From Thermococcus indicus (GTDB lineage: Archaea > Methanobacteriota_B > Thermococci > Thermococcales > Thermococcaceae): 64,000 nucleotides of DNA. Under the pieces are notes generated by a model. The model did not search any database. It saw only the letters and a program-made list of their open reading frames with translations, and was not told where the DNA came from. Shown here in pieces: positions 1 through 64,000 of the stretch. Numbering within the stretch: position 1 is the stretch's first letter; each line of letters starts with the position of its first letter. The stretch lies in assembly GCF_006274605.1 (NCBI RefSeq), contig NZ_CP040846.1, forward strand, positions 1 to 64,000. Direction: 5' to 3'. A program made the position numbers and the translations under genes.

Positions 1-3000
1 ATGGCTGAAAGTGTTGGTGAAGTTCCAAGCGGCGAAAAGGAGTTCGCCGAATCCACCCGCAGGATAAGAGACATCATCGAATTTCCCGAGATAAATGAGG
101 AAGAGTTTGAGCGCATGCTCAAGAGCGCGAGCAGGGCCTACGGAGGGCCCCTGCCGCACAGGACGTACTCCCTCTGTCCCGAAACGAGGAGGGTCGTTCC
201 TGCCCTCGTTTGGGAGAACGATGGAAAGGTCTGGATAACCAAACGCTGTCCCGAAGGTATGATAACCGACGTTTATTACGAGAGCGTTGATCAGTACTAC
301 CGCTTCCAGAAGTGGAAGTTCGATTTCAAGCTCATGAGCACGAACGTTGAGAACACCGGAGTGAACTGCCCGTTCGACTGTGGATTGTGCGCCAGACATC
401 GCTCCCACACGAACCTGCTCAACATCGTCCTGACCAACAGGTGTAATTTGAGTTGCTGGTACTGCCTGCCAAGGGACGAGGAGGTCCTCTTCAGGATAAA
501 CGGAGAGACGGTTATAGCAAGGATGGAGGACGTTTCCAAACTCATCAACTTCGAGCACAGGGTCGAGATAGACGGCTTCTCAGGCGAGTATGGAACGCCT
601 GACTTCCTCGAGGTGCTGACCTTCAGGGACGGCAGGGCCGAGTGGACAAAGGTAACCAAATTCCTCAGAAGAAAGCATGAGGGTAAGGTCTACAGGATTA
701 GGACCCACACCGGAAGGACTCTCAGAACGACCCCGGAGCACAAGTTCCTCGTCTACTCCAACGGCGGCTTCGTCAAGAAGAGGGCAGATGAACTTTCCCC
801 CGGCGATGAACTCGTTCTGCTCTGGAACTTTGATGCCAAAGACGAAGTTGAGGAAATAGACCTCATTGAGGCCTTCAAAGAGCTGCCGGAGGAGGAAAAG
901 GGGAAAGTTTACGTAAGGGGCATTAAAGACCTTGACCTCTCCCCGCTAAAGGCCAAATACGGCGAGAGAATCTACCAGTGGAAGGGCCAGGACTCAATGC
1001 CGCTTAAGGCCTTCTACGAGCTCGGCGTTGGTGGAACCTTCAGGCTTGGAAGGGACGCCACAAGCCACGAGATTCCTTCGAGGCTAAAAATAACCCCCGA
1101 ATTCGCCAAGCTCATCGGCTACTTCATAGCGGACGGCCACTACACTGACAAAGACCTGAGAATAACCGTCGCCCACGAGGACGTTGAGAGGGAGATAATC
1201 GGCATAATCGAAAGCCTTGGCTTACCGCACAGCACTCTCGAATGGGAGGGCAAGGCGAAGCAGATAGTCATTGGCAGCAGGCTGATGAGGCTCGTCTTCA
1301 AACACGCCCTGGGAATCCCGGAGAAGGCCGAGAACAAGAGGCTTCCGAAGAACTTTCTGAGGTTGCCCTTCGATGCCAAGGTTGCCCTCCTGAGCGGGCT
1401 CTTCAACGGCGACGGCTACGTTGTGAGGGGTAAGAAACACCTCAACATAGGCTACGCGAGCGTGTCGAGGGGACTGATAAGGGACATCCTCTACCTGCTG
1501 GCCTCCCTCGGAGTGTTCGCGAGGGTCTACACGGTTCCAAAGGAGAGAATGAAAGGGGCCAACCACGACCTGTACAAGCTCTACATAGCGGGTCAGGATA
1601 TGGTCAAGCTTGTCGAGATGCTTGAGCTGAGGGAAGGCCACAGGGAGAGACTCGGCGACGTCGGGGAAAGAAAGCCCGCGAGAATAGACCGCGTGGGAGA
1701 CTTCTTCATCGACACGGTTGAAGCCATCGAGACGGAGGAATACAGCGGCTACGTCTACGACCTTGAGGTTGATGCTGAAGAGCATGCATTCATTGCGGGC
1801 GATGGAATGCTGATAAGCAACTGCTTCTTCTACGCCAAAGAAGGCCAGCCGATTTACGAGCCGACCCTTGAGCAGATAAGGATGATGCTCCGCAACGCCA
1901 AGAGGCAGCACCCGGTTGGGGCGAACGCCATCCAGCTCACCGGCGGCGAGCCAACCCTCCGCGAGGACCTCATCGAGATAATCAAAATCGCGAAGGAAGA
2001 AGGTTACGACCACGTCCAGCTCAACACCGACGGCATAAAGCTCGCCTTCGAGCCGGAGCTGGTGAAGAAGATCCGCGAGGCGGGCGTTAATACCCTCTAC
2101 ATGAGCTACGACGGAATGACGCCCCAGACCAACTGGAAGAACCACTGGGAGGTTCCACTCATCCTCGAGAACGTCAGGAAGGTCGGCGGGCCCGGCATAG
2201 TCCTCGTCCCGACCACCATCAGGAACGTCAACGACCATGAGCTCGGTGCCATAATCAACTTCGGCCTCAACCACATCGATATAATAAGGGGTGTGAACTT
2301 CCAGCCCATTTCCCTCGTCGGAAGGGTTCCTCGGAAGGAGCGCCAGCGCTTCAGGATAACGATCCCCGGGGCCATAGAGAGGATAGAGGAGCAGACCAAC
2401 GGGGCAATAGCCATGGACGACTGGTACCCGATTCCGATAGCAGGACACATAGCCAGGTTCTTTGAGGCGTTCACCGGCTCCCGCTACTACATGACCAGCC
2501 ACTACTGCTGCGGCGCTGCCACCTACGTCTTCCTCGACCGCGAGAACAAGAAGGTGGTGCCCATAAGCAGGTTCCTCGACGTCGAGGGCTTCGTCGAGTA
2601 CCTCGAGAGCAAGGCTGAGGAGATAGAGAACTGGAAGACCATGGGCAGGTTCCAGAAGCTCAAGCTCGGGGCGGAGATATTCATGAAGTTCCGCTCCTTC
2701 TACGACGACAGATACGCACCCAAGGGCATCAAGGTCCTCGACCTCATAAAGAACGCCTTCATGTACGGCAACTACGACGCCCTCGGAAAGTTCCACACTA
2801 ACGCTCTCTTCCTCGGAATGATGCATTTCATGGACGAGTACAACTACGACGTCGAGCGCGTCGAGCGCTGCGTCATCCACTACGCCATGCCGGACGGCAG
2901 GACGGTGCCCTTCTGCACCTTCAACGTGATTCCCGAGCTCTACAGGGACAAGGTGCAGGCCCAGTTCAGCTACACCTGGGAGGAGTGGAAGAAACTCCAC

Positions 3001-3129
3001 CCGGACTGGGAGTACCACAGGGACAAATACATCAGGACGAAGGAGTTCGTTGAGCGGATGAAGAACAGCGAGCTTTACAGGAAGACCTACATCGACATAG
3101 AGGACTACTTTGGCCTGAACACGAGGTGA
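1..3129 (+). CDS. tes: Tetraether-synthase-type radical SAM protein (COG1964), interrupted by an intein
   Basis: The 1042-residue precursor carries an intein at residues 155-607; splicing would leave a 589-residue enzyme. The N-terminal extein has CPFDCGLC (residues 123-130) and then CNLSC-W-Y, completed by Cys608 to give the CX3CX2C radical SAM motif; a TGGEP motif follows. This arrangement matches the MJ0619/Tes family, known to join two archaeol lipids into caldarchaeol-type tetraethers, which fits a Thermococcales membrane. The substrate is inferred from family likeness, not shown by the sequence. The start ATG is the first base of the window, so upstream signals and any longer N-terminus are unseen. 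A small gene follows after 10 nt and is probably cotranscribed. Related COG1964 radical SAM enzymes act on other substrates, so Tes is likely but not certain. Confidence 0.8.
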   Translation: MAESVGEVPSGEKEFAESTRRIRDIIEFPEINEEEFERMLKSASRAYGGPLPHRTYSLCPETRRVVPALVWENDGKVWITKRCPEGMITDVYYESVDQYYRFQKWKFDFKLMSTNVENTGVNCPFDCGLCARHRSHTNLLNIVLTNRCNLSCWYCLPRDEEVLFRINGETVIARMEDVSKLINFEHRVEIDGFSGEYGTPDFLEVLTFRDGRAEWTKVTKFLRRKHEGKVYRIRTHTGRTLRTTPEHKFLVYSNGGFVKKRADELSPGDELVLLWNFDAKDEVEEIDLIEAFKELPEEEKGKVYVRGIKDLDLSPLKAKYGERIYQWKGQDSMPLKAFYELGVGGTFRLGRDATSHEIPSRLKITPEFAKLIGYFIADGHYTDKDLRITVAHEDVEREIIGIIESLGLPHSTLEWEGKAKQIVIGSRLMRLVFKHALGIPEKAENKRLPKNFLRLPFDAKVALLSGLFNGDGYVVRGKKHLNIGYASVSRGLIRDILYLLASLGVFARVYTVPKERMKGANHDLYKLYIAGQDMVKLVEMLELREGHRERLGDVGERKPARIDRVGDFFIDTVEAIETEEYSGYVYDLEVDAEEHAFIAGDGMLISNCFFYAKEGQPIYEPTLEQIRMMLRNAKRQHPVGANAIQLTGGEPTLREDLIEIIKIAKEEGYDHVQLNTDGIKLAFEPELVKKIREAGVNTLYMSYDGMTPQTNWKNHWEVPLILENVRKVGGPGIVLVPTTIRNVNDHELGAIINFGLNHIDIIRGVNFQPISLVGRVPRKERQRFRITIPGAIERIEEQTNGAIAMDDWYPIPIAGHIARFFEAFTGSRYYMTSHYCCGAATYVFLDRENKKVVPISRFLDVEGFVEYLESKAEEIENWKTMGRFQKLKLGAEIFMKFRSFYDDRYAPKGIKVLDLIKNAFMYGNYDALGKFHTNALFLGMMHFMDEYNYDVERVERCVIHYAMPDGRTVPFCTFNVIPELYRDKVQAQFSYTWEEWKKLHPDWEYHRDKYIRTKEFVERMKNSELYRKTYIDIEDYFGLNTR
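463..1821 (+). other. Intein with LAGLIDADG homing endonuclease domain
   Basis: An in-frame 453-residue intein. It begins with Cys155 (CLPRDEEVLF, block A), has the TTPEH block-B motif at residues 243-247, two LAGLIDADG-type motifs (LIGYFIADG at 371-379, LLSGLFNGDG at 463-472), and ends LISN before Cys608. The penultimate residue is Ser rather than the usual His. The insertion point lies inside the radical SAM cysteine motif: the host supplies the first two cysteines, and the third cysteine of the mature enzyme is the C+1 residue. The endonuclease domain appears intact, so homing may still be possible. Confidence 0.93.
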
Positions 3130-3139
3130 GGTGGTGGAG

Positions 3140-3442
3140 ATGAGCGAGGGGATTTACAGCAGGGCCCTCATCAGGATGGACCTCAAGTTCGGCAGGGTAA
3201 CCCCCGACGAGGCCCGCGCCAGACAGTACGAGCTCCTCAAGGACGGACGGATATGGAGGGTCTCCATCAACGGCTACGCCCGGAGCGGCTTCGTGGTCTT
3301 CGACGAGGGAGCCATATCAAAGGACGAAGTGCTTGAAAAGCTGAGGGACTTCGAGCCGGAGGTCACCGCCATAAGAAGGCTCACCGTCGCGGAGCTTATC
3401 GAATCGAGCTACTCATGGAACAACGTTCTTTCAAAGGCATGA
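3140..3442 (+). CDS. Small conserved protein downstream of the radical SAM gene
   Basis: A 100-residue protein starting MSEGIYSRAL. I chose ATG 3140 over GTG 3131 because GGTGGTGGAG lies just upstream. No membrane segment or cysteine is visible; the predicted mix of strands and helices suggests a small soluble alpha/beta protein. It follows the tetraether-synthase-type gene by 10 nt and is probably in the same transcript, so it may be a partner or regulator of that enzyme, but I recognise no family and the function is unknown. Confidence 0.75.
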   Translation: MSEGIYSRALIRMDLKFGRVTPDEARARQYELLKDGRIWRVSINGYARSGFVVFDEGAISKDEVLEKLRDFEPEVTAIRRLTVAELIESSYSWNNVLSKA

Positions 3443-3587
3443 GGCCGTTTATCGTGTTTCTTCACTTCTCCCCATTTGAATGCCCGCAGACCACTATCGG
3501 ACCTCCATTTCGCCAAGAATACACCCCAGAGGACTTCGCTTCCAGAATGAAAAAGTAATCACCTACATACCGCCCTACACAAAAGCG

Positions 3588-3650
3588 CTTTAAGTTTTGA
3601 GGGTTATAACATCAATAGTCAGACATTGGTATACTGTTCAGTCGTCTGAC
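3588..3650 (+). promoter_or_regulatory. Promoter and leader of the chemoreceptor gene
   Basis: A TATA-like GCTTTAAG lies at 3588-3595, placing the transcript start near 3618 and leaving a leader of about 65 nt. The leader opens with GTCAGAC (3618-3624), whose reverse complement GTCTGAC stands at 3644-3650. This inverted repeat could form a 5' hairpin or be an operator. The rest of the 3443-3684 gap holds no recognisable gene. Confidence 0.45.
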
Positions 3651-3684
3651 GACCGTGATGGACCACAGGCAAGGGGTGGTTTCC

Positions 3685-5994
3685 ATGCAGTTTAAGAAGA
3701 AGATCATCATGACAATGGCGGCGGCTCTGATTATTACAATACTGATAGGCTCCCTCATTGTGATATCATCCTCGCTCATGATGAGGGACAACATACGCAA
3801 ATCCCTCGACCAGGAACTGAGCAACAACCTCCCCCGGCTCATGGCGGAGGGCATCAAGGACCCGACAACCAAGGAGGCGGGGATGATAGCAACGGGCTCC
3901 GCTGAACTGGGTGCAAAGCTGTTCGACGATTACTTTGAGAAGATGAAGGTTATGGGATCGGTTGCCATAGAGGCCGTTGACGTGGCGTATTCGAACTACG
4001 ACGAGAGCGATCCAAAGTTCAAAGCGTTTCTCCTGGACAGGTTTAAGGCGGTTAAAGACCTGGATCCAAACATAGCCTACGTCTACTTCGGAAGCACGAG
4101 CGGCGGAATGTACATGTGGCCCGACGAGCCCCTGCCAGAGGGCTACGACCCGAGGGTCAGGCCGTGGTACCAGGAGGCGGTGGCAAAGAACGGCCCGATA
4201 TGGACGGAGCCGTACCAGGACGCGTCAACCGGAAAGTGGATAGTCACGTACTCCGAGCCCATCTACATCAACGGCAAGCTCGTCGGCGTCATAGGCGTTG
4301 ACGTCTTCGTCTCCACGCTGATAGAGCAGTCAAAGGAAATAAAGATAGGTCAGAGCGGGTACATAGCCATCCTAAACAAAGACGGAACCATCATAGTGCA
4401 CCCCAACGAGAGCCTGGTTCAGACGTTCAACATAAACGACGACCCCAACCTCAGGTCCCTCTCCGACGAACTCAACAAGAACAAGGATAAGGGATGGGTT
4501 CTCTATTCATTCCAGGGCGTGGAGAAGGTCGCGGGATACAAGAGGATGAAGACTACCGGGTGGATAGTCCTGGCCACGGTGCCTCTCCACGAGCTCACTG
4601 ACCCCCTGACCGAGGCAATATCGGGCACGCTCAACCAGAGCACGGATAAGATAACAGCTTCCATCAACAAAACAGTCGATGACGGTCTGAAAACGACGAT
4701 AATGGGCTCCATTATAGCGGTCCTCGTCGGAATCCTCATGCTGTTCATCGGTTACAGAACCCTCAACAAGACACTTAAGCCGCTTGAGGAGTTGAGGCGG
4801 GTCGCGCAGGCTCTCGCCGAGGGAAGATTAAGCGACGTGAGCAAACAACTCAACCAAATCCACTACATTGAAGACGACGAAATCGGAGCCCTCATAAAAG
4901 CCTTCGAAGCCGTCGGAAAAGACCTAGTCGGAACACTCAACGCAATAGGCGAAAAACTCGAACGCCTCGCCGAAGGCGACCTAAGCAACGGCCTAAGCGT
5001 CGAAGCCAGAGGCGAACTCCAGGAGATCATCCAGGACCTCAAGGACACAACCCATAAGCTCAAGGGCCTCATCGGCGAAATAGTCAACGTCACCAACGAA
5101 CTCGACAAGAGGGCCAACATCCTCGCCCAAATCACAACCGACGTAACAGAAGCCATCAACCAAGTCAACGAAGCCGTACAACAAGTCAGCATCGAAGCCC
5201 AAAGACAACAAGAAAGCATCAACGAAATAACCGAAGGAATGCGCTTCGTCTCAGAAACAAGCGCCGAAAGCGTCAGAGCAATGGAAGAGTTCGAGGCAGC
5301 GGTAACGGAAGTCCTCAACATAGCCAACGAAGGCAGGCAGAAGGGCGAAATCTCAGCCAGACAGATAGAGAGCATCCAGGAGATGATGAGCAGCATCGAG
5401 AGCGCCGTCAGGAAGGTTGCTGAGATGAGCAGGAGTATTGAGGAGATTACGAACGTGATTACTAACATTGCCGAGCAGACGAATCTCCTGGCTTTGAACG
5501 CTGCGATTGAGGCGGCGAGGGCTGGTGAAGCTGGAAGAGGCTTCGCTGTGGTCGCCCAGGAGATTAGAAAGCTTGCAGAGGAGAGTAAACAGGCGGCCGA
5601 CAACATCAAGAACATCATCGACCAGATTACCGGCGAAATCCGCGATGCAGTAGACAGCACCCAGAAGGGTGTCACCGTGGTGAGTGAAAGCGCGGACACG
5701 CTCAGGGAAACCATAACGTACCTGACCAATATCGCCGATCTGCTTCAGGATGCGAGTTCGAGGATGGGTGAGGTTAAGGAGCAGATTGTTAGGACGCAGG
5801 ATGAGGTTGAGAATGCTTTGAGGTCTCTTGAGAACCTGGCTGCGAGTGCCGAGGAGACCACAGCTTCAGCGGAGGAGGTAAGCTCGGCAGTTGAGGAGCA
5901 GACTGCAGCAACGGAAGAACTCGAAAGAGCCGCCAAAGACCTCAAAAACATCGTGTCCCAGCTGCGGACAATAATAAGCAAGTTCAGGCTGTGA
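3685..5994 (+). CDS. Methyl-accepting chemotaxis protein
   Basis: A 769-residue transmembrane chemoreceptor. TM1 lies at about residues 6-28, then a double-CACHE sensor domain (about 35-320) containing [10 protein letters not shown]2 at about 336-359, HAMP, and a long coiled-coil signalling domain with the conserved hairpin tip [20 protein letters not shown] near residues 597-616. Such receptors control the CheA kinase and hence archaellum rotation. I chose ATG 3685 because GGGGTGGT sits just upstream; a start 30 nt earlier lacks a ribosome site. Codon choice changes sharply along the signalling half, suggesting recombination with a paralogue. No che gene is adjacent, so this is an orphan receptor. 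The ligand is unknown; the CACHE motif is of the kind found in amino-acid sensors. Confidence 0.93.
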
Positions 5995-6003
5995 AAAAAA
6001 AGG
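5994..6003 (-). terminator. Oligo-T terminator of the DUF2139 gene
   Basis: Directly after the stop of the minus-strand DUF2139 gene the transcript would read a run of eight T (plus-strand A run at about 5995-6002), the simple U-tract type of archaeal terminator. It lies between convergent genes. Confidence 0.5.
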
Positions 6004-6005
6004 GC

Positions 6006-7472
6006 TCAGCGGAGCTCTATTCTCACTTTTCCTTTCATATCCCCTTTCTCCAGCTCGAAGCCCACGATGCCGCTGAAGGAGTCCAGCTCAAGGATGTTCT
6101 TCCCCGCCCTAACGTCGAACCTCTCGGCGACTGCCTCCCCCGCCGGGAGCGATAGGTCGTACTCGTAGACCGTCAGCCGGTTGTCGCCGCTGAGGTGAAG
6201 AACCATTCTCGGCTCGCGGTAGCCGTCCAGCGGGATTCCACCGAAGGTCCCCGCCCCAATGTCCTTTGCGGCACTCGGAAGCGCGAGCGGAAGGGAGAAG
6301 CTCACCGCCGGCGGCCTCTCTTGAATTATCCTCTCGTCGAGAACCACTACCTCCCTGTTCCCCGTGTCGAAGGGCGTCGCCTCCGTCGCGCCCGTGTTGG
6401 GGGCGGTGTTGGTGGCAACGAGGAGCCTTCCGCCGACTTTCTCGATGCTCGTCACCCTGGCGCCGAATGCCCCGACTATCCTGACCATCGGCGGGGCAAC
6501 GTAGATGAGAACGCTCGGCCCGACGACGGTGTTGGTGGCGGCCCACTCGATTCCCGCATCCTGGGAACCTGGCCTGTAAACCGCGTCGTGGTGCGCGTTG
6601 AAGGCGGTGATAATGCCCCCGCCGACGTTTATCGCGTTCACCCTGAATGGGGCGTAGAAGGTGTAGAAGTCGAAGAGCCTGAAGAACCTGAACTCCTCGC
6701 CCATGAGGGGATTCCCTGCCAGAACCCCTCCCCTGACGAAGGCGAAGGCGCGGTTGTAGGCGGAAGCCATCGCCCCGAGCTCGGGCCTTATGTACGGCCG
6801 TCCATCGACGCTTCCACCGGGCTGGAACGTCTCCCATCTCCCCTCCACCAGGTCCAGCGCTTTAAACTCCCTCAGACCGCCGGTGAAGTTGTTCCCAACG
6901 CCGAAAAAGGCGGCATCGTGAACCCTGGTTCCCTTGGGGGCCGGCTCGTGAATCAGCGCCTCGGCCTTTCCGGTTCTTCTGTCGAGGGCGTAGACGCCGA
7001 GGTTGGCGTGGCCGTCCTCCCTCGCGAGGAGAAGCCTGTCATTGTAGGGGTCGTAGAGTATATCGCTCACCTCTCCCGCCCAGTCGGTCTCGTGGTGGAT
7101 GGAATCCTTCCAGAGAAGCCTTATGGAGTCGTTCTCGGTGTCGTAAACGTGAACGTGGGAGTACTTGTTGTGGAAGAGTATCCTCCTGTCCTCACGGTAA
7201 ATCGCCGGCGCGTGAACCCAGCCACCGAAGTAAATGAACTCGTCAACCGTCTCGACCGCGTTGTAGGTGTCGCCGCCGCTCGTCGGGGCGTCTCCGAGGA
7301 GGGTGAAGTCGTAAACATTTTCCTCCCCGCTCCCGAGGTCTATGAAGTGCGCCTCCGCCTCAAAGGCCAGCGTGAAGTAGAGCGTCCCGTTGTGATATTT
7401 CAGCCCGAATATTCCTCCGCTGCCCCATTCTGGACCGTAGCGACCCGGAAAACTGTAGTTCCCCATGAGCAT
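6006..7472 (-). CDS. DUF2139 family protein, predicted beta-propeller
   Basis: A protein of about 488 residues with repeated short strands and turns such as 'YDPYNDRLLLAREDG', consistent with a beta-propeller. It resembles the DUF2139 family found mainly in Thermococcales and related archaea, whose function is unknown. No signal peptide or membrane segment is clear, so it is probably cytoplasmic. I chose ATG 7472 (start MLMGNYSFPG) because GGTGAT lies just upstream; the reading frame extends a further 17 codons, which lack a ribosome site. It is transcribed divergently from lrgA, apparently from a shared TATA region. Confidence 0.75.
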   Translation of the reverse strand: MLMGNYSFPGRYGPEWGSGGIFGLKYHNGTLYFTLAFEAEAHFIDLGSGEENVYDFTLLGDAPTSGGDTYNAVETVDEFIYFGGWVHAPAIYREDRRILFHNKYSHVHVYDTENDSIRLLWKDSIHHETDWAGEVSDILYDPYNDRLLLAREDGHANLGVYALDRRTGKAEALIHEPAPKGTRVHDAAFFGVGNNFTGGLREFKALDLVEGRWETFQPGGSVDGRPYIRPELGAMASAYNRAFAFVRGGVLAGNPLMGEEFRFFRLFDFYTFYAPFRVNAINVGGGIITAFNAHHDAVYRPGSQDAGIEWAATNTVVGPSVLIYVAPPMVRIVGAFGARVTSIEKVGGRLLVATNTAPNTGATEATPFDTGNREVVVLDERIIQERPPAVSFSLPLALPSAAKDIGAGTFGGIPLDGYREPRMVLHLSGDNRLTVYEYDLSLPAGEAVAERFDVRAGKNILELDSFSGIVGFELEKGDMKGKVRIELR

Positions 7473-7530
7473 GATATCACCGGTGGTGTTACGCAACGGG
7501 GGCTTATTGGCCTTTCGCATCACCCGGGAC

Positions 7531-7540
7531 GCTTTTATAT
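7531..7540. promoter_or_regulatory. Shared divergent TATA element
   Basis: GCTTTTATAT reads as a TATA box on the plus strand, 26 bp before the lrgA ATG (so that transcript would be almost leaderless), and as ATATAAAAGC on the minus strand, placing the DUF2139 transcript start near 7510. No other TATA-like sequence is evident between the two genes. Confidence 0.55.
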
Positions 7541-7561
7541 GGAGGCACCCTAGACTGGAGC

Positions 7562-7909
7562 ATGAGGCCCTACCGCGGACTGGCGATAATATTCGGCTTC
7601 TACGCGCTGGGTGAGTTTACAGCATATGCCCTCAACCTGACGATTCCGGGGAGCGTGCTCGGCATGCTCTTCCTCCTGGGCGCACTGCATACAGGTCTCA
7701 TCAAACTGGGGTGGGTTGAAGGGGAAGCGGAACTCTTCGTCAGGAACATGAGCGTCATGTTCATCCCTCCTGGCGTGGGCATAGTGACCTACCTCGGCCT
7801 GATAAAGAGCCAGGCGGTACCGATATTCGTCGCCCTGGTTCTGAGCTTCCTGATTACGCTCGTCGTAACGGCGAAGACCGTCGAGTTCCTCAGGAGGGAG
7901 GAGGAATGA
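7562..7909 (+). CDS. lrgA: LrgA/CidA family membrane protein
   Basis: A 115-residue protein with four predicted membrane helices and the family features IPGSVLGMLFL and MFIPPGVGIV. In bacteria LrgA/CidA proteins form small membrane complexes with LrgB/CidB, first linked to murein hydrolase export and autolysis and later to pyruvate uptake. Thermococci have no murein, so a transport role for a small organic acid is more likely here; that is inference. The stop overlaps the start of lrgB (ATGA), showing translational coupling. The TATA box is about 26 bp upstream of the ATG, so the mRNA is probably leaderless. Confidence 0.88.
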   Translation: MRPYRGLAIIFGFYALGEFTAYALNLTIPGSVLGMLFLLGALHTGLIKLGWVEGEAELFVRNMSVMFIPPGVGIVTYLGLIKSQAVPIFVALVLSFLITLVVTAKTVEFLRREEE

Positions 7910-8580
7910 ACCCGCTCGGAATAACCCTCACGCTGGTGGTCTTCTACCTGTTCTCGGAACTCCACTCCAGAAAGAGAGCCTTCTACACGAACCCGGTTCT
8001 CCTGTCCATAATCACGATAGCGGTTATCCTCAAGTGGTTCGGAATCCCCTACGGGAGCTACATGGATAGCGCGGTTATACTCAAGTTCCTTCTCGGGCCG
8101 GCGGTGGTGAGTCTGGCCGTTCCGGTTTACAAGGGCAGGGAGACCATAAAAGCCTACGCGAGGGAGATAGCGCTCGGAGTAGCCGTCGGCGGAACGGTTG
8201 CAATCCTCAGCGCCTTCTACATCGCCAGACTCCTCGGCGGAAGTGAGGAAGTTCTCCTCAGCATAGCCCCCAAGAGCGTTACCACCGCCATAGCGATCGG
8301 TATAAGCGAGAAGATAGGCGGCATTCCAGCTTTAACCGCGGTACTCGTGATACTGACAGGGATAATGGGGAACGCGGTCGGGCCGGAATTGCTCGGCCTC
8401 ATCAAGGTTAGGGACAGAATAGCACGCGGTCTGGCGATGGGGGTTAGTTCCCATGGCCTTGGAACGGCGAGGATAATACTGGACGATGAGCTCGCGGGAG
8501 CGGTGAGCGGCCTTGCGATGGCCCTGAACGGCGTCTTCACGTCACTCCTGCTTCCCCACCTTATCGAAGTCCTCAAGTAG
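7906..8580 (+). CDS. lrgB: LrgB family membrane protein
   Basis: A 224-residue membrane protein with about six hydrophobic helices and the LrgB signature region around APKSVTTAIAIGISEKIGG. It starts within the lrgA stop (ATGA overlap) and is its obligate partner. Its 3' end runs 39 nt into the end of the convergent Tfx-type regulator gene, which might cause antisense interference between the two transcripts. Bacterial relatives include pyruvate transporters; the archaeal substrate is not known. Confidence 0.9.
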   Translation: MNPLGITLTLVVFYLFSELHSRKRAFYTNPVLLSIITIAVILKWFGIPYGSYMDSAVILKFLLGPAVVSLAVPVYKGRETIKAYAREIALGVAVGGTVAILSAFYIARLLGGSEEVLLSIAPKSVTTAIAIGISEKIGGIPALTAVLVILTGIMGNAVGPELLGLIKVRDRIARGLAMGVSSHGLGTARIILDDELAGAVSGLAMALNGVFTSLLLPHLIEVLK

Positions 8581-8985
8581 GCACTCGCTTATCCTGAGCC
8601 GGTCCTTGGCATCAAGGAAGAGCGTGAAGTCGCGCTTCGCTATCCTGTCGCTTATCGGGGCGTGCTCCACGAGAAAGGCGATTATCTCCGCCGTGCTGTA
8701 CGGCACCTTGATTTTCAGCTCGTCGGCCTTCAGGAAGAGCCTCTCCGGAACGTTGAAGATGTCCTCACCCTTCCTCACATCGACGCTTATCTTGGAGTTT
8801 ATCTGCTCCCAGATCAGGAGGGTGTTTCTGGCCTTCTCGATCTTGTCAAGCGCGCGCCTCTCAAGGATGCTTATGTTGGCCCGGCTCGTTCCGAGCATCT
8901 CGGCTATCTCGCTCTGTTTGAGGCCCCTGGCGCGGAGGCGGAGAATTTTAATCTGCTGCTCGGTTAGAAAGCTCCCCTTCCCCAT
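8542..8985 (-). CDS. Tfx family DNA-binding protein
   Basis: A 147-residue transcription factor. The N-terminus has a helix-turn-helix of the sigma-70 region 4/Tfx kind (LRARGLKQSEIAEMLGTSRA) followed by a basic helix; the C-terminal part is the Tfx-specific domain. The founding member, from Methanothermobacter, binds near the molybdenum formylmethanofuran dehydrogenase operon; the target here is unknown. I chose ATG 8985, 6 nt after CAGGTG. A TATA-like AACTTTTAACC at about 9017-9029 precedes it, and a near-palindrome at 9049-9067 could be its own operator. It might control the convergent lrgAB pair, which is inference from position only. Confidence 0.85.
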   Translation of the reverse strand: MGKGSFLTEQQIKILRLRARGLKQSEIAEMLGTSRANISILERRALDKIEKARNTLLIWEQINSKISVDVRKGEDIFNVPERLFLKADELKIKVPYSTAEIIAFLVEHAPISDRIAKRDFTLFLDAKDRLRISECLLEDFDKVGKQE

Positions 8986-9048
8986 TTTAAACACCTGAGT
9001 TTAACAAGGCGCAGAAGGTTAAAAGTTTTTCTCGATACCCTTCCAACC

Positions 9049-9067
9049 GGATATCTAAAAGATACCC
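9049..9067. promoter_or_regulatory. Near-palindrome upstream of the Tfx-type gene
   Basis: GGATATCT-AAA-AGATACCC is an inverted repeat with a single mismatch per arm. It lies about 20 bp upstream of the TATA box of the Tfx-type gene; a further GATACCC copy stands at 9034-9040. This is a plausible autoregulatory operator, unproven. Confidence 0.35.
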
Positions 9068-9144
9068 AAAAAACACCGCCCAAAATCGGTACGGTAGGGA
9101 GAACGTCGCAGTTCAGAACTTTTAGAACAGGAGAGGGTTTCTGG

Positions 9145-9222
9145 TGGTCCCGCGGCCCGGATTTGAACCGGGGACCTGCGGATCTACAGTCCGCCGCCGC
9201 TCCCAGGCTAGGCTACCGCGGG
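9145..9222 (-). tRNA. tRNA-Tyr (anticodon GUA)
   Basis: The minus strand reads CCCGCGG at the 5' end paired with CCGCGGG, then A and an encoded CCA. The anticodon stem GCGGA/TCCGC holds the 7-nt loop CTGTAGA with anticodon GTA, and the T arm reads CCCCGGTTCAAATCCGGG. C1-G72 is the archaeal tyrosine identity pair. No intron is present. Confidence 0.97.
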
Positions 9223-9292
9223 ACCTCTGCCCGTTCCATAGTGCCCCGGGTAGGTTTATAAATTTTTCTCCCGATTCAGTGGGGGTGGGAGC

Positions 9293-9871
9293 ATGAAGCT
9301 GTACGAACCGGTCACACTCGCGATGCCCCTTGCAAAGAGGATCGGCGAGTTCATACTTGAGGAAGGCCGCATTCCGGAGGGGGACGAAATCAGGGGATTC
9401 ATGAGGGAGTTCGGACTCGAGGAGAGCTGTCTCGAGAGGGGGATGGCGGTATACAGGACAAAGTTCCTGGTCGCCCTCGCGTTCCCGCGCGGAGAGAACG
9501 TCGTCATCGACGTCATATCATCCAGCGGAGAGCTGAGCGACGCCCTGGAGGTCATAGCGTACAGGGACCGGGAGCTGGGTGCCTTCGTCGTGGAGATACT
9601 GCCGGCGAACGACCTCGAGTACGGGGGCAACATAGGCGTAGAACCGATAATCATAGACGAGAAGACCCTCGAGCCCGAGAGCTTCCCTGTCCTCGGCCAC
9701 TTCGAGGAGGATGAAGAGGGACTCTTCCTCGTCATAGACCGCGAGACCTACTCGAGGTGGAGGGAAAACGGCGACCCGCACACCTGCCCAATATGCGGCG
9801 GAGAGCTCGCCTGGAAGGGGAAGAAAGCCTACTGCCGGGACTGCGGCTATGGCGTGAGGGTAAAAGGTTAA
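9293..9871 (+). CDS. Uncharacterised protein with C-terminal zinc ribbon
   Basis: A 192-residue protein. The first 155 residues are an acidic alpha/beta domain I do not recognise; the C-terminus has CPICGG and CRDCG about 15 residues apart, a zinc ribbon typical of nucleic-acid-associated archaeal proteins. The start ATG 9293 follows GGGGGTGGGAG; a TATA box (GTTTATAAATT) at about 9253-9263 would give a short leader. The preceding tRNA-Tyr gene is divergent. The following hicBA pair starts 36 nt later and could be cotranscribed. Function unknown. Confidence 0.75.
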   Translation: MKLYEPVTLAMPLAKRIGEFILEEGRIPEGDEIRGFMREFGLEESCLERGMAVYRTKFLVALAFPRGENVVIDVISSSGELSDALEVIAYRDRELGAFVVEILPANDLEYGGNIGVEPIIIDEKTLEPESFPVLGHFEEDEEGLFLVIDRETYSRWRENGDPHTCPICGGELAWKGKKAYCRDCGYGVRVKG

Positions 9872-9906
9872 GTACCAAGAGAAAGAACCATTCCCGGGGG
9901 AGTGTG

Positions 9907-10131
9907 ATGATAGTAAAGTTTGACGTGTATTTCGATGGAGAGTACTGGTGTGCCAGAGGAATTAACGAGGACATCTTCACTCAGGGAAAAACCCTAGATG
10001 AGCTAATGGAAAACCTCCAGAAGGCTGTAGAGCTCCATTTTGAGGAGGATATCGAGAGGGGAGAGAAGATAATCGTCATGACGCTCTCGGAGTTTGAGGT
10101 GTCCAGAGTTGAGCAAACTGCCAGCGGTTAG
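9907..10131 (+). CDS. hicB: HicB-type antitoxin
   Basis: A 74-residue protein of the partial RNase-H-like HicB fold: FDVYFDGEYWCARGINEDIFTQG followed by a helix with LDELMENLQKAVELHFEED. HicB antitoxins neutralise HicA mRNA interferases. The stop lies inside the start region of the downstream hicA, so the genes are translationally coupled. The order here, antitoxin first, is one of the two known orders. There is no obvious C-terminal DNA-binding domain, so autoregulation may be weak or absent. Confidence 0.82.
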   Translation: MIVKFDVYFDGEYWCARGINEDIFTQGKTLDELMENLQKAVELHFEEDIERGEKIIVMTLSEFEVSRVEQTASG

Positions 10132-10357
10132 CGGCGAGAAGTTGATAAAACTCCTCAAAATGCTTGGATACACTGTTGTAAGACAGCGCGGAAGCCACGT
10201 CAGACTTGAGAAAAGAACCCCATTGGGGACGCATAAGATAACTGTTCCGTATCATGACGAGATAGCCAAAGGAACCCTCAACGACATCCTCAACAAAGTT
10301 TCCCTCTGGAACGGGATTCCCCGGGAAGAATTGATTGAGATTCTCAAAAAGCTTTGA
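10109..10357 (+). CDS. hicA: HicA-type mRNA interferase toxin
   Basis: An 82-residue protein with the double-stranded-RNA-binding-like HicA fold. The catalytic His lies in RQRGSHVRLEK. HicA cleaves mRNA during translation arrest. I chose TTG 10109 (start MSKLPAVSGE) because GAGGTG lies 7 nt upstream and the predicted N-terminus then matches the usual HicA start; a TTG 15 nt earlier is possible. It overlaps hicB by 23 nt. Confidence 0.82.
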   Translation: MSKLPAVSGEKLIKLLKMLGYTVVRQRGSHVRLEKRTPLGTHKITVPYHDEIAKGTLNDILNKVSLWNGIPREELIEILKKL

Positions 10358-10366
10358 GGTGAAACC

Positions 10367-10927
10367 ATGAGCAGGGCAGTAAAAACCCAGCTTGTTAAAT
10401 ACTCCCGCCTCGCCCACGAGCGCGGTTTGACGGCCGCCTTTGGAGGAAACCTGAGCATCAGGAGGGGAAACCTCGTCTTCATCAAGGCCACCGGGGCGGT
10501 AATGGACGACATGACTGCCGAGCAGGTCGCCGTAATCGACATGAGCGGAAGGCAGGTCTCCGGGGTGAGGCCGTCGTCGGAGTACAGGCTCCACCTTGCG
10601 GTTTACAGAATGAGGCCCGACGTCAGGGCCATCGCCCATCTGCACCCGCCGTACTCCATCGCCGCCTCGACGCTGGTGGAGGGGGAGCTGCCGATAATAA
10701 CACCGGAGGCAGAGATATACCTGAGGAGAATCCCGATAGCCCCGTTCAGGCCCGCTGGGACGAAAGAGCTGGCGGAGGTCACCTCGGAGGCCCTCCGGAA
10801 CTCAGACGCGGCAATAATGGCCAAGCACGGCATAGTGACCGTCGGAAGAACCCTGAGGGAAGCCTTCTACAAGGCGGAGCTCGTTGAAGAGAGCGCGAAG
10901 CTCTGGTACCTTGCCAGAAAAGGCTGA
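10367..10927 (+). CDS. Class II aldolase family protein (fuculose-1-phosphate aldolase-like)
   Basis: A 186-residue protein with the class II aldolase/adducin fold. The family features are GGNLSIR near the N-terminus, the catalytic acidic residue in SSEYRLHLAVY, the zinc ligands in AHLHPPYS, and a further His in MAKHGIVTVG. Relatives cleave fuculose-1-phosphate or ribulose-1-phosphate to dihydroxyacetone phosphate and an aldehyde; the archaeal substrate is not fixed by sequence. The ATG lies 9 nt after hicA with GAGGTGAAACC before it, so the gene probably shares the hicBA transcript or has a promoter inside hicA. Confidence 0.85.
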   Translation: MSRAVKTQLVKYSRLAHERGLTAAFGGNLSIRRGNLVFIKATGAVMDDMTAEQVAVIDMSGRQVSGVRPSSEYRLHLAVYRMRPDVRAIAHLHPPYSIAASTLVEGELPIITPEAEIYLRRIPIAPFRPAGTKELAEVTSEALRNSDAAIMAKHGIVTVGRTLREAFYKAELVEESAKLWYLARKG

Positions 10928-10961
10928 TTAAACGCAGGAAATGAGCGTAAAAAGGAAACGC

Positions 10962-11213
10962 TCACTTGACCTGCTCGAGGGCACCGAGGACCTCCCAGAT
11001 GATCGTCCTCGTGTGCATCGGCATGTTCGGGTCCTCGCTTATCTCCTCGAGGATGGCTATCGCATCGGCGGCCCTGACGGCCGGCTCCTTGCTCTCGTCG
11101 AGGAGGGCCTCTATGGCCTGCTCAGCGGCGCGCCTTATGTTCCTGGGAACAACGGTGTCCTGAACGACCTGCTCCTTGAGAACCTGCACGATCTGGCCGA
11201 TGAGCTCGCTCAT
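10962..11213 (-). CDS. UPF0147 family protein
   Basis: An 83-residue, all-helical acidic protein ([20 protein letters not shown]) matching UPF0147, a family conserved across many archaea with no assigned function. The start ATG 11213 is preceded by GGGGTGATGGA. It stands alone, converging on the aldolase gene. Its small size and helical make-up suggest a structural or binding role, but nothing in the sequence specifies one. Confidence 0.88.
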
Positions 11214-11331
11214 TCCATCACCCCCTTTTCTAAAGAATTGTTACTAAAACCTTCCCGGATTATCTTAAGCTCTCCTAACTAAAAAGCTTTTCGGTCAATC
11301 GTCGAAACCAAAGGAGAGGAGAGAGCCTGAA

Positions 11332-11859
11332 TCAAAACTCAACACCCCTCCTGGCGAGGATACCCTTCTGATAGGGGTGCTTTATCTCCCTCATCTCGGT
11401 GACGTAGTCAACTAATTCAAACAGCTCCTCTGGACAGTAGCGGCCGGTCAGGACGAGCTCCGTGTGGGGCGCTCTGTTCCCGATGAGCTCTTTGACTTCC
11501 TCGACATCGAGCATTCCAAAGCCGAGGGCGACGCAGATTTCGTCGAGGATCACCAGATCCCACTCCCCGCTCGAGACTACCTCCTTGGCCCGTTGAAGGG
11601 CTTTCTTTGCCGCCTCGATGTCGTCGGGCTCGGGCTTTCCGTGGACGAACTTGGGCAAACCGAAGGACTCTATAACTGCACCGCACTCGGCTATCTTCTT
11701 CTGCTCGCCGTAAACGTCCGGGGCCTTCATGAACTGGAGGATTATCACCCTCCCGCCGGAGCCGAGCATCCTGACGGCGAGGCCGAAGGCGGCGGTGGTC
11801 TTTCCCTTCCCGTTGCCTGTGTAGATGTGCACAAGGCCGAGCTTGTCTTTCCATGTCAT
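11332..11859 (-). CDS. cobO: Cob(I)yrinic acid a,c-diamide adenosyltransferase
   Basis: A 175-residue enzyme of the CobA/CobO/BtuR type. The modified P-loop GNGKGKTT lies near residue 16, with VILDEICVAL as the acidic strand. It transfers the adenosyl group of ATP to cobalt in corrinoids, making coenzyme B12 forms used by adenosylcobalamin-dependent enzymes such as class II ribonucleotide reductase. The start ATG 11859 follows GGTGAATTCAC. A TATA-like CCTTTTAAAACC at about 11892-11906 fits a single-gene transcript. No cobalamin genes flank it. Confidence 0.93.
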   Translation of the reverse strand: MTWKDKLGLVHIYTGNGKGKTTAAFGLAVRMLGSGGRVIILQFMKAPDVYGEQKKIAECGAVIESFGLPKFVHGKPEPDDIEAAKKALQRAKEVVSSGEWDLVILDEICVALGFGMLDVEEVKELIGNRAPHTELVLTGRYCPEELFELVDYVTEMREIKHPYQKGILARRGVEF

Positions 11860-11968
11860 GTGAATTCACCGGGATGGATATAATCGCCAGGGGTTTTAAA
11901 AGGGTGTTGGATAGAATAGGGAAATGATTAAATTCTCGCCAGTGCAAATCCCAAAATGGTGAAACCAG

Positions 11969-12925
11969 ATGGCGGATTACTTCTTAATATCCCTTTCAAA
12001 CAGGGAAAACTTGGAGCTCTGCATAAAGTATAGCCTTGCAGGGTTCACAAATAGCATAAACGGCCTCTGGACCTTTTTTGATATAGATGTTGGGGATTAT
12101 GTCTCATTTCTATACGGGGCTCGAGTTAGAAACCTCTACAAGGTTACCAAGAAAGTCGCCTATAAGAACGCCGAGAATCTTCCTCCTTGGCCACCAATAA
12201 CATTTAGGTCAAAAAGAACGTATTATTTTCCATTCAGACTGTTCCTGAAACAGGAAAGGGAATTTAACGAACCAATGGTCAGACCTGAATTTTCTTACGT
12301 AGCTGAGAATCTGCTCTTGAGAGGAGGATATAGAAAGACCCATTTCCAAGCCGACACAATAACGTTTTACAACGTTTCCGAGATGGGAACAGTATTTGAT
12401 GGCGAAATCAAGTATCTAGAGTTAAATGCCGAAACGTTTGAACCCAAAATTGTTTTTAGGAAAGAAAATCAAAAAATTCCGGAAAAGTTCTACTTTAAAG
12501 AACTTATACTCCAGTCTCTCGTGAGAAGAAAAATCCAAAGTTCCGTTCTCGATGATGCTTTGGAATTCTTTGGTGTTGATAAGTCCCCAGATGAGTTTGA
12601 AGTACTTGGTGAAAAAGCCCTTCCTGAGGGATACGTCGATATATTCATCAAGCTAAGACACCCAACTGGGACAAATAAGTATCTGCTCGTGGAAGTTAAA
12701 ACAGGGAAGGCACAAAGAAAAGACGTAGAACAGTTAACAGGATACATAAGCGAATTTAGCAATGAAACTGTTGGGGGAATATTAATCGCCAGAGATTTTT
12801 CAAAGTCTGCTTTTAATAATTCCAAGATCCTACCAGTTAGATACTATTTTAATGACCTAGACAAATCGGCAGAGTATAGTTACAAAGAACTGCTGAGAAT
12901 GCTAACTTTAGAGGTGGTAATATGA
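11969..12925 (+). CDS. EVE/PUA-like domain fused to a PD-(D/E)XK nuclease domain
   Basis: A 318-residue protein. The N-terminal about 130 residues ([15 protein letters not shown], then [11 protein letters not shown] and PWPPITF) resemble the EVE/YTH/PUA-like fold that reads modified bases in DNA or RNA. The C-terminal about 130 residues carry a nuclease core of the NucS/DUF91 kind: GYVDIFIK (Asp), [10 protein letters not shown] (E-x-K), VEQLTGYI (Gln). The combination suggests a modification-dependent restriction enzyme; specificity is unknown. Base composition is clearly more AT-rich than the neighbours, pointing to transfer. The start follows GGTGA by 7 nt. The next gene overlaps its stop (ATATGA), so the two act as a pair. 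A role in RNA surveillance is the main alternative. Confidence 0.72.
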
Positions 12926-13209
12926 GAAAAAGACTGTTTATGTTCGTAACACCTGATGGAGTTACATATTCGTCCCCCAACGAGATGTATCCCGATGTGG
13001 AAAATCTCCAAGTGCTTGGATTTGGTGAAGGGTTGAATGAAGAAGAAGCGTTTGAGGACTTTATCAAGAACAATAGATGGGTGTTGGAGACACAGTTTAA
13101 CGAAGTGATATGCATAGAGGTAAAGTCGAAAATTTACCAGGGCAAAAGATTTTATCTCAACAACGGAAGCTCGGCGAGCTCGACTTCAAATCCTTCATTC
13201 CAAAGCTAA
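12922..13209 (+). CDS. Small AT-rich partner gene, probably frameshifted near its 3' end
   Basis: A 95-residue frame coupled to the EVE-nuclease gene by a 4-nt overlap. The first about 80 residues look like a genuine small domain ([13 protein letters not shown], then [15 protein letters not shown] and [12 protein letters not shown]) that I cannot name. After residue about 81 the frame turns into a low-complexity run rich in Ser and Asn, while another frame (13167-13277) opens with normal-looking protein sequence. This suggests a one-base deletion near 13166 that removed the natural C-terminus. It could be a cofactor or immunity protein of the neighbouring nuclease; function unknown. Confidence 0.6.
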
Positions 13210-13277
13210 GGTTGGTCACAGTCCGTGACCGCTTTGAGATGTTGTTTGCTAAAGAGCGCATACCTCAAAATTCATAA
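13167..13277 (+). pseudogene. Displaced C-terminal coding remnant
   Basis: Thirty-six codons plus stop, starting [17 protein letters not shown], with convincing protein character but no start codon or ribosome site. It overlaps the tail of the preceding gene in a different frame. Insertion of one base after the GG at 13165-13166 would join the two into one protein reading NNGKLGEL. It is either the lost C-terminus of that gene or the relic of another gene fused by deletion. Confidence 0.5.
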
Positions 13278-13335
13278 CCTCTAATGGGGGATTTCTCATA
13301 GAAATCACCGTATATTTAAGTCCACTTTTCTTTTT

Positions 13336-13352
13336 GACGCCCGTAGGGCGTC
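13336..13352. repeat. Intergenic palindrome GACGCCC-GTA-GGGCGTC
   Basis: A perfect 7-bp inverted repeat with a 3-nt loop. Variants of the same design (GCGCCC-NNN-GGGCGC type) occur at 16164-16178, 16473-16489 and 55696-55712. It stands in the gene-poor stretch between the AT-rich island and tRNA-His. Confidence 0.8.
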
Positions 13353-13458
13353 GTATTTGAGGGACTACCTTTGGTTTGGCTAATTAACGAGAATCCAAAC
13401 TAAAAATTAGCCTCTTGGTAGATGCACACTGGAAGAAGACACCTGAAAAGCTGTCACG

Positions 13459-13490
13459 AACTTTGATGAAACTTTGCCCAGCAAAGTTTC
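13459..13490. repeat. 32-bp repeat containing AAACTTTGC hairpin, copy 1
   Basis: Identical over 32 bp to 16259-16290. It starts AACTTTGATG and contains the hairpin AAACTTTGC-CCA-GCAAAGTTT. It ends 3 nt before the CCA end of the tRNA-His gene, so it lies just downstream of that tRNA and might act in its termination or 3' processing. Confidence 0.85.
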
Positions 13491-13493
13491 TTA

Positions 13494-13571
13494 TGGGGCC
13501 AGGGCCGGGATTTGAACCCGGGCTAGGGGATCCACAGTCCCCTGTGCTAACCAGGCTACACCACCCTGGCC
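13494..13571 (-). tRNA. tRNA-His (anticodon GUG)
   Basis: The minus strand reads GCCAGGG paired with CCCTGGC, discriminator C and an encoded CCA. The extra 5' G (position -1, base 13571) required in histidine tRNA is encoded opposite the discriminator. The anticodon stem GGGGA/TCCCC holds loop CTGTGGA with anticodon GTG; the T arm contains GGTTCAAATCC. An upstream TATA-like AACTTTATAAAGC at about 13597-13610 serves it. Confidence 0.97.
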
Positions 13572-13712
13572 ATTTCCAGCTAAACCTTTTGGGTTAGCTT
13601 TATAAAGTTTTCGACAGAAGGGGCTGAAAGAGGAAGCTGAGACCTTTTACTTACCACAACCCTCGCTTAACGACGCTTTCGCGGGAATTAAGAATCGTCA
13701 GGAGGTTTCAAC

Positions 13713-14339
13713 ATGAAAGCCAAACGCGAAGCCCTTGTGAGCCTCTTCACAGCTATGAGAGAAGGAAAGGTTGACGAAGATATAATTGACCTCCTGCTGC
13801 TCATCAACTCAATTAACGGCGTTTACACGACCTCCTCCTGCTCCGGCAGGATAGGCATAATGGAGGAACCGGACCTCGGGGCCAAGCCCCTCGCGAGGTG
13901 GCTGATCAAGGTCCACAGGCCGATGGAGTTCGAGGAGGCAAGGGGGGCCCTGAGAAACGCCGAGAAGGGCCTCATATTCCTCAAGAGCCAGCCGCCCATA
14001 TTCCACATCGTCGCCGAGGACCTTGAGGGAGCGAGGAGGCTCCACGAGCTCGGCCTGTCGAGCGGCTTCAAGTACACCACCTTCAAGGTCGTCTCGAAGC
14101 GCTACCTTGTGGAGATAAACGCCACCGAGTACCTGACGGCACCGCTCGGTAGGGATGGAAGGATACTCGTGGACGATGAGTACCTCAGTTTCGCCGTTGA
14201 CCTCGGCAACGACATGCTGAGACGGAGCAAGGGCCGGCTGCCCCGGCTTGAGGAGAGATTCAGGGCACTGCGGGAGGAACTCGGCGGGGACGAACTGTTC
14301 TACGAGCTGGCGGAACGATTCGAAGTTAAACTGCGGTGA
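13713..14339 (+). CDS. taw3: tRNA wybutosine-synthesis protein Taw3/TYW3
   Basis: A 208-residue protein of the TYW3 family, with the hallmark SSCSGRIGI near residue 42 and conserved HIVAEDLEGARRL and FKYTTFKVV segments. TYW3 methylates N4 of the tricyclic imidazo-purine intermediate at G37 of tRNA-Phe during wybutosine-type base formation. The start follows AGGAGG by 6 nt. The next gene begins 5 nt after its stop, so the two are probably cotranscribed. Confidence 0.9.
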   Translation: MKAKREALVSLFTAMREGKVDEDIIDLLLLINSINGVYTTSSCSGRIGIMEEPDLGAKPLARWLIKVHRPMEFEEARGALRNAEKGLIFLKSQPPIFHIVAEDLEGARRLHELGLSSGFKYTTFKVVSKRYLVEINATEYLTAPLGRDGRILVDDEYLSFAVDLGNDMLRRSKGRLPRLEERFRALREELGGDELFYELAERFEVKLR

Positions 14340-14344
14340 GGGGC

Positions 14345-14947
14345 ATGAAGCTTTTCATTGATGAAAGCGGCGACCTAGGAGGTATGCGGAGTGGTAAACG
14401 CTATTTTATCGTCGCTGGAGTGGTTTGCGACGAATCCGAGGCAAGACAGCATATAAAAGGGACACTTCGAGATCTCAAATCCCCCGAACTGAAATTCAGC
14501 AGACTTTCCTACGAGAACAAGCGGAAAGCGCTTTCCCTGCTGAGTACTATTGATTTCATGGCTGGATATGCCGTTCTTTCTAAAAACGACAGGGGATTAA
14601 TGGAGTGGCTCGATAAGTCAAAGAAGAACAAGCTCCTGACAGCGGGATTTATGCACTGGGTTTTAATCTCGGGAATGGGCTTCTCGGAGGCCGTTATTGA
14701 CAGAAGCCACTACTCACGGGAGATCACCAGATTGCTCTCGAGGAGGGGGATAACCATCACCTCCGAAGACTCCATGAGAAGTTCCTGCCTCCAGCTCGCC
14801 GATGCCGTTGCGAACGTTGTGTACCTCAGATATCAGCACCGGAACACCGAGCTTTTCGGAATGCTAAATGAAAAACTCACCTTCGAATGGTTTACCGGGG
14901 AAAGGGGACTCAGAAAAGGGATAGGAAAATTCAAGTCGGGTGGCTAG
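14345..14947 (+). CDS. DUF3800 domain protein
   Basis: A 200-residue protein with the DUF3800 signature: MKLFIDESGDLGG at the N-terminus (two acidic residues) and QLADAVANVVY near the C-terminus. The family is predicted to have an RNase H-like fold and could be a nuclease; members are often found in mobile or defence settings. I chose ATG 14345 with GGTGAGGGGC before it; a GTG 9 nt upstream overlaps the taw3 stop. Function unknown. Its place behind taw3 may be incidental. Confidence 0.8.
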   Translation: MKLFIDESGDLGGMRSGKRYFIVAGVVCDESEARQHIKGTLRDLKSPELKFSRLSYENKRKALSLLSTIDFMAGYAVLSKNDRGLMEWLDKSKKNKLLTAGFMHWVLISGMGFSEAVIDRSHYSREITRLLSRRGITITSEDSMRSSCLQLADAVANVVYLRYQHRNTELFGMLNEKLTFEWFTGERGLRKGIGKFKSGG

Positions 14948-15103
14948 TCCCCAGCCGGGCGACCCCCACCCTCATTCTCCAATACAAGATATAGCGTAAT
15001 AGCTTATTAAGTTTTTGACAGGCAGGCCCAAGCATCAACACCGCGGGGCTGAAATCGAAACAGGGTACCTAAAAAATGGAACAGTAAAGGATAACTCCAA
15101 AAC

Positions 15104-15859
15104 TCACCGGCTCTCGTTCCACCCAGGATTTCCATATTTCTCCTCCACCAGCCTCTCGGCGAGCTCGAGCTCATAGTCGGTGAGCCCACCCTCCTCGAGC
15201 TCAAAGGCACTGAAGAAGCTCCCCTTGAGCAGCTCGTAGGCTTCCCAGCGGCTCAGATTTATGCCCTCGCGCTCCAGAGTTGTTACGCGCTCCCAGATGC
15301 TCGAAACACCCTTGTCGGCGAGCTTGGCCTTGGAGACCCTGAGAACCCTTCCGAGTACCTCGACGCGGGTGGAGTACATGAAAGTGCCGTGTTGCAGGAT
15401 GACACCTTTCCGCCTCGTCTGTGCGGAGCCGCTGATTTTTTTCCCGTTGGCAACTATGTCGTTGAGGCCAGAAAAGCCCGCCTCAAGGCCGAGCTCTTTC
15501 AGCGCATCAACAAGAGGGCCGGCCAGATAGCGGTAGCTCGTCTCAACGTTCCTGAGCATTGGGTGGTATTCCTCGCCGACAACGACGGAGTAGGTTACCT
15601 CACCGTATTCGTCGTGGAACACCGAGCCGCCGCCGGTTATACGCCTGACGACGGGGATTCCGAGCTTCCTGGCCTCCTCGAGGTTCACATCGTGGACGAC
15701 GCTCTGGAAGCGGCCTATGGTCACGGAGCTAGGCGAGAACGCGTAGAGCCTGACCGTATCGGGAACCTTCCCCTCGATCCTGGCGCGCATTATCGCCTCG
15801 TCTATGGCCATCTGAACCTCGGGTCTTGCGACGATGAGCGGGATGAAGCGCATTGCCAT
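15104..15859 (-). CDS. lplA: Lipoate-protein ligase A, catalytic subunit
   Basis: A protein of about 251 residues of the biotin/lipoate ligase fold. Visible are RRITGGGSVFHD (substrate loop) and NGKKISGSAQ with the adenylate-binding Lys. It attaches lipoate to acceptor proteins such as GcvH. The C-terminal accessory domain of bacterial LplA is missing, as in archaeal two-part ligases where LplB is a separate gene; no lplB is adjacent here. I chose ATG 15859 behind GGTGGT; ATG 15853 is also possible. TATA-like GGGCTTAAAAACGC lies at about 15889-15902. Confidence 0.87.
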   Translation of the reverse strand: MAMRFIPLIVARPEVQMAIDEAIMRARIEGKVPDTVRLYAFSPSSVTIGRFQSVVHDVNLEEARKLGIPVVRRITGGGSVFHDEYGEVTYSVVVGEEYHPMLRNVETSYRYLAGPLVDALKELGLEAGFSGLNDIVANGKKISGSAQTRRKGVILQHGTFMYSTRVEVLGRVLRVSKAKLADKGVSSIWERVTTLEREGINLSRWEAYELLKGSFFSAFELEEGGLTDYELELAERLVEEKYGNPGWNESR

Positions 15860-15929
15860 CGCGACCACCAGGGTTTAAAAGGTCATGAGCGTTTTTAAGC
15901 CCAGCGATGATGACGCCCAAGCCCTTCCG

Positions 15930-16830
15930 AGGGAACGATGAGGAGAGCGGTCACCACTGAGCGGATAGAAACTTTGCCTTCGCAAAGTTTCTGGGGGTGT
16001 GGGGGCGTTAGCCCCCCGGCAAGCTTTGCTCGCGCAAAGCTTGACCAAAATGGCTTAACTGTTCAAAAGAGAGTAGTCAAAAGTTGGCATGCTTCTTCGA
16101 GGGTTGCCTTTGAAAGGGTTTGCACTCATGGTAGGAGATTTAATGAGTGTTTGCTTTAAAAAGGCGCCCGAAGGGCGCTCAAGCATGGAAAACACGCTTT
16201 GAAATTGCCAGTCTAGAAGTTAAACCCCATCAAAAAAGCCAAACAAAAAAGCATGCCAAACTTTGATGAAACTTTGCCCAGCAAAGTTTCCCAACGCGGG
16301 GCAAAACCCCACTACGGGGTTTGAGAGTACAGGAAGCTTTTGGAAAAAGCTTCACCAAAAGTTTGTAGCTCACCATTGAAGGCGTCATTACAGTCGGTTT
16401 TCCAAATCGAGGGCGTTTCTTTTTGAGGGAGACAAACTGCAGGGAAGCATCTGGAATGGTTTACTTCCCCATGACGCCCTACGGGCGTCTTTTAAGGTTA
16501 AACCTTCCTTTAAAAAGAGTTCCTAAAGAGTCTCCCACTCAAAACAATGGACTTCAAGTGGAAAAACCCAAAATCTGGCACTTAAAAAAAGGAGCTACAA
16601 ACTTTGATCAAACTTTGCTTGTGCAAAGTTTCTGGGGGCGTGGGGGCGTTAGCCCCCGGAGGATTAAGGAATAAGGAAGGTGTGGAAACGTAGTTTCCCA
16701 GGTTTTTAGAGAAAAACGGGGTTGTGGGGCGAAGCCCCACTCCGGGGTTTGAGAGTACAGAGAGATAAGGGGGCGGAGCCCCCTTGTCTTTCGTAGGGTC
16801 AGGGGCCGATTAGCTCCTCATCGCACCGCT
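15930..16830. repeat. Gene-free array of short perfect hairpins
   Basis: About 900 bp with no credible gene but at least twelve perfect inverted repeats with 3-5 nt loops. Examples: AAACTTTGC-CTTC-GCAAAGTTT (15969-15990), GGGGGC-GTTA-GCCCCC (16001-16016 and 16642-16657), AAGCTTTGC-TCGC-GCAAAGCTT (16021-16042), GCGCCC-GAA-GGGCGC (16164-16178), a copy of the 32-bp repeat (16259-16290), GAAGCTTTT-GGA-AAAAGCTTC (about 16333-16353), GACGCCC-TAC-GGGCGTC (16473-16489), AAACTTTGC-TTGT-GCAAAGTTT (16610-16631), GGAAAC-GTA-GTTTCC (about 16684-16698), GTGGGGC-GAA-GCCCCAC (about 16725-16741) and GGGGGC-GGA-GCCCCC (about 16769-16783). Composite units recur: the AAACTTTGC hairpin followed by the GGGGGC hairpin occurs twice, and CGGGGTTTGAGAGTACAG also occurs twice (about 16315 and 16744). 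Confidence 0.85.
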
Positions 16831-16848
16831 CGGCCACCTACCCTCACA

Positions 16849-17325
16849 TCATCCCAGGCCCAGGTTCTCCCGGATTTCAAGGGGGATGAGGCCTATCTTC
16901 GGGAGCACCAGCAGGGCCTTGTCCTCGACGGCATAAGCGGGAACGCACGGCACCATACCGTAGGGGGTCGGGTATTCGGGGTCGGGGGCCCAGTTGTTGT
17001 CGCCCCACGTGAGGAAGCATTTCTCGGTCTTGCCGCCGAGGTTCACCTCGCTTATCCCCCTGACGCGGTGGATGATGGGGTACTCGTAGCCGGGACGCTT
17101 GTAAACGATGACGTCATTGACCTGGACATCATCGATGTTCTCCTCGCTTATGCCCTCCAGCAGGACGACGTCCCCGCGGTAGAAAACCGGCTCCATCGAG
17201 CCGCTGACTACTATGACGAGGGGGGAGTCGGTATGGAGCGCAACCTTAAGGCCAAACTGGAAGATGAAGACAACTATGACCGCTATCAGCACCCATGCTA
17301 GATCTTTCTTCCACCCGTCTTCCAT
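16849..17325 (-). CDS. Signal peptidase I (archaeal Sec11-like)
   Basis: A 158-residue membrane peptidase. An N-terminal helix (residues about 9-28) anchors it; the catalytic Ser is in VVSGSMEPVF, the His in PIIHRVRG, and a conserved Asp in GDNNWAPDPE, i.e. the Ser-His-Asp arrangement of archaeal and eukaryotic enzymes rather than the Ser-Lys pair of bacteria. It removes signal peptides from secreted proteins. I chose ATG 17325 after GGAGG; it lies 28 nt inside the end of the DUF531 gene, so the pair is translationally linked. A second signal peptidase is encoded at 45588-46160. Confidence 0.9.
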   Translation of the reverse strand: MEDGWKKDLAWVLIAVIVVFIFQFGLKVALHTDSPLVIVVSGSMEPVFYRGDVVLLEGISEENIDDVQVNDVIVYKRPGYEYPIIHRVRGISEVNLGGKTEKCFLTWGDNNWAPDPEYPTPYGMVPCVPAYAVEDKALLVLPKIGLIPLEIRENLGLG

Positions 17326-17849
17326 CTCAGAGCCTCCATGAGGGTGCTTATCCTCGCGGGAATGGCACCGATGGCGGTGCACGTTTCGAGGCTCACCCTT
17401 TTTCCAGTTATGTCCATGTGGTAGCGGGCGGTCTTAAAGATTTCCTTGGGGAGGCCGTGCCGTCCGAGGCCCACCAGGAGGAGAAAGCTCTCCCCGCGGA
17501 GGGCGCGTTCGGCGAGCTCAATGGGTGTTATCTCCTTCTCAGCACTGGGCTTCCTGGTGGTGGCTACGGGTGTCCCGAACTGCGGCGGGAAGCCTTTCCG
17601 GGGAAAATCCAGGAGGTGGAAGCGGTTCCCCTCCGCCAGTTCCATGAGGTACCTGCCGCCCTCGCCTATCGTGGTGTGGCCGCTTATCTCCCCCGCCACA
17701 TCGATCGGTCTGCCCTCGAAGGGAAAGCCCACCAAGGCCAGGTGGAAGCCGTAGGCATACGCTATGGGTCCCGCTCGGGCTATGGCGCGCAGGTGTGCCT
17801 CATGGAGCCTCCTGGGGTCGTAGGTGTTGTACAGGGCTATCGTCAGCAT
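17298..17849 (-). CDS. DUF531 family protein (SPOUT-like)
   Basis: A protein of about 183 residues matching archaeal DUF531, beginning MLTIALYNTYDPRRLHEAHL. The C-terminal LLLVGLGRHGLP and SLETCTAIGAIPARIS segments resemble the knotted methyltransferase (SPOUT) fold, so an RNA methyltransferase role is plausible but unproven. The ATG 17849 follows GGTGAGGATT. It forms an operon with the overlapping signal peptidase gene and is divergent from the helical-repeat gene, sharing an AT-rich promoter core. Confidence 0.82.
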   Translation of the reverse strand: MLTIALYNTYDPRRLHEAHLRAIARAGPIAYAYGFHLALVGFPFEGRPIDVAGEISGHTTIGEGGRYLMELAEGNRFHLLDFPRKGFPPQFGTPVATTRKPSAEKEITPIELAERALRGESFLLLVGLGRHGLPKEIFKTARYHMDITGKRVSLETCTAIGAIPARISTLMEALRWKTGGRKI

Positions 17850-17872
17850 AATCCTCACCCAGAGTAATCAAC

Positions 17873-17886
17873 AAATATTTATAAGG
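17873..17886. promoter_or_regulatory. Shared divergent TATA element
   Basis: AAATATTTATAAGG reads as a TATA box toward the helical-repeat gene (transcript start predicted near 17905) and its complement CCTTATAAATATTT reads as a TATA box toward the DUF531 gene (start near 17855). It is the only TATA-like sequence between the two genes. Confidence 0.55.
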
Positions 17887-17911
17887 ATTTAGAGCGAATT
17901 AAAAGGTTAGT

Positions 17912-18994
17912 ATGGCGACGCTTGAAGATGTCATCCCCCTGATAGAGAGGGGCTACTACGAAGAGGCCCTGGAGAAAATAGAGGGGCTCGACGACCCGAT
18001 GGACAAGGTGGAAGCCCTGACCCGGCTGGCCGTTACGATACACTCCAAAGGTGGGCCCACAGATTGGATACCTGGCATAATCGATGATGCCTCGTACATA
18101 GTGCAAAAAATGGATTACCCCTCGGACAGGGCCATGGGGTACTCGATGATAGCCTCGGCCCTGGGGAGGATGGAGTACCACGAGGAGGCCGCAGACTTTT
18201 TCAACACCGCCATAGAAGAGCTGGACAGGGCGAAAGACCCCGTGGAGAAAGGGATAGCCCTGGCATTCCTCGCGTACCATATGGCCCTCTCCGGGTACTC
18301 CGAGCAGGCCCTCGACGTTTTTGACCTGGCCTTTGACAGCATCATTAACGCGGAGGTGGCGTACCGTCTCAAGGTGGATGGCCTCCTGAAGATCGCGGAA
18401 CTTCTGGAGAAGGCGGGAGACAGCGTACCATCCAGCAGAGCGCTAAAATTCTATGAAATGTCCTTCGATATATTCGACAAGCTCAACGTCAACCAGCAGG
18501 CGGCCATAATCGAGAAGAAAATAGAGCTAACGAAAACCGTCTACGACGTTGGCCTCCCCCAGATTCGAAGGGCACTTATGGAGGGCAAAAACCACTACGC
18601 GCTGGCGATCCTGGACAGGAAATACAGTGGGGTGGTCAAACTCATAGGGGCTCTTGAGATAGCCCTCTGGATGAAGAGGGTGAACAATCCTGAGTACCTT
18701 GACATCATGGACAGGGCATTTGAGAACTGTCAGAACCTGCATTTCACCGAGGCGAACGTTCAGCAGATAGCCAGACTGCTCACAGCGCTGGGAAGTCTCA
18801 AGAGGGCACTGGCGTTCGCCATAAAGATAAAGGACGTCCGAAAGAAGAGCGAGGCGATGAAGGCGATAGCCCTCGAACTGGCCCTCAACGAAGACGTCGA
18901 AAATGCCGAAAAGCTCGCAGCCAACATCCCTGATCCCCAGGTGAGAGAGGAGGCCCTCATCGAAATCGAGACGCTGAGGGAGGGCAAGCCGTGA
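17912..18994 (+). CDS. Helical-repeat (TPR-like) protein
   Basis: A 360-residue, all-helical protein built of degenerate about 35-residue helix pairs, e.g. RGYYEEALEKIEGL, YHEEAADFFNTAIEEL and GYSEQALDVFDLAFDS, typical of tetratricopeptide-like solenoids. It has no signal peptide or membrane helix, so it is probably a cytoplasmic scaffold. Its stop overlaps the GTG start of the dipeptidase gene (GTGA), so the two are coupled. Function unknown. Confidence 0.78.
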   Translation: MATLEDVIPLIERGYYEEALEKIEGLDDPMDKVEALTRLAVTIHSKGGPTDWIPGIIDDASYIVQKMDYPSDRAMGYSMIASALGRMEYHEEAADFFNTAIEELDRAKDPVEKGIALAFLAYHMALSGYSEQALDVFDLAFDSIINAEVAYRLKVDGLLKIAELLEKAGDSVPSSRALKFYEMSFDIFDKLNVNQQAAIIEKKIELTKTVYDVGLPQIRRALMEGKNHYALAILDRKYSGVVKLIGALEIALWMKRVNNPEYLDIMDRAFENCQNLHFTEANVQQIARLLTALGSLKRALAFAIKIKDVRKKSEAMKAIALELALNEDVENAEKLAANIPDPQVREEALIEIETLREGKP

Positions 18995-19926
18995 TATTCG
19001 ACGCCCATTCAGACCTGCCGACGCTAATTCACGATGAGAGGATGAACGGAAGGAGCCTTGTGCTGGAAAGGAACTTCGAGAGGTTCTTCGATCCCTGGGT
19101 TAGGGCTAGGGTTATGGCCATCTGGACGCGGCCGGAGAGAAGGGGAGACGCAACGGCCTACGGTTTTGAGGTCCTGAACTCCCTGCTGAAGGACATCGGG
19201 GAGAGCGAGCGCTTTGAGCTGGTCACAACCGTCGATGGAATGAAAAAGGCGATCGAGGACGGAAAGGTCGCCCTGTGGCTCAGCCTTGAGGGTGGGGAGC
19301 CGATAGGGGAGAGTTTAGAGCTCCTCGAGCTCTTCCACCGCCTCGGCTTGAGGGTTCTGACGCTCACCTGGAGCCTGAGGAACGCGATAGCCGACGGGGT
19401 CTTTGAGAGAACCGGCGGTGGACTGACGAATTTCGGCGTTGAAGTCGTCGGAAAGGCCGAGGAGCTCGGGATACTGCTTGACCTCAGTCACATCAACGAC
19501 AGGGGCTTCTGGGACGCCCTGGATGTCACGGCGTTCCCCATCATAGCGTCTCACTCCAACACGAGGAAGCTGTGCGACCATCCGCGGAACCTGACGGACG
19601 AGCAGATAAAGGCGATAGCGGAGAGGGACGGTGTAATAGGGGCGGTTGCAATTCCCAGTTTCATTCACCGGGAAAAACCAACGCTGGAGAGGTACGTGGA
19701 GCACATAGCTTACATGGTCGATCTGGCCGGCTACCGCCACGTTGGGCTCGGCTTCGACTTCGTTTACTACCTCAAAGGCTGGAGCGGGAGGAGCATTGAG
19801 GGCTTCGAGGACGAATCGAGGATACCCTCCCTGATAGAGAGGCTCTCGGAGACCCTCAGTGAGAAAGAAGTCGAGGCGATAACCTTCGAAAACTTCGAGC
19901 GCGTTTTTGAGCGGGTCGTGGGTTAG
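18991..19926 (+). CDS. Membrane-dipeptidase family (M19) metallopeptidase
   Basis: A 311-residue TIM-barrel enzyme. The zinc and catalytic residues are visible: DAHSDL (His-x-Asp), LSLEGG (bridging Glu), DLSHI and ASHSN (His ligands) and GLGFDF (Asp). Family members hydrolyse dipeptides, including those with D-residues. It begins with GTG overlapping the stop of the helical-repeat gene. No signal peptide is seen, so it is likely cytoplasmic and involved in peptide use. Confidence 0.9.
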   Translation: MIFDAHSDLPTLIHDERMNGRSLVLERNFERFFDPWVRARVMAIWTRPERRGDATAYGFEVLNSLLKDIGESERFELVTTVDGMKKAIEDGKVALWLSLEGGEPIGESLELLELFHRLGLRVLTLTWSLRNAIADGVFERTGGGLTNFGVEVVGKAEELGILLDLSHINDRGFWDALDVTAFPIIASHSNTRKLCDHPRNLTDEQIKAIAERDGVIGAVAIPSFIHREKPTLERYVEHIAYMVDLAGYRHVGLGFDFVYYLKGWSGRSIEGFEDESRIPSLIERLSETLSEKEVEAITFENFERVFERVVG

Positions 19927-19966
19927 GTTTTTAATGATTTTTTCAAATCCCCTATGGGGAGTGAGA

Positions 19967-20167
19967 ATGGGGACAAAGATAGTTGCTGTTTATGAGAATG
20001 GCGTTCTGAGGCCCAAGAACAGGCTTAACCTTCCAGCCGGCACGGAGGTTGAACTGATAATCCGGCCCTCCTTAAAAGGACTCATGAAGCTATTTGAGGG
20101 CATAGAGGTCAAGAAGGACGTTGAGAGCACCCTCAAAGAGGCCAGGGAGAGGAAACTATGGGAGTAG
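19967..20167 (+). CDS. VapB-type antitoxin (DUF104/AF2212 family)
   Basis: A 66-residue protein with the N-terminal swapped-hairpin motif KIVAVYENGVLRPKNRLNLP, as in AF2212-type antitoxins. Such proteins pair with a PIN-domain VapC RNase encoded just downstream. The ATG 19967 follows GGGGAGTGAGA. Here the partner toxin frame begins in the usual overlap (ATG 20158 before the antitoxin stop) but ends after 19 codons, so the antitoxin is an orphan. Confidence 0.8.
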   Translation: MGTKIVAVYENGVLRPKNRLNLPAGTEVELIIRPSLKGLMKLFEGIEVKKDVESTLKEARERKLWE

Positions 20168-20217
20168 TCATAGACTCATCGGTTGTCCTTAAAACATTCG
20201 AACGCACCCTCAGGTGA
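20158..20217 (+). pseudogene. VapC toxin stub (truncated PIN domain)
   Basis: A 19-codon frame reading MGVVIDSSVVLKTFERTLR before TGA. It contains the first strand of a PIN domain with its catalytic Asp (VIDSSVVLK) and nothing more; the next gene starts 5 nt later. The natural protein is about 130 residues, so most of the toxin has been deleted, with the break immediately next to the methyltransferase gene. Confidence 0.75.
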
Positions 20218-20221
20218 TACC

Positions 20222-21082
20222 ATGGAGACCCTTTATTTTCTAACCGCCAGAGACGCGAGAAGACTGCTCTTCGCGAAGGGCGGAGCGAGGCTCAACCTCG
20301 ACCTGAGGAAAACCAGCCGTTCGTGGCTGGTAACCCTCGACGGGGACGGGTTCATATTCCCAGATGGAACCAGGGTCGAGAGGGACGTCATCGAGAGGAT
20401 CGCGAGGGACGAGGGTAGCGTTTACTTCGTGAGAGGGGGTGGGGTTTATAAAGCCGCCATCGCAGGAGAGCACTTCTACAAGCTCGTCCCGACGATTCCA
20501 CCGACGATAGAGATAAACGGCATCAGAATGCACAGGACGAAAGACATCAACCCGCTCCAGGACACAAGGAACAAGGTGAACGCGGTGAAGCCGAAGGAGG
20601 GCGAAACGGTTCTCGACACCTGCATGGGGCTAGGATACACCGCGATAGAGTCCGCCAAAAGAGGGGCGTACGTCATAACCATCGAGAAAGACCCCAACGT
20701 GCTCGAATTGGCAAGGATAAACCCCTGGAGCAAGGAGCTGTTCACCGGCGGGAGGATTCAGGTGATACAGGGCGATGCCTTCGAGGTGGTGAAGCGCTTT
20801 AAGGACGAGACCTTTGACGCCGTTATCCACGACCCCCCCAGGTTTTCCTTGGCAGGCCACCTCTACGGGGAGGAGTTTTACCGCGAGCTGTTCAGGGTTC
20901 TCAAACCCGGCGGGAGGCTCTTCCACTACGTCGGCAACCCCGGGAAGAAATACCGCAGAAAAGACTTGCAGAAGGGCGTTATGGAGCGCTTAAGAAAAGC
21001 GGGCTTCGTCCGGGTTAAGCGCGTTGAAGAAGCGCTCGGCGTTGTGGGGAAAAAGCCGGGAAAGGAAAAGGGGAAGGATTAA
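20222..21082 (+). CDS. Predicted archaeal SAM-dependent methyltransferase (COG2521-like)
   Basis: A 286-residue protein. An N-terminal beta-rich domain (about 120 residues) precedes a Rossmann methyltransferase domain with motif I DTCMGLGYTA, an acidic residue closing the next strand in ITIEKDPNV, and HDPPRF as motif IV, then LKPGGRLFHYVG. The DPP motif is common in methyltransferases acting on nucleic-acid amino groups or related substrates, so an RNA or small-molecule amine could be the target. The start ATG 20222 follows GGTGATACC. It converges with the following gene, overlapping by 4 nt. Confidence 0.82.
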   Translation: METLYFLTARDARRLLFAKGGARLNLDLRKTSRSWLVTLDGDGFIFPDGTRVERDVIERIARDEGSVYFVRGGGVYKAAIAGEHFYKLVPTIPPTIEINGIRMHRTKDINPLQDTRNKVNAVKPKEGETVLDTCMGLGYTAIESAKRGAYVITIEKDPNVLELARINPWSKELFTGGRIQVIQGDAFEVVKRFKDETFDAVIHDPPRFSLAGHLYGEEFYRELFRVLKPGGRLFHYVGNPGKKYRRKDLQKGVMERLRKAGFVRVKRVEEALGVVGKKPGKEKGKD

Positions 21083-22479
21083 ATCCCTCCAACCTCCTCC
21101 ATCTCCTCGAAGGCTTCGAGGTTCGTGTAGTAGTCCATGAGCTCTGAGATTTCCTTTCTAAGCCTGAAGCTCTTGGCTATCGCTATTCCAAAGCCTATTA
21201 CCGACGGCCAGGCCAGGAGGAGCAGCAGCTTGGCGTCGCTTATCGGTATCGGCCTTGGGTCGGTGAAGCGGTTGAAGTTCCATATCATGAAGGCTATCAT
21301 CAGCCAGGCCGTTGAGAAGTTGGTAAGCCCACTACCGCTTTCTCCGAGCTTGAAGCCCGGAACGACGTCCTTGGTGAGGGGTGGGAGCAGGTTGCTTCCC
21401 ATGAATCCGAGCTGGTCCTCGAAGACGTGGAGCCACTGACCTATCATCGAAGCGAGTGCAAGCTCGGTCGCGTGCTCGTAGCCAATCAGCCTGAAGAAGG
21501 CGAAGACGACGAGGCCTATTATCATGCCCATTGTGAGGGAGTGGCTGAAGCCGTGGTGCCAGGGCAGGAACCTGTCCTTGACGACCGTCTTGCCCTTGAA
21601 CTCAGCCCTCCTGAAGGCTATCTCCGGGCCCGAGAAGGAGTCTATCCTGGTGGGCTTGGGGTAGGTCTTGATGAAGGGAACGCTTACCTTCGCTACCCCG
21701 TACTTCCTGTACTCGGGAACGTCGCCGCCTATTGCAACGCCACCTGGCGTTACTATCGGGCCCATCTCGACGCGGACTTCCCTCTTGGGCGGGTCGGGGT
21801 GAACCCAGAAGCGCCTGTAAACGTCGCCGGGGAGGCGAATGTTGTGTATCTTGACTATCCTCTCACCCTCGCGGTAGGCCTCCTCAATGGCTCTGGCTAT
21901 CGTTTCCGCTATGCCCTGCGGGTGGGGGGCATCGCTGACGACGAGCTTAAGCGAGCCGTCCTCCTCGAGGTCGACGTAGCCGAAGACGAGTAACCTCTTG
22001 CCCCCCTCGATCCTTCCGAACTCCTCCTCGAAGAACTCGTAGTCATCACCGAAGGCCTCGACGGTTATCTTCCCGGTTCCGTCGTTGAGGGTGAAGACTA
22101 TGCTGTTGTAGGTCTCGGTTACCGTCTCCTCGCCCCCGTCCTCGCGGAGAACCTTGTAGGAGACCTTCCCGGAACCCCTGGCCAGTATCTCCTCCACCAT
22201 CCCTTCGATGGCGAAGAACTGGTAGCGGTTCTTTTCGCTCAGCTCGGAAACCTTGACCAGCTTCGGCGCGTAGTGCTTCTTCTCGTCCCAGGGGGCAGGG
22301 TCTATCTCATAGTCCCTTCTCGCCAGGAACTTTCCGAACTTGAAGTCCACGAAGTCGGGGAAGTAAGCGGCGGCAGCCGCTATGACCGGAATGAGTATGC
22401 CGAGCCTTAAATCACCGACGAGCGCTCCGAAAAAGGTCGCCGCTGCCAAACCAGAGATGTAGTGGGTGAAGCCTCTCAT
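21079..22479 (-). CDS. Membrane-bound YdjM-like metal-dependent hydrolase with inserted OB fold
   Basis: A 466-residue membrane protein. N- and C-terminal parts carry the YdjM/LexA-binding-like membrane hydrolase pattern: FTHYISG, YFPDFVDFK, LPWHHGFSHSL and GQWLHVFEDQLG with conserved His/Asp. Between them (about residues 85-200) lies a soluble OB-fold-like domain with NSIVFTLNDGTGKITVEAF, the same DDGTG signature found in the large OB-array protein two genes upstream. It is the last of three codirectional genes. A role in handling exported polymers (nucleic acid, lipid or glycan) is possible; the function is unknown. Confidence 0.72.
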   Translation of the reverse strand: MRGFTHYISGLAAATFFGALVGDLRLGILIPVIAAAAAYFPDFVDFKFGKFLARRDYEIDPAPWDEKKHYAPKLVKVSELSEKNRYQFFAIEGMVEEILARGSGKVSYKVLREDGGEETVTETYNSIVFTLNDGTGKITVEAFGDDYEFFEEEFGRIEGGKRLLVFGYVDLEEDGSLKLVVSDAPHPQGIAETIARAIEEAYREGERIVKIHNIRLPGDVYRRFWVHPDPPKREVRVEMGPIVTPGGVAIGGDVPEYRKYGVAKVSVPFIKTYPKPTRIDSFSGPEIAFRRAEFKGKTVVKDRFLPWHHGFSHSLTMGMIIGLVVFAFFRLIGYEHATELALASMIGQWLHVFEDQLGFMGSNLLPPLTKDVVPGFKLGESGSGLTNFSTAWLMIAFMIWNFNRFTDPRPIPISDAKLLLLLAWPSVIGFGIAIAKSFRLRKEISELMDYYTNLEAFEEMEEVGGI

Positions 22480-22485
22480 CTCCCA

Positions 22486-23808
22486 TCACCCCAGTCCGAG
22501 CAGGTGCATGAAGTAGCCGGTGTGGCCTGTCATGCTGATGAGCACCGGAAGGATAAGCCCTCCGAGGCAGTAGCTCCTCCTGGTGTTGAAGGCGGCCGCC
22601 ATGAGGCCTATCGCCGTCGAGACGAAGAGCACTGCTAGGCCCATCGGCCCGGTGAGGAGGTAGCTTATGACCACGAGCGTAACTGCAACAACGTAGGAGA
22701 GCTTCTTGATGTGGACGACGTTGAAGCTGTTGGCTATGAACCTGGAGAGGTAGTAGGTGAAGAGGAAGCTTATGCCCGCGCTGAGCAAGATGACCCCTAT
22801 CGCGGCCAGGTACTCGGCGTAGCTCTTGGGGGTGTAGATCGAGCTGACGAGCCAGGCAGCCGCTCCCCTCGTGAGCCTCAGCTGGGGGAGGAAGAGGAGG
22901 GTAAACGCGCCAACGTAGTAGATGACCCTGTTCACGCCCTGGCTTATGATGAAGGCATCGTCTCCGCGCTGGCTCGTCATGTGGCCGGCAACTAGCGCGC
23001 CCATTCCTCCAGTGATTATCGGATAGACCGCCGCTATGGTTCCTCCTAAAGCGCCGCCGAAGCTGGCCTTGAGGGTGTTGTAGAGGCTACTCTCGACCCT
23101 GTCGTCGGGAACCTGCTCCAGCATCGGCGGGTTGGAGAGTATGTTGAGCAGCACCCAAGACATTCCGAAGAAGCCTATGAACATCGGGGTCAAGCGAGTG
23201 TATGCGCTCGTCGTCGGTAGAAGGTTGGTGTTCATAACTATGAAGCCCAAGAGGCCGGAGAGGAAAAACACCAGGATTCCGCCGAGTATCTGCCTCCAGG
23301 CCAGCCAGAGCCTCTCCCCCGGAGTCCTTCCGCGGTCGCCCTCCTTGGGCCACTCGCTCATGAACATGAAGACCACTATCGCAACCAGGAAGTAGGTGAT
23401 GTACGGGCTGGTCGCCTGGTAGATCGGCGGGAGGACCCTCGGGAAGATGAAGAGGGCACCCAGCACGAGGAAGAGGGTTCCAGCCACCGCCCCGATGAGG
23501 TAGAGGAGCACAGCCTCGTGTCCCCTGCCGAGAAGCAGGTATCTCTGTGTGGGGAAGAGGAGGAATACTGCGCTCTCGTCGGCGACGCTGAAGTAGACAC
23601 TGGAAATGGCGCTCACGTAGGCGTAGGCGACTATTGCTCCAATAGCGAAGAATGGAAAGGCCTGGACGGGCATCAGCTCGCCCACGCCGAAGACTGCCAC
23701 CAGTAGGGCCATTATGTTGAATATGTGGAAGCCCGGGATCCAGGATATCAGCGAGCCGAAGATGACTCCCGCGAGGGACCAGATTAAAAGGTCTGAAAGG
23801 GGAACCAT
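22486..23808 (-). CDS. TctA/DUF112-like polytopic membrane protein
   Basis: A protein of about 440 residues with some 12 membrane helices. The opening WSLAGVIFGSLISWIPGFHIFN and the central FGGALGGTIAAVYPIITGGMG resemble the TctA large subunit of tripartite tricarboxylate transporters (archaeal COG1784 branch). The usual small membrane and substrate-binding subunits are absent; instead the gene lies between two OB-fold proteins, which may replace them. I chose ATG 23808 (GAGGTGAT upstream); ATG 23814 overlapping the upstream stop is also possible. Substrate unknown. Confidence 0.78.
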   Translation of the reverse strand: MVPLSDLLIWSLAGVIFGSLISWIPGFHIFNIMALLVAVFGVGELMPVQAFPFFAIGAIVAYAYVSAISSVYFSVADESAVFLLFPTQRYLLLGRGHEAVLLYLIGAVAGTLFLVLGALFIFPRVLPPIYQATSPYITYFLVAIVVFMFMSEWPKEGDRGRTPGERLWLAWRQILGGILVFFLSGLLGFIVMNTNLLPTTSAYTRLTPMFIGFFGMSWVLLNILSNPPMLEQVPDDRVESSLYNTLKASFGGALGGTIAAVYPIITGGMGALVAGHMTSQRGDDAFIISQGVNRVIYYVGAFTLLFLPQLRLTRGAAAWLVSSIYTPKSYAEYLAAIGVILLSAGISFLFTYYLSRFIANSFNVVHIKKLSYVVAVTLVVISYLLTGPMGLAVLFVSTAIGLMAAAFNTRRSYCLGGLILPVLISMTGHTGYFMHLLGLG

Positions 23809-23813
23809 GGCCA

Positions 23814-26786
23814 TCACCTCACCTCGATGCAGTCTCCCCTGTATGGAATGACCTCAACGGTTCCCTTGTACTCGGCAACGTAGCCCGCAATCCTGACCGT
23901 CTGACCCTCGGTGAAGCTCAGGTCTCCCGCAACGCTCTTCGGGATGAATATCACAAGCTCTCCGCTTCCGTCGTCGATGGTCAGCTTGACGAAGGTACTG
24001 CCGGTGTAGACGTCCTTGACAGTTCCCTCAACGACCACAGTCGTTCCGAGGAGGTCGAGGGTAACGTCGCCCGTCCTTAATTCCTCCGCCGGAACCGCCT
24101 CGACGACGGTTATGGAAACCACCTCCCCGGCGCTGGTGTCGTAGGTTATCCTCAGCGTGCTCCCAGTCCCCGCTTCCCTCGGGTCGGGGAGGAGGGTCCT
24201 GGCCACCTTGAGCTTCGTGCTTCCTGTGGAGTCGTGGATAGCCATGTAGTAGGCACCGTTTTCGTAGCCCAGCCCGTCCCAGGTGACGGTGAGGTTCACC
24301 CTTCCGGTAGCTTTAGAGAGCTCCGCAACCGTCACCTCCTCGATTTCACCGGTTCCGGAGGGCCTCTCCACCTCGATGGCAGAGAGGTCGTAGACGATTA
24401 TCTCCGGCTCGTCCCTGTACTCGTCGACATAGCCTGCCAGGTGGACGGTCTGACCCTTGCTCACACTGACGTTGGCCCCTCCAGGAATGAAGACCGCTAT
24501 CTCACCGCTTCCGTCATCTACAGTCAGCTTGAGGTTGCTTCCGATGATGGCCACGCTGGAAACCGTTCCGTTTATTGCAACAGTCTTACCCTTCATCGAG
24601 AGCCCGATTGAGCCGGTCCTGAGGATCGGCGAGGGCTTGGCTCTGGTGACGTTCAGCCCGGTTATCCTGCCGGAGAGCGGGTCGGCTATCACCCTCAGCG
24701 TGCTGCCCGTTCCGGCGTTGAGCGGGTTGGGCAGGAGGGAGCGCTCGGCAAGCAGGGTTGCGCTTCCGGTGGGGTCGTGGAAGGTTATGACGTAGTCGGG
24801 CTTCTGGTAGGCAATCGAGTCCCAGGTAACGGTAAGGAGGAGCGGCTCTGTGGCGGTTTTGAGGTCACTTACAGTACCCTCAGTTGGCCCGCTGGCTTCC
24901 AGCTTCTCGATCGAGGCCGGGTTGAAGAGCACTACCTCCGGCTCGTCGCGGTAGATTTCAACGTATCCTCCAATCTGCACCAGGTCGCCCTTGGCCGGGA
25001 CGTAGGTCAGCTCGTTGGCCGTTGAGCGCGGCACGAAGACCGGAAGGTTGCCGACGACTATCTTGAGGTTGCCGCTGAGGTTGGCAACGTCGGTGACCTT
25101 GCCGACAACCGCGACAAGCTGTCCCTCCATATCCACGGTGACCTCATCTGGTTTGAGCGGAATTGGAGCTATCGGCACCTCTACGGTGATGTTTTCACCC
25201 TTCACGAGGTTATCTCCAGCCACCAGGCCCCTTATGACCACCGGACTTCCGGTTCCTGCTTCAAGCGGGTTGAGGTTCAGCAGGGCCTCCCTCGGGAGCG
25301 AGGCCTTGACGCCGTCCACGGTGAGGTAGTAGGTGCCGTTGGCGTAGGTGAGGCCCTCGATGGATCCAGCGAAATCGACGAGCTGGCCCTCGTAATCAGC
25401 CAGCTGGCCAGCGGTGACCTTTGGGAGCTCTATCTCCTCCGGTGGGAGCGGCTCTCCGAGGGCCCTTATTCCTTCTCCAGTGTAAACAACTACCTCAAGC
25501 TTTCCGCGGTACAGTTCAAGGTAGCCACCAACCTCGACTCCGAGGCCGACCTTGAGCTGGGCCTTGGTCTCGTTGGAGAGCTCCGCGAGAGTAGCTGACG
25601 GAACGAAGACGTCCAGCCTTCCGGTTCCGTCGTCGATGACGAGCTTGAGGTTCGAGCCTATTCTATCGACCTCTTCGATGTTGCCCTTCACGGCCACTAT
25701 CGAGCCGCGCATGTCCAGGGTTAGGACGCCGATCGGCTTGAACTCGGTTTTCACTGGCTTGACGGCCTCCAGGTAGGCCGCAACGAGCCTGCCGTCGTCA
25801 CCCATTCTTCCCGCGACCCTGACCGTGCTCTCGCTCGAGGCGTTGAACGGGTTGAGGTTCGCGAGCACCTCGCGTGGAACGAGGGCGTCGAGATAGTTCC
25901 CACCGTCGGTGAGGGTCAGGGCGTAGCGGCCGTTCTCGTAGGTTATTCCGGCTATGGAACCCTCAACCGCAAGCACCATTCCCGGATAGTTGGGTGCCTC
26001 GCCTATCGGGACTACCGGGGCTTCCTCGATCGGAGTCACCGCAAGCTGGGTGAGGTTCCTGACGACTATCTCCGGCGAGGTACCCTTGTAGAGGTAGACT
26101 ATTCCCGGGGCATAGATTGTATCCCCGACCTTAACGGAGAGGTTGTTGAAGACGAGTAGAACCCTCGGAACGAGCACCGAAACGAGGGAATCCCCGGTAT
26201 CGACGGTCAGCAGGTAGCCGGAGCTGACGTTGGAAAAATCCGTGATGATGCCCTCAACGGCCACGTAGGTGTTGCTCATGTTGGCGTTGAGGGACTTGAC
26301 GAGGGGCGGTTTCTCGGAGTAGAGCTTCGAACGGAAGTGCAGGCCGTCGAGGTACTGGAGCATCGAGTAGGTGTAGGTTTCCCTCACGCGGAGCTGGACC
26401 TCGGCGGTAACCTCGTCGCCGGGGAACGGAACGAGGCCCTTCCGTATCATCTCGTCCGCCAGGGGGGAGTAAACGCGAACGTCTATCTGTCCCGTTCCAT
26501 CGTCCACCGTGAAGGTAATGCCGAGCTTTCCGCCGGTCTGGGAGACGTAGGGAACCGTAACGACCGTTCCGTTTATCCTGACGACGGCGTAGTTCATCAG
26601 GTAGTTGCCGTAGACGTCGCTCACCCTGACGAGCGGGGCCTGGGCGCTCTGGGCAGCCACCAGAAGAACGGCGACGCCGATTACAGACAGGAGAATCGAG
26701 AGGTATTTGAGCCTCGAAACATCGAGCTTCTTCTGCTCCTTCAGGCCGTGATAGTAGAGCTTTTTCTCACCCTTCTTTCCCGACAT
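23814..26786 (-). CDS. Membrane-anchored extracellular protein with tandem OB-fold modules
   Basis: A 990-residue protein with a short basic cytoplasmic tail, one membrane helix (about residues 29-47) and a long outside region of repeated OB-fold-like modules. Two module types alternate. Type A has KLVIDDGTGRLDVFVP followed by VGGYLELYRGKLEVVVY; type B has NLTVTWDGLGYENGAYYM followed by LLPDPREAGTGSTLRI. About four A and several B copies are visible, the last A ending at the C-terminus. DDGTG OB domains elsewhere bind nucleic acids or sugars. It heads a three-gene operon; ATG 26786 follows GGAGGT, and a TATA-like GCGTTAAAAGG lies at about 26835-26847. Confidence 0.8.
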   Translation of the reverse strand: MSGKKGEKKLYYHGLKEQKKLDVSRLKYLSILLSVIGVAVLLVAAQSAQAPLVRVSDVYGNYLMNYAVVRINGTVVTVPYVSQTGGKLGITFTVDDGTGQIDVRVYSPLADEMIRKGLVPFPGDEVTAEVQLRVRETYTYSMLQYLDGLHFRSKLYSEKPPLVKSLNANMSNTYVAVEGIITDFSNVSSGYLLTVDTGDSLVSVLVPRVLLVFNNLSVKVGDTIYAPGIVYLYKGTSPEIVVRNLTQLAVTPIEEAPVVPIGEAPNYPGMVLAVEGSIAGITYENGRYALTLTDGGNYLDALVPREVLANLNPFNASSESTVRVAGRMGDDGRLVAAYLEAVKPVKTEFKPIGVLTLDMRGSIVAVKGNIEEVDRIGSNLKLVIDDGTGRLDVFVPSATLAELSNETKAQLKVGLGVEVGGYLELYRGKLEVVVYTGEGIRALGEPLPPEEIELPKVTAGQLADYEGQLVDFAGSIEGLTYANGTYYLTVDGVKASLPREALLNLNPLEAGTGSPVVIRGLVAGDNLVKGENITVEVPIAPIPLKPDEVTVDMEGQLVAVVGKVTDVANLSGNLKIVVGNLPVFVPRSTANELTYVPAKGDLVQIGGYVEIYRDEPEVVLFNPASIEKLEASGPTEGTVSDLKTATEPLLLTVTWDSIAYQKPDYVITFHDPTGSATLLAERSLLPNPLNAGTGSTLRVIADPLSGRITGLNVTRAKPSPILRTGSIGLSMKGKTVAINGTVSSVAIIGSNLKLTVDDGSGEIAVFIPGGANVSVSKGQTVHLAGYVDEYRDEPEIIVYDLSAIEVERPSGTGEIEEVTVAELSKATGRVNLTVTWDGLGYENGAYYMAIHDSTGSTKLKVARTLLPDPREAGTGSTLRITYDTSAGEVVSITVVEAVPAEELRTGDVTLDLLGTTVVVEGTVKDVYTGSTFVKLTIDDGSGELVIFIPKSVAGDLSFTEGQTVRIAGYVAEYKGTVEVIPYRGDCIEVR

Positions 26787-26941
26787 GAGCAGACCTCCGG
26801 ATTATTTGACATAGCAACTCAGTTGATGGGTGCACCTTTTAACGCTTTCGTGACAAAGAACGTCAGAACTGGGCAGGTTTGAATAGGAGGGAGCGTTACG
26901 AGACCGGAAAATAATTTAAGCCCCGGGGAGCTATTGCGACC

Positions 26942-27652
26942 ATGCGGGTCATCATTGTCGAGGACAAAAAGAGGCACCTCTTCCACCCCCTGCTCGTCTC
27001 CAGGGCGAGCAGGGCTTTAGTGGATAGGAACAGGTGGGAGTTCGAGGCCGTTCTGAGGGAATTCGAGCGGAACTACTTCATGGAAGGGCTGATGAAGTAC
27101 AGGGGCGAGTCTTTTCTCGAACTCCTGGGCAAGTACCTCTTCTTGGGTACCGTGGCGGGGTTCAAGGGGGCCGAGGAGCTCGTCGAGGAGGCAAGAAAAG
27201 GACTCCGCATCGTTGAGGTCGGCGACCCCTACGTCCCGTTTTATATATCCGGAACCCTGTTCTTAGCCGGAAAACCTGTCCCAAAAGAGATTGTAAAAAA
27301 GCTCCCCCACCCAATCCACGACCTCGAGGACGATGATTACATCGCCTTTCTCCTCCGGCTCTTCGAGCACAACCACCGCTTCGGGATAGTCAGCTGTGCC
27401 CGCGAGTTCTGGACGATGAGGCAGGCGCTTTATGGGGGACTGCTGAGGCCAGAAAGGCAAGAAATCTGGGAGGGAGAAGGCTGCTTCGTTGGGGTGCTTC
27501 ACCTGAACGGAGAAGAGGACGGCATTGAAGGGAACACCCGGGGGAATTTCAAAATAGCCTGCAGGAACGGGTGGTGCGTCTTCTACTTCCGGGGAAGTAG
27601 AAAAAGGCTGAAAGGAAAGCTAAGGGAACTGGGGGTCAGTTCCCTCCTTTGA
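26942..27652 (+). CDS. Uncharacterised Thermococcales-type protein
   Basis: A 236-residue soluble protein starting MRVIIVEDKKRHLFHPLL. It has a helical N-terminal half and a C-terminal region with CAREFW, GCFVGVL, IACRNGWCVFYF. The cysteines are not arranged as a clear metal site. I recognise no family. A TATA-like AATAATTTAAGCC at about 26908-26920 places the transcript start within a few bases of the ATG, so the mRNA is probably leaderless. Its end overlaps the convergent peptidase gene by 17 nt. Confidence 0.65.
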   Translation: MRVIIVEDKKRHLFHPLLVSRASRALVDRNRWEFEAVLREFERNYFMEGLMKYRGESFLELLGKYLFLGTVAGFKGAEELVEEARKGLRIVEVGDPYVPFYISGTLFLAGKPVPKEIVKKLPHPIHDLEDDDYIAFLLRLFEHNHRFGIVSCAREFWTMRQALYGGLLRPERQEIWEGEGCFVGVLHLNGEEDGIEGNTRGNFKIACRNGWCVFYFRGSRKRLKGKLRELGVSSLL

Positions 27653-29504
27653 GTACCTTCTCGACCTCAAAGCCCTCCTCGTACTTCTTGAGCTTCCTCT
27701 CGAAGAACTCGATGAAGAGCTTGTAGCGCTTTGAGCGGTGCTTCGGACTTCCGCGGATGCTGTGGCCGTGGGGGCCCTTCTTGAAGACCGCTATGTAGGC
27801 CTCCTTGCCCAGATCCCTGAGCACGTGGTAGAACATCAAACTCTGATCGAGGGGACAGCGGTAGTCCTCAAGGGAGTGGATTAGGAGTATCGGCGCTTTA
27901 ACCCTCCCCGCGTAGAACAGCGGACTCAGCTTGCGGTAGTTCTCGTTTTCGAGCGGGTTCGGGCCGATTACCTCCACATCGTACCAGAGGCCTATGTCCG
28001 AGAAGGCGTAGCTCGTCAGCCAGTAGCTTATGCCGTTCTCGCTTATTCCGGCCTTGAAGAGGTCGCTCTGCGTTAAGGCCCAGTTGGTCATGAAGCCGCC
28101 GTAGCTTATGCCCGTTATTCCAACGCGCTCCCTATCAGCTTGAGGTTCAAGTTTAAAGAACTCCTCGATGCCGGCCATTATGTCCTGGAAGTCCTCCAGA
28201 CCGGTTCTCTCCAGAACGCGCAACGCGAAGTCCTCGTCGTAGCCGTCGCTACCGCGCGGGTTCACGAAGACGACGTAGTAGCCCTTGCTCGCCATCAGCT
28301 GCATCTCGTAGACGAATCTGTAACCGTACATGCCCTTGGGCCCACCGTGGACGAAGACTATCACCGGCGCCTTTTCGTCCTCCTTGAGTTCCGGCCTGAG
28401 ATACCAACCGTCTATCTCAAGGTCCTTGCTCCTGAACCGGAAGTGCCTCGGCTCGGATGTCTTGAGCCTCTCAAAGATTGGCCCGTTGTAGTCGGTCAGC
28501 TGCTTCAGTTCGCTGTCGTAGAGGTAGAGCTCTCCTATCCTGGTAGCGGTCATTATCAGGAGCAGGGCCCTTCCCTCGCTGGCATCTAGTCCATAAATCC
28601 AGTGGTTTCCAACCACAACCCTCTCGGCCTTTCCGTCCCAGAGCCAGAGGTTCACCCTGCCAGCGTCGGGAGTCAGGAAGTAAACCTTCCCATCGGTGAG
28701 CTTGGCAGAGTAAACGTCGAGCGGGCCCTCGTAGACCGCTTTAAGCTCGCCGTCCCAGATGTAGAGCCAGTCGTGCTCGCTGATGAACCGCTTTTCCCTC
28801 TTGCCCCTAAGGAGGAGGGCTTTCCCGTCGGAATCCACAGCCTCAAAGGAGACCCTCTCGAAGAGCTTCTCCTCTTCTCCATCTTTCCAGAGGTAGATGT
28901 CGTAGAACTTGAAGAGTGCCGGCTTGCTTCCCTCGCGGTGGGGGACGTTGACGACTATCGCATCGCCGTGCCATATCCCGCTCGAAAACCTCGGCTTCTC
29001 AAACCGCTCGATAACCTCTTCGCTCTCCGTGTCGAGAACCCAGAAGGTCGTTTTTTCACCGTCGAAGAACCCCATGCTGTCGAACCAGGCGGGAACGTCG
29101 TCGTCGAAGACGAAGTCCTCATCATCGCGGCGCTTGAAGCCGATTACAAGGAGTCTCCTCGAATCGTCGTTCCACTGGATCGAGCGGACGTTTTTAGCGC
29201 TCAAAACCTTCTTGGCGCTCAGGGTCTGAACGTCCGCCACCCATATCTCGCTCGTCTTCTTCTCCTCGTTAAAGCGGGTGAAGGCCAGCTTTTTGCCGTC
29301 AGGCGAAATCCTGGGCATGGAAGCGTTCTCGATGAAGCGTCTCGCCCCGATTTTCAGGTCATCAACGACCACCGTGCTCTCGTATTTGTCCTCCTGCAGG
29401 TTGGCCTTCGTGAGGGTATAGGCCACCAGGTTTCCCCTTATCCGCGGGTCGCCGAGGTAGGCGAACTTAGAAAAGGTCTTCTCATCCCATTCGATGTTGC
29501 TCAT
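27636..29504 (-). CDS. Prolyl oligopeptidase family (S9) acylaminoacyl-peptidase-like enzyme
   Basis: A 622-residue cytoplasmic peptidase. The first about 360 residues form a beta-propeller with blades such as MPRISPDGKKLAFTRF. The C-terminal alpha/beta-hydrolase domain has the oxyanion region FVHGGPKG, nucleophile in GISYGGFM, Asp in HSLEDYRCP and His in GPHGHSIRG. Thermococcales homologues release acylated amino acids or cleave short peptides. The start ATG 29504 follows GGTGATAGC. A TATA-like AAGTTTATATAC lies at about 29533-29545. It probably works in intracellular peptide breakdown in this peptide-fermenting organism. Confidence 0.92.
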   Translation of the reverse strand: MSNIEWDEKTFSKFAYLGDPRIRGNLVAYTLTKANLQEDKYESTVVVDDLKIGARRFIENASMPRISPDGKKLAFTRFNEEKKTSEIWVADVQTLSAKKVLSAKNVRSIQWNDDSRRLLVIGFKRRDDEDFVFDDDVPAWFDSMGFFDGEKTTFWVLDTESEEVIERFEKPRFSSGIWHGDAIVVNVPHREGSKPALFKFYDIYLWKDGEEEKLFERVSFEAVDSDGKALLLRGKREKRFISEHDWLYIWDGELKAVYEGPLDVYSAKLTDGKVYFLTPDAGRVNLWLWDGKAERVVVGNHWIYGLDASEGRALLLIMTATRIGELYLYDSELKQLTDYNGPIFERLKTSEPRHFRFRSKDLEIDGWYLRPELKEDEKAPVIVFVHGGPKGMYGYRFVYEMQLMASKGYYVVFVNPRGSDGYDEDFALRVLERTGLEDFQDIMAGIEEFFKLEPQADRERVGITGISYGGFMTNWALTQSDLFKAGISENGISYWLTSYAFSDIGLWYDVEVIGPNPLENENYRKLSPLFYAGRVKAPILLIHSLEDYRCPLDQSLMFYHVLRDLGKEAYIAVFKKGPHGHSIRGSPKHRSKRYKLFIEFFERKLKKYEEGFEVEKVLKGGN

Positions 29505-29621
29505 AACGCTATCACCGGCCTATCATGGGCATCAAAGTATATAAACTTAACTATCATGCGCAGTAACAAACGCGAGAAGGTTTAAAAGGTCATCACCGAT
29601 AGCGGGTGGTCAGGTGGAAAC

Positions 29622-29948
29622 ATGAGGGAGGAGCACGGGGTTGGAATCATACTCGGTCTTGGGATATTCATCTCCGTGGCGTTCAGAACCTACGCCGGGG
29701 TGACAATAGCCGCCGTCGGGATACCCCTCTACCTCGCGTACGTCGCCCGGCAGCAGAACATCCTGGCAAAGTCCAGGCTCTTCGACAGGGACCTCTTCCT
29801 GATGATGGCGATAGCCGTGGCCGTGATACTGGTCTTCAACTACCTCTGGGATCCGAGGATGGGCCTGATAGCGATGGCCGTGGCGATACCTCTCCTGGCC
29901 CTCTACGCCGACAGGCTAAAGGCGAGAAAGAAGGCCCAGAAGGCCTGA
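29622..29948 (+). CDS. Small polytopic membrane protein
   Basis: A 108-residue protein with about four hydrophobic helices (VGIILGLGIFISVAF, YAGVTIAAVGIPLYLAYV, LFLMMAIAVAVILVF, GLIAMAVAIPLLALYA) and a basic tail RLKARKKAQKA. The ATG follows CAGGTGGAAAC; a TATA-like GGTTTAAAAGG at about 29579-29589 serves it. It converges on the kinase gene with a 33-nt overlap. No family is recognised. Confidence 0.72.
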   Translation: MREEHGVGIILGLGIFISVAFRTYAGVTIAAVGIPLYLAYVARQQNILAKSRLFDRDLFLMMAIAVAVILVFNYLWDPRMGLIAMAVAIPLLALYADRLKARKKAQKA

Positions 29949-30563
29949 GAGCTTCCCGGTTCTCTTGTAGTTCCGCACCTCCTCCCTCATCTCCTCCAGG
30001 AATGCCCGGTCCACCCCGAATTTCTCCCGAACCCGGCGCGAGATGTGGTTGTCGTTCAGGAACACCATTGCCATCGCGGAGGTGAGGTTCTTCGGCTTCC
30101 TCCAGCCGGACTTTTCGAAATCTATCAACCAGACCCTCTCGCCGACTATTACGTGCTTTCCCCCCTGAATCTGGCCGTGATCGAGACCGAGCCTGTCGAG
30201 CAGGGCGGTTTTCTCAACTATCTCAAAGATGTGTCGCTTTTCGAGGTCCGCGTGGAAGATTATCTCCCCCTCCGCGAACTCCCGAACGAGATACTCAAGG
30301 CCCTCAAAGACGCCGTAAGCCACGAGCGGGGGGGTTATTCTGAATGGCTCCACCGCGCGGATAATTTCGGCCTCCCTGGCGAAGTTCTGCCTCGGGGAGT
30401 CCGGTCGTTGAAGCTTTATTATGACGTTTTTTTCATCCAACCGGGCGCAGAAGATGAGACTCGTGGTTCCCTTGGCGTAGGGCCGAATTTCCTCAAATCC
30501 AAGCGATTTCAGGCGGGAGTAAAACCGCCCCAATTGAGCTTCGCTTATCAAGTGGTGGAACAT
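29916..30563 (-). CDS. Predicted RIO-like Ser/Thr protein kinase (COG2112)
   Basis: A 215-residue protein of the archaeal minimal kinase group. A glycine-poor nucleotide loop GTTSLIF precedes the ATP Lys in NVIIKLQ; the catalytic loop reads LDHGQIQGG and the metal-binding motif DFEKSG replaces DFG. It would phosphorylate a protein or small molecule; the target is unknown. I chose ATG 30563 (MFHHLISEAQL); longer frames run into the divergent promoter region. The promoter is shared with the divergent Lrp-domain gene, whose ATG is 53 bp away. Confidence 0.8.
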   Translation of the reverse strand: MFHHLISEAQLGRFYSRLKSLGFEEIRPYAKGTTSLIFCARLDEKNVIIKLQRPDSPRQNFAREAEIIRAVEPFRITPPLVAYGVFEGLEYLVREFAEGEIIFHADLEKRHIFEIVEKTALLDRLGLDHGQIQGGKHVIVGERVWLIDFEKSGWRKPKNLTSAMAMVFLNDNHISRRVREKFGVDRAFLEEMREEVRNYKRTGKLSGLLGLLSRL

Positions 30564-30615
30564 AGGCCTCGATAAGCTTAAATACTCCGCCGATAAAATA
30601 CTTTTGGTGATAGCC

Positions 30616-30843
30616 ATGGTGACGGCTTTTATTTTGATGGTGACGGCCGCTGGAAAGGAAAGGGAAGTTATGGAGAAGCTTCTGGCCATGCCGGAGGTTA
30701 AGGAGGCTTACGTGGTCTATGGCGAATACGACCTCGTCGTAAAGGTCGAAACCGACACGCTCAAGGACCTCGACCAGTTCATAACCGAGAAGATAAGGAA
30801 AATGACCGAGATCCAGATGACCTCGACGATGATAGCCATCTGA
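30616..30843 (+). CDS. Stand-alone Lrp/AsnC ligand-binding (RAM) domain protein
   Basis: A 75-residue protein consisting only of the alpha/beta RAM effector domain of Lrp/AsnC regulators, with EAYVVYGEYDLVVKVE as its core and no helix-turn-helix. Such proteins form octamers or decamers that bind amino acids and may modulate full-length Lrp regulators by mixed assembly. The ATG follows GGTGATAGCC; TATA-like GCTTAAATACT at about 30576-30586. The next gene is convergent. Confidence 0.9.
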   Translation: MVTAFILMVTAAGKEREVMEKLLAMPEVKEAYVVYGEYDLVVKVETDTLKDLDQFITEKIRKMTEIQMTSTMIAI

Positions 30844-30873
30844 TTCTCTCGTTCTTCGTTCTTCCGTTCTCCA

Positions 30874-32103
30874 TTATGCCAGCACCCCTTCTGAAGTCTC
30901 ATCCTCCCAGAGCAGGGCAAAGCCCACGCTCAGAAGCACCATCGTGACGACAGGTGCTAAAAACCACCACCATCTGCCCGCGTAGAGGGCATTCTGGTTG
31001 AGGCCCTCCAGTATGAACGAACCCCAGTTGTCGCTCGGAATCATGTTGAAAAACCCGAGTATCGCCACGAGCGCGACCACCTTGGGGAACAGGAGGCTGA
31101 AGTGGCTCAGGGCGTAGGGGATTACAGGCTTCAGGATATGCCTCCTGAGGATGTGGAGATCACCCGCTCCGAGCGCCCTCGCCGCGGCAATGTGCTCCTT
31201 GACCTTCTCCTGAACGACGAAGCCCCTCACGGCGCTCCCGAACTTGCCCGCGAGCAGGAGGGCGAGTATCAGTGACAGGGTTTCCGTTTTTATTTCCCGG
31301 GTCATCGCTATGCCCGTCGTTGAGAATGAAAATATCATCAGCATCGCGAGGGGAAGGACGGGGAGAGCTCCGAGAGAGTTCAGCAGGCTCTCGAGAAGAA
31401 TCGCGGGCCGGCTCCGATAGTAGCCGGCGAAGAGGCCGAGGAGCAGGCCGATGATCATCACAAGGAGGGAGACCTCAAGCGACACGAGTAACGTGCTTCT
31501 ACCGGCCAGGACGAAGCCCACCCAGAGGTCGCGGCCGTAGGAGTCTGTACCGAGGAGACCGTAGGAATCGCCAAAGACCGTGACGGCAACGGGGGAAGTG
31601 GATTCGACCTCGAGGGTGTACCTTCCCTCCAGAACCTCGCCGCCGTACCCCATGAAGAGGAGCTGGGTGGGGGTGAAGAGGGGCCTGCTCTCCGGGCCGT
31701 AGCCGAGGGACTCGGCAAACTCGTAAGCCCCCGCGGCGAGTGCAGGGTTGGAGTTGATGCTCGTCCTCCCATCCACCTCCACCGGACCGAGGACCACGGA
31801 AAGGCCGTCGGGGCGGTGAATCACGAGCCTAACCGTCGAATTGCCCTCAAGCATTATATTTCCTGGAACGATGCCCTCAACCGCAAAGGTAATTGAAAAG
31901 TTCGTTCCAGCCGATTCAAGGGTTCTGAAGCCCGAAGGGAGCCAGATGGGCCGGGCGTTCTTGGGGTAGTCGTTCCAGTAGGGCAGGTAGTTCCAGTTGG
32001 CGGCCTTTTCCGGGGGCACGAGGAGACCCACTGGGACGACCGCGAGGAGCATCACCAGCAGTATAAGCGTGATTCCGGCTTTTTCCTTCCGGTCAAGCCT
32101 CAA
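30874..32103 (-). CDS. DppC-type ABC transporter permease with large extracytoplasmic insertion
   Basis: A permease of about 409 residues of the peptide/nickel class. After the first membrane helix an outside segment of about 150 residues precedes the transport core; the coupling loop EHIAAARALGAGDLHILRRHILKP is clear. The TTG start at 32103 follows GGAGGTG; a GTG at 32112 is possible. It overlaps dppB-like 32093-33091 and forms its heterodimer. No substrate-binding protein or OppD/F ATPase is next to it; the nearest ATPase upstream is of the ABC-2 type. Codirectional with, and 32 nt behind, the peptide locus transporter genes. Confidence 0.85.
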   Translation of the reverse strand: MRLDRKEKAGITLILLVMLLAVVPVGLLVPPEKAANWNYLPYWNDYPKNARPIWLPSGFRTLESAGTNFSITFAVEGIVPGNIMLEGNSTVRLVIHRPDGLSVVLGPVEVDGRTSINSNPALAAGAYEFAESLGYGPESRPLFTPTQLLFMGYGGEVLEGRYTLEVESTSPVAVTVFGDSYGLLGTDSYGRDLWVGFVLAGRSTLLVSLEVSLLVMIIGLLLGLFAGYYRSRPAILLESLLNSLGALPVLPLAMLMIFSFSTTGIAMTREIKTETLSLILALLLAGKFGSAVRGFVVQEKVKEHIAAARALGAGDLHILRRHILKPVIPYALSHFSLLFPKVVALVAILGFFNMIPSDNWGSFILEGLNQNALYAGRWWWFLAPVVTMVLLSVGFALLWEDETSEGVLA

Positions 32104-33091
32104 CGCCGCCACCTCCAGGGGTTAGGAGTTCTGACAGAACCGTAACGGCCAGGAGGACGAAGAAGTTCACCACCATGAAGACCGCTATGGGGTAGAAGAA
32201 GACGTCCGGGTCGAGGGTGTAGAGGTCGCCCGATATGCGGAAGCCCCACTGGAGCATCTTGCCGAGGCCGAAGAGGCCGAAGAAGGCATCGACCACAAGG
32301 GCGAGCGTCGAGACCTCGACGAAGTGCTGGAAGAGGAAGCCAAGGAAGGAGGGCATCACGGCGCGGAGGACGTGCCTCTCGATCCTGCGCTCCGGCAGCC
32401 CCATCGCCCTCTTGGCGCGCACGTACTCCTTCCCGAACTCGTCTCGGAGGAGTATCACCAGGGCCTCGACGAACTCCCAGAGGGCGACGAGGACTATGGA
32501 AACCAGCGGGAAGGCCATGTAGGCGAGGGTCCTGGTGGGGGAGGTCGATGTGCCGAGGCCGTTTATCAGGTAGTTGGGAAGCGCGCTCATTATGATGAGG
32601 AGCGAGAAGAGCGCCGCCACCGCCCAGACGGGGAGGCCGTTGAAGACTCTGGCGAGAAAGCGGACGGTGGAGCGGAGGCGCCTTTTCCTGAGGGCGAGCT
32701 TCGCCAGCGGGAAGCCGATGAGGATTATCGTGATCTCAGCCAGGGGGATTAGCACCAGCGTTCTGGCCACCATGAGCTTTCTGGGTATCGGGTAATCGTA
32801 GTCCGGCCTGAAGAGGGCGTGGTGGAGCGTGTAGAGCCCCGCATGGAGGGGGTTCATCACGAGGGTTGGGTAGTCCTTTGGGGCCACGAAGTTCATGTAG
32901 TAGTCGTAGGGGTCCATTCCCATGGAACTCGCGTTGGCCTCTATCACGGTCCTCTCCGCCGAAGGAAGAAGGCTAAACTCCATGTCCGCCCGGTAGAACT
33001 GGTAATCCTTTATCCCGATGCCAGAGATGAGCGCCACTAGGAGGATGAGGAGGAGGTAGTTGAGGAGGGTGCGAGTAACTGCCCGACCCAC
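32093..33091 (-). CDS. DppB-type ABC transporter permease
   Basis: A 332-residue permease with six membrane helices; the first is followed by a long outside loop (to about residue 110). The coupling motif is EYVRAKRAMGLPERRIERHVLRAVMP. It pairs with the following DppC-like subunit. I chose GTG 33091 because GAGGTGA lies just upstream; the frame extends 15 nt further to a TTG. It starts 32 nt after the ABC-2 ATPase stop, so it may belong to the same transcript as the ranthipeptide-type locus and might serve peptide uptake or export there, which is inference from position. Confidence 0.85.
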   Translation of the reverse strand: MGRAVTRTLLNYLLLILLVALISGIGIKDYQFYRADMEFSLLPSAERTVIEANASSMGMDPYDYYMNFVAPKDYPTLVMNPLHAGLYTLHHALFRPDYDYPIPRKLMVARTLVLIPLAEITIILIGFPLAKLALRKRRLRSTVRFLARVFNGLPVWAVAALFSLLIIMSALPNYLINGLGTSTSPTRTLAYMAFPLVSIVLVALWEFVEALVILLRDEFGKEYVRAKRAMGLPERRIERHVLRAVMPSFLGFLFQHFVEVSTLALVVDAFFGLFGLGKMLQWGFRISGDLYTLDPDVFFYPIAVFMVVNFFVLLAVTVLSELLTPGGGGVEA

Positions 33092-33123
33092 AGAATCACC
33101 TCGCAAAAATATTGAAACAAAGG

Positions 33124-34041
33124 CTACCCGACGAGCTTGAGGAATATTTCCTCCAGGCTGGGTTCTTTCACCTGCATTGTCAGAATCTTCGCCCCCTGAT
33201 TCGCTACAAAGTCATGAAGCTCCTCCCTTATGTCCTCTGGCGAAACCACCCGGTACTTATTCCCACCGAGCGGACTCACACTCCACTCCACCGAACTCCA
33301 GTCCACGGGCTTGTTAGTCTCAATGACGATGGTATAGCCAGCCTTCCTTAAGAACTCCCGCCTGATGTTCTCAATGCTGTCCTCCAACCGGAGTTTACCC
33401 TTAACAATCACTCCAACCGTGTCGCAAACCTCTTCCACGTGCGCGAGGATGTGGCTGGAGAAGAACACCGTTTTTCCAGCCTTCCTCTGCTCTCTAATAA
33501 TCTCCTTGAACTCCGCTATTCCTCGCGGATCCAAACCAGTCATCGGCTCGTCGAGGATGAGAAGCTCCGGGTCGTTGATGAGCGCCTGGGCAAGCAGGAG
33601 GCGCTGCCTCATTCCCTTCGAGAACTTGCCAACCTTCCTCCTCCTGGCTTCCTTCAAACCAACCAGGTCGAGAAGTTCGCTAATCCGCCTCTCCTTCTCA
33701 GCCCTCGGAATCCCGAAAGCGTCAGCGATAACCTCGAGAGTCTGCTCGGGAGTCAGAAAATCCCACAAAGTAGCATGCTCGGGCATGTAACCAATCCTCG
33801 CCTTGGCTTTGACGAGCTTACCCTCGTCAAACTTGCCGTCCCTGAAGACTTCCTCGCCAAACAATTCAATTCTCCCATCCTGAGGGAAGATGAGGCCGAG
33901 GGTGCTCAGGATTGTCGTGCTCTTCCCGGCTCCATTCGGACCGAGGAAGCCATAAACTTGACCAGGCTTAACCTCAAGGTTAAGACCGTCCAAAGCCCTA
34001 ACGTCCTTATAAACCTTAACAAGGTTCTCAACCCTAAGCAT
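33124..34041 (-). CDS. ABC-2 type transporter ATP-binding protein
   Basis: A 305-residue ATPase. Walker A GPNGAGKST, Q-loop region YMPEHATLWDFLTPEQ, signature FSKGMRQRLLLAQAL, Walker B LLILDEPMTGLD and switch His in FFSSHILAH are all present; a C-terminal about 80-residue domain follows, as in CcmA/bacitracin-type exporters. The ATG 34041 follows GAGGTGA and lies just after the upstream permease stop. It presumably energises the four ABC-2-type membrane proteins encoded at 34047-37728, exporting the peptide product or conferring self-protection. Confidence 0.92.
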   Translation of the reverse strand: MLRVENLVKVYKDVRALDGLNLEVKPGQVYGFLGPNGAGKSTTILSTLGLIFPQDGRIELFGEEVFRDGKFDEGKLVKAKARIGYMPEHATLWDFLTPEQTLEVIADAFGIPRAEKERRISELLDLVGLKEARRRKVGKFSKGMRQRLLLAQALINDPELLILDEPMTGLDPRGIAEFKEIIREQRKAGKTVFFSSHILAHVEEVCDTVGVIVKGKLRLEDSIENIRREFLRKAGYTIVIETNKPVDWSSVEWSVSPLGGNKYRVVSPEDIREELHDFVANQGAKILTMQVKEPSLEEIFLKLVG

Positions 34042-34046
34042 GACCA

Positions 34047-34967
34047 TCACCTCAAATCCATCCTTCCGAACCTGAAGAGGGCCAACCCGAGGTAGACAGG
34101 GATAAGTCCAACTATCAAGGCAGTCTGGGCGGAATTGTCGGCTATGGCTCGCCTAACCCCAAGGTACTCGACGGTGTACGTGCCGTCGTCGTTGAATGTG
34201 GTTCTGTCTATGTCAGTGAATATGTCAAGCATGAGTACCTGGGGGGCGTAGAAGAGGTATCTGAGGTGGTACTCTCTGTAAAGCTCGTTCAGGCGCTCGC
34301 GATAGGCCCTCAACTCGTCTTTCGAGAGCTTATCAAAGTCATTCCAGCCCTTAATTCCGAACTCTTCCTTGGCTTTGTCCTCCGCAAAGCCGTCCACCAC
34401 CTGGGGCATGACGAGACCGGTAACGAAGAACAGGACCAGGGCCAGCCCCAGGGCGGTGTTTGAGGAGCGGACAAAGGTTGAAATCAGCAGACCGAGAGCT
34501 AAAAGCTGGAGCATCGCAAACAGGATCAGCAGGTTGGAGAGAACCAGGTCCCCAACGAGGGAAGTGGTGAGGGAGAGGCCGTAGTACTTCGTTATCGCGA
34601 AGGAGAGCAGGGTGGCAAAGGCCATCGCCACGACTATGCTGAGCGCCTGGCCGAGGAACTTGCCGAGCAGGTATGAAATCCTCCCCAATGGCTTGCTGAG
34701 GGCCACCCTCACCGTTCCGTTCTCAAGGTCATTATTAACTGAAGTCGCCCCGGCCATGAGGGCGTAGACGCCGATGAAGAGGAACGCGCTGACCGCTATG
34801 TAACCTATGACGCTCGTGACGAGCACTTCCTGCGGGTTTGTGGCGCCTTCGAGGTTGTCCTTCACTTCCCTGAAGGCCATGGCGTAGATTAGCAGAATCA
34901 GAACGAGTATCAGCCAGAACTTCTTCGTCCTCAGACTTTTCTTCAGCTCCAGCTCAAACCCCCACAT
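34047..34967 (-). CDS. ABC-2 type permease
   Basis: A 306-residue membrane protein of the ABC-2 family with about six helices; the conserved stretch ENGTVRVALSKPLGRISYLLGKF follows TM2. A soluble loop (about residues 210-275) lies outside or in the cytoplasm. The end DLR-stop (GACCTGAGGTGA) doubles as the ribosome site of the next gene, a device repeated in this operon. It would form the channel with the ATPase encoded downstream. Confidence 0.88.
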   Translation of the reverse strand: MWGFELELKKSLRTKKFWLILVLILLIYAMAFREVKDNLEGATNPQEVLVTSVIGYIAVSAFLFIGVYALMAGATSVNNDLENGTVRVALSKPLGRISYLLGKFLGQALSIVVAMAFATLLSFAITKYYGLSLTTSLVGDLVLSNLLILFAMLQLLALGLLISTFVRSSNTALGLALVLFFVTGLVMPQVVDGFAEDKAKEEFGIKGWNDFDKLSKDELRAYRERLNELYREYHLRYLFYAPQVLMLDIFTDIDRTTFNDDGTYTVEYLGVRRAIADNSAQTALIVGLIPVYLGLALFRFGRMDLR

Positions 34968-34971
34968 TCTA

Positions 34972-36516
34972 TCACCTCAGGTCGGCTTTTCTAAACCTGA
35001 GCCACGAGATGGCTAAGTAGACGAGCGTCGGAACGACCAGCATCGCCAGGTTGCCGGGATAGTTTAGAATCTCCGAAAGGGACTTCGGTGGAAGGTTCCT
35101 CCTCGGAGAGACTGCCATCGCAAGCACGGTGTACTGCAGGAAAGGACTCGGCACGAGGAGGGAGTTTTTGGCCAGAGCATCAACGAAGGAACCCCCTGCC
35201 GAATTTGAAGCTGCGATGACGGCGATTGGAACGGCGAAACCCAGGAGAAAGGCGAAAATCAAAGAGAGGAAAAGCGCTTTCCTGCCCCTCATGAAGGCTG
35301 AAAGCAGGTAGCCGAGGGCCAGATACTGGACGAGCGAGAGGAGGAGCAGGGAACCAAAGGTAAGGCCGAGTTCAAGGGTTTTACTCATGGGAGCACCCAA
35401 GTGGAGGGCGTAGGCAACGAGGAAGACAACGTAGAGGGCAGTTCCAATGAACACCGCAAAAACGTCGCTCAGGAGCGTCCCGAGGAAGAAGTCCCTCCTT
35501 CTCAACGGCTTGCTCAGCAGAACCCTAACGGTGCCGTTCTCGATAGCCGAGCCTATCGAGACTGCCCCGAGAGGCAGAACAACAAAGGGCAAGAATACGC
35601 CATTCAGAGCTGAAATTAAGGCTCTTAAAAGACCGGAAAGGCCATAGCTGGCGTAATAGTCCCCGAGCGTGTCCAGGTTAAGGAAGGCCGTTAGGGCGGC
35701 CAGGGCGACGAAAGCTATGAAGCGCCTGCTCTGAAGGCTTAACCCAAGGAAAACACCATAGAGCCCGCGGGGGGAGAAGGAAAAACCGGGCACCGGTAGG
35801 GGTTCGGAGCTTCTAAGCTCTTTCCGCCTGAACAGCTCCATCCCGATTAGCGACAGGCCAACGGAAAGGGCCAAAAGCTCCCCAACAGCTCCGTGGGAGA
35901 TGAAAACGTCCTCTCCAATGGAAACGGCCCTCTCAAGGTAGACCGTTGGAACGAAAGAGTAGTCAGATTTTCCGAGGAGCAGGAGCGCAATAAAGGCCCC
36001 GAGCCCGAGAAAAACCCCCGAATCGCGGGAAGTCGTAAGGGGGATTAGGAGCAGGGCGATTCCGAGGACGCCGACCAGCGAGAGCGAAAGGGCGAGGGAG
36101 CCGACGAGGTAGTCCCCAACCGCGAAACCGTGAGCCAGCATCGCGAGCGCTCCCGAGAGTGCAACTCCAAGGGCAGAAATTAGGGCGAGCTTCAGCCCCT
36201 CAGAGGCCCAGTCGAGGAAGTAGCGCCTCCTCGTGAGGGGCTTTGAGAGGAGTAATACCACGTTGCCCCGCTCGAAGTCCGAGCCGAAGCGCGAGAGGAG
36301 CAGGATTAGGATTAGGGGAACCAGCAGGAACTTGAGAAAGTTGGGGAGCCACTTTGTGAGCAGGTCGGCGGTTATTAGGTAGCCGAGCCTTTCAGGAGGG
36401 ACGTTCGGGTAGTGAATAGCAAATCTGTGAACGTCTATCTCGACCGCTATGGCCGGGAAGAGGGAGATGAGGAATAGAACGGACGAAGATCCTGCCTGTT
36501 GGATTTCAAGTCGCAT
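34972..36516 (-). CDS. Large ABC-2 type permease, apparent tandem duplication
   Basis: A protein of about 514 residues with some 12 membrane helices. Two halves each carry the ABC-2 signature: ERGNVVLLLSKPLTRRRYF near residue 90 and ENGTVRVLLSKPLRRRDFF near residue 330, so it is an internal duplication or a fused dimer of permease units. I chose ATG 36516 behind GGTGAG. It ends DLR-stop with an embedded ribosome site for the next gene. It lies between two single-unit permeases, suggesting a hetero-oligomeric channel. Confidence 0.87.
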   Translation of the reverse strand: MRLEIQQAGSSSVLFLISLFPAIAVEIDVHRFAIHYPNVPPERLGYLITADLLTKWLPNFLKFLLVPLILILLLSRFGSDFERGNVVLLLSKPLTRRRYFLDWASEGLKLALISALGVALSGALAMLAHGFAVGDYLVGSLALSLSLVGVLGIALLLIPLTTSRDSGVFLGLGAFIALLLLGKSDYSFVPTVYLERAVSIGEDVFISHGAVGELLALSVGLSLIGMELFRRKELRSSEPLPVPGFSFSPRGLYGVFLGLSLQSRRFIAFVALAALTAFLNLDTLGDYYASYGLSGLLRALISALNGVFLPFVVLPLGAVSIGSAIENGTVRVLLSKPLRRRDFFLGTLLSDVFAVFIGTALYVVFLVAYALHLGAPMSKTLELGLTFGSLLLLSLVQYLALGYLLSAFMRGRKALFLSLIFAFLLGFAVPIAVIAASNSAGGSFVDALAKNSLLVPSPFLQYTVLAMAVSPRRNLPPKSLSEILNYPGNLAMLVVPTLVYLAISWLRFRKADLR

Positions 36517-36521
36517 TTTTC

Positions 36522-37178
36522 TCACCGCAAATCCTTCTTGTCGAACACTGCAACCGAGATGCTCACGTAAATCCCAACTGAGGCAATTGCCGTCAGCGCG
36601 TCTCCGTAGGACAGCGTTCCGTTCAGGAAAGCACCACTGAGGGAAAGCACAGGCAGGAGGAGCTTCTCGGCGAGGTTCGGGGAGGAAAACTTAACCATTG
36701 TCCCAATGAACGCGAAGACCACTCCAACGGACCAGATAACCCTTAGCTCCCTGCCGAGGAAAATAGCAGGCAGAAGGGAGAATGCAGAAACGCTGAGAAG
36801 GAAGAGAATTAGAACTATGGCAGAGAGCTCAACGGCGTGGGCGTTTGGGTAGTAGTGCCACTCGATGGGCATAGCGATTACTGGGAAGAGCACTGAGAGC
36901 AGGGCAACTGCCCCAAAGTGCTGGAGAAGTGCTGAGAACCTTCTAATGGGCTTCGACAGGACGAGGGGCTCTCTCGGAAGCTCAGTAGAGTGAAACGCTA
37001 TCAGAATTCCCCCGAAAAGGGCCATGAAGAAGGTGTAGTTGCCCACTACCATCTCGGGTGTCAGAACTTTGTCTGGGTCGCTGAAGAAGCTCACAGTGTA
37101 GAGAACCGAGATTAATAGTACGCCATAGAGGGTCTTCGAGTGCAGATACTTCCTGAATTCTAAGCCAATCAGCCACAT
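36522..37178 (-). CDS. ABC-2 type permease subunit
   Basis: A 218-residue protein with about six membrane helices, starting MWLIGLEFRKYLHSKTLYGV. The REPLVLSKPIRRFSALLQHF segment is the ABC-2 SKP-R motif seen in its neighbours. It ends KKDLR-stop. The ATG follows GGAGGGCTTGA, which is the end of the preceding gene. Probably part of the same transporter complex as the adjacent permeases. Confidence 0.85.
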   Translation of the reverse strand: MWLIGLEFRKYLHSKTLYGVLLISVLYTVSFFSDPDKVLTPEMVVGNYTFFMALFGGILIAFHSTELPREPLVLSKPIRRFSALLQHFGAVALLSVLFPVIAMPIEWHYYPNAHAVELSAIVLILFLLSVSAFSLLPAIFLGRELRVIWSVGVVFAFIGTMVKFSSPNLAEKLLLPVLSLSGAFLNGTLSYGDALTAIASVGIYVSISVAVFDKKDLR

Positions 37179-37179
37179 T

Positions 37180-37728
37180 TCAAGCCCTCCATTCGCGTTT
37201 TTTCATCACGACAAAGTAGAGCGAGGAGTAAATGCTAATTGAAATCAGCTGATAGAAAACACCGCGGTAGGAGGAAAGGAGTGGATTCCAGAGTGAGAGG
37301 AGTGGCGAGAGTCTTAGGAGTGAGACAAAAGTAAGAATGAATAGAATCGGCAACACCAGGGAGAGTTTTGGGCCGAGACCCAAGCTTCCAATGAAAAGAC
37401 CCGCGGAAACTCCGGAAACCACTACGAGAACGGCGCTCAAAAAGTGTTTGGAAAGGGCAAAGGGAACAAGAGGGATCAGAAGGGCTATCAGGTATGAAAT
37501 CATCATGGCGAGGGAATATTCAACCCTCGATACAGGATTCTTAAGTTCAAAAACGGTGTTTTCGAAGGCCATCGAACAGAGTGGGAAAGCAAGAATGAAG
37601 ATGAACAGCGAGTACGTCATGGCGGGTGTTGTGGAGGGGGAGAATGAATAGTAAACAAGTCCAAGTACAAAGAGGATAGATGTGATATTTGCCAATCGTT
37701 TAAGGTACAGACGAACAATCCAGTACAT
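37180..37728 (-). CDS. ABC-2-like permease subunit
   Basis: A 182-residue protein with about five membrane helices, starting MYWIVRLYLKRLANITSIL; FELKNPVSRVEYSLAMM is a weak form of the ABC-2 motif. The ATG 37728 follows GGAGGTTTAAGT. The open frame extends upstream to 37938, but that extension overlaps the 54-residue Cys-rich peptide gene in another frame, has no ribosome site at its start and lacks the typical N-terminus, so I reject it. The gene is the first transporter gene after the peptides. Confidence 0.82.
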   Translation of the reverse strand: MYWIVRLYLKRLANITSILFVLGLVYYSFSPSTTPAMTYSLFIFILAFPLCSMAFENTVFELKNPVSRVEYSLAMMISYLIALLIPLVPFALSKHFLSAVLVVVSGVSAGLFIGSLGLGPKLSLVLPILFILTFVSLLRLSPLLSLWNPLLSSYRGVFYQLISISIYSSLYFVVMKKREWRA

Positions 37729-37739
37729 ACTTAAACCTC

Positions 37740-37789
37740 CTAACTGATTTAAAAAATTCAGAAAATTAGAAAAAATAAAATTTGCGAAC
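37740..37789 (-). terminator. T-rich attenuator-like stretch after the peptide genes
   Basis: Directly after the stop of the 54-residue peptide the transcript runs through several T tracts (plus-strand A runs at about 37751-37780, up to six long). Archaeal RNA polymerase terminates at such runs, so part of the transcripts may end here, giving more precursor peptide than transporter mRNA. Confidence 0.45.
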
Positions 37790-37954
37790 TCAGTCCCACC
37801 AGTGGCAGTGCTGGTCGGTTTCACAGGCATCACTCTTCCAACACAAGTCAATGTAGCAGTGATCAGATCTACAGGAGTCCTTACTGCAGAGATCAAGCCC
37901 AGCACATGCAGGAAGAACGTCCCCTGGTCCTCGTCCATTTAGCTTCTTAAACAT
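37790..37954 (-). CDS. Cys/Asp-alternating RiPP precursor peptide 1 (ranthipeptide-like)
   Basis: A 54-residue peptide beginning MFKKLNGRGPGDVLP. From residue 17 on, Cys and Asp alternate: C17/D21, C23/D26, C28/D31, C33/D36, C38/D42, C44/D47, C50/D54, with Asp the last residue. Ranthipeptides such as freyrasin have CX3D units in which a radical SAM enzyme links Cys sulfur to the Asp beta carbon, so seven thioethers could form. The ATG follows GGAGGTGAATGTA. The first six residues are identical to those of the neighbouring peptide 2, marking a shared leader. It lies 14 nt after peptide 2 and is followed by a T-rich stretch. Cross-linking is inferred, not shown. Confidence 0.85.
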   Translation of the reverse strand: MFKKLNGRGPGDVLPACAGLDLCSKDSCRSDHCYIDLCWKSDACETDQHCHWWD

Positions 37955-37968
37955 TACATTCACCTCCG

Positions 37969-38124
37969 TCAGTCCTTTCCACAGGTGTCTCTCCAGATGC
38001 AGATATCTATGTCACAACCAGTATCCTCCACACATTTGTCGTGGAGGACACATATCCCATCTAAAACCACAATACAGATGTCCGGCTCCACCGGGTTATC
38101 GCCGGCGTTCAGCTTCTTAAACAC
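37969..38124 (-). CDS. Cys/Asp-alternating RiPP precursor peptide 2 (ranthipeptide-like)
   Basis: A 51-residue peptide beginning MFKKLNAGDNPVEPDI. Cys and Asp again alternate: C17/D22, C25/D29, C31/D34, C37/D40, C42/D46, C48/D51, with Asp as the final residue; six Cys in about 35 residues resembles the SCIFF class. It starts with GTG overlapping the maturase stop (the GTG is at 38122-38124, the maturase stop TAA at 38117-38119), and its ribosome site GGAGGTGAT is inside the maturase gene. The first Cys sits at residue 17, as in peptide 1, so leader length is conserved. Confidence 0.87.
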   Translation of the reverse strand: MFKKLNAGDNPVEPDICIVVLDGICVLHDKCVEDTGCDIDICIWRDTCGKD

Positions 38125-39568
38125 CAGCTATCACCTCCTTCAGTTTTTGGGTTTTGGCCTCATCGGACTCCTCGGCCCTCACCCCTCTCTGGGGTGAGCG
38201 TGAGAAGACCTCATTCAACCAATCCTCGTCAAGATTCGAGTAGAGCCAAGAACCCCACTTCACAAGAGCAAACATGTAGGCGCAGTGGAACTCGTCGGGG
38301 AGGAATATATCGCCGTTGTAGTAGTGGTTGTTGTAAATACAACCACCGCCACAGTAGGCCCTTATCGGGCAGTTCGAACAGTTGGGCCGCCTATCTACGG
38401 TATGGCGCAGAATCTTCTGAATGAACCCGTTCTCCCACCTGAAATCATCAACGTGACCAATCACGAATTCTTCCATCCCAACGAACCTGTGGCAAGGATA
38501 TATCCTCCCGTCCGCCGAAACTCCAAAGTAGCTCCTGGCAACGCCGCATGGATAATGTCGGTAGGTGCCAGAGTAAATCATGTGAACCATCTCACGGAGC
38601 TTCGTGTAAACGATTCCCTTCTCCTTGTAGTGTTCAAGCTCGTCCTTCGCTATCTTCTCCAGGGCGGACTCAATGAGTTTGGCATGCTCCTTGGTTAGCG
38701 GTGTGCTGGTGGTGGCGGGCTCAAGATGAATACTCCTAAAACCAAAATCAACGAAAAACCGATAAATCTCATAGTACCTGCCGATCTGTTCGGGCAGAAT
38801 CGTCGCGCGGACGCTGACCTTAACGCCGCGCTCAAGCATCTTTCGAGCGTTCTTGGCCACAACATCAAACGTGGGGAATCCACCCCTCAATGGCCTGTTG
38901 TGGTTTTGAACCTCCCTGGGACCATCAAAGCTCAAAGTTACCGTGAAGTTGTTCTCGAGGAAAAAGTCAATGACATTATCTGTGACGAGGTAACCGTTGG
39001 TTGTTATGCTGAAGGTAACAACTTTATCGTGTTCCTTAGCTCTCTCTTTTGCATATTGAACCAGCTCCCGAATCAGCGGAAAGTTCAACAAAGGTTCGCC
39101 ACCGAAAAACTGAAGGTTAACAGCTTTCTTCCCTTCCCTCATTAGCAGATCAATGGCCTTTTTACCAACTTCAGGACTCATTCTGGTGTTGGGAGTATGA
39201 TACGTTCCACCATCACCGTAACAGTAAACGCACGCAAAGTTGCAGTCCTCCATGACGTTAAGGGAGAGGGAGGAGATCTTAGATTTCATAATTCCAAGAT
39301 AGGGTTTTACAGGAAGTTTAGCTTCAAAGAACACCCGGCGCAGGCTCTCATCGGATTTAATTTCATCTATCAAAGAATCCCAGTCAGATTCGGAGTACTC
39401 CATTACAAAACGCTCTCGGGCATCACTCCAGCCCAGTTCTGCCACAAACCTGCAGAAGTCGTAGGTTTTCTTATCGACTTCAAAGAGGGTTCCTGTGGAT
39501 GAATGCAAGACAAAATACTTGCCACCAACGTGGAAGGTGTGCAATTCCGGTCTCACGTTACCAGACAT
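38117..39568 (-). CDS. Radical SAM/SPASM peptide maturase (SCIFF/ranthipeptide-type)
   Basis: A 483-residue enzyme. Residues about 8-80 (LHTFHVGGKYFVLHSSTGTL) resemble the leader-binding domain at the start of SCIFF maturases. The radical SAM cluster motif is CNFACVYC (C109, C113, C116), followed by QFFGGEPLLN. The C-terminus has a SPASM pattern: CGVARSYFGVSADGRIYPC, then CSNCPIRAYCGGGC, then a last Cys in EFHCAYM, enough for two auxiliary 4Fe-4S clusters. It would install thioether links in the two peptides encoded directly downstream. A strong TATA box is upstream. Sactipeptide-type chemistry is the alternative, but the Cys-Asp pattern of the substrates favours ranthipeptide formation. Confidence 0.9.
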   Translation of the reverse strand: MSGNVRPELHTFHVGGKYFVLHSSTGTLFEVDKKTYDFCRFVAELGWSDARERFVMEYSESDWDSLIDEIKSDESLRRVFFEAKLPVKPYLGIMKSKISSLSLNVMEDCNFACVYCYGDGGTYHTPNTRMSPEVGKKAIDLLMREGKKAVNLQFFGGEPLLNFPLIRELVQYAKERAKEHDKVVTFSITTNGYLVTDNVIDFFLENNFTVTLSFDGPREVQNHNRPLRGGFPTFDVVAKNARKMLERGVKVSVRATILPEQIGRYYEIYRFFVDFGFRSIHLEPATTSTPLTKEHAKLIESALEKIAKDELEHYKEKGIVYTKLREMVHMIYSGTYRHYPCGVARSYFGVSADGRIYPCHRFVGMEEFVIGHVDDFRWENGFIQKILRHTVDRRPNCSNCPIRAYCGGGCIYNNHYYNGDIFLPDEFHCAYMFALVKWGSWLYSNLDEDWLNEVFSRSPQRGVRAEESDEAKTQKLKEVIAGV

Positions 39569-39605
39569 TGTACTCTAACACCTCCGAAAAAAAACTGTGG
39601 TTAAT

Positions 39606-39619
39606 GCATATAAGATTTT
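39606..39619 (-). promoter_or_regulatory. Promoter of the peptide maturase operon
   Basis: The minus strand reads GAAAATCTTATATGC, a good BRE plus TATA box. The predicted start is near 39588, 20 nt before the maturase ATG. It separates the maturase-peptide transcript from the ABC genes upstream. Confidence 0.65.
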
Positions 39620-39645
39620 CTATTCATTCAAAAAACAATAGAGTA

Positions 39646-40644
39646 TTAAAATTTTTCTACCCCATCAAAACGATCAAAAATAAGCAAAAACACGTCCTCA
39701 AGTGATAGGTCCTCCACCTTAATTTGAAGGGTACCTTTCGAGGAGAGAAACCTCACGAACTCATCGACCTCGTTGAGCCTGAGATAGGCCCTAACGTGGG
39801 TGTAGTCCCCTTTGGTAAGACACTGAACCATAGACCATCGAGCACATTCAACTCTCCCCTTAACAATCGCGCTGACCTTTTTATCAACCGGAGCCCTAAG
39901 CTTCCTGCTTATCTCCTCGGGCTTTCCCTCCAGGATAGGCCTCTTGTTGAAGAGCAGAACCCTGTCGCTCAGCTTCTCCGCCTCCCCAAGGTCGTGGGTG
40001 GTGAGGATAACCGTTGTCCCAAAGTCACGGACTAAGCTTAATATTGCATCATGTATCTCGCTCTTGGTTATCACATCGAGAAAAACCGTCGGCTCGTCGA
40101 GTATGAGGTATCTGGGCTGTACCACCAGGGCGGAGGCGATGTAAACCTTCTGCTTCATTCCGGCCGAGAGCTTCTGGTACCACTCGTCCCTCTTCTCCCA
40201 CAGGTTCAGCAGCTTGAGCGCGTACTCTATGCGCTCCCCTATCTCACCCTCCGGGACCTTCCACAGCCTCGCGATGAACTGGAGGTTTCGTTGAACGCTC
40301 AGACGCCACTGGAATATGCCCCACATGTCCCTCTCGCCGGTGAAAACGGTGAACATCTTGCTCGCAACTTTGCCGTGCTCCCTAAAGCTGTCGTGGCCGT
40401 CGATGAGCAGTTTTCCAGAACTCGGCTCGAGGAGGCCGTTGGCGATTTTACAGAGGGTTGTCTTTCCCGCGCCGTTGGGGCCGAGGAGGCCGAATATCTC
40501 CCCCTCCCTCACCCGGAAGCTCAGGTCTATGAGGGCCGGAATCTCCTCCCTGGGCTTTCCGAGAAAATCACGAAGGCTACCCAGATCGAAGAAGCCCCTG
40601 AAAGGGGGCGGATAGTACTTGGTGAGATGCTCTGCTTCTATCAT
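39646..40644 (-). CDS. ABC transporter ATP-binding protein
   Basis: A 332-residue ATPase of the ABC-2/DrrA-like kind, with an extended N-terminus (FRGFFDLGSLRDFLGKPREE) typical of ATPases paired with ABC-2 permeases of the 'ABC-type uncharacterised' class. Walker A GPNGAGKTT, signature LSAGMKQKVYIASAL, Walker B YLILDEPTVFLD, switch His in LTTHDLGEAE. A C-terminal about 90-residue domain follows. It is coupled to the permease gene upstream (9-nt gap) and ends 77 nt before the peptide maturase start. It may export the modified peptides or provide immunity; it could also be unrelated. Confidence 0.9.
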   Translation of the reverse strand: MIEAEHLTKYYPPPFRGFFDLGSLRDFLGKPREEIPALIDLSFRVREGEIFGLLGPNGAGKTTLCKIANGLLEPSSGKLLIDGHDSFREHGKVASKMFTVFTGERDMWGIFQWRLSVQRNLQFIARLWKVPEGEIGERIEYALKLLNLWEKRDEWYQKLSAGMKQKVYIASALVVQPRYLILDEPTVFLDVITKSEIHDAILSLVRDFGTTVILTTHDLGEAEKLSDRVLLFNKRPILEGKPEEISRKLRAPVDKKVSAIVKGRVECARWSMVQCLTKGDYTHVRAYLRLNEVDEFVRFLSSKGTLQIKVEDLSLEDVFLLIFDRFDGVEKF

Positions 40645-40653
40645 CTAACCACC

Positions 40654-41451
40654 TCACACGTGCCCGAGGGTTCCCAGCTGCATTGCCTTTCCAACGCCCC
40701 ACCGAAAGGTCGCGATTCCAACCAAGAGCATAATGCCAGTGGTCAGGGCAAGGTTCACGAAGCTGGGCCAGATCTGAGATACTGAATAGCCCCCACCCAT
40801 CGTCAGCCTGGCCATCTCAAGAATATACCTCTCGGGGTGTATCTTGGAAATAGGCTGGAGCCACCAGGGGAGCGCGTCGGGCGGGAAGTAGAGACCGCTC
40901 ACGAGCTGGGAGGTGAGGTTGAGAAACCAGTTTATCGGGTCCTGCCTGGCCTTGGTCGCCGCCCGAAAGCCGGCGGAGAAAAGTTCAAGGGCGAAGGTGA
41001 GGGTGAAGCCCGCGAGGATAACGAGCAGGGCACCGAGGTTGATGTGTATGACCAGACCGTAGAAGAGAACGAAGACCCCCGTTATCAGGCCCATTATCAT
41101 AAGGCTCCAGACGACGTTCCAGGCGTTTATTCCCACGAAGATCGCCACCATTCCGGCGGGGGAGGCGTAGAGCATCGGGAAGCTCCGCCCAATCAGGAGC
41201 TTGGAAAGACTACCGCGGGGAAGGAATATTATGTTGTGCACGATGAAGCCTATCAGAAAGAACTGGAGGAAGGAGTCAGTCCCGTACTGCTCGATGTTCG
41301 CGTTTATAGTCACCAGGCTGGCGAATATCCCCATCACCGCAACCTGGATTAGAAGGCCTATCAGATAGCTGACCACGTCCCAGCGGTAGCTGAAAAAGAC
41401 CTCCCTCTGAACCTTGAAGAACTCGCGGACTATTCTAACACCGTCCTTCAT
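40654..41451 (-). CDS. ABC-2 type permease
   Basis: A 265-residue protein with six predicted membrane helices, starting MKDGVRIVREFFKVQREV; the C-terminal part has GLYFPPDALPWWLQPISKIHPERYILEMAR, typical of ABC-2 exporters. It pairs with the ATPase encoded 9 nt downstream. TATA-like TTCTTTTAAACC at about 41478-41490 puts the transcript start close to 41460, so the mRNA is almost leaderless; GTG 41457 is an alternative start. Confidence 0.87.
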   Translation of the reverse strand: MKDGVRIVREFFKVQREVFFSYRWDVVSYLIGLLIQVAVMGIFASLVTINANIEQYGTDSFLQFFLIGFIVHNIIFLPRGSLSKLLIGRSFPMLYASPAGMVAIFVGINAWNVVWSLMIMGLITGVFVLFYGLVIHINLGALLVILAGFTLTFALELFSAGFRAATKARQDPINWFLNLTSQLVSGLYFPPDALPWWLQPISKIHPERYILEMARLTMGGGYSVSQIWPSFVNLALTTGIMLLVGIATFRWGVGKAMQLGTLGHV

Positions 41452-41495
41452 TCCCACCGAAAAAAGTCAGAAGGGAGGTTTAAAAGAATATCGGC

Positions 41496-42170
41496 TCACT
41501 TGTTCATCATGAGCCTTATCCTCTCCGCCGCATCCTTGGCCTTGTCCGAGATGTTGCTGAGCGTTCTGGCGATGTTTAGGATGTAGAAGCCGTCGCCCCA
41601 GCTCATGGAGTCGGCGTTTTCAAAGACCAGCTGCATGAGCTTCGTGTCGAGGCCGTCTATCTCCTTCTCAACGCTCTCTATCTGCCTGATTATCTCGTAC
41701 TCCCGCTTTATCTCACCCTCGGTGAAACCGCTCTCTATGACGCGGTCCATCTGAACTATGGCCTCGTGGACGAGCTTTGCAGCTTTGATGCTCTCCATGC
41801 CCATCTCGAGAATTATGTCCTTGGCCTCCGTCGGGACGCAGTCGGGCTTCTTGACGAGCAGCCACTTGGCGGTGTCCTCGGCCGCATCCGCCACCTTGTC
41901 CTGCATGTGGAGGTAGATGAGAACGTCCTCCCTCGCGACGGCCATCATGAGCTTCGAGCTGAGGGAATCCCTTATCTCCTCCTTTATCCTGTCCGCAACG
42001 TCCTCAAGGCGGTCAACCTCGATGGCAAACTCTCTCATACCCTCGTAGTCGCACGCGTACCATGCCTGAAGCGCCTTCTCGAGCGTTTCAACGGTGTTGA
42101 GCACGACATCCGCGTGCTTTATGAGGGGCTTGAAGGGGCTCTTCGCGAAGAGCTTAGTCCACACCTGCAT
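41496..42170 (-). CDS. PhoU-like DUF47 family phosphate transport regulator
   Basis: A 224-residue all-helical protein of the TIGR00153/DUF47 family, related to PhoU. Acidic motifs such as EVDRLEDVADRIKEEI and HMQDKVADAAED form the metal-binding helices. These proteins regulate or assist the neighbouring PiT transporter. It follows the transporter gene by 4 nt and is surely cotranscribed. ATG 42170 follows GGGGTGATAGC. Confidence 0.92.
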   Translation of the reverse strand: MQVWTKLFAKSPFKPLIKHADVVLNTVETLEKALQAWYACDYEGMREFAIEVDRLEDVADRIKEEIRDSLSSKLMMAVAREDVLIYLHMQDKVADAAEDTAKWLLVKKPDCVPTEAKDIILEMGMESIKAAKLVHEAIVQMDRVIESGFTEGEIKREYEIIRQIESVEKEIDGLDTKLMQLVFENADSMSWGDGFYILNIARTLSNISDKAKDAAERIRLMMNK

Positions 42171-42174
42171 GCTA

Positions 42175-43395
42175 TCACCCCACGATCATCAGGAGCTTGA
42201 ATATGGCCGCGCTTATCAGACCCGCGACCGGAACGGTAACGAACCAGGAGATTATTATATCCCTAACGATGTCCTTGTTTATTGCCTTTACTCCCCTTGC
42301 GAGGCCTATTCCTATGACCGCGCCGACCACCGTGTGGGTCGTCGAGATGGGCAGTCCAAGCCAGCTGGCGGCGAGAACAACGGTTGCCGCCGAAAAGTCG
42401 ATGGTGAAGCCGCGCGTGTTGGTTAGCTCGGTTATCTTCTTACCGACAGTTTCCATCACCTTGTAGCCGTAGGTGGCGACACCGACCGCTATCCCGAGAC
42501 CGCCCATGGCGAGTATCCACTTAGGGACGGGAACCTGCATGCCGCCGAGGCCCATCGTGGCCACCGCGTAGACGGCAGCGACGGGACCTATCGCGTTCGC
42601 CACGTCGTTGGCGCCGTGGGCCAGGGCCACGTACCCGGAAGTAACCACCTGCGCCTTCTTGAATATCGCCTCAACGCCGATGAAGGGGTCGCTGCTCGGG
42701 AAGCGGAGCTTTATCAGGAGGTAAGTTACCACGAACACGATTATGCCCAGCGGAATACCGTACATCAAAACTCCCGTCTTGAGGTCCTTCCCGTGGAGGA
42801 CCTTGATGTAGAACATGGTTCCGATGACGACGAACGCCAGGCCAATCCAGAACGGGGACCATATCCTGGCGCTTCTGACGGGGTCCTTTCTCTCGAAGAT
42901 GCTCTTCGTGAAGGCCTTGAAGATGAGGTAGGCCATTATGGCGCCGATTATCGGCGAGAGGATCCAGCTGAGAACCACCTGGCCCATCTTGCCCCAGTTG
43001 ACTATCGCGGTGCCGGCGTAGACTATTCCGTAGCCCGCTATTCCTCCTATGATCGAGTGGGTGGTCGAGACCGGCAGGCCGAACTTGGTCGCTATGATGA
43101 GCCATATCGTGGCCGCGAGAAGGGCCGCAACGGAGCCATACACGAGGACCATCGGGTCGGTTATCATCGTCGGGTCGAGGATGCCCTTCCTTATCGTTTC
43201 GGTGACGCTCTTTCCGAAGAAGTACGCGCCCGTGAACTCAAGGAGGCCGGCTATTATAACCGCCTGCTTCGGGGTTATCGCCTTGGCACCGACGGCGGTG
43301 CTCATCGAGTTTGCGGCGTCGTTGGCACCTATCGCCCAGGCCATCGAAAATCCTAGCACCACGGTTATCAGTAGCCATACGTCCACACTCACCAC
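42175..43395 (-). CDS. pitA: PiT family inorganic phosphate transporter
   Basis: A 406-residue membrane protein with about eleven helices and the duplicated PiT signature: AWAIGANDAANSMSTAVGAKAITP near the N-terminus and ALAHGANDVANAIGPVAAVYAV in the second half. It imports phosphate with sodium or protons. The start is GTG, either 43395 or 43386. The TATA box GTATTTATATGCC is so close (about 25 bp) that the mRNA is probably leaderless. A small palindrome above the TATA box may be a phosphate-responsive operator. Confidence 0.93.
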   Translation of the reverse strand: MVSVDVWLLITVVLGFSMAWAIGANDAANSMSTAVGAKAITPKQAVIIAGLLEFTGAYFFGKSVTETIRKGILDPTMITDPMVLVYGSVAALLAATIWLIIATKFGLPVSTTHSIIGGIAGYGIVYAGTAIVNWGKMGQVVLSWILSPIIGAIMAYLIFKAFTKSIFERKDPVRSARIWSPFWIGLAFVVIGTMFYIKVLHGKDLKTGVLMYGIPLGIIVFVVTYLLIKLRFPSSDPFIGVEAIFKKAQVVTSGYVALAHGANDVANAIGPVAAVYAVATMGLGGMQVPVPKWILAMGGLGIAVGVATYGYKVMETVGKKITELTNTRGFTIDFSAATVVLAASWLGLPISTTHTVVGAVIGIGLARGVKAINKDIVRDIIISWFVTVPVAGLISAAIFKLLMIVG

Positions 43396-43413
43396 CGGGA
43401 GAGGCTCGAGGGA

Positions 43414-43451
43414 GGCATATAAATACCTTGCCGCAGTAGAATATAGTTCTA
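43414..43451 (-). promoter_or_regulatory. Promoter of the phosphate transporter operon
   Basis: TATA box GGTATTTATATGCC (43414-43427) with predicted start near 43397. Upstream lies the inverted repeat TAGAA-TATAG-TTCTA (43437-43451), placed where an archaeal activator or repressor could contact the BRE region. Confidence 0.5.
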
Positions 43452-43503
43452 TACCCGCATCTATATAGGGGCCAATAGAATAAATAGGAGCCAGGGTGCG
43501 AGT

Positions 43504-45126
43504 TCATGACTCCACCCTGACGGGCTCGACCGTTATCGTGCCGTTGGAGAGCATGCCGAGCCTGACGTAGTGGTAGAAACCTCCCTCGTCCGCTGGAGCG
43601 TAGAGCGGAGCACCACCACCGCCGGTGATTACCATCTGGACGCCATCTTCCTCGCCGTACCAGTAGATGTGGATGTGGCTGAAGATTCCAAAGGCGTTGT
43701 AGGATTTCATAAGGGCCAAAAGCTTCTGGGCGTCCGCGGGGTTCATCGCGTGGTCACCGTTCGGCCTCGGGTCGATCGGCGGCGCGTGGAGAACGAGGAC
43801 CGGCCTCCTGCCGGATTCCTTCGCCTTTCTGAGTTCGCTCTCGAGCCAGGCGAATGTCTCATCGCTCAGCCCGTAGTCGTGCTCGATGTTGTTGATGATG
43901 ATGTAGTAATAACCGCCCAGGGCAAAGGAGTAGTCGTCCGGACCGAAGAACCGGTGGTAGACGTTTATCCCCTCGCCCCTGTACTCGTGGTTGCCCGGAG
44001 CCACGAATATCGGCTTGTTCCACTTCCACTCCTTGAGGAGCTCGCCCCACTCGTCCACCTTGCCGGAGTAAACGAGGTCACCGCCGTCGAGGATGAAAAG
44101 GGCGTCACCTTCGTCGTTTATCCTGTCCCGTATCTTGAGGAACACCGGCGGAAGCTCCTTTCCCCCGTCGGGCCTGTGGTCTCCAAAGGCTATCACCGTG
44201 TAGTTGCCGACGTCCTTTGGAGTTACGCTGAAGGAGGAATCAGAGGCGGTGAACTTGACCCAGGTATCGCCCGTCTCGGCCCCCTCGGGCAGGTTCAGCA
44301 CAGAGGGATTGGTGTTCTCGATGACGTATGTGAGCGTAGCCCCGGTTCCGTCCTTAACCTCCACGCTGACGTTGAAGCCCAGGGCGTGAATGTAAACCGT
44401 GGAGCCGTTGACGAGCCTTATGAAGCCGCCCTTTACTGTGACGTTCTCGCCATCAACGATGCGCCAGTAGTAGATGAACGGCTCCACCGTCTTGAAGGAA
44501 TCGAGGTACCAGCTCTCGCCGTCGTCCGGAATTCCGTTCCAGTTGTTGTCCCCTATGACCTTGAGAAGAATCCCCTCGAACTCGCCGCTCCTCAGGACGT
44601 CATCCGTTCTAAGGGGTGCCCCGCTCTTTAGGTTCATGGCGTACTCAAGGGCCGCGCCAGCGCCGGCCTTGCTGGTGCCCGTGAAGACGAAGTACGCCTT
44701 TCCATCCTCGTTGAAGGCGGCGAAGACACCCTTGTCTTTTCCAACGAACTTGACGCCGAACTTGTAGACTATGTAGCCAAAGTAGTCGTTAACCGTTATA
44801 AGTATCGGCTTTCCTCTGAGGAGCTCTCTTGCATCGGCGGGGGACAGTATTGCAATACCCCCATCGTACTGGCTCGCGGGAAGTATCTGCGCGTTCGGGA
44901 AGTAGTGCTTCGCGAGATCCTCGTAGCCCTCGCTGACGTAGACCCTGGAAACGTCCGCAAGCTCGGACCAGCCCGCAAGAACCTCGCCCTTTCCGTAGGC
45001 CCCGAAGTCTATCCCGCCGGCGGGAGAGGTAGCTGTAGTGGAAGTCCCCGTTGGAGTACTCTGGCTTATGCATCCCGACGCCAGCACGATGAAAACCAGG
45101 AGAATTCCAAAAACGGCCCTCTTCAT
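43504..45126 (-). CDS. Lipoprotein with calcineurin-like metallophosphoesterase domain
   Basis: A protein of about 540 residues exported as a lipoprotein: signal MKRAVFGILLVFIVLASGC with the lipobox Cys at residue 19, then a Thr/Ser-rich linker. An N-terminal domain of unknown type (to about residue 280) precedes a metallophosphoesterase domain with AFGDHRPDGG, LDGGDLVYSG, PGNHEYRGEG, LHAPP and SHIHIYWYG metal-site motifs. It probably releases phosphate from extracellular substrates. It faces the same way as the phosphate transporter operon next to it, which fits phosphate scavenging. I chose ATG 45126 behind GGTGA. Confidence 0.88.
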   Translation of the reverse strand: MKRAVFGILLVFIVLASGCISQSTPTGTSTTATSPAGGIDFGAYGKGEVLAGWSELADVSRVYVSEGYEDLAKHYFPNAQILPASQYDGGIAILSPADARELLRGKPILITVNDYFGYIVYKFGVKFVGKDKGVFAAFNEDGKAYFVFTGTSKAGAGAALEYAMNLKSGAPLRTDDVLRSGEFEGILLKVIGDNNWNGIPDDGESWYLDSFKTVEPFIYYWRIVDGENVTVKGGFIRLVNGSTVYIHALGFNVSVEVKDGTGATLTYVIENTNPSVLNLPEGAETGDTWVKFTASDSSFSVTPKDVGNYTVIAFGDHRPDGGKELPPVFLKIRDRINDEGDALFILDGGDLVYSGKVDEWGELLKEWKWNKPIFVAPGNHEYRGEGINVYHRFFGPDDYSFALGGYYYIIINNIEHDYGLSDETFAWLESELRKAKESGRRPVLVLHAPPIDPRPNGDHAMNPADAQKLLALMKSYNAFGIFSHIHIYWYGEEDGVQMVITGGGGAPLYAPADEGGFYHYVRLGMLSNGTITVEPVRVES

Positions 45127-45234
45127 TGCGTTCACCTTCCGAAAAATTGGAACGGGAGCTTAAAGCACTTTTGATTGGCATCACGAACTCGGCAGATTTA
45201 AATAGCCCCAGGCCGAAAGTATTTCGGTGATACC

Positions 45235-45591
45235 ATGTTCGTCGGACACTACACCGAGGTCCCCGAGAAGGACACCGGTTTTGAGGGAGTGACGATAAGG
45301 TGGCTCGTTTCTCCAAAGCTCGGAGCAAAGAACTATGCGATGCGCTACTTCGTCCTCAGGAAGGGCGCGGAGATACCGCTCCACGACCACGACTGGGAGC
45401 ACGAGATATTTATCGTGAGGGGAGAGGGCATCATAACGAACGGAAAGGAGGAGTTCCACGTCAGGGAGGGCGACTTCCTCTACGTCCCGCCCAACGAGCC
45501 CCATGGATACAGGGCGACCGGAGAAACGCTGGAGTTCCTCTGCATAATCCCGGCCAAGAAGGAGGCAATTCCAGAGGACGAGTGGGCCTAA
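45235..45591 (+). CDS. Cupin domain protein
   Basis: A 118-residue single-domain cupin. Motif 1 reads PLHDHDWEHEIFIVRGEG, motif 2 DFLYVPPNEPHGYRA, giving the usual His/His/Glu/His metal site. Possible roles include a small-molecule isomerase, dioxygenase or sensor; the sequence does not decide. TATA-like GATTTAAATAGC at about 45196-45207; ATG follows GGTGATACC. It converges on the signal peptidase gene with a 4-nt overlap. Confidence 0.88.
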   Translation: MFVGHYTEVPEKDTGFEGVTIRWLVSPKLGAKNYAMRYFVLRKGAEIPLHDHDWEHEIFIVRGEGIITNGKEEFHVREGDFLYVPPNEPHGYRATGETLEFLCIIPAKKEAIPEDEWA

Positions 45592-46160
45592 TGGCGCCGG
45601 TAGTGGTAGGCCTTTATCTTCTTCCTTCTTAGAACGAGGATATCGGCTTTTCTGGATTTTGAACGTGGGGGTTCCTCCTCGAGCAGGAGCCACGCCAGGT
45701 CGTATGCGAGAGAGGCGATTATGAACAGGAAAATCCCGAAAACTATCAGCGGGGTGTAGTACCAGACCACACCGACTCTTGGAATCACCAGAACAACCCT
45801 GCCAACCACTTGGGAGTAATAGACCCGCCAGGGGTCTGTGTAGTTCCTGTTGTCCCCCTTGGTGATATAGTACATCCGCATTTCCGGATCGGCATTCATG
45901 CCAACGATGCGGTGGGTTATCCTGTAGGTCGTGTTGCCTATGTCCACGCGGTAGAGGATAACATCCCCCACGTGAAGCTCACCAGGAGAAACCGGCATCG
46001 TGATGACGAGGTCATTGGGGTTGATATTGGGCTCCATTGAGTCGGTGAGTATAACGACGTACTGGAAGCCGAAGACGAAGTGGAGAACGATCACTAAGGC
46101 CACGAAAGCGAAGAGGAGATACGAGACAACCGAAAGAACGTCAATGCGACGCTTTCCCAT
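45588..46160 (-). CDS. Signal peptidase I (second copy, filament-associated)
   Basis: A 190-residue membrane peptidase with an N-terminal helix (about 10-33) and a second helix near residue 140 (YYTPLIVFGIFLFIIASLAYDLAW), then a basic tail. Catalytic Ser in ILTDSMEPN, His in RITHRIVG, Asp in GDNRNYTDPW. It is the last gene behind two secreted proteins, an arrangement like SipW with TasA in Bacillus, so it is probably the dedicated peptidase for those proteins. It differs clearly from the general enzyme at 16849-17325. Confidence 0.88.
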   Translation of the reverse strand: MGKRRIDVLSVVSYLLFAFVALVIVLHFVFGFQYVVILTDSMEPNINPNDLVITMPVSPGELHVGDVILYRVDIGNTTYRITHRIVGMNADPEMRMYYITKGDNRNYTDPWRVYYSQVVGRVVLVIPRVGVVWYYTPLIVFGIFLFIIASLAYDLAWLLLEEEPPRSKSRKADILVLRRKKIKAYHYRRH

Positions 46161-46170
46161 TCAGCACCAC

Positions 46171-47277
46171 CTAATTAAAGCCGCACTCGGCACCCATCCC
46201 AGCGATTTCAGCGGTGTACCTTGAATACCGCACAACACAAACCCAGTCGATGTAGGCTAAAAGGTTGACGGTGCTCCACCAATCAGCGTTCGCCTGGCCG
46301 AAGCCGATGGAAATCTCCCTGTTCCTGAAGCGGTTGCTGGTTTCAAAGGTGTAGGAAGCCACCAAAGCCCCGCTCGAGAACTTCTCGATCCTGCCGGTGC
46401 TGTTCCGAGGGGTAACCAGTATCTCGCCGAGGTAGTACTGCTTCCCGGCGTACTTGTTGGTCTCGTCGCTTCCGCTCCGGTCGTTGCCGAACTCGAAGCG
46501 GAACTTGGAGTTGGAGTTCTCCTTAATCGCTATGTAGTCGTATCTGTCCCCGTTGCCAACATCGGCATGAATGAACATGTAGAAGGGGTAACTGACGACC
46601 CCCTGCTTACCGGAGCCCCTTTTGAACTTGAAGACTACGGCGTAGGAGTCATCGACCTTGAGCCTCACCAGCTCGGCCTCCTTTGCCGTGCTTCCAGACC
46701 ACCAGTCGGTCGAGATGGTCGAGTTCACGACCAGCTTTCCCTTCTTGATGTAACGCTCCCCGCTCCCAAAGGCCCCCGAGCTGGAGAAGATGCCACTATC
46801 GACGTGGGGGTAGTTCTTGAGGCTGTTGAAGGACTCCCAGTAGACGAAGAGCTCGGCCGGTTTCCTGTACCTCCTATAAGGGTTGTCCGAGCCGTAATAG
46901 ATCCGCACGGTGGCCCGGCCGTTGGGGGCTATGTGGGGGACCTTGAAGAAGACCGTGAAGACGCTGGAGGACTTCCGCATCACCCAGTAGTAGAGGGGCT
47001 TCCCGTTTTCATCGACGACGTAGACGTTGCTTAGCTTCAGCCTGGAGTAGGCGACTATTCCCTCAGAGGGCATCGTGATGTTGAAGGTGTAGTTGACCAG
47101 CTCACGATTCTCGAGGTTGGTGACGTTCACATCTATCCAGAACTTCTCGCATTGGGAAGCCCCGATGGACTGGACGCTAACCCATATCGAAGGGACTGCA
47201 AGGGACGGAGTGAGAAGTAAGGCAGTCATGAGAAGGGCCACCAGTGGAAGTTTGGCGTCGATGTGGTGGCGTGGCAT
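46171..47277 (-). CDS. Secreted DUF2341-type protein, possible filament tip or minor subunit
   Basis: A protein of about 368 residues with a signal sequence (VALLMTALLLTPSLA) and a mature start VPSIWVSVQSIGAS. The middle region KVPHIAPNGRATVRIYYGSDNP is the DUF2341 signature, a beta-rich domain in archaeal surface proteins; a lectin-like beta-sandwich with SFNSLKNYPHVDSG and STDWW follows. The mature N-terminus closely resembles that of the small protein upstream (VPAITVNVQQVGGG), suggesting both insert the same kind of strand into a filament. ATG 47277 has a weak ribosome site; GTG 47286 is possible. Confidence 0.75.
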   Translation of the reverse strand: MPRHHIDAKLPLVALLMTALLLTPSLAVPSIWVSVQSIGASQCEKFWIDVNVTNLENRELVNYTFNITMPSEGIVAYSRLKLSNVYVVDENGKPLYYWVMRKSSSVFTVFFKVPHIAPNGRATVRIYYGSDNPYRRYRKPAELFVYWESFNSLKNYPHVDSGIFSSSGAFGSGERYIKKGKLVVNSTISTDWWSGSTAKEAELVRLKVDDSYAVVFKFKRGSGKQGVVSYPFYMFIHADVGNGDRYDYIAIKENSNSKFRFEFGNDRSGSDETNKYAGKQYYLGEILVTPRNSTGRIEKFSSGALVASYTFETSNRFRNREISIGFGQANADWWSTVNLLAYIDWVCVVRYSRYTAEIAGMGAECGFN

Positions 47278-47362
47278 GTTTAGCACTCATAAGGGTCAGA
47301 AAACGTGGAAAATGAAAGGAGGTCGGGCGTGTAGCGTTCATCCAACCTATGCCAAGTGCCAA

Positions 47363-47767
47363 TCATGTATTGACCTGATTGCCAGCAATAACAAGGGACA
47401 CACTCTTGATGTAGTTTTGAGTAAGGTCTATGTTAATGCCTGAAGACACCGTAATTGTAGTATCAGAGGCCCCAATGTTGCCATTAACATGAATAACATT
47501 ATCATCGTCGAGGGTTATGTAGAGATCCCAAGTGCCATCCACACCAGGCCCCTGATCAAGGGTTATCGTAGCGCCAGTTATAGTGGTCCCTGAGATATCC
47601 CAGTTGATGGCGGCAGTAGTAGTGTCTATCTTAGCATCCGTATTGGAACCACCACCAACCTGCTGAACGTTCACAGTAATTGCCGGAACAGCCAGTGCAG
47701 CTCCAACCATCGCCAGCACAAGGGCGAGTGCCAGCGGAATTAACCTCTTCTTATTACTCCTTCTCAT
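47363..47767 (-). CDS. Small secreted beta-strand protein, candidate donor-strand filament subunit
   Basis: A 134-residue protein with a basic signal start MRRSNKKRLIPLALALVL, cleavage after AALA, and a mature chain VPAITVNVQQVGGG of pure beta-type sequence rich in Thr, Asp, Ile and Val, without Cys. Size, composition and the adjacent signal peptidase fit the archaeal bundling-pilus/TasA type subunits, which polymerise by donating the N-terminal strand to the next subunit. A strong TATA box and GGGGGTGA ribosome site suggest high expression. The family assignment is by features and context, not clear similarity. Confidence 0.7.
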   Translation of the reverse strand: MRRSNKKRLIPLALALVLAMVGAALAVPAITVNVQQVGGGSNTDAKIDTTTAAINWDISGTTITGATITLDQGPGVDGTWDLYITLDDDNVIHVNGNIGASDTTITVSSGINIDLTQNYIKSVSLVIAGNQVNT

Positions 47768-47817
47768 TCTGATTCACCCCCTAGGCTAGAGAGCTATAAG
47801 GTATGATTAAACGATAG

Positions 47818-47830
47818 TATAAATAGTTTT
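47818..47830 (-). promoter_or_regulatory. Promoter of the filament-like cluster
   Basis: The minus strand reads AAACTATTTATACT, a good TATA box; the predicted start near 47796 leaves a leader of about 30 nt ending in GGGGGTGA before ATG 47767. Confidence 0.6.
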
Positions 47831-47940
47831 CTAAATCCAACCGGATTGGTTCACCCTTTGATATTGTAAGTTCTACAATGAAACCTAAAACCCGTTAGAT
47901 ATCCCTCAACAAGCATTGAATACTCCTCAAGGGAGATACC

Positions 47941-49218
47941 TCAGCGGAGGGGTATGCCCTTAAGATACGTTGAACCGGCCCACTCGACCCGAACCTGCAG
48001 GAATTCGCCGGGCTCGCCGGAATCGAGGATTATATCCTTGTAGTTGAACGTTCTGCCCTCTATTCCACCCTTCTTCCCCTCGCCGTGGACGAGAACCTCA
48101 ACGGTTCTCCCAACGTAGGCGCGGTTTATCTCGTAGGCGATGGCCAGCCGGAGCCTGTGAAGCTCCCTCGAGCGCTCCTTGACCTTCCAGCCCGGCAACT
48201 GCTTCCATTTTGCCGCTATCGCCCCTGGCCTCGGCGAGTAGCGCGAAACGTTGATTTTGTCGGGCCTAACGCGCTCCACCAGCTCAACGGTGTTCCTGAA
48301 GGCCTCGTCCGTCTCACCAGGGAAACCAACTATTATGTCCGTGTTGAGGTTCAAATCACAAACCTTCTTACGAAAAGTTCGAACTATCTCCTCAAACTCT
48401 TCCACAGTGTACGTTCTGCCCATTCTCTTGAGAACCTCATTATCCCCGCTCTGGACGGGCAGGTGGAGGAACTTGTAGACCTTCTCATCGGTGTAGGCAT
48501 CAACGAGCTCGTCGAGGAACTTGAGAACGTGGTTCGGGTTCATCATTCCAACCCTGACCCTGAAGTCGCCCTCGATGGCCGTTATCTCGTCGAGTAGCTC
48601 CGCCAGGTTCGTCCCGATGTCGAAGCCATAGCATCCGGTGTCCTCACTCGACAGCTGTATCTCCTTGTATCCCCTGGCGAGGGCCTCCTTAACCCACTTA
48701 ACGACGAGCTCAGGTTTGTAGCTCTTGAGAACCCCGCGGGCGAAGCGGGTTGCACAGTAGGTGCAGGCGTTGAGACAGCCCTCACTTATCGGGACGACGA
48801 AGGCAACGCCGCCCTTCCAGAGGCGGGGGAGCTCGAGCTTATCTATGTTCCTCTCACGCCAGCCCTCGACGCTCACCAGCTTTCCGCCGCGCTCCGCTAC
48901 GCCCACCGCCTCGGCTATCATATCTATGCTCTTAACGCCGAGTATTCCCGAGACGCGTGGATCTATGGCCCCAGGATTCACGTGGACGAGACAGCCGGTG
49001 GCGATGACCTTTTTCCCGGAATCGAGGAGCTCCTTTATCCTCTCGCGCATGTGCTTCTCGGTGGGGTCCTTTACGGCGCAGGTGTTCACGATGACGTAGT
49101 CGGCATTTTCCGGGGTTTCCACCAGCTCATAGCCCGCGCTAACCAGAAGAGCCTCCATCATCTCTGCATCGGCCCTGTTCCTCGTGCAACCGTAAGTCTC
49201 GACGTGAACCCTAACCAT
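47941..49218 (-). CDS. tRNA t6A37 methylthiotransferase (archaeal MtaB/CDKAL1 type)
   Basis: A 425-residue enzyme. The N-terminal domain holds three cluster cysteines (ETYGCTRN, NTCAVKD, TGCLVH), the radical SAM motif is CLNACTYC, and the C-terminus (residues about 365-425) is a TRAM RNA-binding domain. It adds a methylthio group to threonylcarbamoyl-adenosine at position 37 of ANN-decoding tRNAs. The start ATG 49218 is preceded by no strong ribosome site. It stands alone, 173 nt from the filament cluster. Confidence 0.93.
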   Translation of the reverse strand: MVRVHVETYGCTRNRADAEMMEALLVSAGYELVETPENADYVIVNTCAVKDPTEKHMRERIKELLDSGKKVIATGCLVHVNPGAIDPRVSGILGVKSIDMIAEAVGVAERGGKLVSVEGWRERNIDKLELPRLWKGGVAFVVPISEGCLNACTYCATRFARGVLKSYKPELVVKWVKEALARGYKEIQLSSEDTGCYGFDIGTNLAELLDEITAIEGDFRVRVGMMNPNHVLKFLDELVDAYTDEKVYKFLHLPVQSGDNEVLKRMGRTYTVEEFEEIVRTFRKKVCDLNLNTDIIVGFPGETDEAFRNTVELVERVRPDKINVSRYSPRPGAIAAKWKQLPGWKVKERSRELHRLRLAIAYEINRAYVGRTVEVLVHGEGKKGGIEGRTFNYKDIILDSGEPGEFLQVRVEWAGSTYLKGIPLR

Positions 49219-49270
49219 CGGTGGGCGCTCTGGGAAGGGGTTTAAAAAGGGTGCGGTTCAAAAATGAGGA

Positions 49271-49570
49271 TTAAACCACACCCAGCATACTCAGGAGCAT
49301 GAAGAGAGCGGCGAAGAGGAAAACGGCCAAGAAGGCCAGTTTCTTCCGTATCCAGCCGGGGGGCTTGTTGTAGTGCCTCATGACCAGAAAGGAAAGGAGG
49401 GAGACTATGAGAACCGGGACGAGGGCCGAAACCGCTATGAAGAGCGTGCCCGGCAGGTGGCGGTCGATGCCAGAGGTGTCGAGAAAAGCCACAGTCCAGT
49501 AGAGCAGTATCGGCGAGAGAAGAACCAGGAACACAACTATAGCCACGATAATCGCGGACTCCTCGTCCAT
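49271..49570 (-). CDS. Small membrane protein with three helices
   Basis: A 99-residue protein with hydrophobic helices AIIVAIVVFLVLLSPILLYW, LFIAVSALVPVLIVSLLSFL and LAFLAVFLFAALFMLLSML, and a short basic loop KPPGWIRKK. ATG 49570 follows GGTGGTTCC. No family is recognised. It lies 52 nt before the methylthiotransferase gene in the same direction and may be cotranscribed with it. Confidence 0.7.
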   Translation of the reverse strand: MDEESAIIVAIVVFLVLLSPILLYWTVAFLDTSGIDRHLPGTLFIAVSALVPVLIVSLLSFLVMRHYNKPPGWIRKKLAFLAVFLFAALFMLLSMLGVV

Positions 49571-49648
49571 GGAACCACCAGGAAAATCTTGGTCAATGCA
49601 TTAAAAACGTCTCGCAAAAGAGCGGGTAAGAATAAGAGGGAAAGGAAA

Positions 49649-49861
49649 TCAGATGACTTCGCCAAAGGCGAACTTCCTCTTGACCGAGTTAATGACGATC
49701 TCAACCTCGTCGCCGACCTGGGTGTTCGGGACGAAGATAACGAAGCCCTTTATCTTGGCGATACCATCGCCACCCTTTCCAAGGCTCTCAATCCTAACTC
49801 TATACCTTTCTCCAACCTTAACAGGGGCTTCGTAGCCACCGCCAAATCCATCTCCATACAT
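49649..49861 (-). CDS. TRAM domain protein
   Basis: A 70-residue protein that is essentially one TRAM domain: [32 protein letters not shown] then [19 protein letters not shown], preceded by a glycine-rich start MYGDGFGGG. Single TRAM proteins in archaea bind RNA and act like cold-shock RNA chaperones. I chose ATG 49861 with GGTGTTAGAT before it. A TATA box CTTTATATACCC at about 49939-49950 gives a leader of about 60 nt. Confidence 0.9.
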
Positions 49862-50096
49862 ATCTAACACCAACTCTTTCAACTTTCAGGGCTCCCTCGA
49901 AAGACTCCGAGAAGAGTCCCATTGAGAACTCATCGTCAAGGGTATATAAAGCTTTGGGTAGATTTTGGGCCCTTAAAGTCACCAAAATGCTGTTTCGAGC
50001 CACATGAGGACACTGATGCATTATTTTTCAGAAATCCCGCGCTTCCAACCCTTAACCGTGGAGGGTTTCGGCGCCGATGTCAGCAGGCAGATAATT

Positions 50097-50121
50097 AACC
50101 TTTGGTTAATAACAAAGGGTT
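50097..50121. promoter_or_regulatory. SurR-type operator upstream of mbh, palindromic double site
   Basis: The sequence reads AAC-N5-GTT-N3-AAC-N5-GTT, i.e. the SurR consensus GTTN3AACN5GTT (GTTAATAACAAAGGGTT, 50105-50121) and its exact reverse complement (50097-50113) overlapping. SurR is the sulfur/redox regulator that controls hydrogenase operons in Pyrococcus. It lies about 40 bp above the proposed TATA box. The rest of the 49862-50246 gap holds the divergent TRAM promoter and the mbh leader; no gene is seen. Confidence 0.75.
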
Positions 50122-50157
50122 AGATACCTTTGTTTTCAATTCTAAGCTTCAAAAAAC

Positions 50158-50234
50158 CCTTTTAAGAGAATTTTTTCTATGTTAAGCGGAAATCCGGGAA
50201 AATGAAGCCTAGATAAGGTTGTAAACCAAAAGTG
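50158..50234 (+). promoter_or_regulatory. mbh TATA box and leader with second SurR-like motif
   Basis: TATA-like CCTTTTAAGAG (about 50158-50168) predicts a start near 50187 and a leader of about 58 nt. The leader contains GGTT-GTA-AACC (50218-50227 region), reading GTT-N3-AAC-N5-GTG at 50218-50234, one base off the SurR consensus. The leader resembles that of the second hydrogenase operon (58750-58806). Confidence 0.5.
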
Positions 50235-50246
50235 GGGGGACGCACA

Positions 50247-50747
50247 ATGGGTTTCATTCCTGTATTCATTTGGTCATTCGTGCTCTGGCTTGTGCTGACA
50301 GCGGGCAGCAAGGGCATGCTGTGGAGCCCCGAAGAGCTCGTCGCGGGAGTGGTGTTCTCGGGGATAATCGCATTCACGACGAAGGACATCATAGGTGAGA
50401 AGGCCGCGAGGTTCCTCAACCCGGCGAAGTGGGCCGGCTTTGTGGTTTACTCCATCGGCCCGCTCTTCTGGGGCATGGTCAAGGCCAACCTCGACGTTGC
50501 CTACCGCGTCATAACCGGCAGGATAAAGCCCGGAATCGTTCGCGTTCCGGTTGAGCTCGAAAACGACGCTCAGTACACAATCCTCAGCAACTCAATAACC
50601 CTCACCCCCGGAACGCTCACCGTGGACGCCTGCCCGGAGGAGAAGGCCCTCTACGTCCACTGGATAAACGTGACCGAGAAGGAGCCAGCGAATTCCGAGG
50701 TCATAGCGGGTTCGTTTGAAAAATGGGCGAGGAGGCTGGGAAGATGA
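50247..50747 (+). CDS. mbhA: MbhA, MrpE-like antiporter subunit
   Basis: A 166-residue protein with two or three N-terminal membrane helices and a soluble C-terminal domain, matching MrpE/MnhE: SITLTPGTLTVDACPEEKALYVHWINV is the family signature. In the membrane-bound hydrogenase complex the Mrp-like module moves sodium in exchange for protons. First gene of a 14-gene operon; ATG 50247 follows GGGGGGA. Its stop overlaps the next start (ATGA). A 59%-looking paralogue opens the operon at 58807; that figure is only a by-eye impression of strong similarity. Confidence 0.93.
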   Translation: MGFIPVFIWSFVLWLVLTAGSKGMLWSPEELVAGVVFSGIIAFTTKDIIGEKAARFLNPAKWAGFVVYSIGPLFWGMVKANLDVAYRVITGRIKPGIVRVPVELENDAQYTILSNSITLTPGTLTVDACPEEKALYVHWINVTEKEPANSEVIAGSFEKWARRLGR

Positions 50748-51007
50748 TAGCACCGGAGTTCTTCTATGCCGCGGTCATAGTCATGATCGGAGCATTCCTG
50801 GCTCTGCTCAGGGTGTTCTTCGGACCGAGCGTGCCTGACAGAGTGGTCGGAGTCGACACCCTCAACACGCTCATCGTTGCCGGAATGGTTCTCCTCGGAG
50901 CGGCCTACGACAGGACGATATACATCGATATCGCCATCGTTTACGCCCTTCTGAGCTACGTGGGAACCCTGGCCATAGCCAAATACCTCCAGGGGGGATT
51001 GGAATGA
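50744..51007 (+). CDS. mbhB: MbhB, MrpF-like antiporter subunit
   Basis: An 87-residue protein with three membrane helices, corresponding to MrpF/MnhF: LRVFFGPSVPDRVVGVDTLN is the conserved segment. Small structural subunit of the sodium/proton translocating module of Mbh. It begins in an ATGA overlap with mbhA; an upstream in-frame ATG at 50723 is less likely because it lies deep inside mbhA without better signals. Confidence 0.92.
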   Translation: MIAPEFFYAAVIVMIGAFLALLRVFFGPSVPDRVVGVDTLNTLIVAGMVLLGAAYDRTIYIDIAIVYALLSYVGTLAIAKYLQGGLE

Positions 51008-51375
51008 GTGCGGTCACCTACGTCATCTACGCATTTCTCACGATAAACATAGTCTTCAACCTACTGGGCAGTTTCTCGCTCCACAGGTTCCCGGACGTCT
51101 ACACCAGACTCCACGGGGCGACCAAGTGCACCACCTTCGGGACGATATTCGCGGTTCTGGCGGTGGTAGTTCACGCCGCCTACCAGCTCCACCTCACCGG
51201 CGACCCCAAGTACCTCCAGATGGCGCTTCACAGCCTCGTTGCCCTAATCGCCCTGCTCCTCACAAACCCGACCGGAGCGCACGCGATAGCCAAGGCGGCC
51301 CATCTGAGCGGCTACAAGCCGGCCAAAGCCGTCATTGACGCGTACGAGGACAAGCTCAGGGGTGGTGCCGAATGA
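51004..51375 (+). CDS. mbhC: MbhC, MrpG-like antiporter subunit
   Basis: A 123-residue protein with three membrane helices, matching MrpG/MnhG: HRFPDVYTRLHGATKCTTFGTIFAV is the family motif, followed by TNPTGAHAIAKAAH. It is translationally coupled to both neighbours by 4-nt overlaps. Part of the sodium-translocating arm of the hydrogenase complex. Confidence 0.92.
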   Translation: MSAVTYVIYAFLTINIVFNLLGSFSLHRFPDVYTRLHGATKCTTFGTIFAVLAVVVHAAYQLHLTGDPKYLQMALHSLVALIALLLTNPTGAHAIAKAAHLSGYKPAKAVIDAYEDKLRGGAE

Positions 51376-51638
51376 ACGCCCTTTCGATGGACATGGTCAT
51401 ACAGTTCGGGATACTCCTCGGCGTGCTGGTAGCGGCCTACATCACGATAACCATGCGCGACCTGCTCAGCGCGGCCATCGCTTCGGCGGCCATGAGCCTG
51501 CTCCTCAGCCTTGAGTTCTACATGCTCCACGCGCCGGACGTTGCGATAGCCGAGGCCGCGGTCGGAGCCGGCGTCGTTACGGCCGTGGTTGTGTATGGAA
51601 TCGCCAAAACGGAGAGATGGGAGCGTGAGGGACCATGA
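51372..51638 (+). CDS. mbhD: MbhD, MrpA/B-related subunit
   Basis: An 88-residue protein with three membrane helices (residues about 9-84), containing LSAAIASAAMSLLLSLEFYMLHAPDVAIAEAAVGAG, the DUF4040-type segment homologous to the C-terminal part of MrpA. It helps form the ion path between the antiporter and hydrogenase modules. Coupled by 4-nt overlaps on both sides. Confidence 0.92.
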   Translation: MNALSMDMVIQFGILLGVLVAAYITITMRDLLSAAIASAAMSLLLSLEFYMLHAPDVAIAEAAVGAGVVTAVVVYGIAKTERWEREGP

Positions 51639-51937
51639 AGAGGACTTTCGGAGCTCTCGCACTGTTGTTCCTCCTCGGAGTGCTGCTCGTCGTTGCGAGC
51701 CCTTCAACCGGAATAAAGTTCGGCCTCGGCGGTGAGGACTGGAAGGCCTACCGCTACACCGACCAGTACTACATCGAGCACGGTGTTGAGGAGGTCGGGG
51801 GAACCAACATAGTCACCGACATAGTGTTTGATTACAGGGGCTACGATACCCTCGGAGAGGCGACCGTTCTTTTCACCGCCATAGCCGGAGCGGTGGCCCT
51901 GCTAAGGCCCTGGAGGAGGGATGAGGATGAAGAGTGA
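51635..51937 (+). CDS. mbhE: MbhE, MrpA C-terminal-like subunit
   Basis: A 100-residue protein with helices at both ends and a central outside loop; VTDIVFDYRGYDTLGEATVLFTAIAGAVALL matches the MrpA C-terminal/MbhE family. It lies between mbhD and mbhF as in other Thermococcales mbh operons. The 3' end overlaps the start region of mbhF by about 11 nt. Confidence 0.92.
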   Translation: MKRTFGALALLFLLGVLLVVASPSTGIKFGLGGEDWKAYRYTDQYYIEHGVEEVGGTNIVTDIVFDYRGYDTLGEATVLFTAIAGAVALLRPWRRDEDEE

Positions 51938-52373
51938 CATGGGACTGATCGTTAAGACCACCGCGAGGGCAACCATTCCGCTCATAGGAATCTTCGGTGC
52001 CTACGTGGTCTCACACGGTCACCTTACGCCGGGAGGCGGCTTCCAGGGTGGAGCGACCATAGCGGGAGCCGGGATACTGTTCCTCATAGCCTTCGGGCTG
52101 GGCGAGATGAAGAGGCGCTACAACCACCACCTCTACTCTGCCCTCGAAGGTCTGGGTGGCCTGGTATTCCTCGGAGCGGCGATGCTCGGCCTGGGAGTTG
52201 CGTTCTTCTACAACACGCTGTGGCACAGTGGGCCGGTCTTCAACGGCCAGCCGGGAACGCTGCTCTCTGCCGGTTATCTGCCGGTAATGAACATCGCCGT
52301 GGGACTTAAGGTCTTCGCGGGACTGGTCAGCGCGATGGTTGCCATAGCGGCATTCAGGAGGTGGAACGAATGA
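51927..52373 (+). CDS. mbhF: MbhF, MrpB-like antiporter subunit
   Basis: A 148-residue protein with four membrane helices and the MrpB motif HGHLTPGGGFQGGATIAGAG. It belongs to the sodium/proton translocating module. I chose ATG 51927 because GGAGGAGGG lies 6 nt upstream; ATG 51921 is possible. Its stop overlaps the start of mbhG. Confidence 0.92.
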   Translation: MKSDMGLIVKTTARATIPLIGIFGAYVVSHGHLTPGGGFQGGATIAGAGILFLIAFGLGEMKRRYNHHLYSALEGLGGLVFLGAAMLGLGVAFFYNTLWHSGPVFNGQPGTLLSAGYLPVMNIAVGLKVFAGLVSAMVAIAAFRRWNE

Positions 52374-52729
52374 TACCGTTCCAGTTCATCACGGCGTTCC
52401 TGCTAATAGCCATGGGAATCTACGCCCTCCTCTACAAGAGGAACCTCATCAAGCTCATACTGGCCCTCAACATCATAGATGCAGGCATCCACCTGCTCCT
52501 CATAAGCTTCGGATACCGCATAGAGGCGGGCCAGATACCGACGGCGCCAATCTACACGGGCTACGAGACCGTAAAGAGCGCCATGGTCGCCCCGATTCCG
52601 CAGGCGCTCACGCTCACCAGCATAGTCATCGGGGTCTGCGTTCTCTCGCTGGCGATGGCCCTCACGATAAACGCCTACAGGCACTACGGAAGCCTCGACG
52701 TTAACAAGCTCAGGAGGTTGAGAGGATGA
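52370..52729 (+). CDS. mbhG: MbhG, MrpC/NuoK-like subunit
   Basis: A 119-residue protein with three membrane helices, homologous to MrpC and NuoK: LYKRNLIKLILALNIIDAGIHLLLI and PIPQALTLTSIVIGVCVLSLAMAL. The buried acidic residue in the second helix is typical of proton-path subunits. The start follows GGAGGTGGAACGA and overlaps the stop of mbhF. Confidence 0.93.
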   Translation: MIPFQFITAFLLIAMGIYALLYKRNLIKLILALNIIDAGIHLLLISFGYRIEAGQIPTAPIYTGYETVKSAMVAPIPQALTLTSIVIGVCVLSLAMALTINAYRHYGSLDVNKLRRLRG

Positions 52730-54267
52730 ACGGGCTGATCCCGTACCTCATCATAGTCCCGCTCCTCGGAGCGTTCGCACTGCCCATAGTGGGCCTCGCG
52801 GGAAGGAAGGCCAGGGAGCTTTGGGCGATACTCATAACCGGCATCACCCTCGGCGTCGCGGCCGGACTGTTCAGAGAGGTCTGGAAGAGCGGCGAGATAC
52901 TCGTCTACACCCTCGGCGCGAAGAGCCCCCTCGGAAACGGAGTTCCGTTCCCGATAAGGATAGTCTGGGAGGTGGACCTGCTGGGCGCACTCTTCGCCCT
53001 GATGGTGACCTTCATAGCCTTCGTGGCCGTGCTCTACTCCAGTGAGTACATGAGGCACGACACCGGGCTTGAGAAGTACTACGCCCTGGTCCTCGTCCTC
53101 GAAGTTGGAATGCTCGGCATAGCCATAACCGGCGACCTGTTCAACTTCTACGTCTTCCTGGAGATAATGAGCATAGCGAGCTACGCGCTGGTGGCGTTTA
53201 GAAACGACACCTGGGAGGGCATCGAGGCGGGCATAAAGTACATGTTCGTCGGCTCGCTGGCCAGCTCGTTCATCCTCCTCGGCATAGTGCTCCTCTACGG
53301 CCAGTACGGAACGCTGACTATGGCCTACCTGGCCAAGATGATAGCCGAGAACCCGACCTTCACCGCCAAGGTGGCCCTCGGCCTCCTCGCGGGAGGGCTT
53401 CTCTTCAAGAGCGGTGCCGTTCCGGTGCACATGTGGCTCGCGGATGCTCATCCAGCGGCTCCGAGCTCGATCAGCGCCATGCACTCCGGCCTGGTCATCA
53501 AGATAGGCGGTACCTACGCCCTGGCGAGGCTCGCCTTCAGCGTCTTCAGCGCCGGAATCAGCACCAGAACGGTCGGCTGGATAATCATATTCTTCGCCTG
53601 CGTGACCCTCATAGTCGGAAACGCGATGGCGGTGATACAGACCGACATGAAGAGGCTCTTCGCCTTCTCGTCGGTGGGACAGATCGGCTATATCCTGCTG
53701 GGAATCGGAATTGGCCTTGCCGCGTATGGAAGCGACGTCGGCCAGGTCGCTCTGGCGGGTGCGATATACCACACCGTGAACCACGCGATAATGAAGGCCC
53801 TCCTGTTCCTGGTTGCTGGAGCGGTCATACACCAGCTCGGAACCAAGAACCTCAACGAGCTGAGCGGAATAGCCAGGAAGATGCCGGTCACGAGCTTCGC
53901 CTTCCTGGTCGGTGCGGCCGCGATAATCGGCCTTCCGCCGCTCAACGGCTTCGCAAGCAAGTGGCTCATCTACGAGAGCTCGGCGCTCTTCAACCCGTTC
54001 CTCGCGGCAATAGCCGTCATAGGCACGGCCTTCTGTACGGCAGCATACATCAGGGTGCTCTTCACGTTCTTCGGAAGGCCGAGCGAGAGGGTCATGAATG
54101 CCGAAGAGCCAGGAAAGGCCATGCTCGTGCCGATGCTCATACTGGTGGTGGCAATAATCGTCATGGGACTCTTCCCGTGGGCCATCAGCGACAAGGTCAT
54201 GCTTCCGGCGGCAAAGACTCTGGAGAACATAGGGGCTTACGTTTCGGCGGTGCTGGGGGGTGCGTGA
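52726..54267 (+). CDS. mbhH: MbhH, MrpD/NuoN-like antiporter subunit
   Basis: A 513-residue, 14-helix membrane protein of the MrpD/NuoL/M/N class. GLEKYYALVLVLEVGMLGIAITGDLFNFYVFLEIMSI carries the essential Glu in helix 5; GALLFKSG-type and HAAPSSISAMHSGLVIK-type segments hold the proton-path Lys/His. It is the single large antiporter subunit of Mbh and couples hydrogen evolution to ion pumping. Overlaps mbhG and mbhI ends slightly. Confidence 0.95.
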   Translation: MNGLIPYLIIVPLLGAFALPIVGLAGRKARELWAILITGITLGVAAGLFREVWKSGEILVYTLGAKSPLGNGVPFPIRIVWEVDLLGALFALMVTFIAFVAVLYSSEYMRHDTGLEKYYALVLVLEVGMLGIAITGDLFNFYVFLEIMSIASYALVAFRNDTWEGIEAGIKYMFVGSLASSFILLGIVLLYGQYGTLTMAYLAKMIAENPTFTAKVALGLLAGGLLFKSGAVPVHMWLADAHPAAPSSISAMHSGLVIKIGGTYALARLAFSVFSAGISTRTVGWIIIFFACVTLIVGNAMAVIQTDMKRLFAFSSVGQIGYILLGIGIGLAAYGSDVGQVALAGAIYHTVNHAIMKALLFLVAGAVIHQLGTKNLNELSGIARKMPVTSFAFLVGAAAIIGLPPLNGFASKWLIYESSALFNPFLAAIAVIGTAFCTAAYIRVLFTFFGRPSERVMNAEEPGKAMLVPMLILVVAIIVMGLFPWAISDKVMLPAAKTLENIGAYVSAVLGGA

Positions 54268-54268
54268 A

Positions 54269-54616
54269 ATGTTTGGCTACTGGGATGCACTCTACTTCGT
54301 TTACGTCTTTGCCATAGGCCTGCTCATCTCGTACGCCCTCTACAAGTGGGCCGAGCGCTCCAGCACGGGGACGAGGAGAACCGGCGATGGAACGAAGATA
54401 TTCCTCAGCGGTGAGGACCAGGACGAGATTATTCCGCAGTTCGAGCACTTCCAGGGCTACGTCACCGGAAGACACGTCATGTGGGGCCTCATAAGGGGAA
54501 TCCACAGGATGTTCCTGGTCTTCCGCAGGGAGCACACCGGACTGCTGAGCGACTACATCAGCTACCTGCTCGTCACGACCGCGATAATTGTGGGAGCGCT
54601 GATAGTGTGGGGGTGA
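54269..54616 (+). CDS. mbhI: MbhI, linker membrane subunit
   Basis: A 115-residue protein with a membrane helix at each end and a soluble middle (FLSGEDQDEIIPQFEHFQGYVTGRHVMWGLI). In the Mbh structure MbhI links the antiporter and hydrogenase modules. ATG 54269 lies in the tail of mbhH with GGGGGGTGCGTGAA before it; the frame is open 9 nt further up. MbhI marks Mbh-type complexes and is absent from sulfane reductase (Mbx/Mbs) operons. Confidence 0.9.
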   Translation: MFGYWDALYFVYVFAIGLLISYALYKWAERSSTGTRRTGDGTKIFLSGEDQDEIIPQFEHFQGYVTGRHVMWGLIRGIHRMFLVFRREHTGLLSDYISYLLVTTAIIVGALIVWG

Positions 54617-54621
54617 GATGA

Positions 54622-55146
54622 ATGGCGATTAAGGTTAGGAGGGCAGAGACCAATGTCAGCTCAAACTCCTCGGAGCGCGAGAGGCTTGAGAGGGAGATAT
54701 CAAAGCTCTGCAGGTATATCGGAAGATCACCCTGGGTGTTCCACGTGAACAGCGGCAGCTGCAACGGCTGCGACATCGAGATAATAGCTGCACTGACGCC
54801 GAGGTACGACGCCGAGCGCTTCGGTGTGAAGCTCGTCGGAACGCCGAGGCACGCCGACATACTGCTCGTAACCGGGCCAGTGACCGACCAGAGCCTTGAG
54901 AGGGTCAAGCTGGTCTACGAGCAGACTCCGGACCCGAAGGTAGTCATAGCCGTCGGAGCCTGCCCAACCGGCGGAAGCGTGTTCTTCGAGAGCCCCTTCA
55001 CCAACGCGCCGCTGGACAGGCACATACCGGTGGACGTCTTTGTGCCAGGCTGCCCGCCGAGGCCCGAGGCGATACTCTACGGAGTCGTGCTCGGTCTGCA
55101 GAAGCTGATAGAGAGAATTGAAGGTAAGGAGGGGAGCGGAGAATGA
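54622..55146 (+). CDS. mbhJ: MbhJ, hydrogenase small subunit
   Basis: A 174-residue peripheral subunit, homologous to NuoB and NiFe-hydrogenase small subunits. Ligands of the proximal 4Fe-4S cluster are in SGSCNGCDIE, VGACPTGG and VPGCPPRPE. An N-terminal extension of about 35 residues precedes the core. It passes electrons to the NiFe site in MbhL. The stop overlaps mbhK. Confidence 0.95.
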   Translation: MAIKVRRAETNVSSNSSERERLEREISKLCRYIGRSPWVFHVNSGSCNGCDIEIIAALTPRYDAERFGVKLVGTPRHADILLVTGPVTDQSLERVKLVYEQTPDPKVVIAVGACPTGGSVFFESPFTNAPLDRHIPVDVFVPGCPPRPEAILYGVVLGLQKLIERIEGKEGSGE

Positions 55147-55667
55147 ACGTTGACGAGTTCGTTAAAGCCTTTGGCGAGAGGTTCCCCGAGGCGGAGGTAA
55201 GGGTGAGCGAGAACAAGCAGCCCCACCCAAAGAGGCGCGTCTGGGTCGAGATAGACCGGGAGAAGTTCCACGAGGCGATGAAGTTCATCAGGGAGCTCGA
55301 CCCAAAGGCCCAGTTCTCCATCATCATCGGAATGGACGCCGGCGACAGACTGCTCGCCAAGTACCACATGGAGCTCTTCTGGGAGGAGGGTGAGAGCCTG
55401 TCGCTCGTCATAGGCACGAGCGTTCCCAAGGACGACCCCAGGCTGCCCACGGTCACGGACGTCTTCCCGAGCGCGCTGCCCTACGAGAGGGAAAACCAGG
55501 AGTTCCTTGGATTCATATTCGAGGGAATTCCCGACCCAAGGAGGCTCTTCCTGCCCGACGACTTCCCGGAGGGAATCTACCCGCTGAGGCTCGACGAGAC
55601 CGGAATCAAGCCGGAGATGGTGAAGAACGCCGGCCACCCGTACAAGATAGGGGGTGCGAAGAAATGA
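55143..55667 (+). CDS. mbhK: MbhK, NuoC-like subunit
   Basis: A 174-residue protein homologous to NuoC/30-kDa subunits: TDVFPSALPYERENQEFLGFIFEGIPDPRRLFLPDDFPEG is the conserved C-terminal stretch that packs on the large subunit. The frame is complete. It is followed by a 173-bp palindromic insertion rather than directly by mbhL. Confidence 0.93.
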   Translation: MNVDEFVKAFGERFPEAEVRVSENKQPHPKRRVWVEIDREKFHEAMKFIRELDPKAQFSIIIGMDAGDRLLAKYHMELFWEEGESLSLVIGTSVPKDDPRLPTVTDVFPSALPYERENQEFLGFIFEGIPDPRRLFLPDDFPEGIYPLRLDETGIKPEMVKNAGHPYKIGGAKK

Positions 55668-55840
55668 GGCCAGTTCAACAGGTTCACACTCACCCTGCGC
55701 CCGGAGGGCGCATTTCACGGGTGAACAGAAGCAGAGGAGGCAGTAAAGAGGCACCGATTGGAGGAAAAGCGAGTTGGATAAATAATAACTTTCCGCGAGC
55801 GCTTTGCGGAGCAAAGGGCTCTAAGGAGGGCTCAAAATGA
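55668..55840. mobile_element. 173-bp palindromic insertion between mbhK and mbhL
   Basis: The sequence AAATGA at the mbhK stop (55662-55667) is repeated at 55835-55840, where it forms the mbhL start. Between the copies lie two perfect hairpins: TGCGCCC-GGA-GGGCGCA (55696-55712), nested inside a GTTCAC/GTGAAC pair (55682-55687 and 55721-55726), and GAGC-G-CTTTGC-GGA-GCAAAG-G-GCTC (55797-55821). The same hairpin types fill 15930-16830. The element ends with an AAGGAGGG ribosome site for mbhL. It also keeps a 58-codon frame (ATG 55664 to TGA 55840) that overlaps both neighbours by ATGA; the product looks random and basic, so it may serve only translational coupling. Confidence 0.7.
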
Positions 55841-57132
55841 ACGGAAAGCTTGAGTACTGGGTTAAGATACCCATCGGACCCATTCACCCCGCACTGGAGG
55901 AGCCCGAGAAGTTTATCATCACGCTCGACGGAGAGAGGATAATCAACGTCGACGTCAAGCTCGGCTACAACCTCAGGGGCCTGGAATGGATAGCCATGAG
56001 GAGGAACTACATCCAGATACTCTACCTCGCCGAGAGGATATGCGGAATCTGCTCCTTCTCCCACAACCACACCTATTCCAGAGCCGTTGAGGAGATGGCC
56101 GGCATAGAGGTGCCCGAGAGGGCCGAATACATCCGCGTGATAATCGGCGAGCTCGAGAGGATCCACTCCCACCTGCTCAACCTCGGAGTCGTTGGGCACA
56201 CCATAGGCTACGACACCACCCTCCACCTCAGCTGGCTCGCCCGCGAGCGCGTCATGGACATCCTGGAGGCCATCGGCGGCAACAGGGTCAACTACTCCAT
56301 CAACACCATCGGCGGCGTGAGGAGGGACCTGGAGGAGAAGCACATCAGGGCAATACTCGACATGATAGAGAACTACAGGAACGAGGTCATGCCCAAGATA
56401 GAGGAGATATTCCTCTACGATCCGACGGTCGAGGCCAGGCTGAGGGACGCTGGCGTCATTCCCAAGAGGATAGCCATCGAGTACAGCGCCCAGGGACCGA
56501 CCGCCAGGGGAAGCGGCGTGAAGAAGGACGTCCGCTACAACGAGAGGCTGAGCGTCTACCCTGACCTCGGCGTGAAGCCGATAACGCCCAAGGAGTTCAC
56601 CGGAGTTGTCAAGGGGGACGTTTTCGACAGGATGGTGGTCCGCGTTGGGGAGCTCTGGCAGAGCATGGAGCTCATAGAGAGGGCCATAGACCAGATGCCA
56701 GAGGGCAAGATAAAGGCAGTTCCAAAGGACAACACCCTCCTGTTCCAGCTCAAGAAAGCCGAGGGGGAGGGAATAGGCAGGTACGAGGCCCCGCGCGGTG
56801 AACTCATCCACTACGTCATGGCCCAGAAGGGCAAGGACGTTCCGGCGAAGTGGAAGATGCGCGAGCCCACGTTCCCGAACCTGTTCGCGATAGCTAGAGC
56901 GTTGGTCGGTGAGCAGGTGGCGGACGTTCCGGTTGCGATAGCCTCGATAGACCCCTGCCTGAGCTGTACGGACAGGGTCGCGGTGGTGGATGCTAACACA
57001 GGAAGGAAGAAGGTCCTCACCGAAAGGGACCTCCTCAGGCTCTCGATAGAGAAAACCAGGGAGCTGAACCCGAACGTTAGGGCGAAGCCCGAAGTTGTTG
57101 GAGTAGGCTGCCCGAGGGGTGGTGTCCTATGA
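55837..57132 (+). CDS. mbhL: MbhL, NiFe-hydrogenase large subunit
   Basis: A 431-residue catalytic subunit. All four nickel-iron ligand cysteines are present: ERICGICSFSHNH near residue 68 and DPCLSCTDR near residue 370, which separates it from the sulfane reductase large subunit where the site is altered. It reduces protons with electrons from ferredoxin. The start follows AAGGAGGG supplied by the insertion. A C-terminal stretch of about 55 residues follows the last motif. Confidence 0.96.
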   Translation: MNGKLEYWVKIPIGPIHPALEEPEKFIITLDGERIINVDVKLGYNLRGLEWIAMRRNYIQILYLAERICGICSFSHNHTYSRAVEEMAGIEVPERAEYIRVIIGELERIHSHLLNLGVVGHTIGYDTTLHLSWLARERVMDILEAIGGNRVNYSINTIGGVRRDLEEKHIRAILDMIENYRNEVMPKIEEIFLYDPTVEARLRDAGVIPKRIAIEYSAQGPTARGSGVKKDVRYNERLSVYPDLGVKPITPKEFTGVVKGDVFDRMVVRVGELWQSMELIERAIDQMPEGKIKAVPKDNTLLFQLKKAEGEGIGRYEAPRGELIHYVMAQKGKDVPAKWKMREPTFPNLFAIARALVGEQVADVPVAIASIDPCLSCTDRVAVVDANTGRKKVLTERDLLRLSIEKTRELNPNVRAKPEVVGVGCPRGGVL

Positions 57133-58118
57133 ACGTCCTCTACGCAACGCTCGGATTCCTGGGGATTTACGCTTACGTATCCTTCGCCTCACTGCTCTGG
57201 GGAGGCATAGACAGGAAACTGGTTGCAAGGATGCAGCGCAGGATGGGCCCCCCACTGCTCCAGCCGTTCTACGACTTCCTGAAGCTGGTGGGCAAGGAGT
57301 CCATAATCCCGAGGGACGCCAACAGGTTCTTCGAGCTGGCCCCCGTGCTGGCTCTCGCCACCTCCATCGCCCTGCTCGCCTACACCCCGCTCGGATTTGA
57401 ACCCATCTTCGGAACCAAGGGAGACGTGATACTCTTCATCTACCTGCTGACCCTAATCGGCTTCCTCAGGGTCGTTGGTGCCGTTAGCTCGGGCTCCCCC
57501 TACGCCCAGATAGGCGCCCAGAGGGAGATGATAATCCTCGTCTCCAGGGAGGGGCCGATGATGCTGGCCCTCTTCACAATACTCTGGCGCCTCAGCGATC
57601 TCGGCGTTACAAAGCCGTTCAGCATGGGCACCTTCTACGAGCACAACGTCTGGGAGCTCGGGACGCCGATGAGCATAATAGGGGCCGTGGTGCTCCTGCT
57701 CGTCTTCCTCGCCTGGCTCGCCAGCGAGATTGAAGTCGGCTACTTCGACATCCCCGAGGCCGAGACCGAGCTCGCCGAGGGAACGATGGCCGAGTACAGC
57801 GGAAGGCACCTGGCCCTCTTCGAGCTGGCCAACGCGATAAAGGCCTTCGTGAGCGCGAGCCTCGTCGTGGCGATATTCTTCCCGTGGGGCATATCCGGCT
57901 ACATCGGGCTCACGGGGCTTCCGGCAGTGGTCATAGACCTGCTATTCCACACCCTCAAGGTCTTCGCCGTGCTCTTCGTGAGCATGAGCCTTTTCAGGGC
58001 GGTGACAGGAAGGCTCAGGATAAACCAGGCGGTGAGCCTGTTCTGGACCAGGATGCTTCCGGCCGCGATAGTCGGGGCGCTGTTGCTGGCAATAGACACC
58101 CTGGGGGTGGTGGCATGA
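57129..58118 (+). CDS. mbhM: MbhM, NuoH-like membrane subunit
   Basis: A 329-residue protein with eight membrane helices, homologous to NuoH: GGIDRKLVARMQRRMGPPLLQPFYDFLKL near the N-terminus and FDIPEAETELAEGTMAEYSG in the middle are the quinone-site-like loops of the family. It anchors the hydrogenase module and starts the ion path. ATGA overlaps on both sides. Confidence 0.95.
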   Translation: MNVLYATLGFLGIYAYVSFASLLWGGIDRKLVARMQRRMGPPLLQPFYDFLKLVGKESIIPRDANRFFELAPVLALATSIALLAYTPLGFEPIFGTKGDVILFIYLLTLIGFLRVVGAVSSGSPYAQIGAQREMIILVSREGPMMLALFTILWRLSDLGVTKPFSMGTFYEHNVWELGTPMSIIGAVVLLLVFLAWLASEIEVGYFDIPEAETELAEGTMAEYSGRHLALFELANAIKAFVSASLVVAIFFPWGISGYIGLTGLPAVVIDLLFHTLKVFAVLFVSMSLFRAVTGRLRINQAVSLFWTRMLPAAIVGALLLAIDTLGVVA

Positions 58119-58549
58119 GGGTCCCACCGACGCTCTCAGCCGTGCTGAGCAACCTGTTCAAGAAGCCGGCAACCAATCCGTTCCCCGCGAGCGATCCGGT
58201 TCCGACTCCAGAGGGCTTCAGGGGCAAGCTCATCTACTATCCCGACAAGTGCGTCGGCTGCAGGCTCTGCGTCATGGTCTGCCCGGCCGGGGTTATAGAG
58301 TACGTTCCAGAAGTCAGGAAGGTCACCTTCTGGCTCGGAAGGTGCGTCTTCTGCCAGCAGTGCGTGGACGTCTGCCCTGTCAAGGCCCTGGAGATGAGCG
58401 ATGAGTTCCTCTTGGCCACGGACGACAAGTACAACGACAACCTCCGCTGGTTCAAGGAGGATGAGATAGAGGCGCTCAAAAAGAAGCTGGAGGAGCAGAA
58501 GAAGGCCAAGGAGGCGGCAAAGAAAGGGGCCGAGTCCCAGAAGAAGTAG
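58115..58549 (+). CDS. mbhN: MbhN, NuoI-like ferredoxin subunit
   Basis: A 144-residue protein with two 4Fe-4S motifs, CVGCRLCVMVCPAG and CVFCQQCVDVCPV, then a long charged C-terminal helix rich in Lys, Glu and Ala. It receives electrons from reduced ferredoxin and hands them to MbhJ. Last gene of the mbh operon; a T-rich terminator follows the stop. Confidence 0.95.
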   Translation: MRVPPTLSAVLSNLFKKPATNPFPASDPVPTPEGFRGKLIYYPDKCVGCRLCVMVCPAGVIEYVPEVRKVTFWLGRCVFCQQCVDVCPVKALEMSDEFLLATDDKYNDNLRWFKEDEIEALKKKLEEQKKAKEAAKKGAESQKK

Positions 58550-58576
58550 CCCCTTTCTTTCCTTGTTTTTCCCACC
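58549..58576 (+). terminator. T-rich terminator of mbh
   Basis: The stretch after the mbhN stop reads CCCCTTTCTTTCCTTGTTTTTCCC, shown here only in outline, with runs of three to five T, typical of archaeal termination. It separates the two hydrogenase operons. Confidence 0.5.
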
Positions 58577-58693
58577 GACGATTCCAGTCCCATAATGGAC
58601 TTTTCTGAACGTCCATCCCCTCTAACCTACTACAACGTACAGTTTTATGGACGTACGTCAAGGGTCGTCCAATTTATATTTGTCAAATTTCTG

Positions 58694-58710
58694 GTTGTTA
58701 ACCATTTGTT
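58694..58710. promoter_or_regulatory. SurR-type operator upstream of the second hydrogenase operon
   Basis: GTTGTTAACCATTTGTT is an exact match to GTTN3AACN5GTT, ending about 9 bp before the TATA box. In Pyrococcus a SurR site just above BRE/TATA activates hydrogenase operons when no sulfur is present; the same control is inferred here. Confidence 0.75.
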
Positions 58711-58718
58711 TTAGAAAC

Positions 58719-58806
58719 CCATTTATAAAAATTTAGCCAATTCATAATTGAGATTTCGGGAAAATAGGCCCGAATAGGGTTTAAAACCTAAAGTTGAGGT
58801 GGGAAA
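58719..58806 (+). promoter_or_regulatory. TATA box and leader of the second hydrogenase operon
   Basis: CATTTATAAAA (58719-58729) is a good TATA box; the predicted start near 58750 leaves a leader of about 57 nt. The leader contains a second exact SurR motif GTTTAAAACCTAAAGTT (58779-58795) next to the ribosome site GAGGTGG, and resembles the leader of mbh (50187-50246). Confidence 0.6.
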
Positions 58807-59310
58807 ATGGGGTTTGCCGCACCGTTCCTGTGGTCCCTTATCGTCTATCTGCTCCTCACAGCGGGTTCCGGCAATGTCATCGCCTGGAGCCCCGGGGAGC
58901 TGGTTGCAGGGATAGTAATAGCGGCCATCATCGGCTACGCCACAAAGGACGTCATGGACGAAAAGGTGGGCTACTTCTTCAGCCCAAGGAGATGGTTACT
59001 CCTAATAATCTACGCCATAGGGCCGTTCTTCTTCGCCATGGCCAAGGCGAACATTGACGTCGCCTACCGCGTCATAACCGGCAAGATAAGACCGGGGATA
59101 GTCAAGATATCCCCGGACCTGACCAGGGATGAGAGCAGGACTCTCCTGGCCAACTCGATAACACTGACCCCTGGAACCTTCACGCTGGAGATAGACGAAG
59201 AAGGCAACTTCTACGTTCACTGGATAAACGTGCCGCCCGGAAAGGAGAAGCCCACCCCGGAGGAGCTGTGCGGGTACCTTCCAAAATGGGCAAGGAGGAT
59301 TGGAGAATGA
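58807..59310 (+). CDS. MbhA/MrpE paralogue, second hydrogenase operon
   Basis: A 167-residue MrpE-type protein, closely similar to MbhA at 50247: GELVAGIVIAAIIGYATKDV and NSITLTPGTFTLEIDEEGNFYVHWINV. First gene of a second Mbh-type operon. ATG 58807 follows GAGGTGGGAAA. The downstream order (E, F, G, D, E', B, C, D', I, J, K) is the same as in mbh. Confidence 0.9.
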   Translation: MGFAAPFLWSLIVYLLLTAGSGNVIAWSPGELVAGIVIAAIIGYATKDVMDEKVGYFFSPRRWLLLIIYAIGPFFFAMAKANIDVAYRVITGKIRPGIVKISPDLTRDESRTLLANSITLTPGTFTLEIDEEGNFYVHWINVPPGKEKPTPEELCGYLPKWARRIGE

Positions 59311-59609
59311 CGGTCGATGGGGCATTCATGTGGGCGCTGATACTGCTGCTGTTCTCGGCCATGCTGACGCTCATAAGGCTTCTTGCGGGGCCAACGATTC
59401 CGGACAGGGCGGTGGCCCTTGATTCCATGACGACGACAACTGCCGGTGCCATGGTCATCTACGGCGTGGTAACCAGACAGGCGGTTTTCATAGACGTCGC
59501 GCTGGTTTACGCGGTTCTGAGCTACATCGCGACCCTCTACATAGCCCGCTACCTGGTCAAGAAGAGGGTGGGAATTGCATGCGAATGCGAGGAGGGAGAG
59601 GCGGCATGA
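59307..59609 (+). CDS. MbhB/MrpF paralogue
   Basis: A 100-residue protein with three membrane helices; LIRLLAGPTIPDRAVALDSMTT is the MrpF segment. It is about 13 residues longer than MbhB, ending in a tail with two cysteines (IACECEEGEAA). ATG 59307 overlaps the preceding stop and follows GGAGGATTGGAGA. Confidence 0.88.
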   Translation: MTVDGAFMWALILLLFSAMLTLIRLLAGPTIPDRAVALDSMTTTTAGAMVIYGVVTRQAVFIDVALVYAVLSYIATLYIARYLVKKRVGIACECEEGEAA

Positions 59610-59959
59610 TAGAGTGGCTGATAGCGGCATTCCTGGCCATCGGCGTGTTCTTCAACCTTCTGGCCAGCGTTGGCATCCTCCGCTTCCCCGACGTCTACAC
59701 AAGGATACACGCGGCAACCAAGTGCACGACCTTCGGCACGATATTCATAGTCCTGGCCGCCGTCACGTACTCGATATACAGCTACTTCTGGGTGGAGAGG
59801 GACCCATCCTGGATAACCATAGGGATACACTCGGCCCTGGTGGTCATATTCCTGGTGCTCACCAACCCCGTTGGAGCCCACGCCATCGGGAGGGCCGCGA
59901 GGAAGTCGGGCATACGGCCCCACGGGGCGGTTATAGACGAGCTGGAGGGTCGCCTATGA
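59606..59959 (+). CDS. MbhC/MrpG paralogue
   Basis: A 117-residue MrpG-type membrane protein: RFPDVYTRIHAATKCTTFGTIF and TNPVGAHAIGRAAR. ATG 59606 overlaps the preceding stop; an upstream in-frame ATG inside the previous gene is less likely. Part of the sodium/proton module of the second complex. Confidence 0.9.
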   Translation: MIEWLIAAFLAIGVFFNLLASVGILRFPDVYTRIHAATKCTTFGTIFIVLAAVTYSIYSYFWVERDPSWITIGIHSALVVIFLVLTNPVGAHAIGRAARKSGIRPHGAVIDELEGRL

Positions 59960-60219
59960 ACTTCGAGGAGCTCTTCTGGGTGCTTCAGGCCATGGTGGGG
60001 CTGGGGCTTCTGATAGCAGCCATAGCGGCGGTGAGGTTCAAGAACCTGGTCTCAGCCGTCATCGCGATGGCGGTGTTCAGCCTGATACTCTCGCTGGAGT
60101 TCTACATACTGCAGGCACCCGACGTCGCGATAGCGGAGGCGGGAGTTGGAGCGTGCCTCACGACCGCCATGTACCTGCTGGCGATCAAGAAAACCACCGA
60201 CGAGGAGGTGATAGAATGA
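59956..60219 (+). CDS. MbhD paralogue (DUF4040-type)
   Basis: An 87-residue membrane protein with FKNLVSAVIAMAVFSLILSL and LQAPDVAIAEAGVGACL, equivalent to MbhD. Coupled by ATGA overlaps to both neighbours. Confidence 0.9.
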   Translation: MNFEELFWVLQAMVGLGLLIAAIAAVRFKNLVSAVIAMAVFSLILSLEFYILQAPDVAIAEAGVGACLTTAMYLLAIKKTTDEEVIE

Positions 60220-60488
60220 GGAGAGCCCTCGGCCTCTTCGCGTTCATAGGCTTCACGCTGTTCCTCCTCGTGGCCGCGGCGAGCCTCAGGCCCTTCGGTG
60301 AGCCAGTCCACACGGAGATGGACTCCTACTTTATCGAGCATGCACAGGGGGAGGCATCGTCAAACAACGTCGTCACCAGCATAGTCTTCGACTACAGGGG
60401 TTTCGATACCCTCGGAGAGGCCACGGTACTGTTCACCGCTGTTGCGGGCGTGCTGATGGCCCTCAGAAGGAGGGAGGTGAAAGCATGA
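60216..60488 (+). CDS. MbhE paralogue
   Basis: A 90-residue protein with a helix at each end; VTSIVFDYRGFDTLGEATVLFTAVAGVLM is the MbhE motif. ATG 60216 follows GGAGGTGATAGA and overlaps the previous stop. Confidence 0.9.
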   Translation: MRRALGLFAFIGFTLFLLVAAASLRPFGEPVHTEMDSYFIEHAQGEASSNNVVTSIVFDYRGFDTLGEATVLFTAVAGVLMALRRREVKA

Positions 60489-60952
60489 CGACGCTAATCA
60501 TCAAGACAACCACCAGGTACCTGACGGCGCTCATACTGACGTTCGGAGCCTACATCATCCTCCACGGTCACCTTACGCCGGGAGGCGGCTTCCAGGGAGG
60601 AGCCGTCTTCGCCAGCGGCCTGGCACTCCTCATAGTCGCGTGCGAGGACAGGGTGATAAGGGAGCGGTTCAAGAAGGTGCCCTTGAGCGCCTTCGAGAGC
60701 ATCGGCGCCCTCGGCTTTCTGGGAGTGGCCACCCTCGGCTTCATGGGGTACACGTTCTTCAGGAACGTCATAGCCAACAGCAGGTTCCCGCTCTTCGGAG
60801 ACCCGACCCCTCTAGGGATAAACCCCGGCTACCTAAACACGGGCGGAACGCTGCCGTACATGAACATATTCGTCGGAACGAAGGTTTTGGCCGGATTAAC
60901 CAGCATAATCCTGGTGTTCTACCTCCTCCTGGGGGTGAGGAAGGATGAATAA
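60485..60952 (+). CDS. MbhF/MrpB paralogue
   Basis: A 155-residue protein with four membrane helices and the MrpB motif HGHLTPGGGFQGGAVFASGL. The DNA over this motif is nearly identical to that in mbhF (51927), suggesting gene conversion or strong constraint. Coupled to neighbours by short overlaps. Confidence 0.9.
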   Translation: MTTLIIKTTTRYLTALILTFGAYIILHGHLTPGGGFQGGAVFASGLALLIVACEDRVIRERFKKVPLSAFESIGALGFLGVATLGFMGYTFFRNVIANSRFPLFGDPTPLGINPGYLNTGGTLPYMNIFVGTKVLAGLTSIILVFYLLLGVRKDE

Positions 60953-61310
60953 CGTGATTCTAGTCAACCTCCCCTTCATAGTCGTGGCGCTCCTGCTGGC
61001 GGTGGGGTTCTACACGATAGGATTCAAGAGGAACCTCATCAAGGTCGTCATAGGCATTGAAATCCTTGAGGGAGCCGTCAACCTGTTTCTAATAGCCCTT
61101 GGCTACGTTAAAGGCGCCTACGCTCCGATATACACCATGGCACCGAAGGATGCGGTCAACAACATGGTTCTGCCGACGCCTCAGGCACTCACTCTGACGA
61201 GCATCGTCATAGGTGTCGCCGTCTCGGCCCTGATGCTGGCCTTCGCCGTCAACATCTACCACCACTACGGAACCCTTGACGTTACAAAGGTCAGGAGGCT
61301 GAAAGGATGA
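60945..61310 (+). CDS. MbhG/MrpC paralogue
   Basis: A 121-residue three-helix protein of the MrpC/NuoK class: FKRNLIKVVIGIEILEGAVNLFLIALGY with the buried Glu, and PTPQALTLTSIVIGVAVSALML. The start overlaps the previous gene by 8 nt and follows GGGGGTGAGGA. Confidence 0.9.
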   Translation: MNNVILVNLPFIVVALLLAVGFYTIGFKRNLIKVVIGIEILEGAVNLFLIALGYVKGAYAPIYTMAPKDAVNNMVLPTPQALTLTSIVIGVAVSALMLAFAVNIYHHYGTLDVTKVRRLKG

Positions 61311-62860
61311 TCGAGCACCTGCCTGCACTCATGATAGCCGTGCCCCTCTTCGGGGCGTTCGTGGCTCCCCTGCTGAAGAAAAAGGGCAGTGCTCCAGCAG
61401 TCTGGGCGGTGATAATCACCGGCGTGACGCTGGGGATGGCGCTCCTCCTCGTCAGGGAGGTGCTCGCCCAGGGAATGATGGTGTACGTCTTCGGGGCGGA
61501 CAAGCCGACCCTCGTTCTGCCCTCCGGATACAGGGTTCCGATAAGGATAATATTCGAGGTCGACGCGATAGGGGCCTTCATGGCGCTCTCCGCAACGCTC
61601 ATGAGCTTCATCGGAGCGATGTACTCCTACAGCCATGTGAGGAACGAGACGGGCCTTGAGAAGTACTACGCGTTGCTTCTCCTCCTCGAGGTCGGAATCC
61701 TCGGCATGGTCCTGACGGGAGACCTGTTCAACCTCTTCGTGTTCCTTGAGATAGCCGGAATAGCCGGTTCAGCGCTTGTCGGCTTCAGGAACTATCGCGG
61801 TGAGGCAAGCGAGGCCGGAATCAAGTACCTCATAGTCAGCGCAATCGCTTCGCTGATGGTGCTGTTCTCAATCGGCCTGCTCTACGGCCAGTACGGAAAC
61901 CTCAACATAGCCTACCTGAGCACCCAGATAGGGTTCAACACCGTTGACGTAATCGCCCTAGGAATACTCTTCACGTCCTTCGCGATGAAGTGCGGTTCGG
62001 TGCCGACGCACCACTGGGTTCCAGACGCGTACACCGAGGTCCCCTCGGGAATCAACCCCACGCTGCTGGTGGCGACCTACGCGAGCCTCTACGCCCTCTT
62101 CAGGGTGAGCTTCAGCCTCTTCGGAAAGGTCAGCTCGGGAATGAGCAGCGTCGGCTGGATAATGTGCGTCCTCGGAGTGCTCACAATGTTCATCGGCGTT
62201 ACGATGGCCCTCGTCCAGAAGGACGTCAAGAGGCTCATGAGCTACCACGCGATTTCGCAGACAGGCTACATGCTCCTCGGAGTCGGCGTTGGTCTGGCAG
62301 TCCTCAACGACCCGGCAAAGCTCGCCGCCTTTGGAAGGGACGCCATGGCCGGAGGTATATTCCACATAATCAACCACATCATCTACAAGAGCCTCCTCCT
62401 CATGACCGCGGGAGCGCTGTTCTACGTGACCGGAACGAGGAATCTCAACGAGATGGGCGGCTTAGCCAGGAAGATGCCCTACACCACGATAGCCTTCATA
62501 GTCGGTGCCGCGGCAATATCGGGAATTCCGCCCTTCAACGGCTTCGCGAGCAAATTCCTCATCTACGAGACGTCCTACCAGCTGAGCCCGATATTCGCGA
62601 TATTCGCAATGGTCACCAGCGTGCTGACGCTGGCTTCGTTCGTCAAGGTATTCGCTTCAGCCTTCCTCGGACCGCCGGTCAAGAAGTACGAGGAGGTAAA
62701 GGAGGTCCCAAGGAGCATGGTGGTGGCGATGCTCATCCTGGCGGCGCTGTGTCTGCTCTTCGGTCTGTTCCCGAACGTGGTGCTGGACAAGCTGGTGTAC
62801 CCGGCAGTTGACGCGCTGCTGAAGCTGGGCAGCTACCAGACGTGGGGTGGTATACTATGA
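61307..62860 (+). CDS. MbhH/MrpD paralogue
   Basis: A 517-residue, 14-helix antiporter-like subunit with GLEKYYALLLLLEVGILGMVLTGDLFNLFVFLEIAG holding the key Glu, and IINHIIYKSLLLMTAGALFYV. Only one MrpD-type subunit is present in the operon and it is followed by an MbhI-like gene, which argues against a sulfane reductase (which has two). Confidence 0.92.
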   Translation: MIEHLPALMIAVPLFGAFVAPLLKKKGSAPAVWAVIITGVTLGMALLLVREVLAQGMMVYVFGADKPTLVLPSGYRVPIRIIFEVDAIGAFMALSATLMSFIGAMYSYSHVRNETGLEKYYALLLLLEVGILGMVLTGDLFNLFVFLEIAGIAGSALVGFRNYRGEASEAGIKYLIVSAIASLMVLFSIGLLYGQYGNLNIAYLSTQIGFNTVDVIALGILFTSFAMKCGSVPTHHWVPDAYTEVPSGINPTLLVATYASLYALFRVSFSLFGKVSSGMSSVGWIMCVLGVLTMFIGVTMALVQKDVKRLMSYHAISQTGYMLLGVGVGLAVLNDPAKLAAFGRDAMAGGIFHIINHIIYKSLLLMTAGALFYVTGTRNLNEMGGLARKMPYTTIAFIVGAAAISGIPPFNGFASKFLIYETSYQLSPIFAIFAMVTSVLTLASFVKVFASAFLGPPVKKYEEVKEVPRSMVVAMLILAALCLLFGLFPNVVLDKLVYPAVDALLKLGSYQTWGGIL

Positions 62861-63210
62861 CGTGGATTGAGAGCCTTACGCTGAACTCGCCGTCGGGCTT
62901 CTGGAACCCGATAGTCTGGCTGGCGTTCCTCATCGTCTTCGCGCTCATCGGCTACCTAATCTACTCCCGCGGAAACAGGAGCTACAAGCCGAACACCGAC
63001 CAGGTGAAACCCTTCCTGAGCGGCAACGAGGTTGAGGACGTGGAGGAAATCCGCGTAAGGGCGGGGGACATATACTGGGGCTTCATCGAGGCGCTCAAGG
63101 GCTACTACAACGCCCTCATGAGAATGCACACCGGAGACGTCAGGGACTACATCCTCTGGTACCTCGGGCTCGGTGCCGTGATCCTGTTCGTCCTCGTGGG
63201 GGGTGTGTGA
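62857..63210 (+). CDS. MbhI paralogue
   Basis: A 117-residue protein with a helix at each end and a soluble middle (KPFLSGNEVEDVEEIRVRAGDIYWGFIEAL), equivalent to MbhI. ATG 62857 overlaps the previous stop; its presence marks the operon as Mbh-type. Confidence 0.88.
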   Translation: MTWIESLTLNSPSGFWNPIVWLAFLIVFALIGYLIYSRGNRSYKPNTDQVKPFLSGNEVEDVEEIRVRAGDIYWGFIEALKGYYNALMRMHTGDVRDYILWYLGLGAVILFVLVGGV

Positions 63211-63657
63211 ATGGGGAAGCTGACCAACTTTAAACGCTCCCTCTGGGTTTTCCATGCCTCTGGAGGGAGCTGTAACGCCTGCGATATCGAGATCATAGCC
63301 GCGTTGACGCCGCGCTACGACGTGGAGCGCTTTGGAATCAAACTCGTCGGAAGCCCAAGGCACGCGGATGTGCTCCTCGTTACCGGAGCCATTCCAAGGG
63401 ACTTCGCAGATAAGCTGAGGCGCATATACGAGCAGATGCCCGACCCGAAGGCGGTCGTTGTCATAGGCTGTTGCGGAACCAGCGGGGGAGTGTTCTACGA
63501 CTCCTACAACATAGCCGGCCCGATAGACGAGATAATCCCCGTGGACGTCTACGTTCCCGGCTGCCCCCCGAGGCCCGAGGCGATAATAGACGGCGTTGTG
63601 AAGGCCTGGCTTAAGATAGAGAAGCTGGAAAAGGAGCTGGAGGGGAAGAAAGGATGA
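63211..63657 (+). CDS. MbhJ-like hydrogenase small subunit
   Basis: A 148-residue NuoB-type subunit. Cluster cysteines are in GGSCNACDIE, IGCCGTSGG and VPGCPPRPE. It lacks the 35-residue N-terminal extension of MbhJ, and its second cysteine motif is GCC rather than GAC. The catalytic subunit lies beyond the window edge, so the electron acceptor is not known. Confidence 0.9.
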   Translation: MGKLTNFKRSLWVFHASGGSCNACDIEIIAALTPRYDVERFGIKLVGSPRHADVLLVTGAIPRDFADKLRRIYEQMPDPKAVVVIGCCGTSGGVFYDSYNIAGPIDEIIPVDVYVPGCPPRPEAIIDGVVKAWLKIEKLEKELEGKKG

Positions 63658-64000
63658 GGGAACCAATGAGCGTGGAAGAGGTCCTCAAGAGGCTCCAGGA
63701 GGCGCTCGGTGAGGCCTTGCTCTCCCACGAGGTCAGGGAGTACACGATGGGCGTCAGGAGGAAGAGGACGTACAGGGAGCTCTGGATAGAGATAGACCCG
63801 AAGGCCTTCAGGAGAGCCGTCGAAGTCATGTTCGAGCTTGACTACCCGCACCTGCACTTCATAACCGGAGAGGATGACGGAGGCGACTCCCTGAGGATGG
63901 TCTACTCCTTCGGCCTGTTCTGGGCCATTCCCTGGGGGGAGCTCAGCGTCACCATGCGCTTCAACCTTCCGAAGGATAGCCTAGTCCTGCCGACGATAAC
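63654..64000 (+). CDS. MbhK-like NuoC-type subunit (cut by window edge)
   Basis: The first 115 codons, starting MREPMSVEEVLKRLQEAL, with RELWIEIDPKAFRRAVEVMFELDYPHLHFITGEDDGGD in outline: a NuoC-type fold diverged from MbhK. ATG 63654 overlaps the preceding stop. The frame is open to the last base, so the C-terminus and any following L, M and N genes are outside the window. Confidence 0.88.
   Translation, partial: MREPMSVEEVLKRLQEALGEALLSHEVREYTMGVRRKRTYRELWIEIDPKAFRRAVEVMFELDYPHLHFITGEDDGGDSLRMVYSFGLFWAIPWGELSVTMRFNLPKDSLVLPTI

Follow-up and report, generated by a model that had tools for sequence, protein, structure and literature searches.

What do two very small genes directly behind a radical SAM/SPASM maturase of Thermococcus encode, and what becomes of their products? 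The reading preferred here, at a probability of roughly 0.75, is that they encode precursors of peptides with thioethers from Cys to a non-alpha carbon of Asp or Glu, forming a new archaeal ranthipeptide-like lineage with variable spacing. The cross-links, their regiochemistry, export, and the role of the products are all inferred, and no chemistry has been measured; an initial sequence-only reading of the locus had likewise called the cross-links and the role inferred, and they remain so. The window, i.e., the whole stretch of DNA analyzed, is 64 kb long, and its central features are as follows.

38117..39568, minus strand: radical SAM/SPASM peptide maturase, class A (Pfam Radical_SAM and SPASM; 483 aa)
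37969..38124, minus strand: precursor peptide 1 (51 aa, GTG start; six Cys, each in a CX2-4D unit)
37790..37954, minus strand: precursor peptide 2 (54 aa, ATG start; seven Cys, each in a CX2-3D unit)
38130..38138, minus strand: ribosome-binding site GGAGGTGAT of precursor 1, identified by sequence and kept in orthologs
37960..37967, minus strand: ribosome-binding site GGAGGTGA of precursor 2, identified by sequence
39606..39620, minus strand: probable BRE/TATA-like core promoter GAAAATCTTATATGC upstream of the maturase (inferred)
37748..37786, minus strand: T-rich stretch just after precursor 2, a possible archaeal terminator (inferred, sequence only)

The precursor genes directly follow the maturase gene and are described as translationally coupled to it; precursor 1 begins with a GTG and shares 8 nt with the maturase gene at the stop of the latter, and ahead of each gene lies a ribosome-binding site of the GGAGGTGA type. 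Precursor 2 may alternatively start at an in-frame GTG located three codons before its ATG. A GAAAA-N2-TTATAA-like block is kept upstream of class-A maturases, and an Rfam search of the locus gave no matches. Both peptides start with [M]FKKLN and terminate in Asp, and residue 17 is the first Cys in each. The core of the 54-mer, CAGLDLCSKDSCRSDHCYIDLCWKSDACETDQHCHWWD, consists of seven strictly alternating C/D units in which X is 3, 2, 2, 2, 3, 2, and 3. In the core of the 51-mer, where the order of C and D is CDCDCDCDDCDCD, the spacings are 4, 3, 2, 2, 3, and 2, and the fourth Cys is followed by D-I-D (CDID), which adds one extra Asp. The sequence-only reading had claimed a maturase with two small Cys/Asp precursor genes behind it, a shared MFKKLN start, a first Cys at residue 17, a terminal Asp, and 7 and 6 Cys/Asp pairs, all of which held, the genes being supported by their ORFs, starts, and ribosome-binding sites. 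Its claim of strict alternation held only in part, for the 54-mer but not the 51-mer.

The placement of Asp after Cys exceeds chance. Among 518 ORFs of 25–130 aa in the window, just these two have at least four CX2-4D units, and all 13 such ORFs in 277 kb of related loci adjoin class-A maturases. A permutation test with Cys positions fixed gave p = 0.0012 and 0.00015 for the window peptides. Pooled over 15 less redundant precursors, Asp falls at +3 from Cys in 41/96 cases and at +4 in 37/92, and is rare beyond. Within this pool, 81 of the 96 Cys lie in a CX2-4D unit, as opposed to 36.1 ± 4.3 (maximum 53) in 2000 shuffles that also kept Cys positions fixed. Some of the pooled precursors are related, so the statistic is not a strict test on independent samples. 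Where Asp is missing, Glu often takes its place, as in CNVE, CAFGE, and CTSE.

These data bear on the possibility that the products are metal carriers, in which Cys and further residues are the targets of the maturase and Asp contributes to metal binding or solubility. The habitat is anaerobic and metal-rich, and cores in which 17% of residues are Cys and 19% are Asp could bind metal. However, the sharp +3/+4 placement of Asp, with Glu substituting at that same place, fits pairwise linkage better, and no metal-transport or regulator gene was recognized in the cluster. The metal-carrier explanation is thus regarded as very improbable.

The pairing of genes is conserved. A search of 94 Thermococcales genomes recovered nine class-A maturases (68–100% identity), seven in the genus of the window and two in other genera, and immediately downstream of each of the nine lie one to three small genes of this design, for a total of 18 class-A precursors plus one orphan. 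The sequence-only reading would have been refuted by a lack of homologous peptide genes beside orthologous maturases, which is not what was found. First precursors of the same design as precursor 1 occur in 8 other genomes. In a partial scan of genome contigs, the sole close match was Thermococcus sp. JdFR-02, which does not show absence outside Thermococcales. Within the genus, the leaders of the first precursors are 93–100% identical, and the cores have little in common except C and D. The core shared by genomes G070 and G039 differs by 25 synonymous and 3 non-synonymous codon changes, and that shared by G054 and G017 by 9 and 1, respectively. Because these near-identical cores differ mostly synonymously, selection acts at the protein level. 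A conserved leader, a variable core, and a maturase alongside satisfy the gene-level criterion for a RiPP cluster; that the enzyme makes a mature product from the precursor is inferred.

The peptides could instead be unmodified disulfide-rich or metal-binding mini-proteins, with the maturase acting elsewhere. Small Cys-rich peptides and intracellular disulfides are found in hyperthermophiles, and G039 retains a precursor after losing its maturase. Against this stand the adjacency in 9/9 loci, the start/stop overlap, the RRE-like domain of the maturase, and the much stronger conservation of leaders than of cores, which leave the mini-protein explanation almost no room. That the maturase acts on the adjacent precursors is very likely.

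The maturase comprises an N-terminal RRE-like domain, a CX3CX2C cluster motif (C109, C113, and C116), and a 7-Cys SPASM domain (C341, C359, C397, C400, C406, C410, and C429). All of these cysteines are invariant across a 51-sequence alignment, and the enzyme meets the criteria for a SPASM radical SAM enzyme. The top NCBIfam models are PapB (NF047865, 282 bits), nif11 (280), QhpD (TIGR03906, 265), and SCIFF (TIGR03974, 254). None of their cut-offs is reached (340 for PapB, 453 for QhpD, and 425 for SCIFF), and the PapB cut-off is exceeded in 0/115 genomes of the phylum. The AlphaFold2 model (pLDDT 89.1) finds CteB (5why/5wgg) as its best Foldseek match (TM 0.77–0.89), and the likeness spans the whole maturase, including the RRE part. 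The enzyme is thus related to QhpD, PapB, and SCIFF enzymes as a member of a broad superfamily, supporting the earlier claim of ranthipeptide-type kin. Filing it under PapB, QhpD, SCIFF, or CefB is ruled out by the curated cut-offs.

A further alternative is that the links are sactionine (S-to-alpha-carbon) bonds to Asp or neighboring residues, which would make the products archaeal sactipeptides. The two kinds of SPASM maturase have the same fold and precursor logic, sequence does not reveal regiochemistry, and the sactipeptide maturase SkfB (6efn) is also among the PDB sequence relatives. In contrast, the enzyme scores far higher against the models for PapB, QhpD, and SCIFF, families in which the members studied form beta or gamma links, than against the listed models for sactipeptide maturases (RumMC, 84.7 bits), and sactipeptides do not use a fixed Asp at +3/+4 as acceptor. 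Sactionine linkage is therefore considered unlikely, and non-alpha thioethers remain the preferred reading.

Two paralogous Thermococcales maturase families, classes B and C, also adjoin short Cys/acid peptides. The class-B maturase of the same genome (G000:C1:149062-150447; L002, L033) lies beside MEFEVVNPGDKTKIWIGPCGVLDQGGCPFPEDWECWWPEDICYGPEVTSV, a 50-aa peptide of CX3D/E units whose start overlaps the maturase end and which is followed by two BPD-type permeases. In class C, CX4D peptides of ~31–34 aa and an MFS transporter adjoin the maturase. One class-C precursor, MRAMVKTRPKMEDDMLCSRIGDQWCEASDKAEII, sits between radical SAM and MFS genes on a Thermococcus nautili plasmid (L211:7449-7760) and is absent from the PLSDB gene table; such precursors are easily overlooked. 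Beyond Thermococcales, ...TCPDDYICPWVDICTIDFDPCAFIDICGIDYH follows a PapB-like maturase in an archaeon of the same class (G113), and similar peptides are encoded by two MAGs of Candidatus Eisenbacteria (L068:4984-7884 and L085:4813-7842), where they alternate C and D and follow the maturase ORF. This ORF has a ~330-aa N-terminal extension that is isoprenoid synthase-like by eye, a putative fusion.

Other peptide systems were observed in passing. A putative viral IMG/VR contig (L131:4705-4854) encodes a freyrasin-family precursor (NF037957, 44.8 bits; cut-off 30) adjoining a PapB-family maturase gene that a frameshift apparently divides. The genome of the window also encodes a pair of CefA precursors with Cys at every fifth position (G000:C1 ~426.1–428.4 kb; L004:466-2706), one of which scores 58.6 bits (cut-off 30); genes for a Clo7bot/TIGR04463-like radical SAM maturase and an ABC ATPase lie downstream of the pair. 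Elsewhere in the same genome (~1773.4–1775.1 kb of G000:C1; L003:1026-2703), a sactipeptide-like 50-aa peptide with Cys at every fourth residue, CYAICGTICVGGCTAAC, immediately precedes a CcpM-like radical SAM maturase. At window positions 1–3129, a radical SAM protein, tetraether-lipid-synthase-type by eye only, has an apparent intein inside its CX3CX2C region (CWYC|LPRDEEV...MLISN|CFFY).

In maximum-likelihood trees, the class-A, -B, and -C enzymes of Thermococcales form a single clade (100/96 and 100/99) outside the QhpD, SCIFF, and partial PapB-family anchors. No maturase above the PapB cut-off was available as an anchor in a Bacillota sample of 398 genomes; therefore, the C-terminal part of the frameshifted PapB-family gene of L131 was used. 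This anchor joins QhpD (97/90) and not the Thermococcales clade, although its long branch makes the placement tentative.

The maturase is flanked by the following transporter and membrane genes.

40654..41457, minus strand: ABC-2 type permease (ABC1), candidate peptide exporter; weak ABC2_membrane match, present in 8/9 class-A loci
39646..40644, minus strand: ABC transporter ATPase (ABC1), upstream of the maturase; near the maturase in most other loci
37180..37728, minus strand: small locus-variable membrane protein, candidate for immunity or transport (inferred)
36522..37178, minus strand: locus-variable membrane protein; SkfF-like match of 12 bits, not significant
34972..36525, minus strand: ABC-2 family permease, downstream, kept in several loci
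34047..34967, minus strand: ABC-2 family permease, in 7/9 loci and in some genomes without the maturase
33124..34050, minus strand: ABC transporter ATPase (ABC2)
30874..33106, minus strand: two binding-protein-dependent-type permease subunits (32093-33106 and 30874-32112; Pfam BPD_transp_1), system membership uncertain

The ABC1 pair resembles a RiPP-associated exporter because it lies upstream in most class-A loci and is also found ahead of unrelated radical-SAM peptide loci of G018 and G063. The ABC transporter genes are not dedicated to the maturase system; that assignment was rejected since ABC1 stands beside other radical-SAM loci and ABC2 occurs in genomes lacking the maturase. BPD-type permeases likewise follow the class-B maturase. 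No family could be assigned to the small membrane protein at 37180..37728, which is not common to the other loci, and the operon shows no evident leader peptidase gene. As a separate observation, the system behind the ABC1 genes in G018 (L217:8314-10106) and G063 (L219:5849-7146) is a different radical-SAM peptide system with short CC-ending peptides, and the former locus also encodes a discrete 88-aa RRE-like protein.

The distribution of class-A maturases is patchy (9/94 Thermococcales genomes). The maturases of G016 and G060 are sisters (98/98), and the first two precursors of G016 match those of G054 and G017, while its third matches the second of G060. In G039 the maturase is gone and the orphan precursor is kept, and in G014 and G018 the first 21 and 43 codons, respectively, of the upstream permease remain at the same chromosomal site. 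On the basis of this precursor exchange between backgrounds and of these remnants, the locus is an island subject to gain, loss, and reshuffling. Which membrane gene follows the precursors tracks the core type: G016, G017, and G054 have lipoproteins, G070 and G039 a 409/428-aa protein (54% identical), and G085 and G093 a 295/296-aa protein (57% identical). The 409-aa type also persists without precursors in G014. Such co-variation may reflect cognate immunity or transport, but simple linkage could explain it as well.

The same chemistry could yield an intercellular signal, a possibility that remains. Multiple small peptides per strain lie beside exporter genes, and a quorum-sensing setting has been described for one bacterial ranthipeptide (PMC11002830). 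However, no receptor gene or regulator was recognized in the cluster, and the hypervariability of the cores, their exchange (G016/G060), and the co-varying membrane proteins look more like antagonism and immunity. Antagonism is favored because of the hypervariable and swapped cores, the several peptides per locus, the patchy distribution, the exporter genes, and the co-varying membrane proteins; it is nonetheless an inference whose odds are slightly less than even, and neither signaling nor metal capture is excluded as a role.

In the pathway proposed for non-alpha thioether formation, the conserved leader ([MV]FKKLN...PxEP) would dock on the N-terminal RRE-like domain of the maturase. A radical generated from SAM would then allow each core Cys sulfur to be joined to a non-alpha carbon of an Asp, sometimes a Glu, three or four residues on. 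Each link would cost two hydrogens and, by PapB and QhpD precedent, would be S-to-Cbeta (Asp) or S-to-Cgamma (Glu), giving small thioether rings, seven in the 54-mer and six in the 51-mer. The leader is presumably removed and the ringed core exported via a neighboring ABC transporter. The predicted targets are closely related archaea, and the locus-variable membrane proteins would provide immunity.

A bolder version, whose chance is clearly less than even, is that independently branching archaeal Cys-Asp cyclases of hyperthermophiles make hypervariable multi-ring antagonistic peptides, with cores swapped between strains together with cognate membrane immunity proteins. If true, archaea would have an analog of bacteriocin typing, and no fewer than three paralogous substrate classes would exist in Thermococcales. 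Confirmation of the main reading would bring archaea into the range of Cys-Asp thioether chemistry, provide cyclases that withstand heat and naturally tolerate CX2D/CX3D, along with cores diversified in nature, and make peptide-mediated conflict testable in Thermococcus, a genus with genetic tools for some of its species.

Within the literature searched, from which subscription papers were mostly missing, Cys-Asp linking has been demonstrated so far only in bacteria, no peptide cross-linked by a radical SAM enzyme turned up for any hyperthermophilic archaeon, and nothing was found on Thermococcales or these precursors. Archaeal ranthipeptide and sactipeptide clusters have been predicted by genome-mining surveys, and the characterized archaeal RiPPs given there are lanthipeptides (PMC12144867); the text of that survey mentions neither Thermococcales nor these precursors. 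The present loci supply named gene pairs for an archaeal ranthipeptide function that surveys have so far merely predicted.

Freyrasin (PapA/PapB, Paenibacillus polymyxa; NF037957/NF047865) likewise combines several Cys-Asp units, a short peptide, and a radical SAM/SPASM maturase alongside. The leader of its IMG/VR family member, MFKAIN, resembles MFKKLN of Thermococcus in being short with a conserved Asn; a leader Asn has been proposed to be required for PapA recognition (PMC9413430), and Asn6 of FKKLN occurs in most class-A leaders. In contrast to the uniform CX3D of freyrasin, the Thermococcus peptides have mainly CX2D and CX3D, their host is archaeal, and loci usually hold two or three precursors. 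The maturase falls below the PapB cut-off and in a clade apart from the PapB-family anchor, and the window peptides do not match the freyrasin-like precursor model (NF037957, cut-off 30 bits); against the CefA precursor model (cut-off 30 bits), class-A peptides reach just 14–19 bits.

The sequence-only claim that variable CX2-4D spacing would be unusual is qualified by two precedents. PapB links CX3D and tolerates CX0D to CX6D in vitro (PMC9413430), and QhpD forms methylene thioethers in QhpC at Cys7-Glu16, Cys27-Asp33, and Cys41-Asp49, i.e., across CX8E, CX5D, and CX7D (PMC8172795). The QhpD system has a homologous maturase, and the Cys-to-Asp/Glu thioethers of variable spacing inferred for Thermococcus would be a further common feature. 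However, its substrate is the gamma subunit of quinohemoprotein amine dehydrogenase, encoded in an amine dehydrogenase operon; the Thermococcus locus has no such operon, its maturase adjoins ABC transporter genes and not qhpA/qhpC, and the enzyme belongs to a separate clade. The SCIFF systems (CteA/CteB thermocellin; Tte1186) share the end-to-end fold of RRE, radical SAM, and SPASM domains. Their cores are conserved, with six Cys in 45 residues and Cys-Thr links, whereas those of Thermococcus are hypervariable and built of Cys and Asp.
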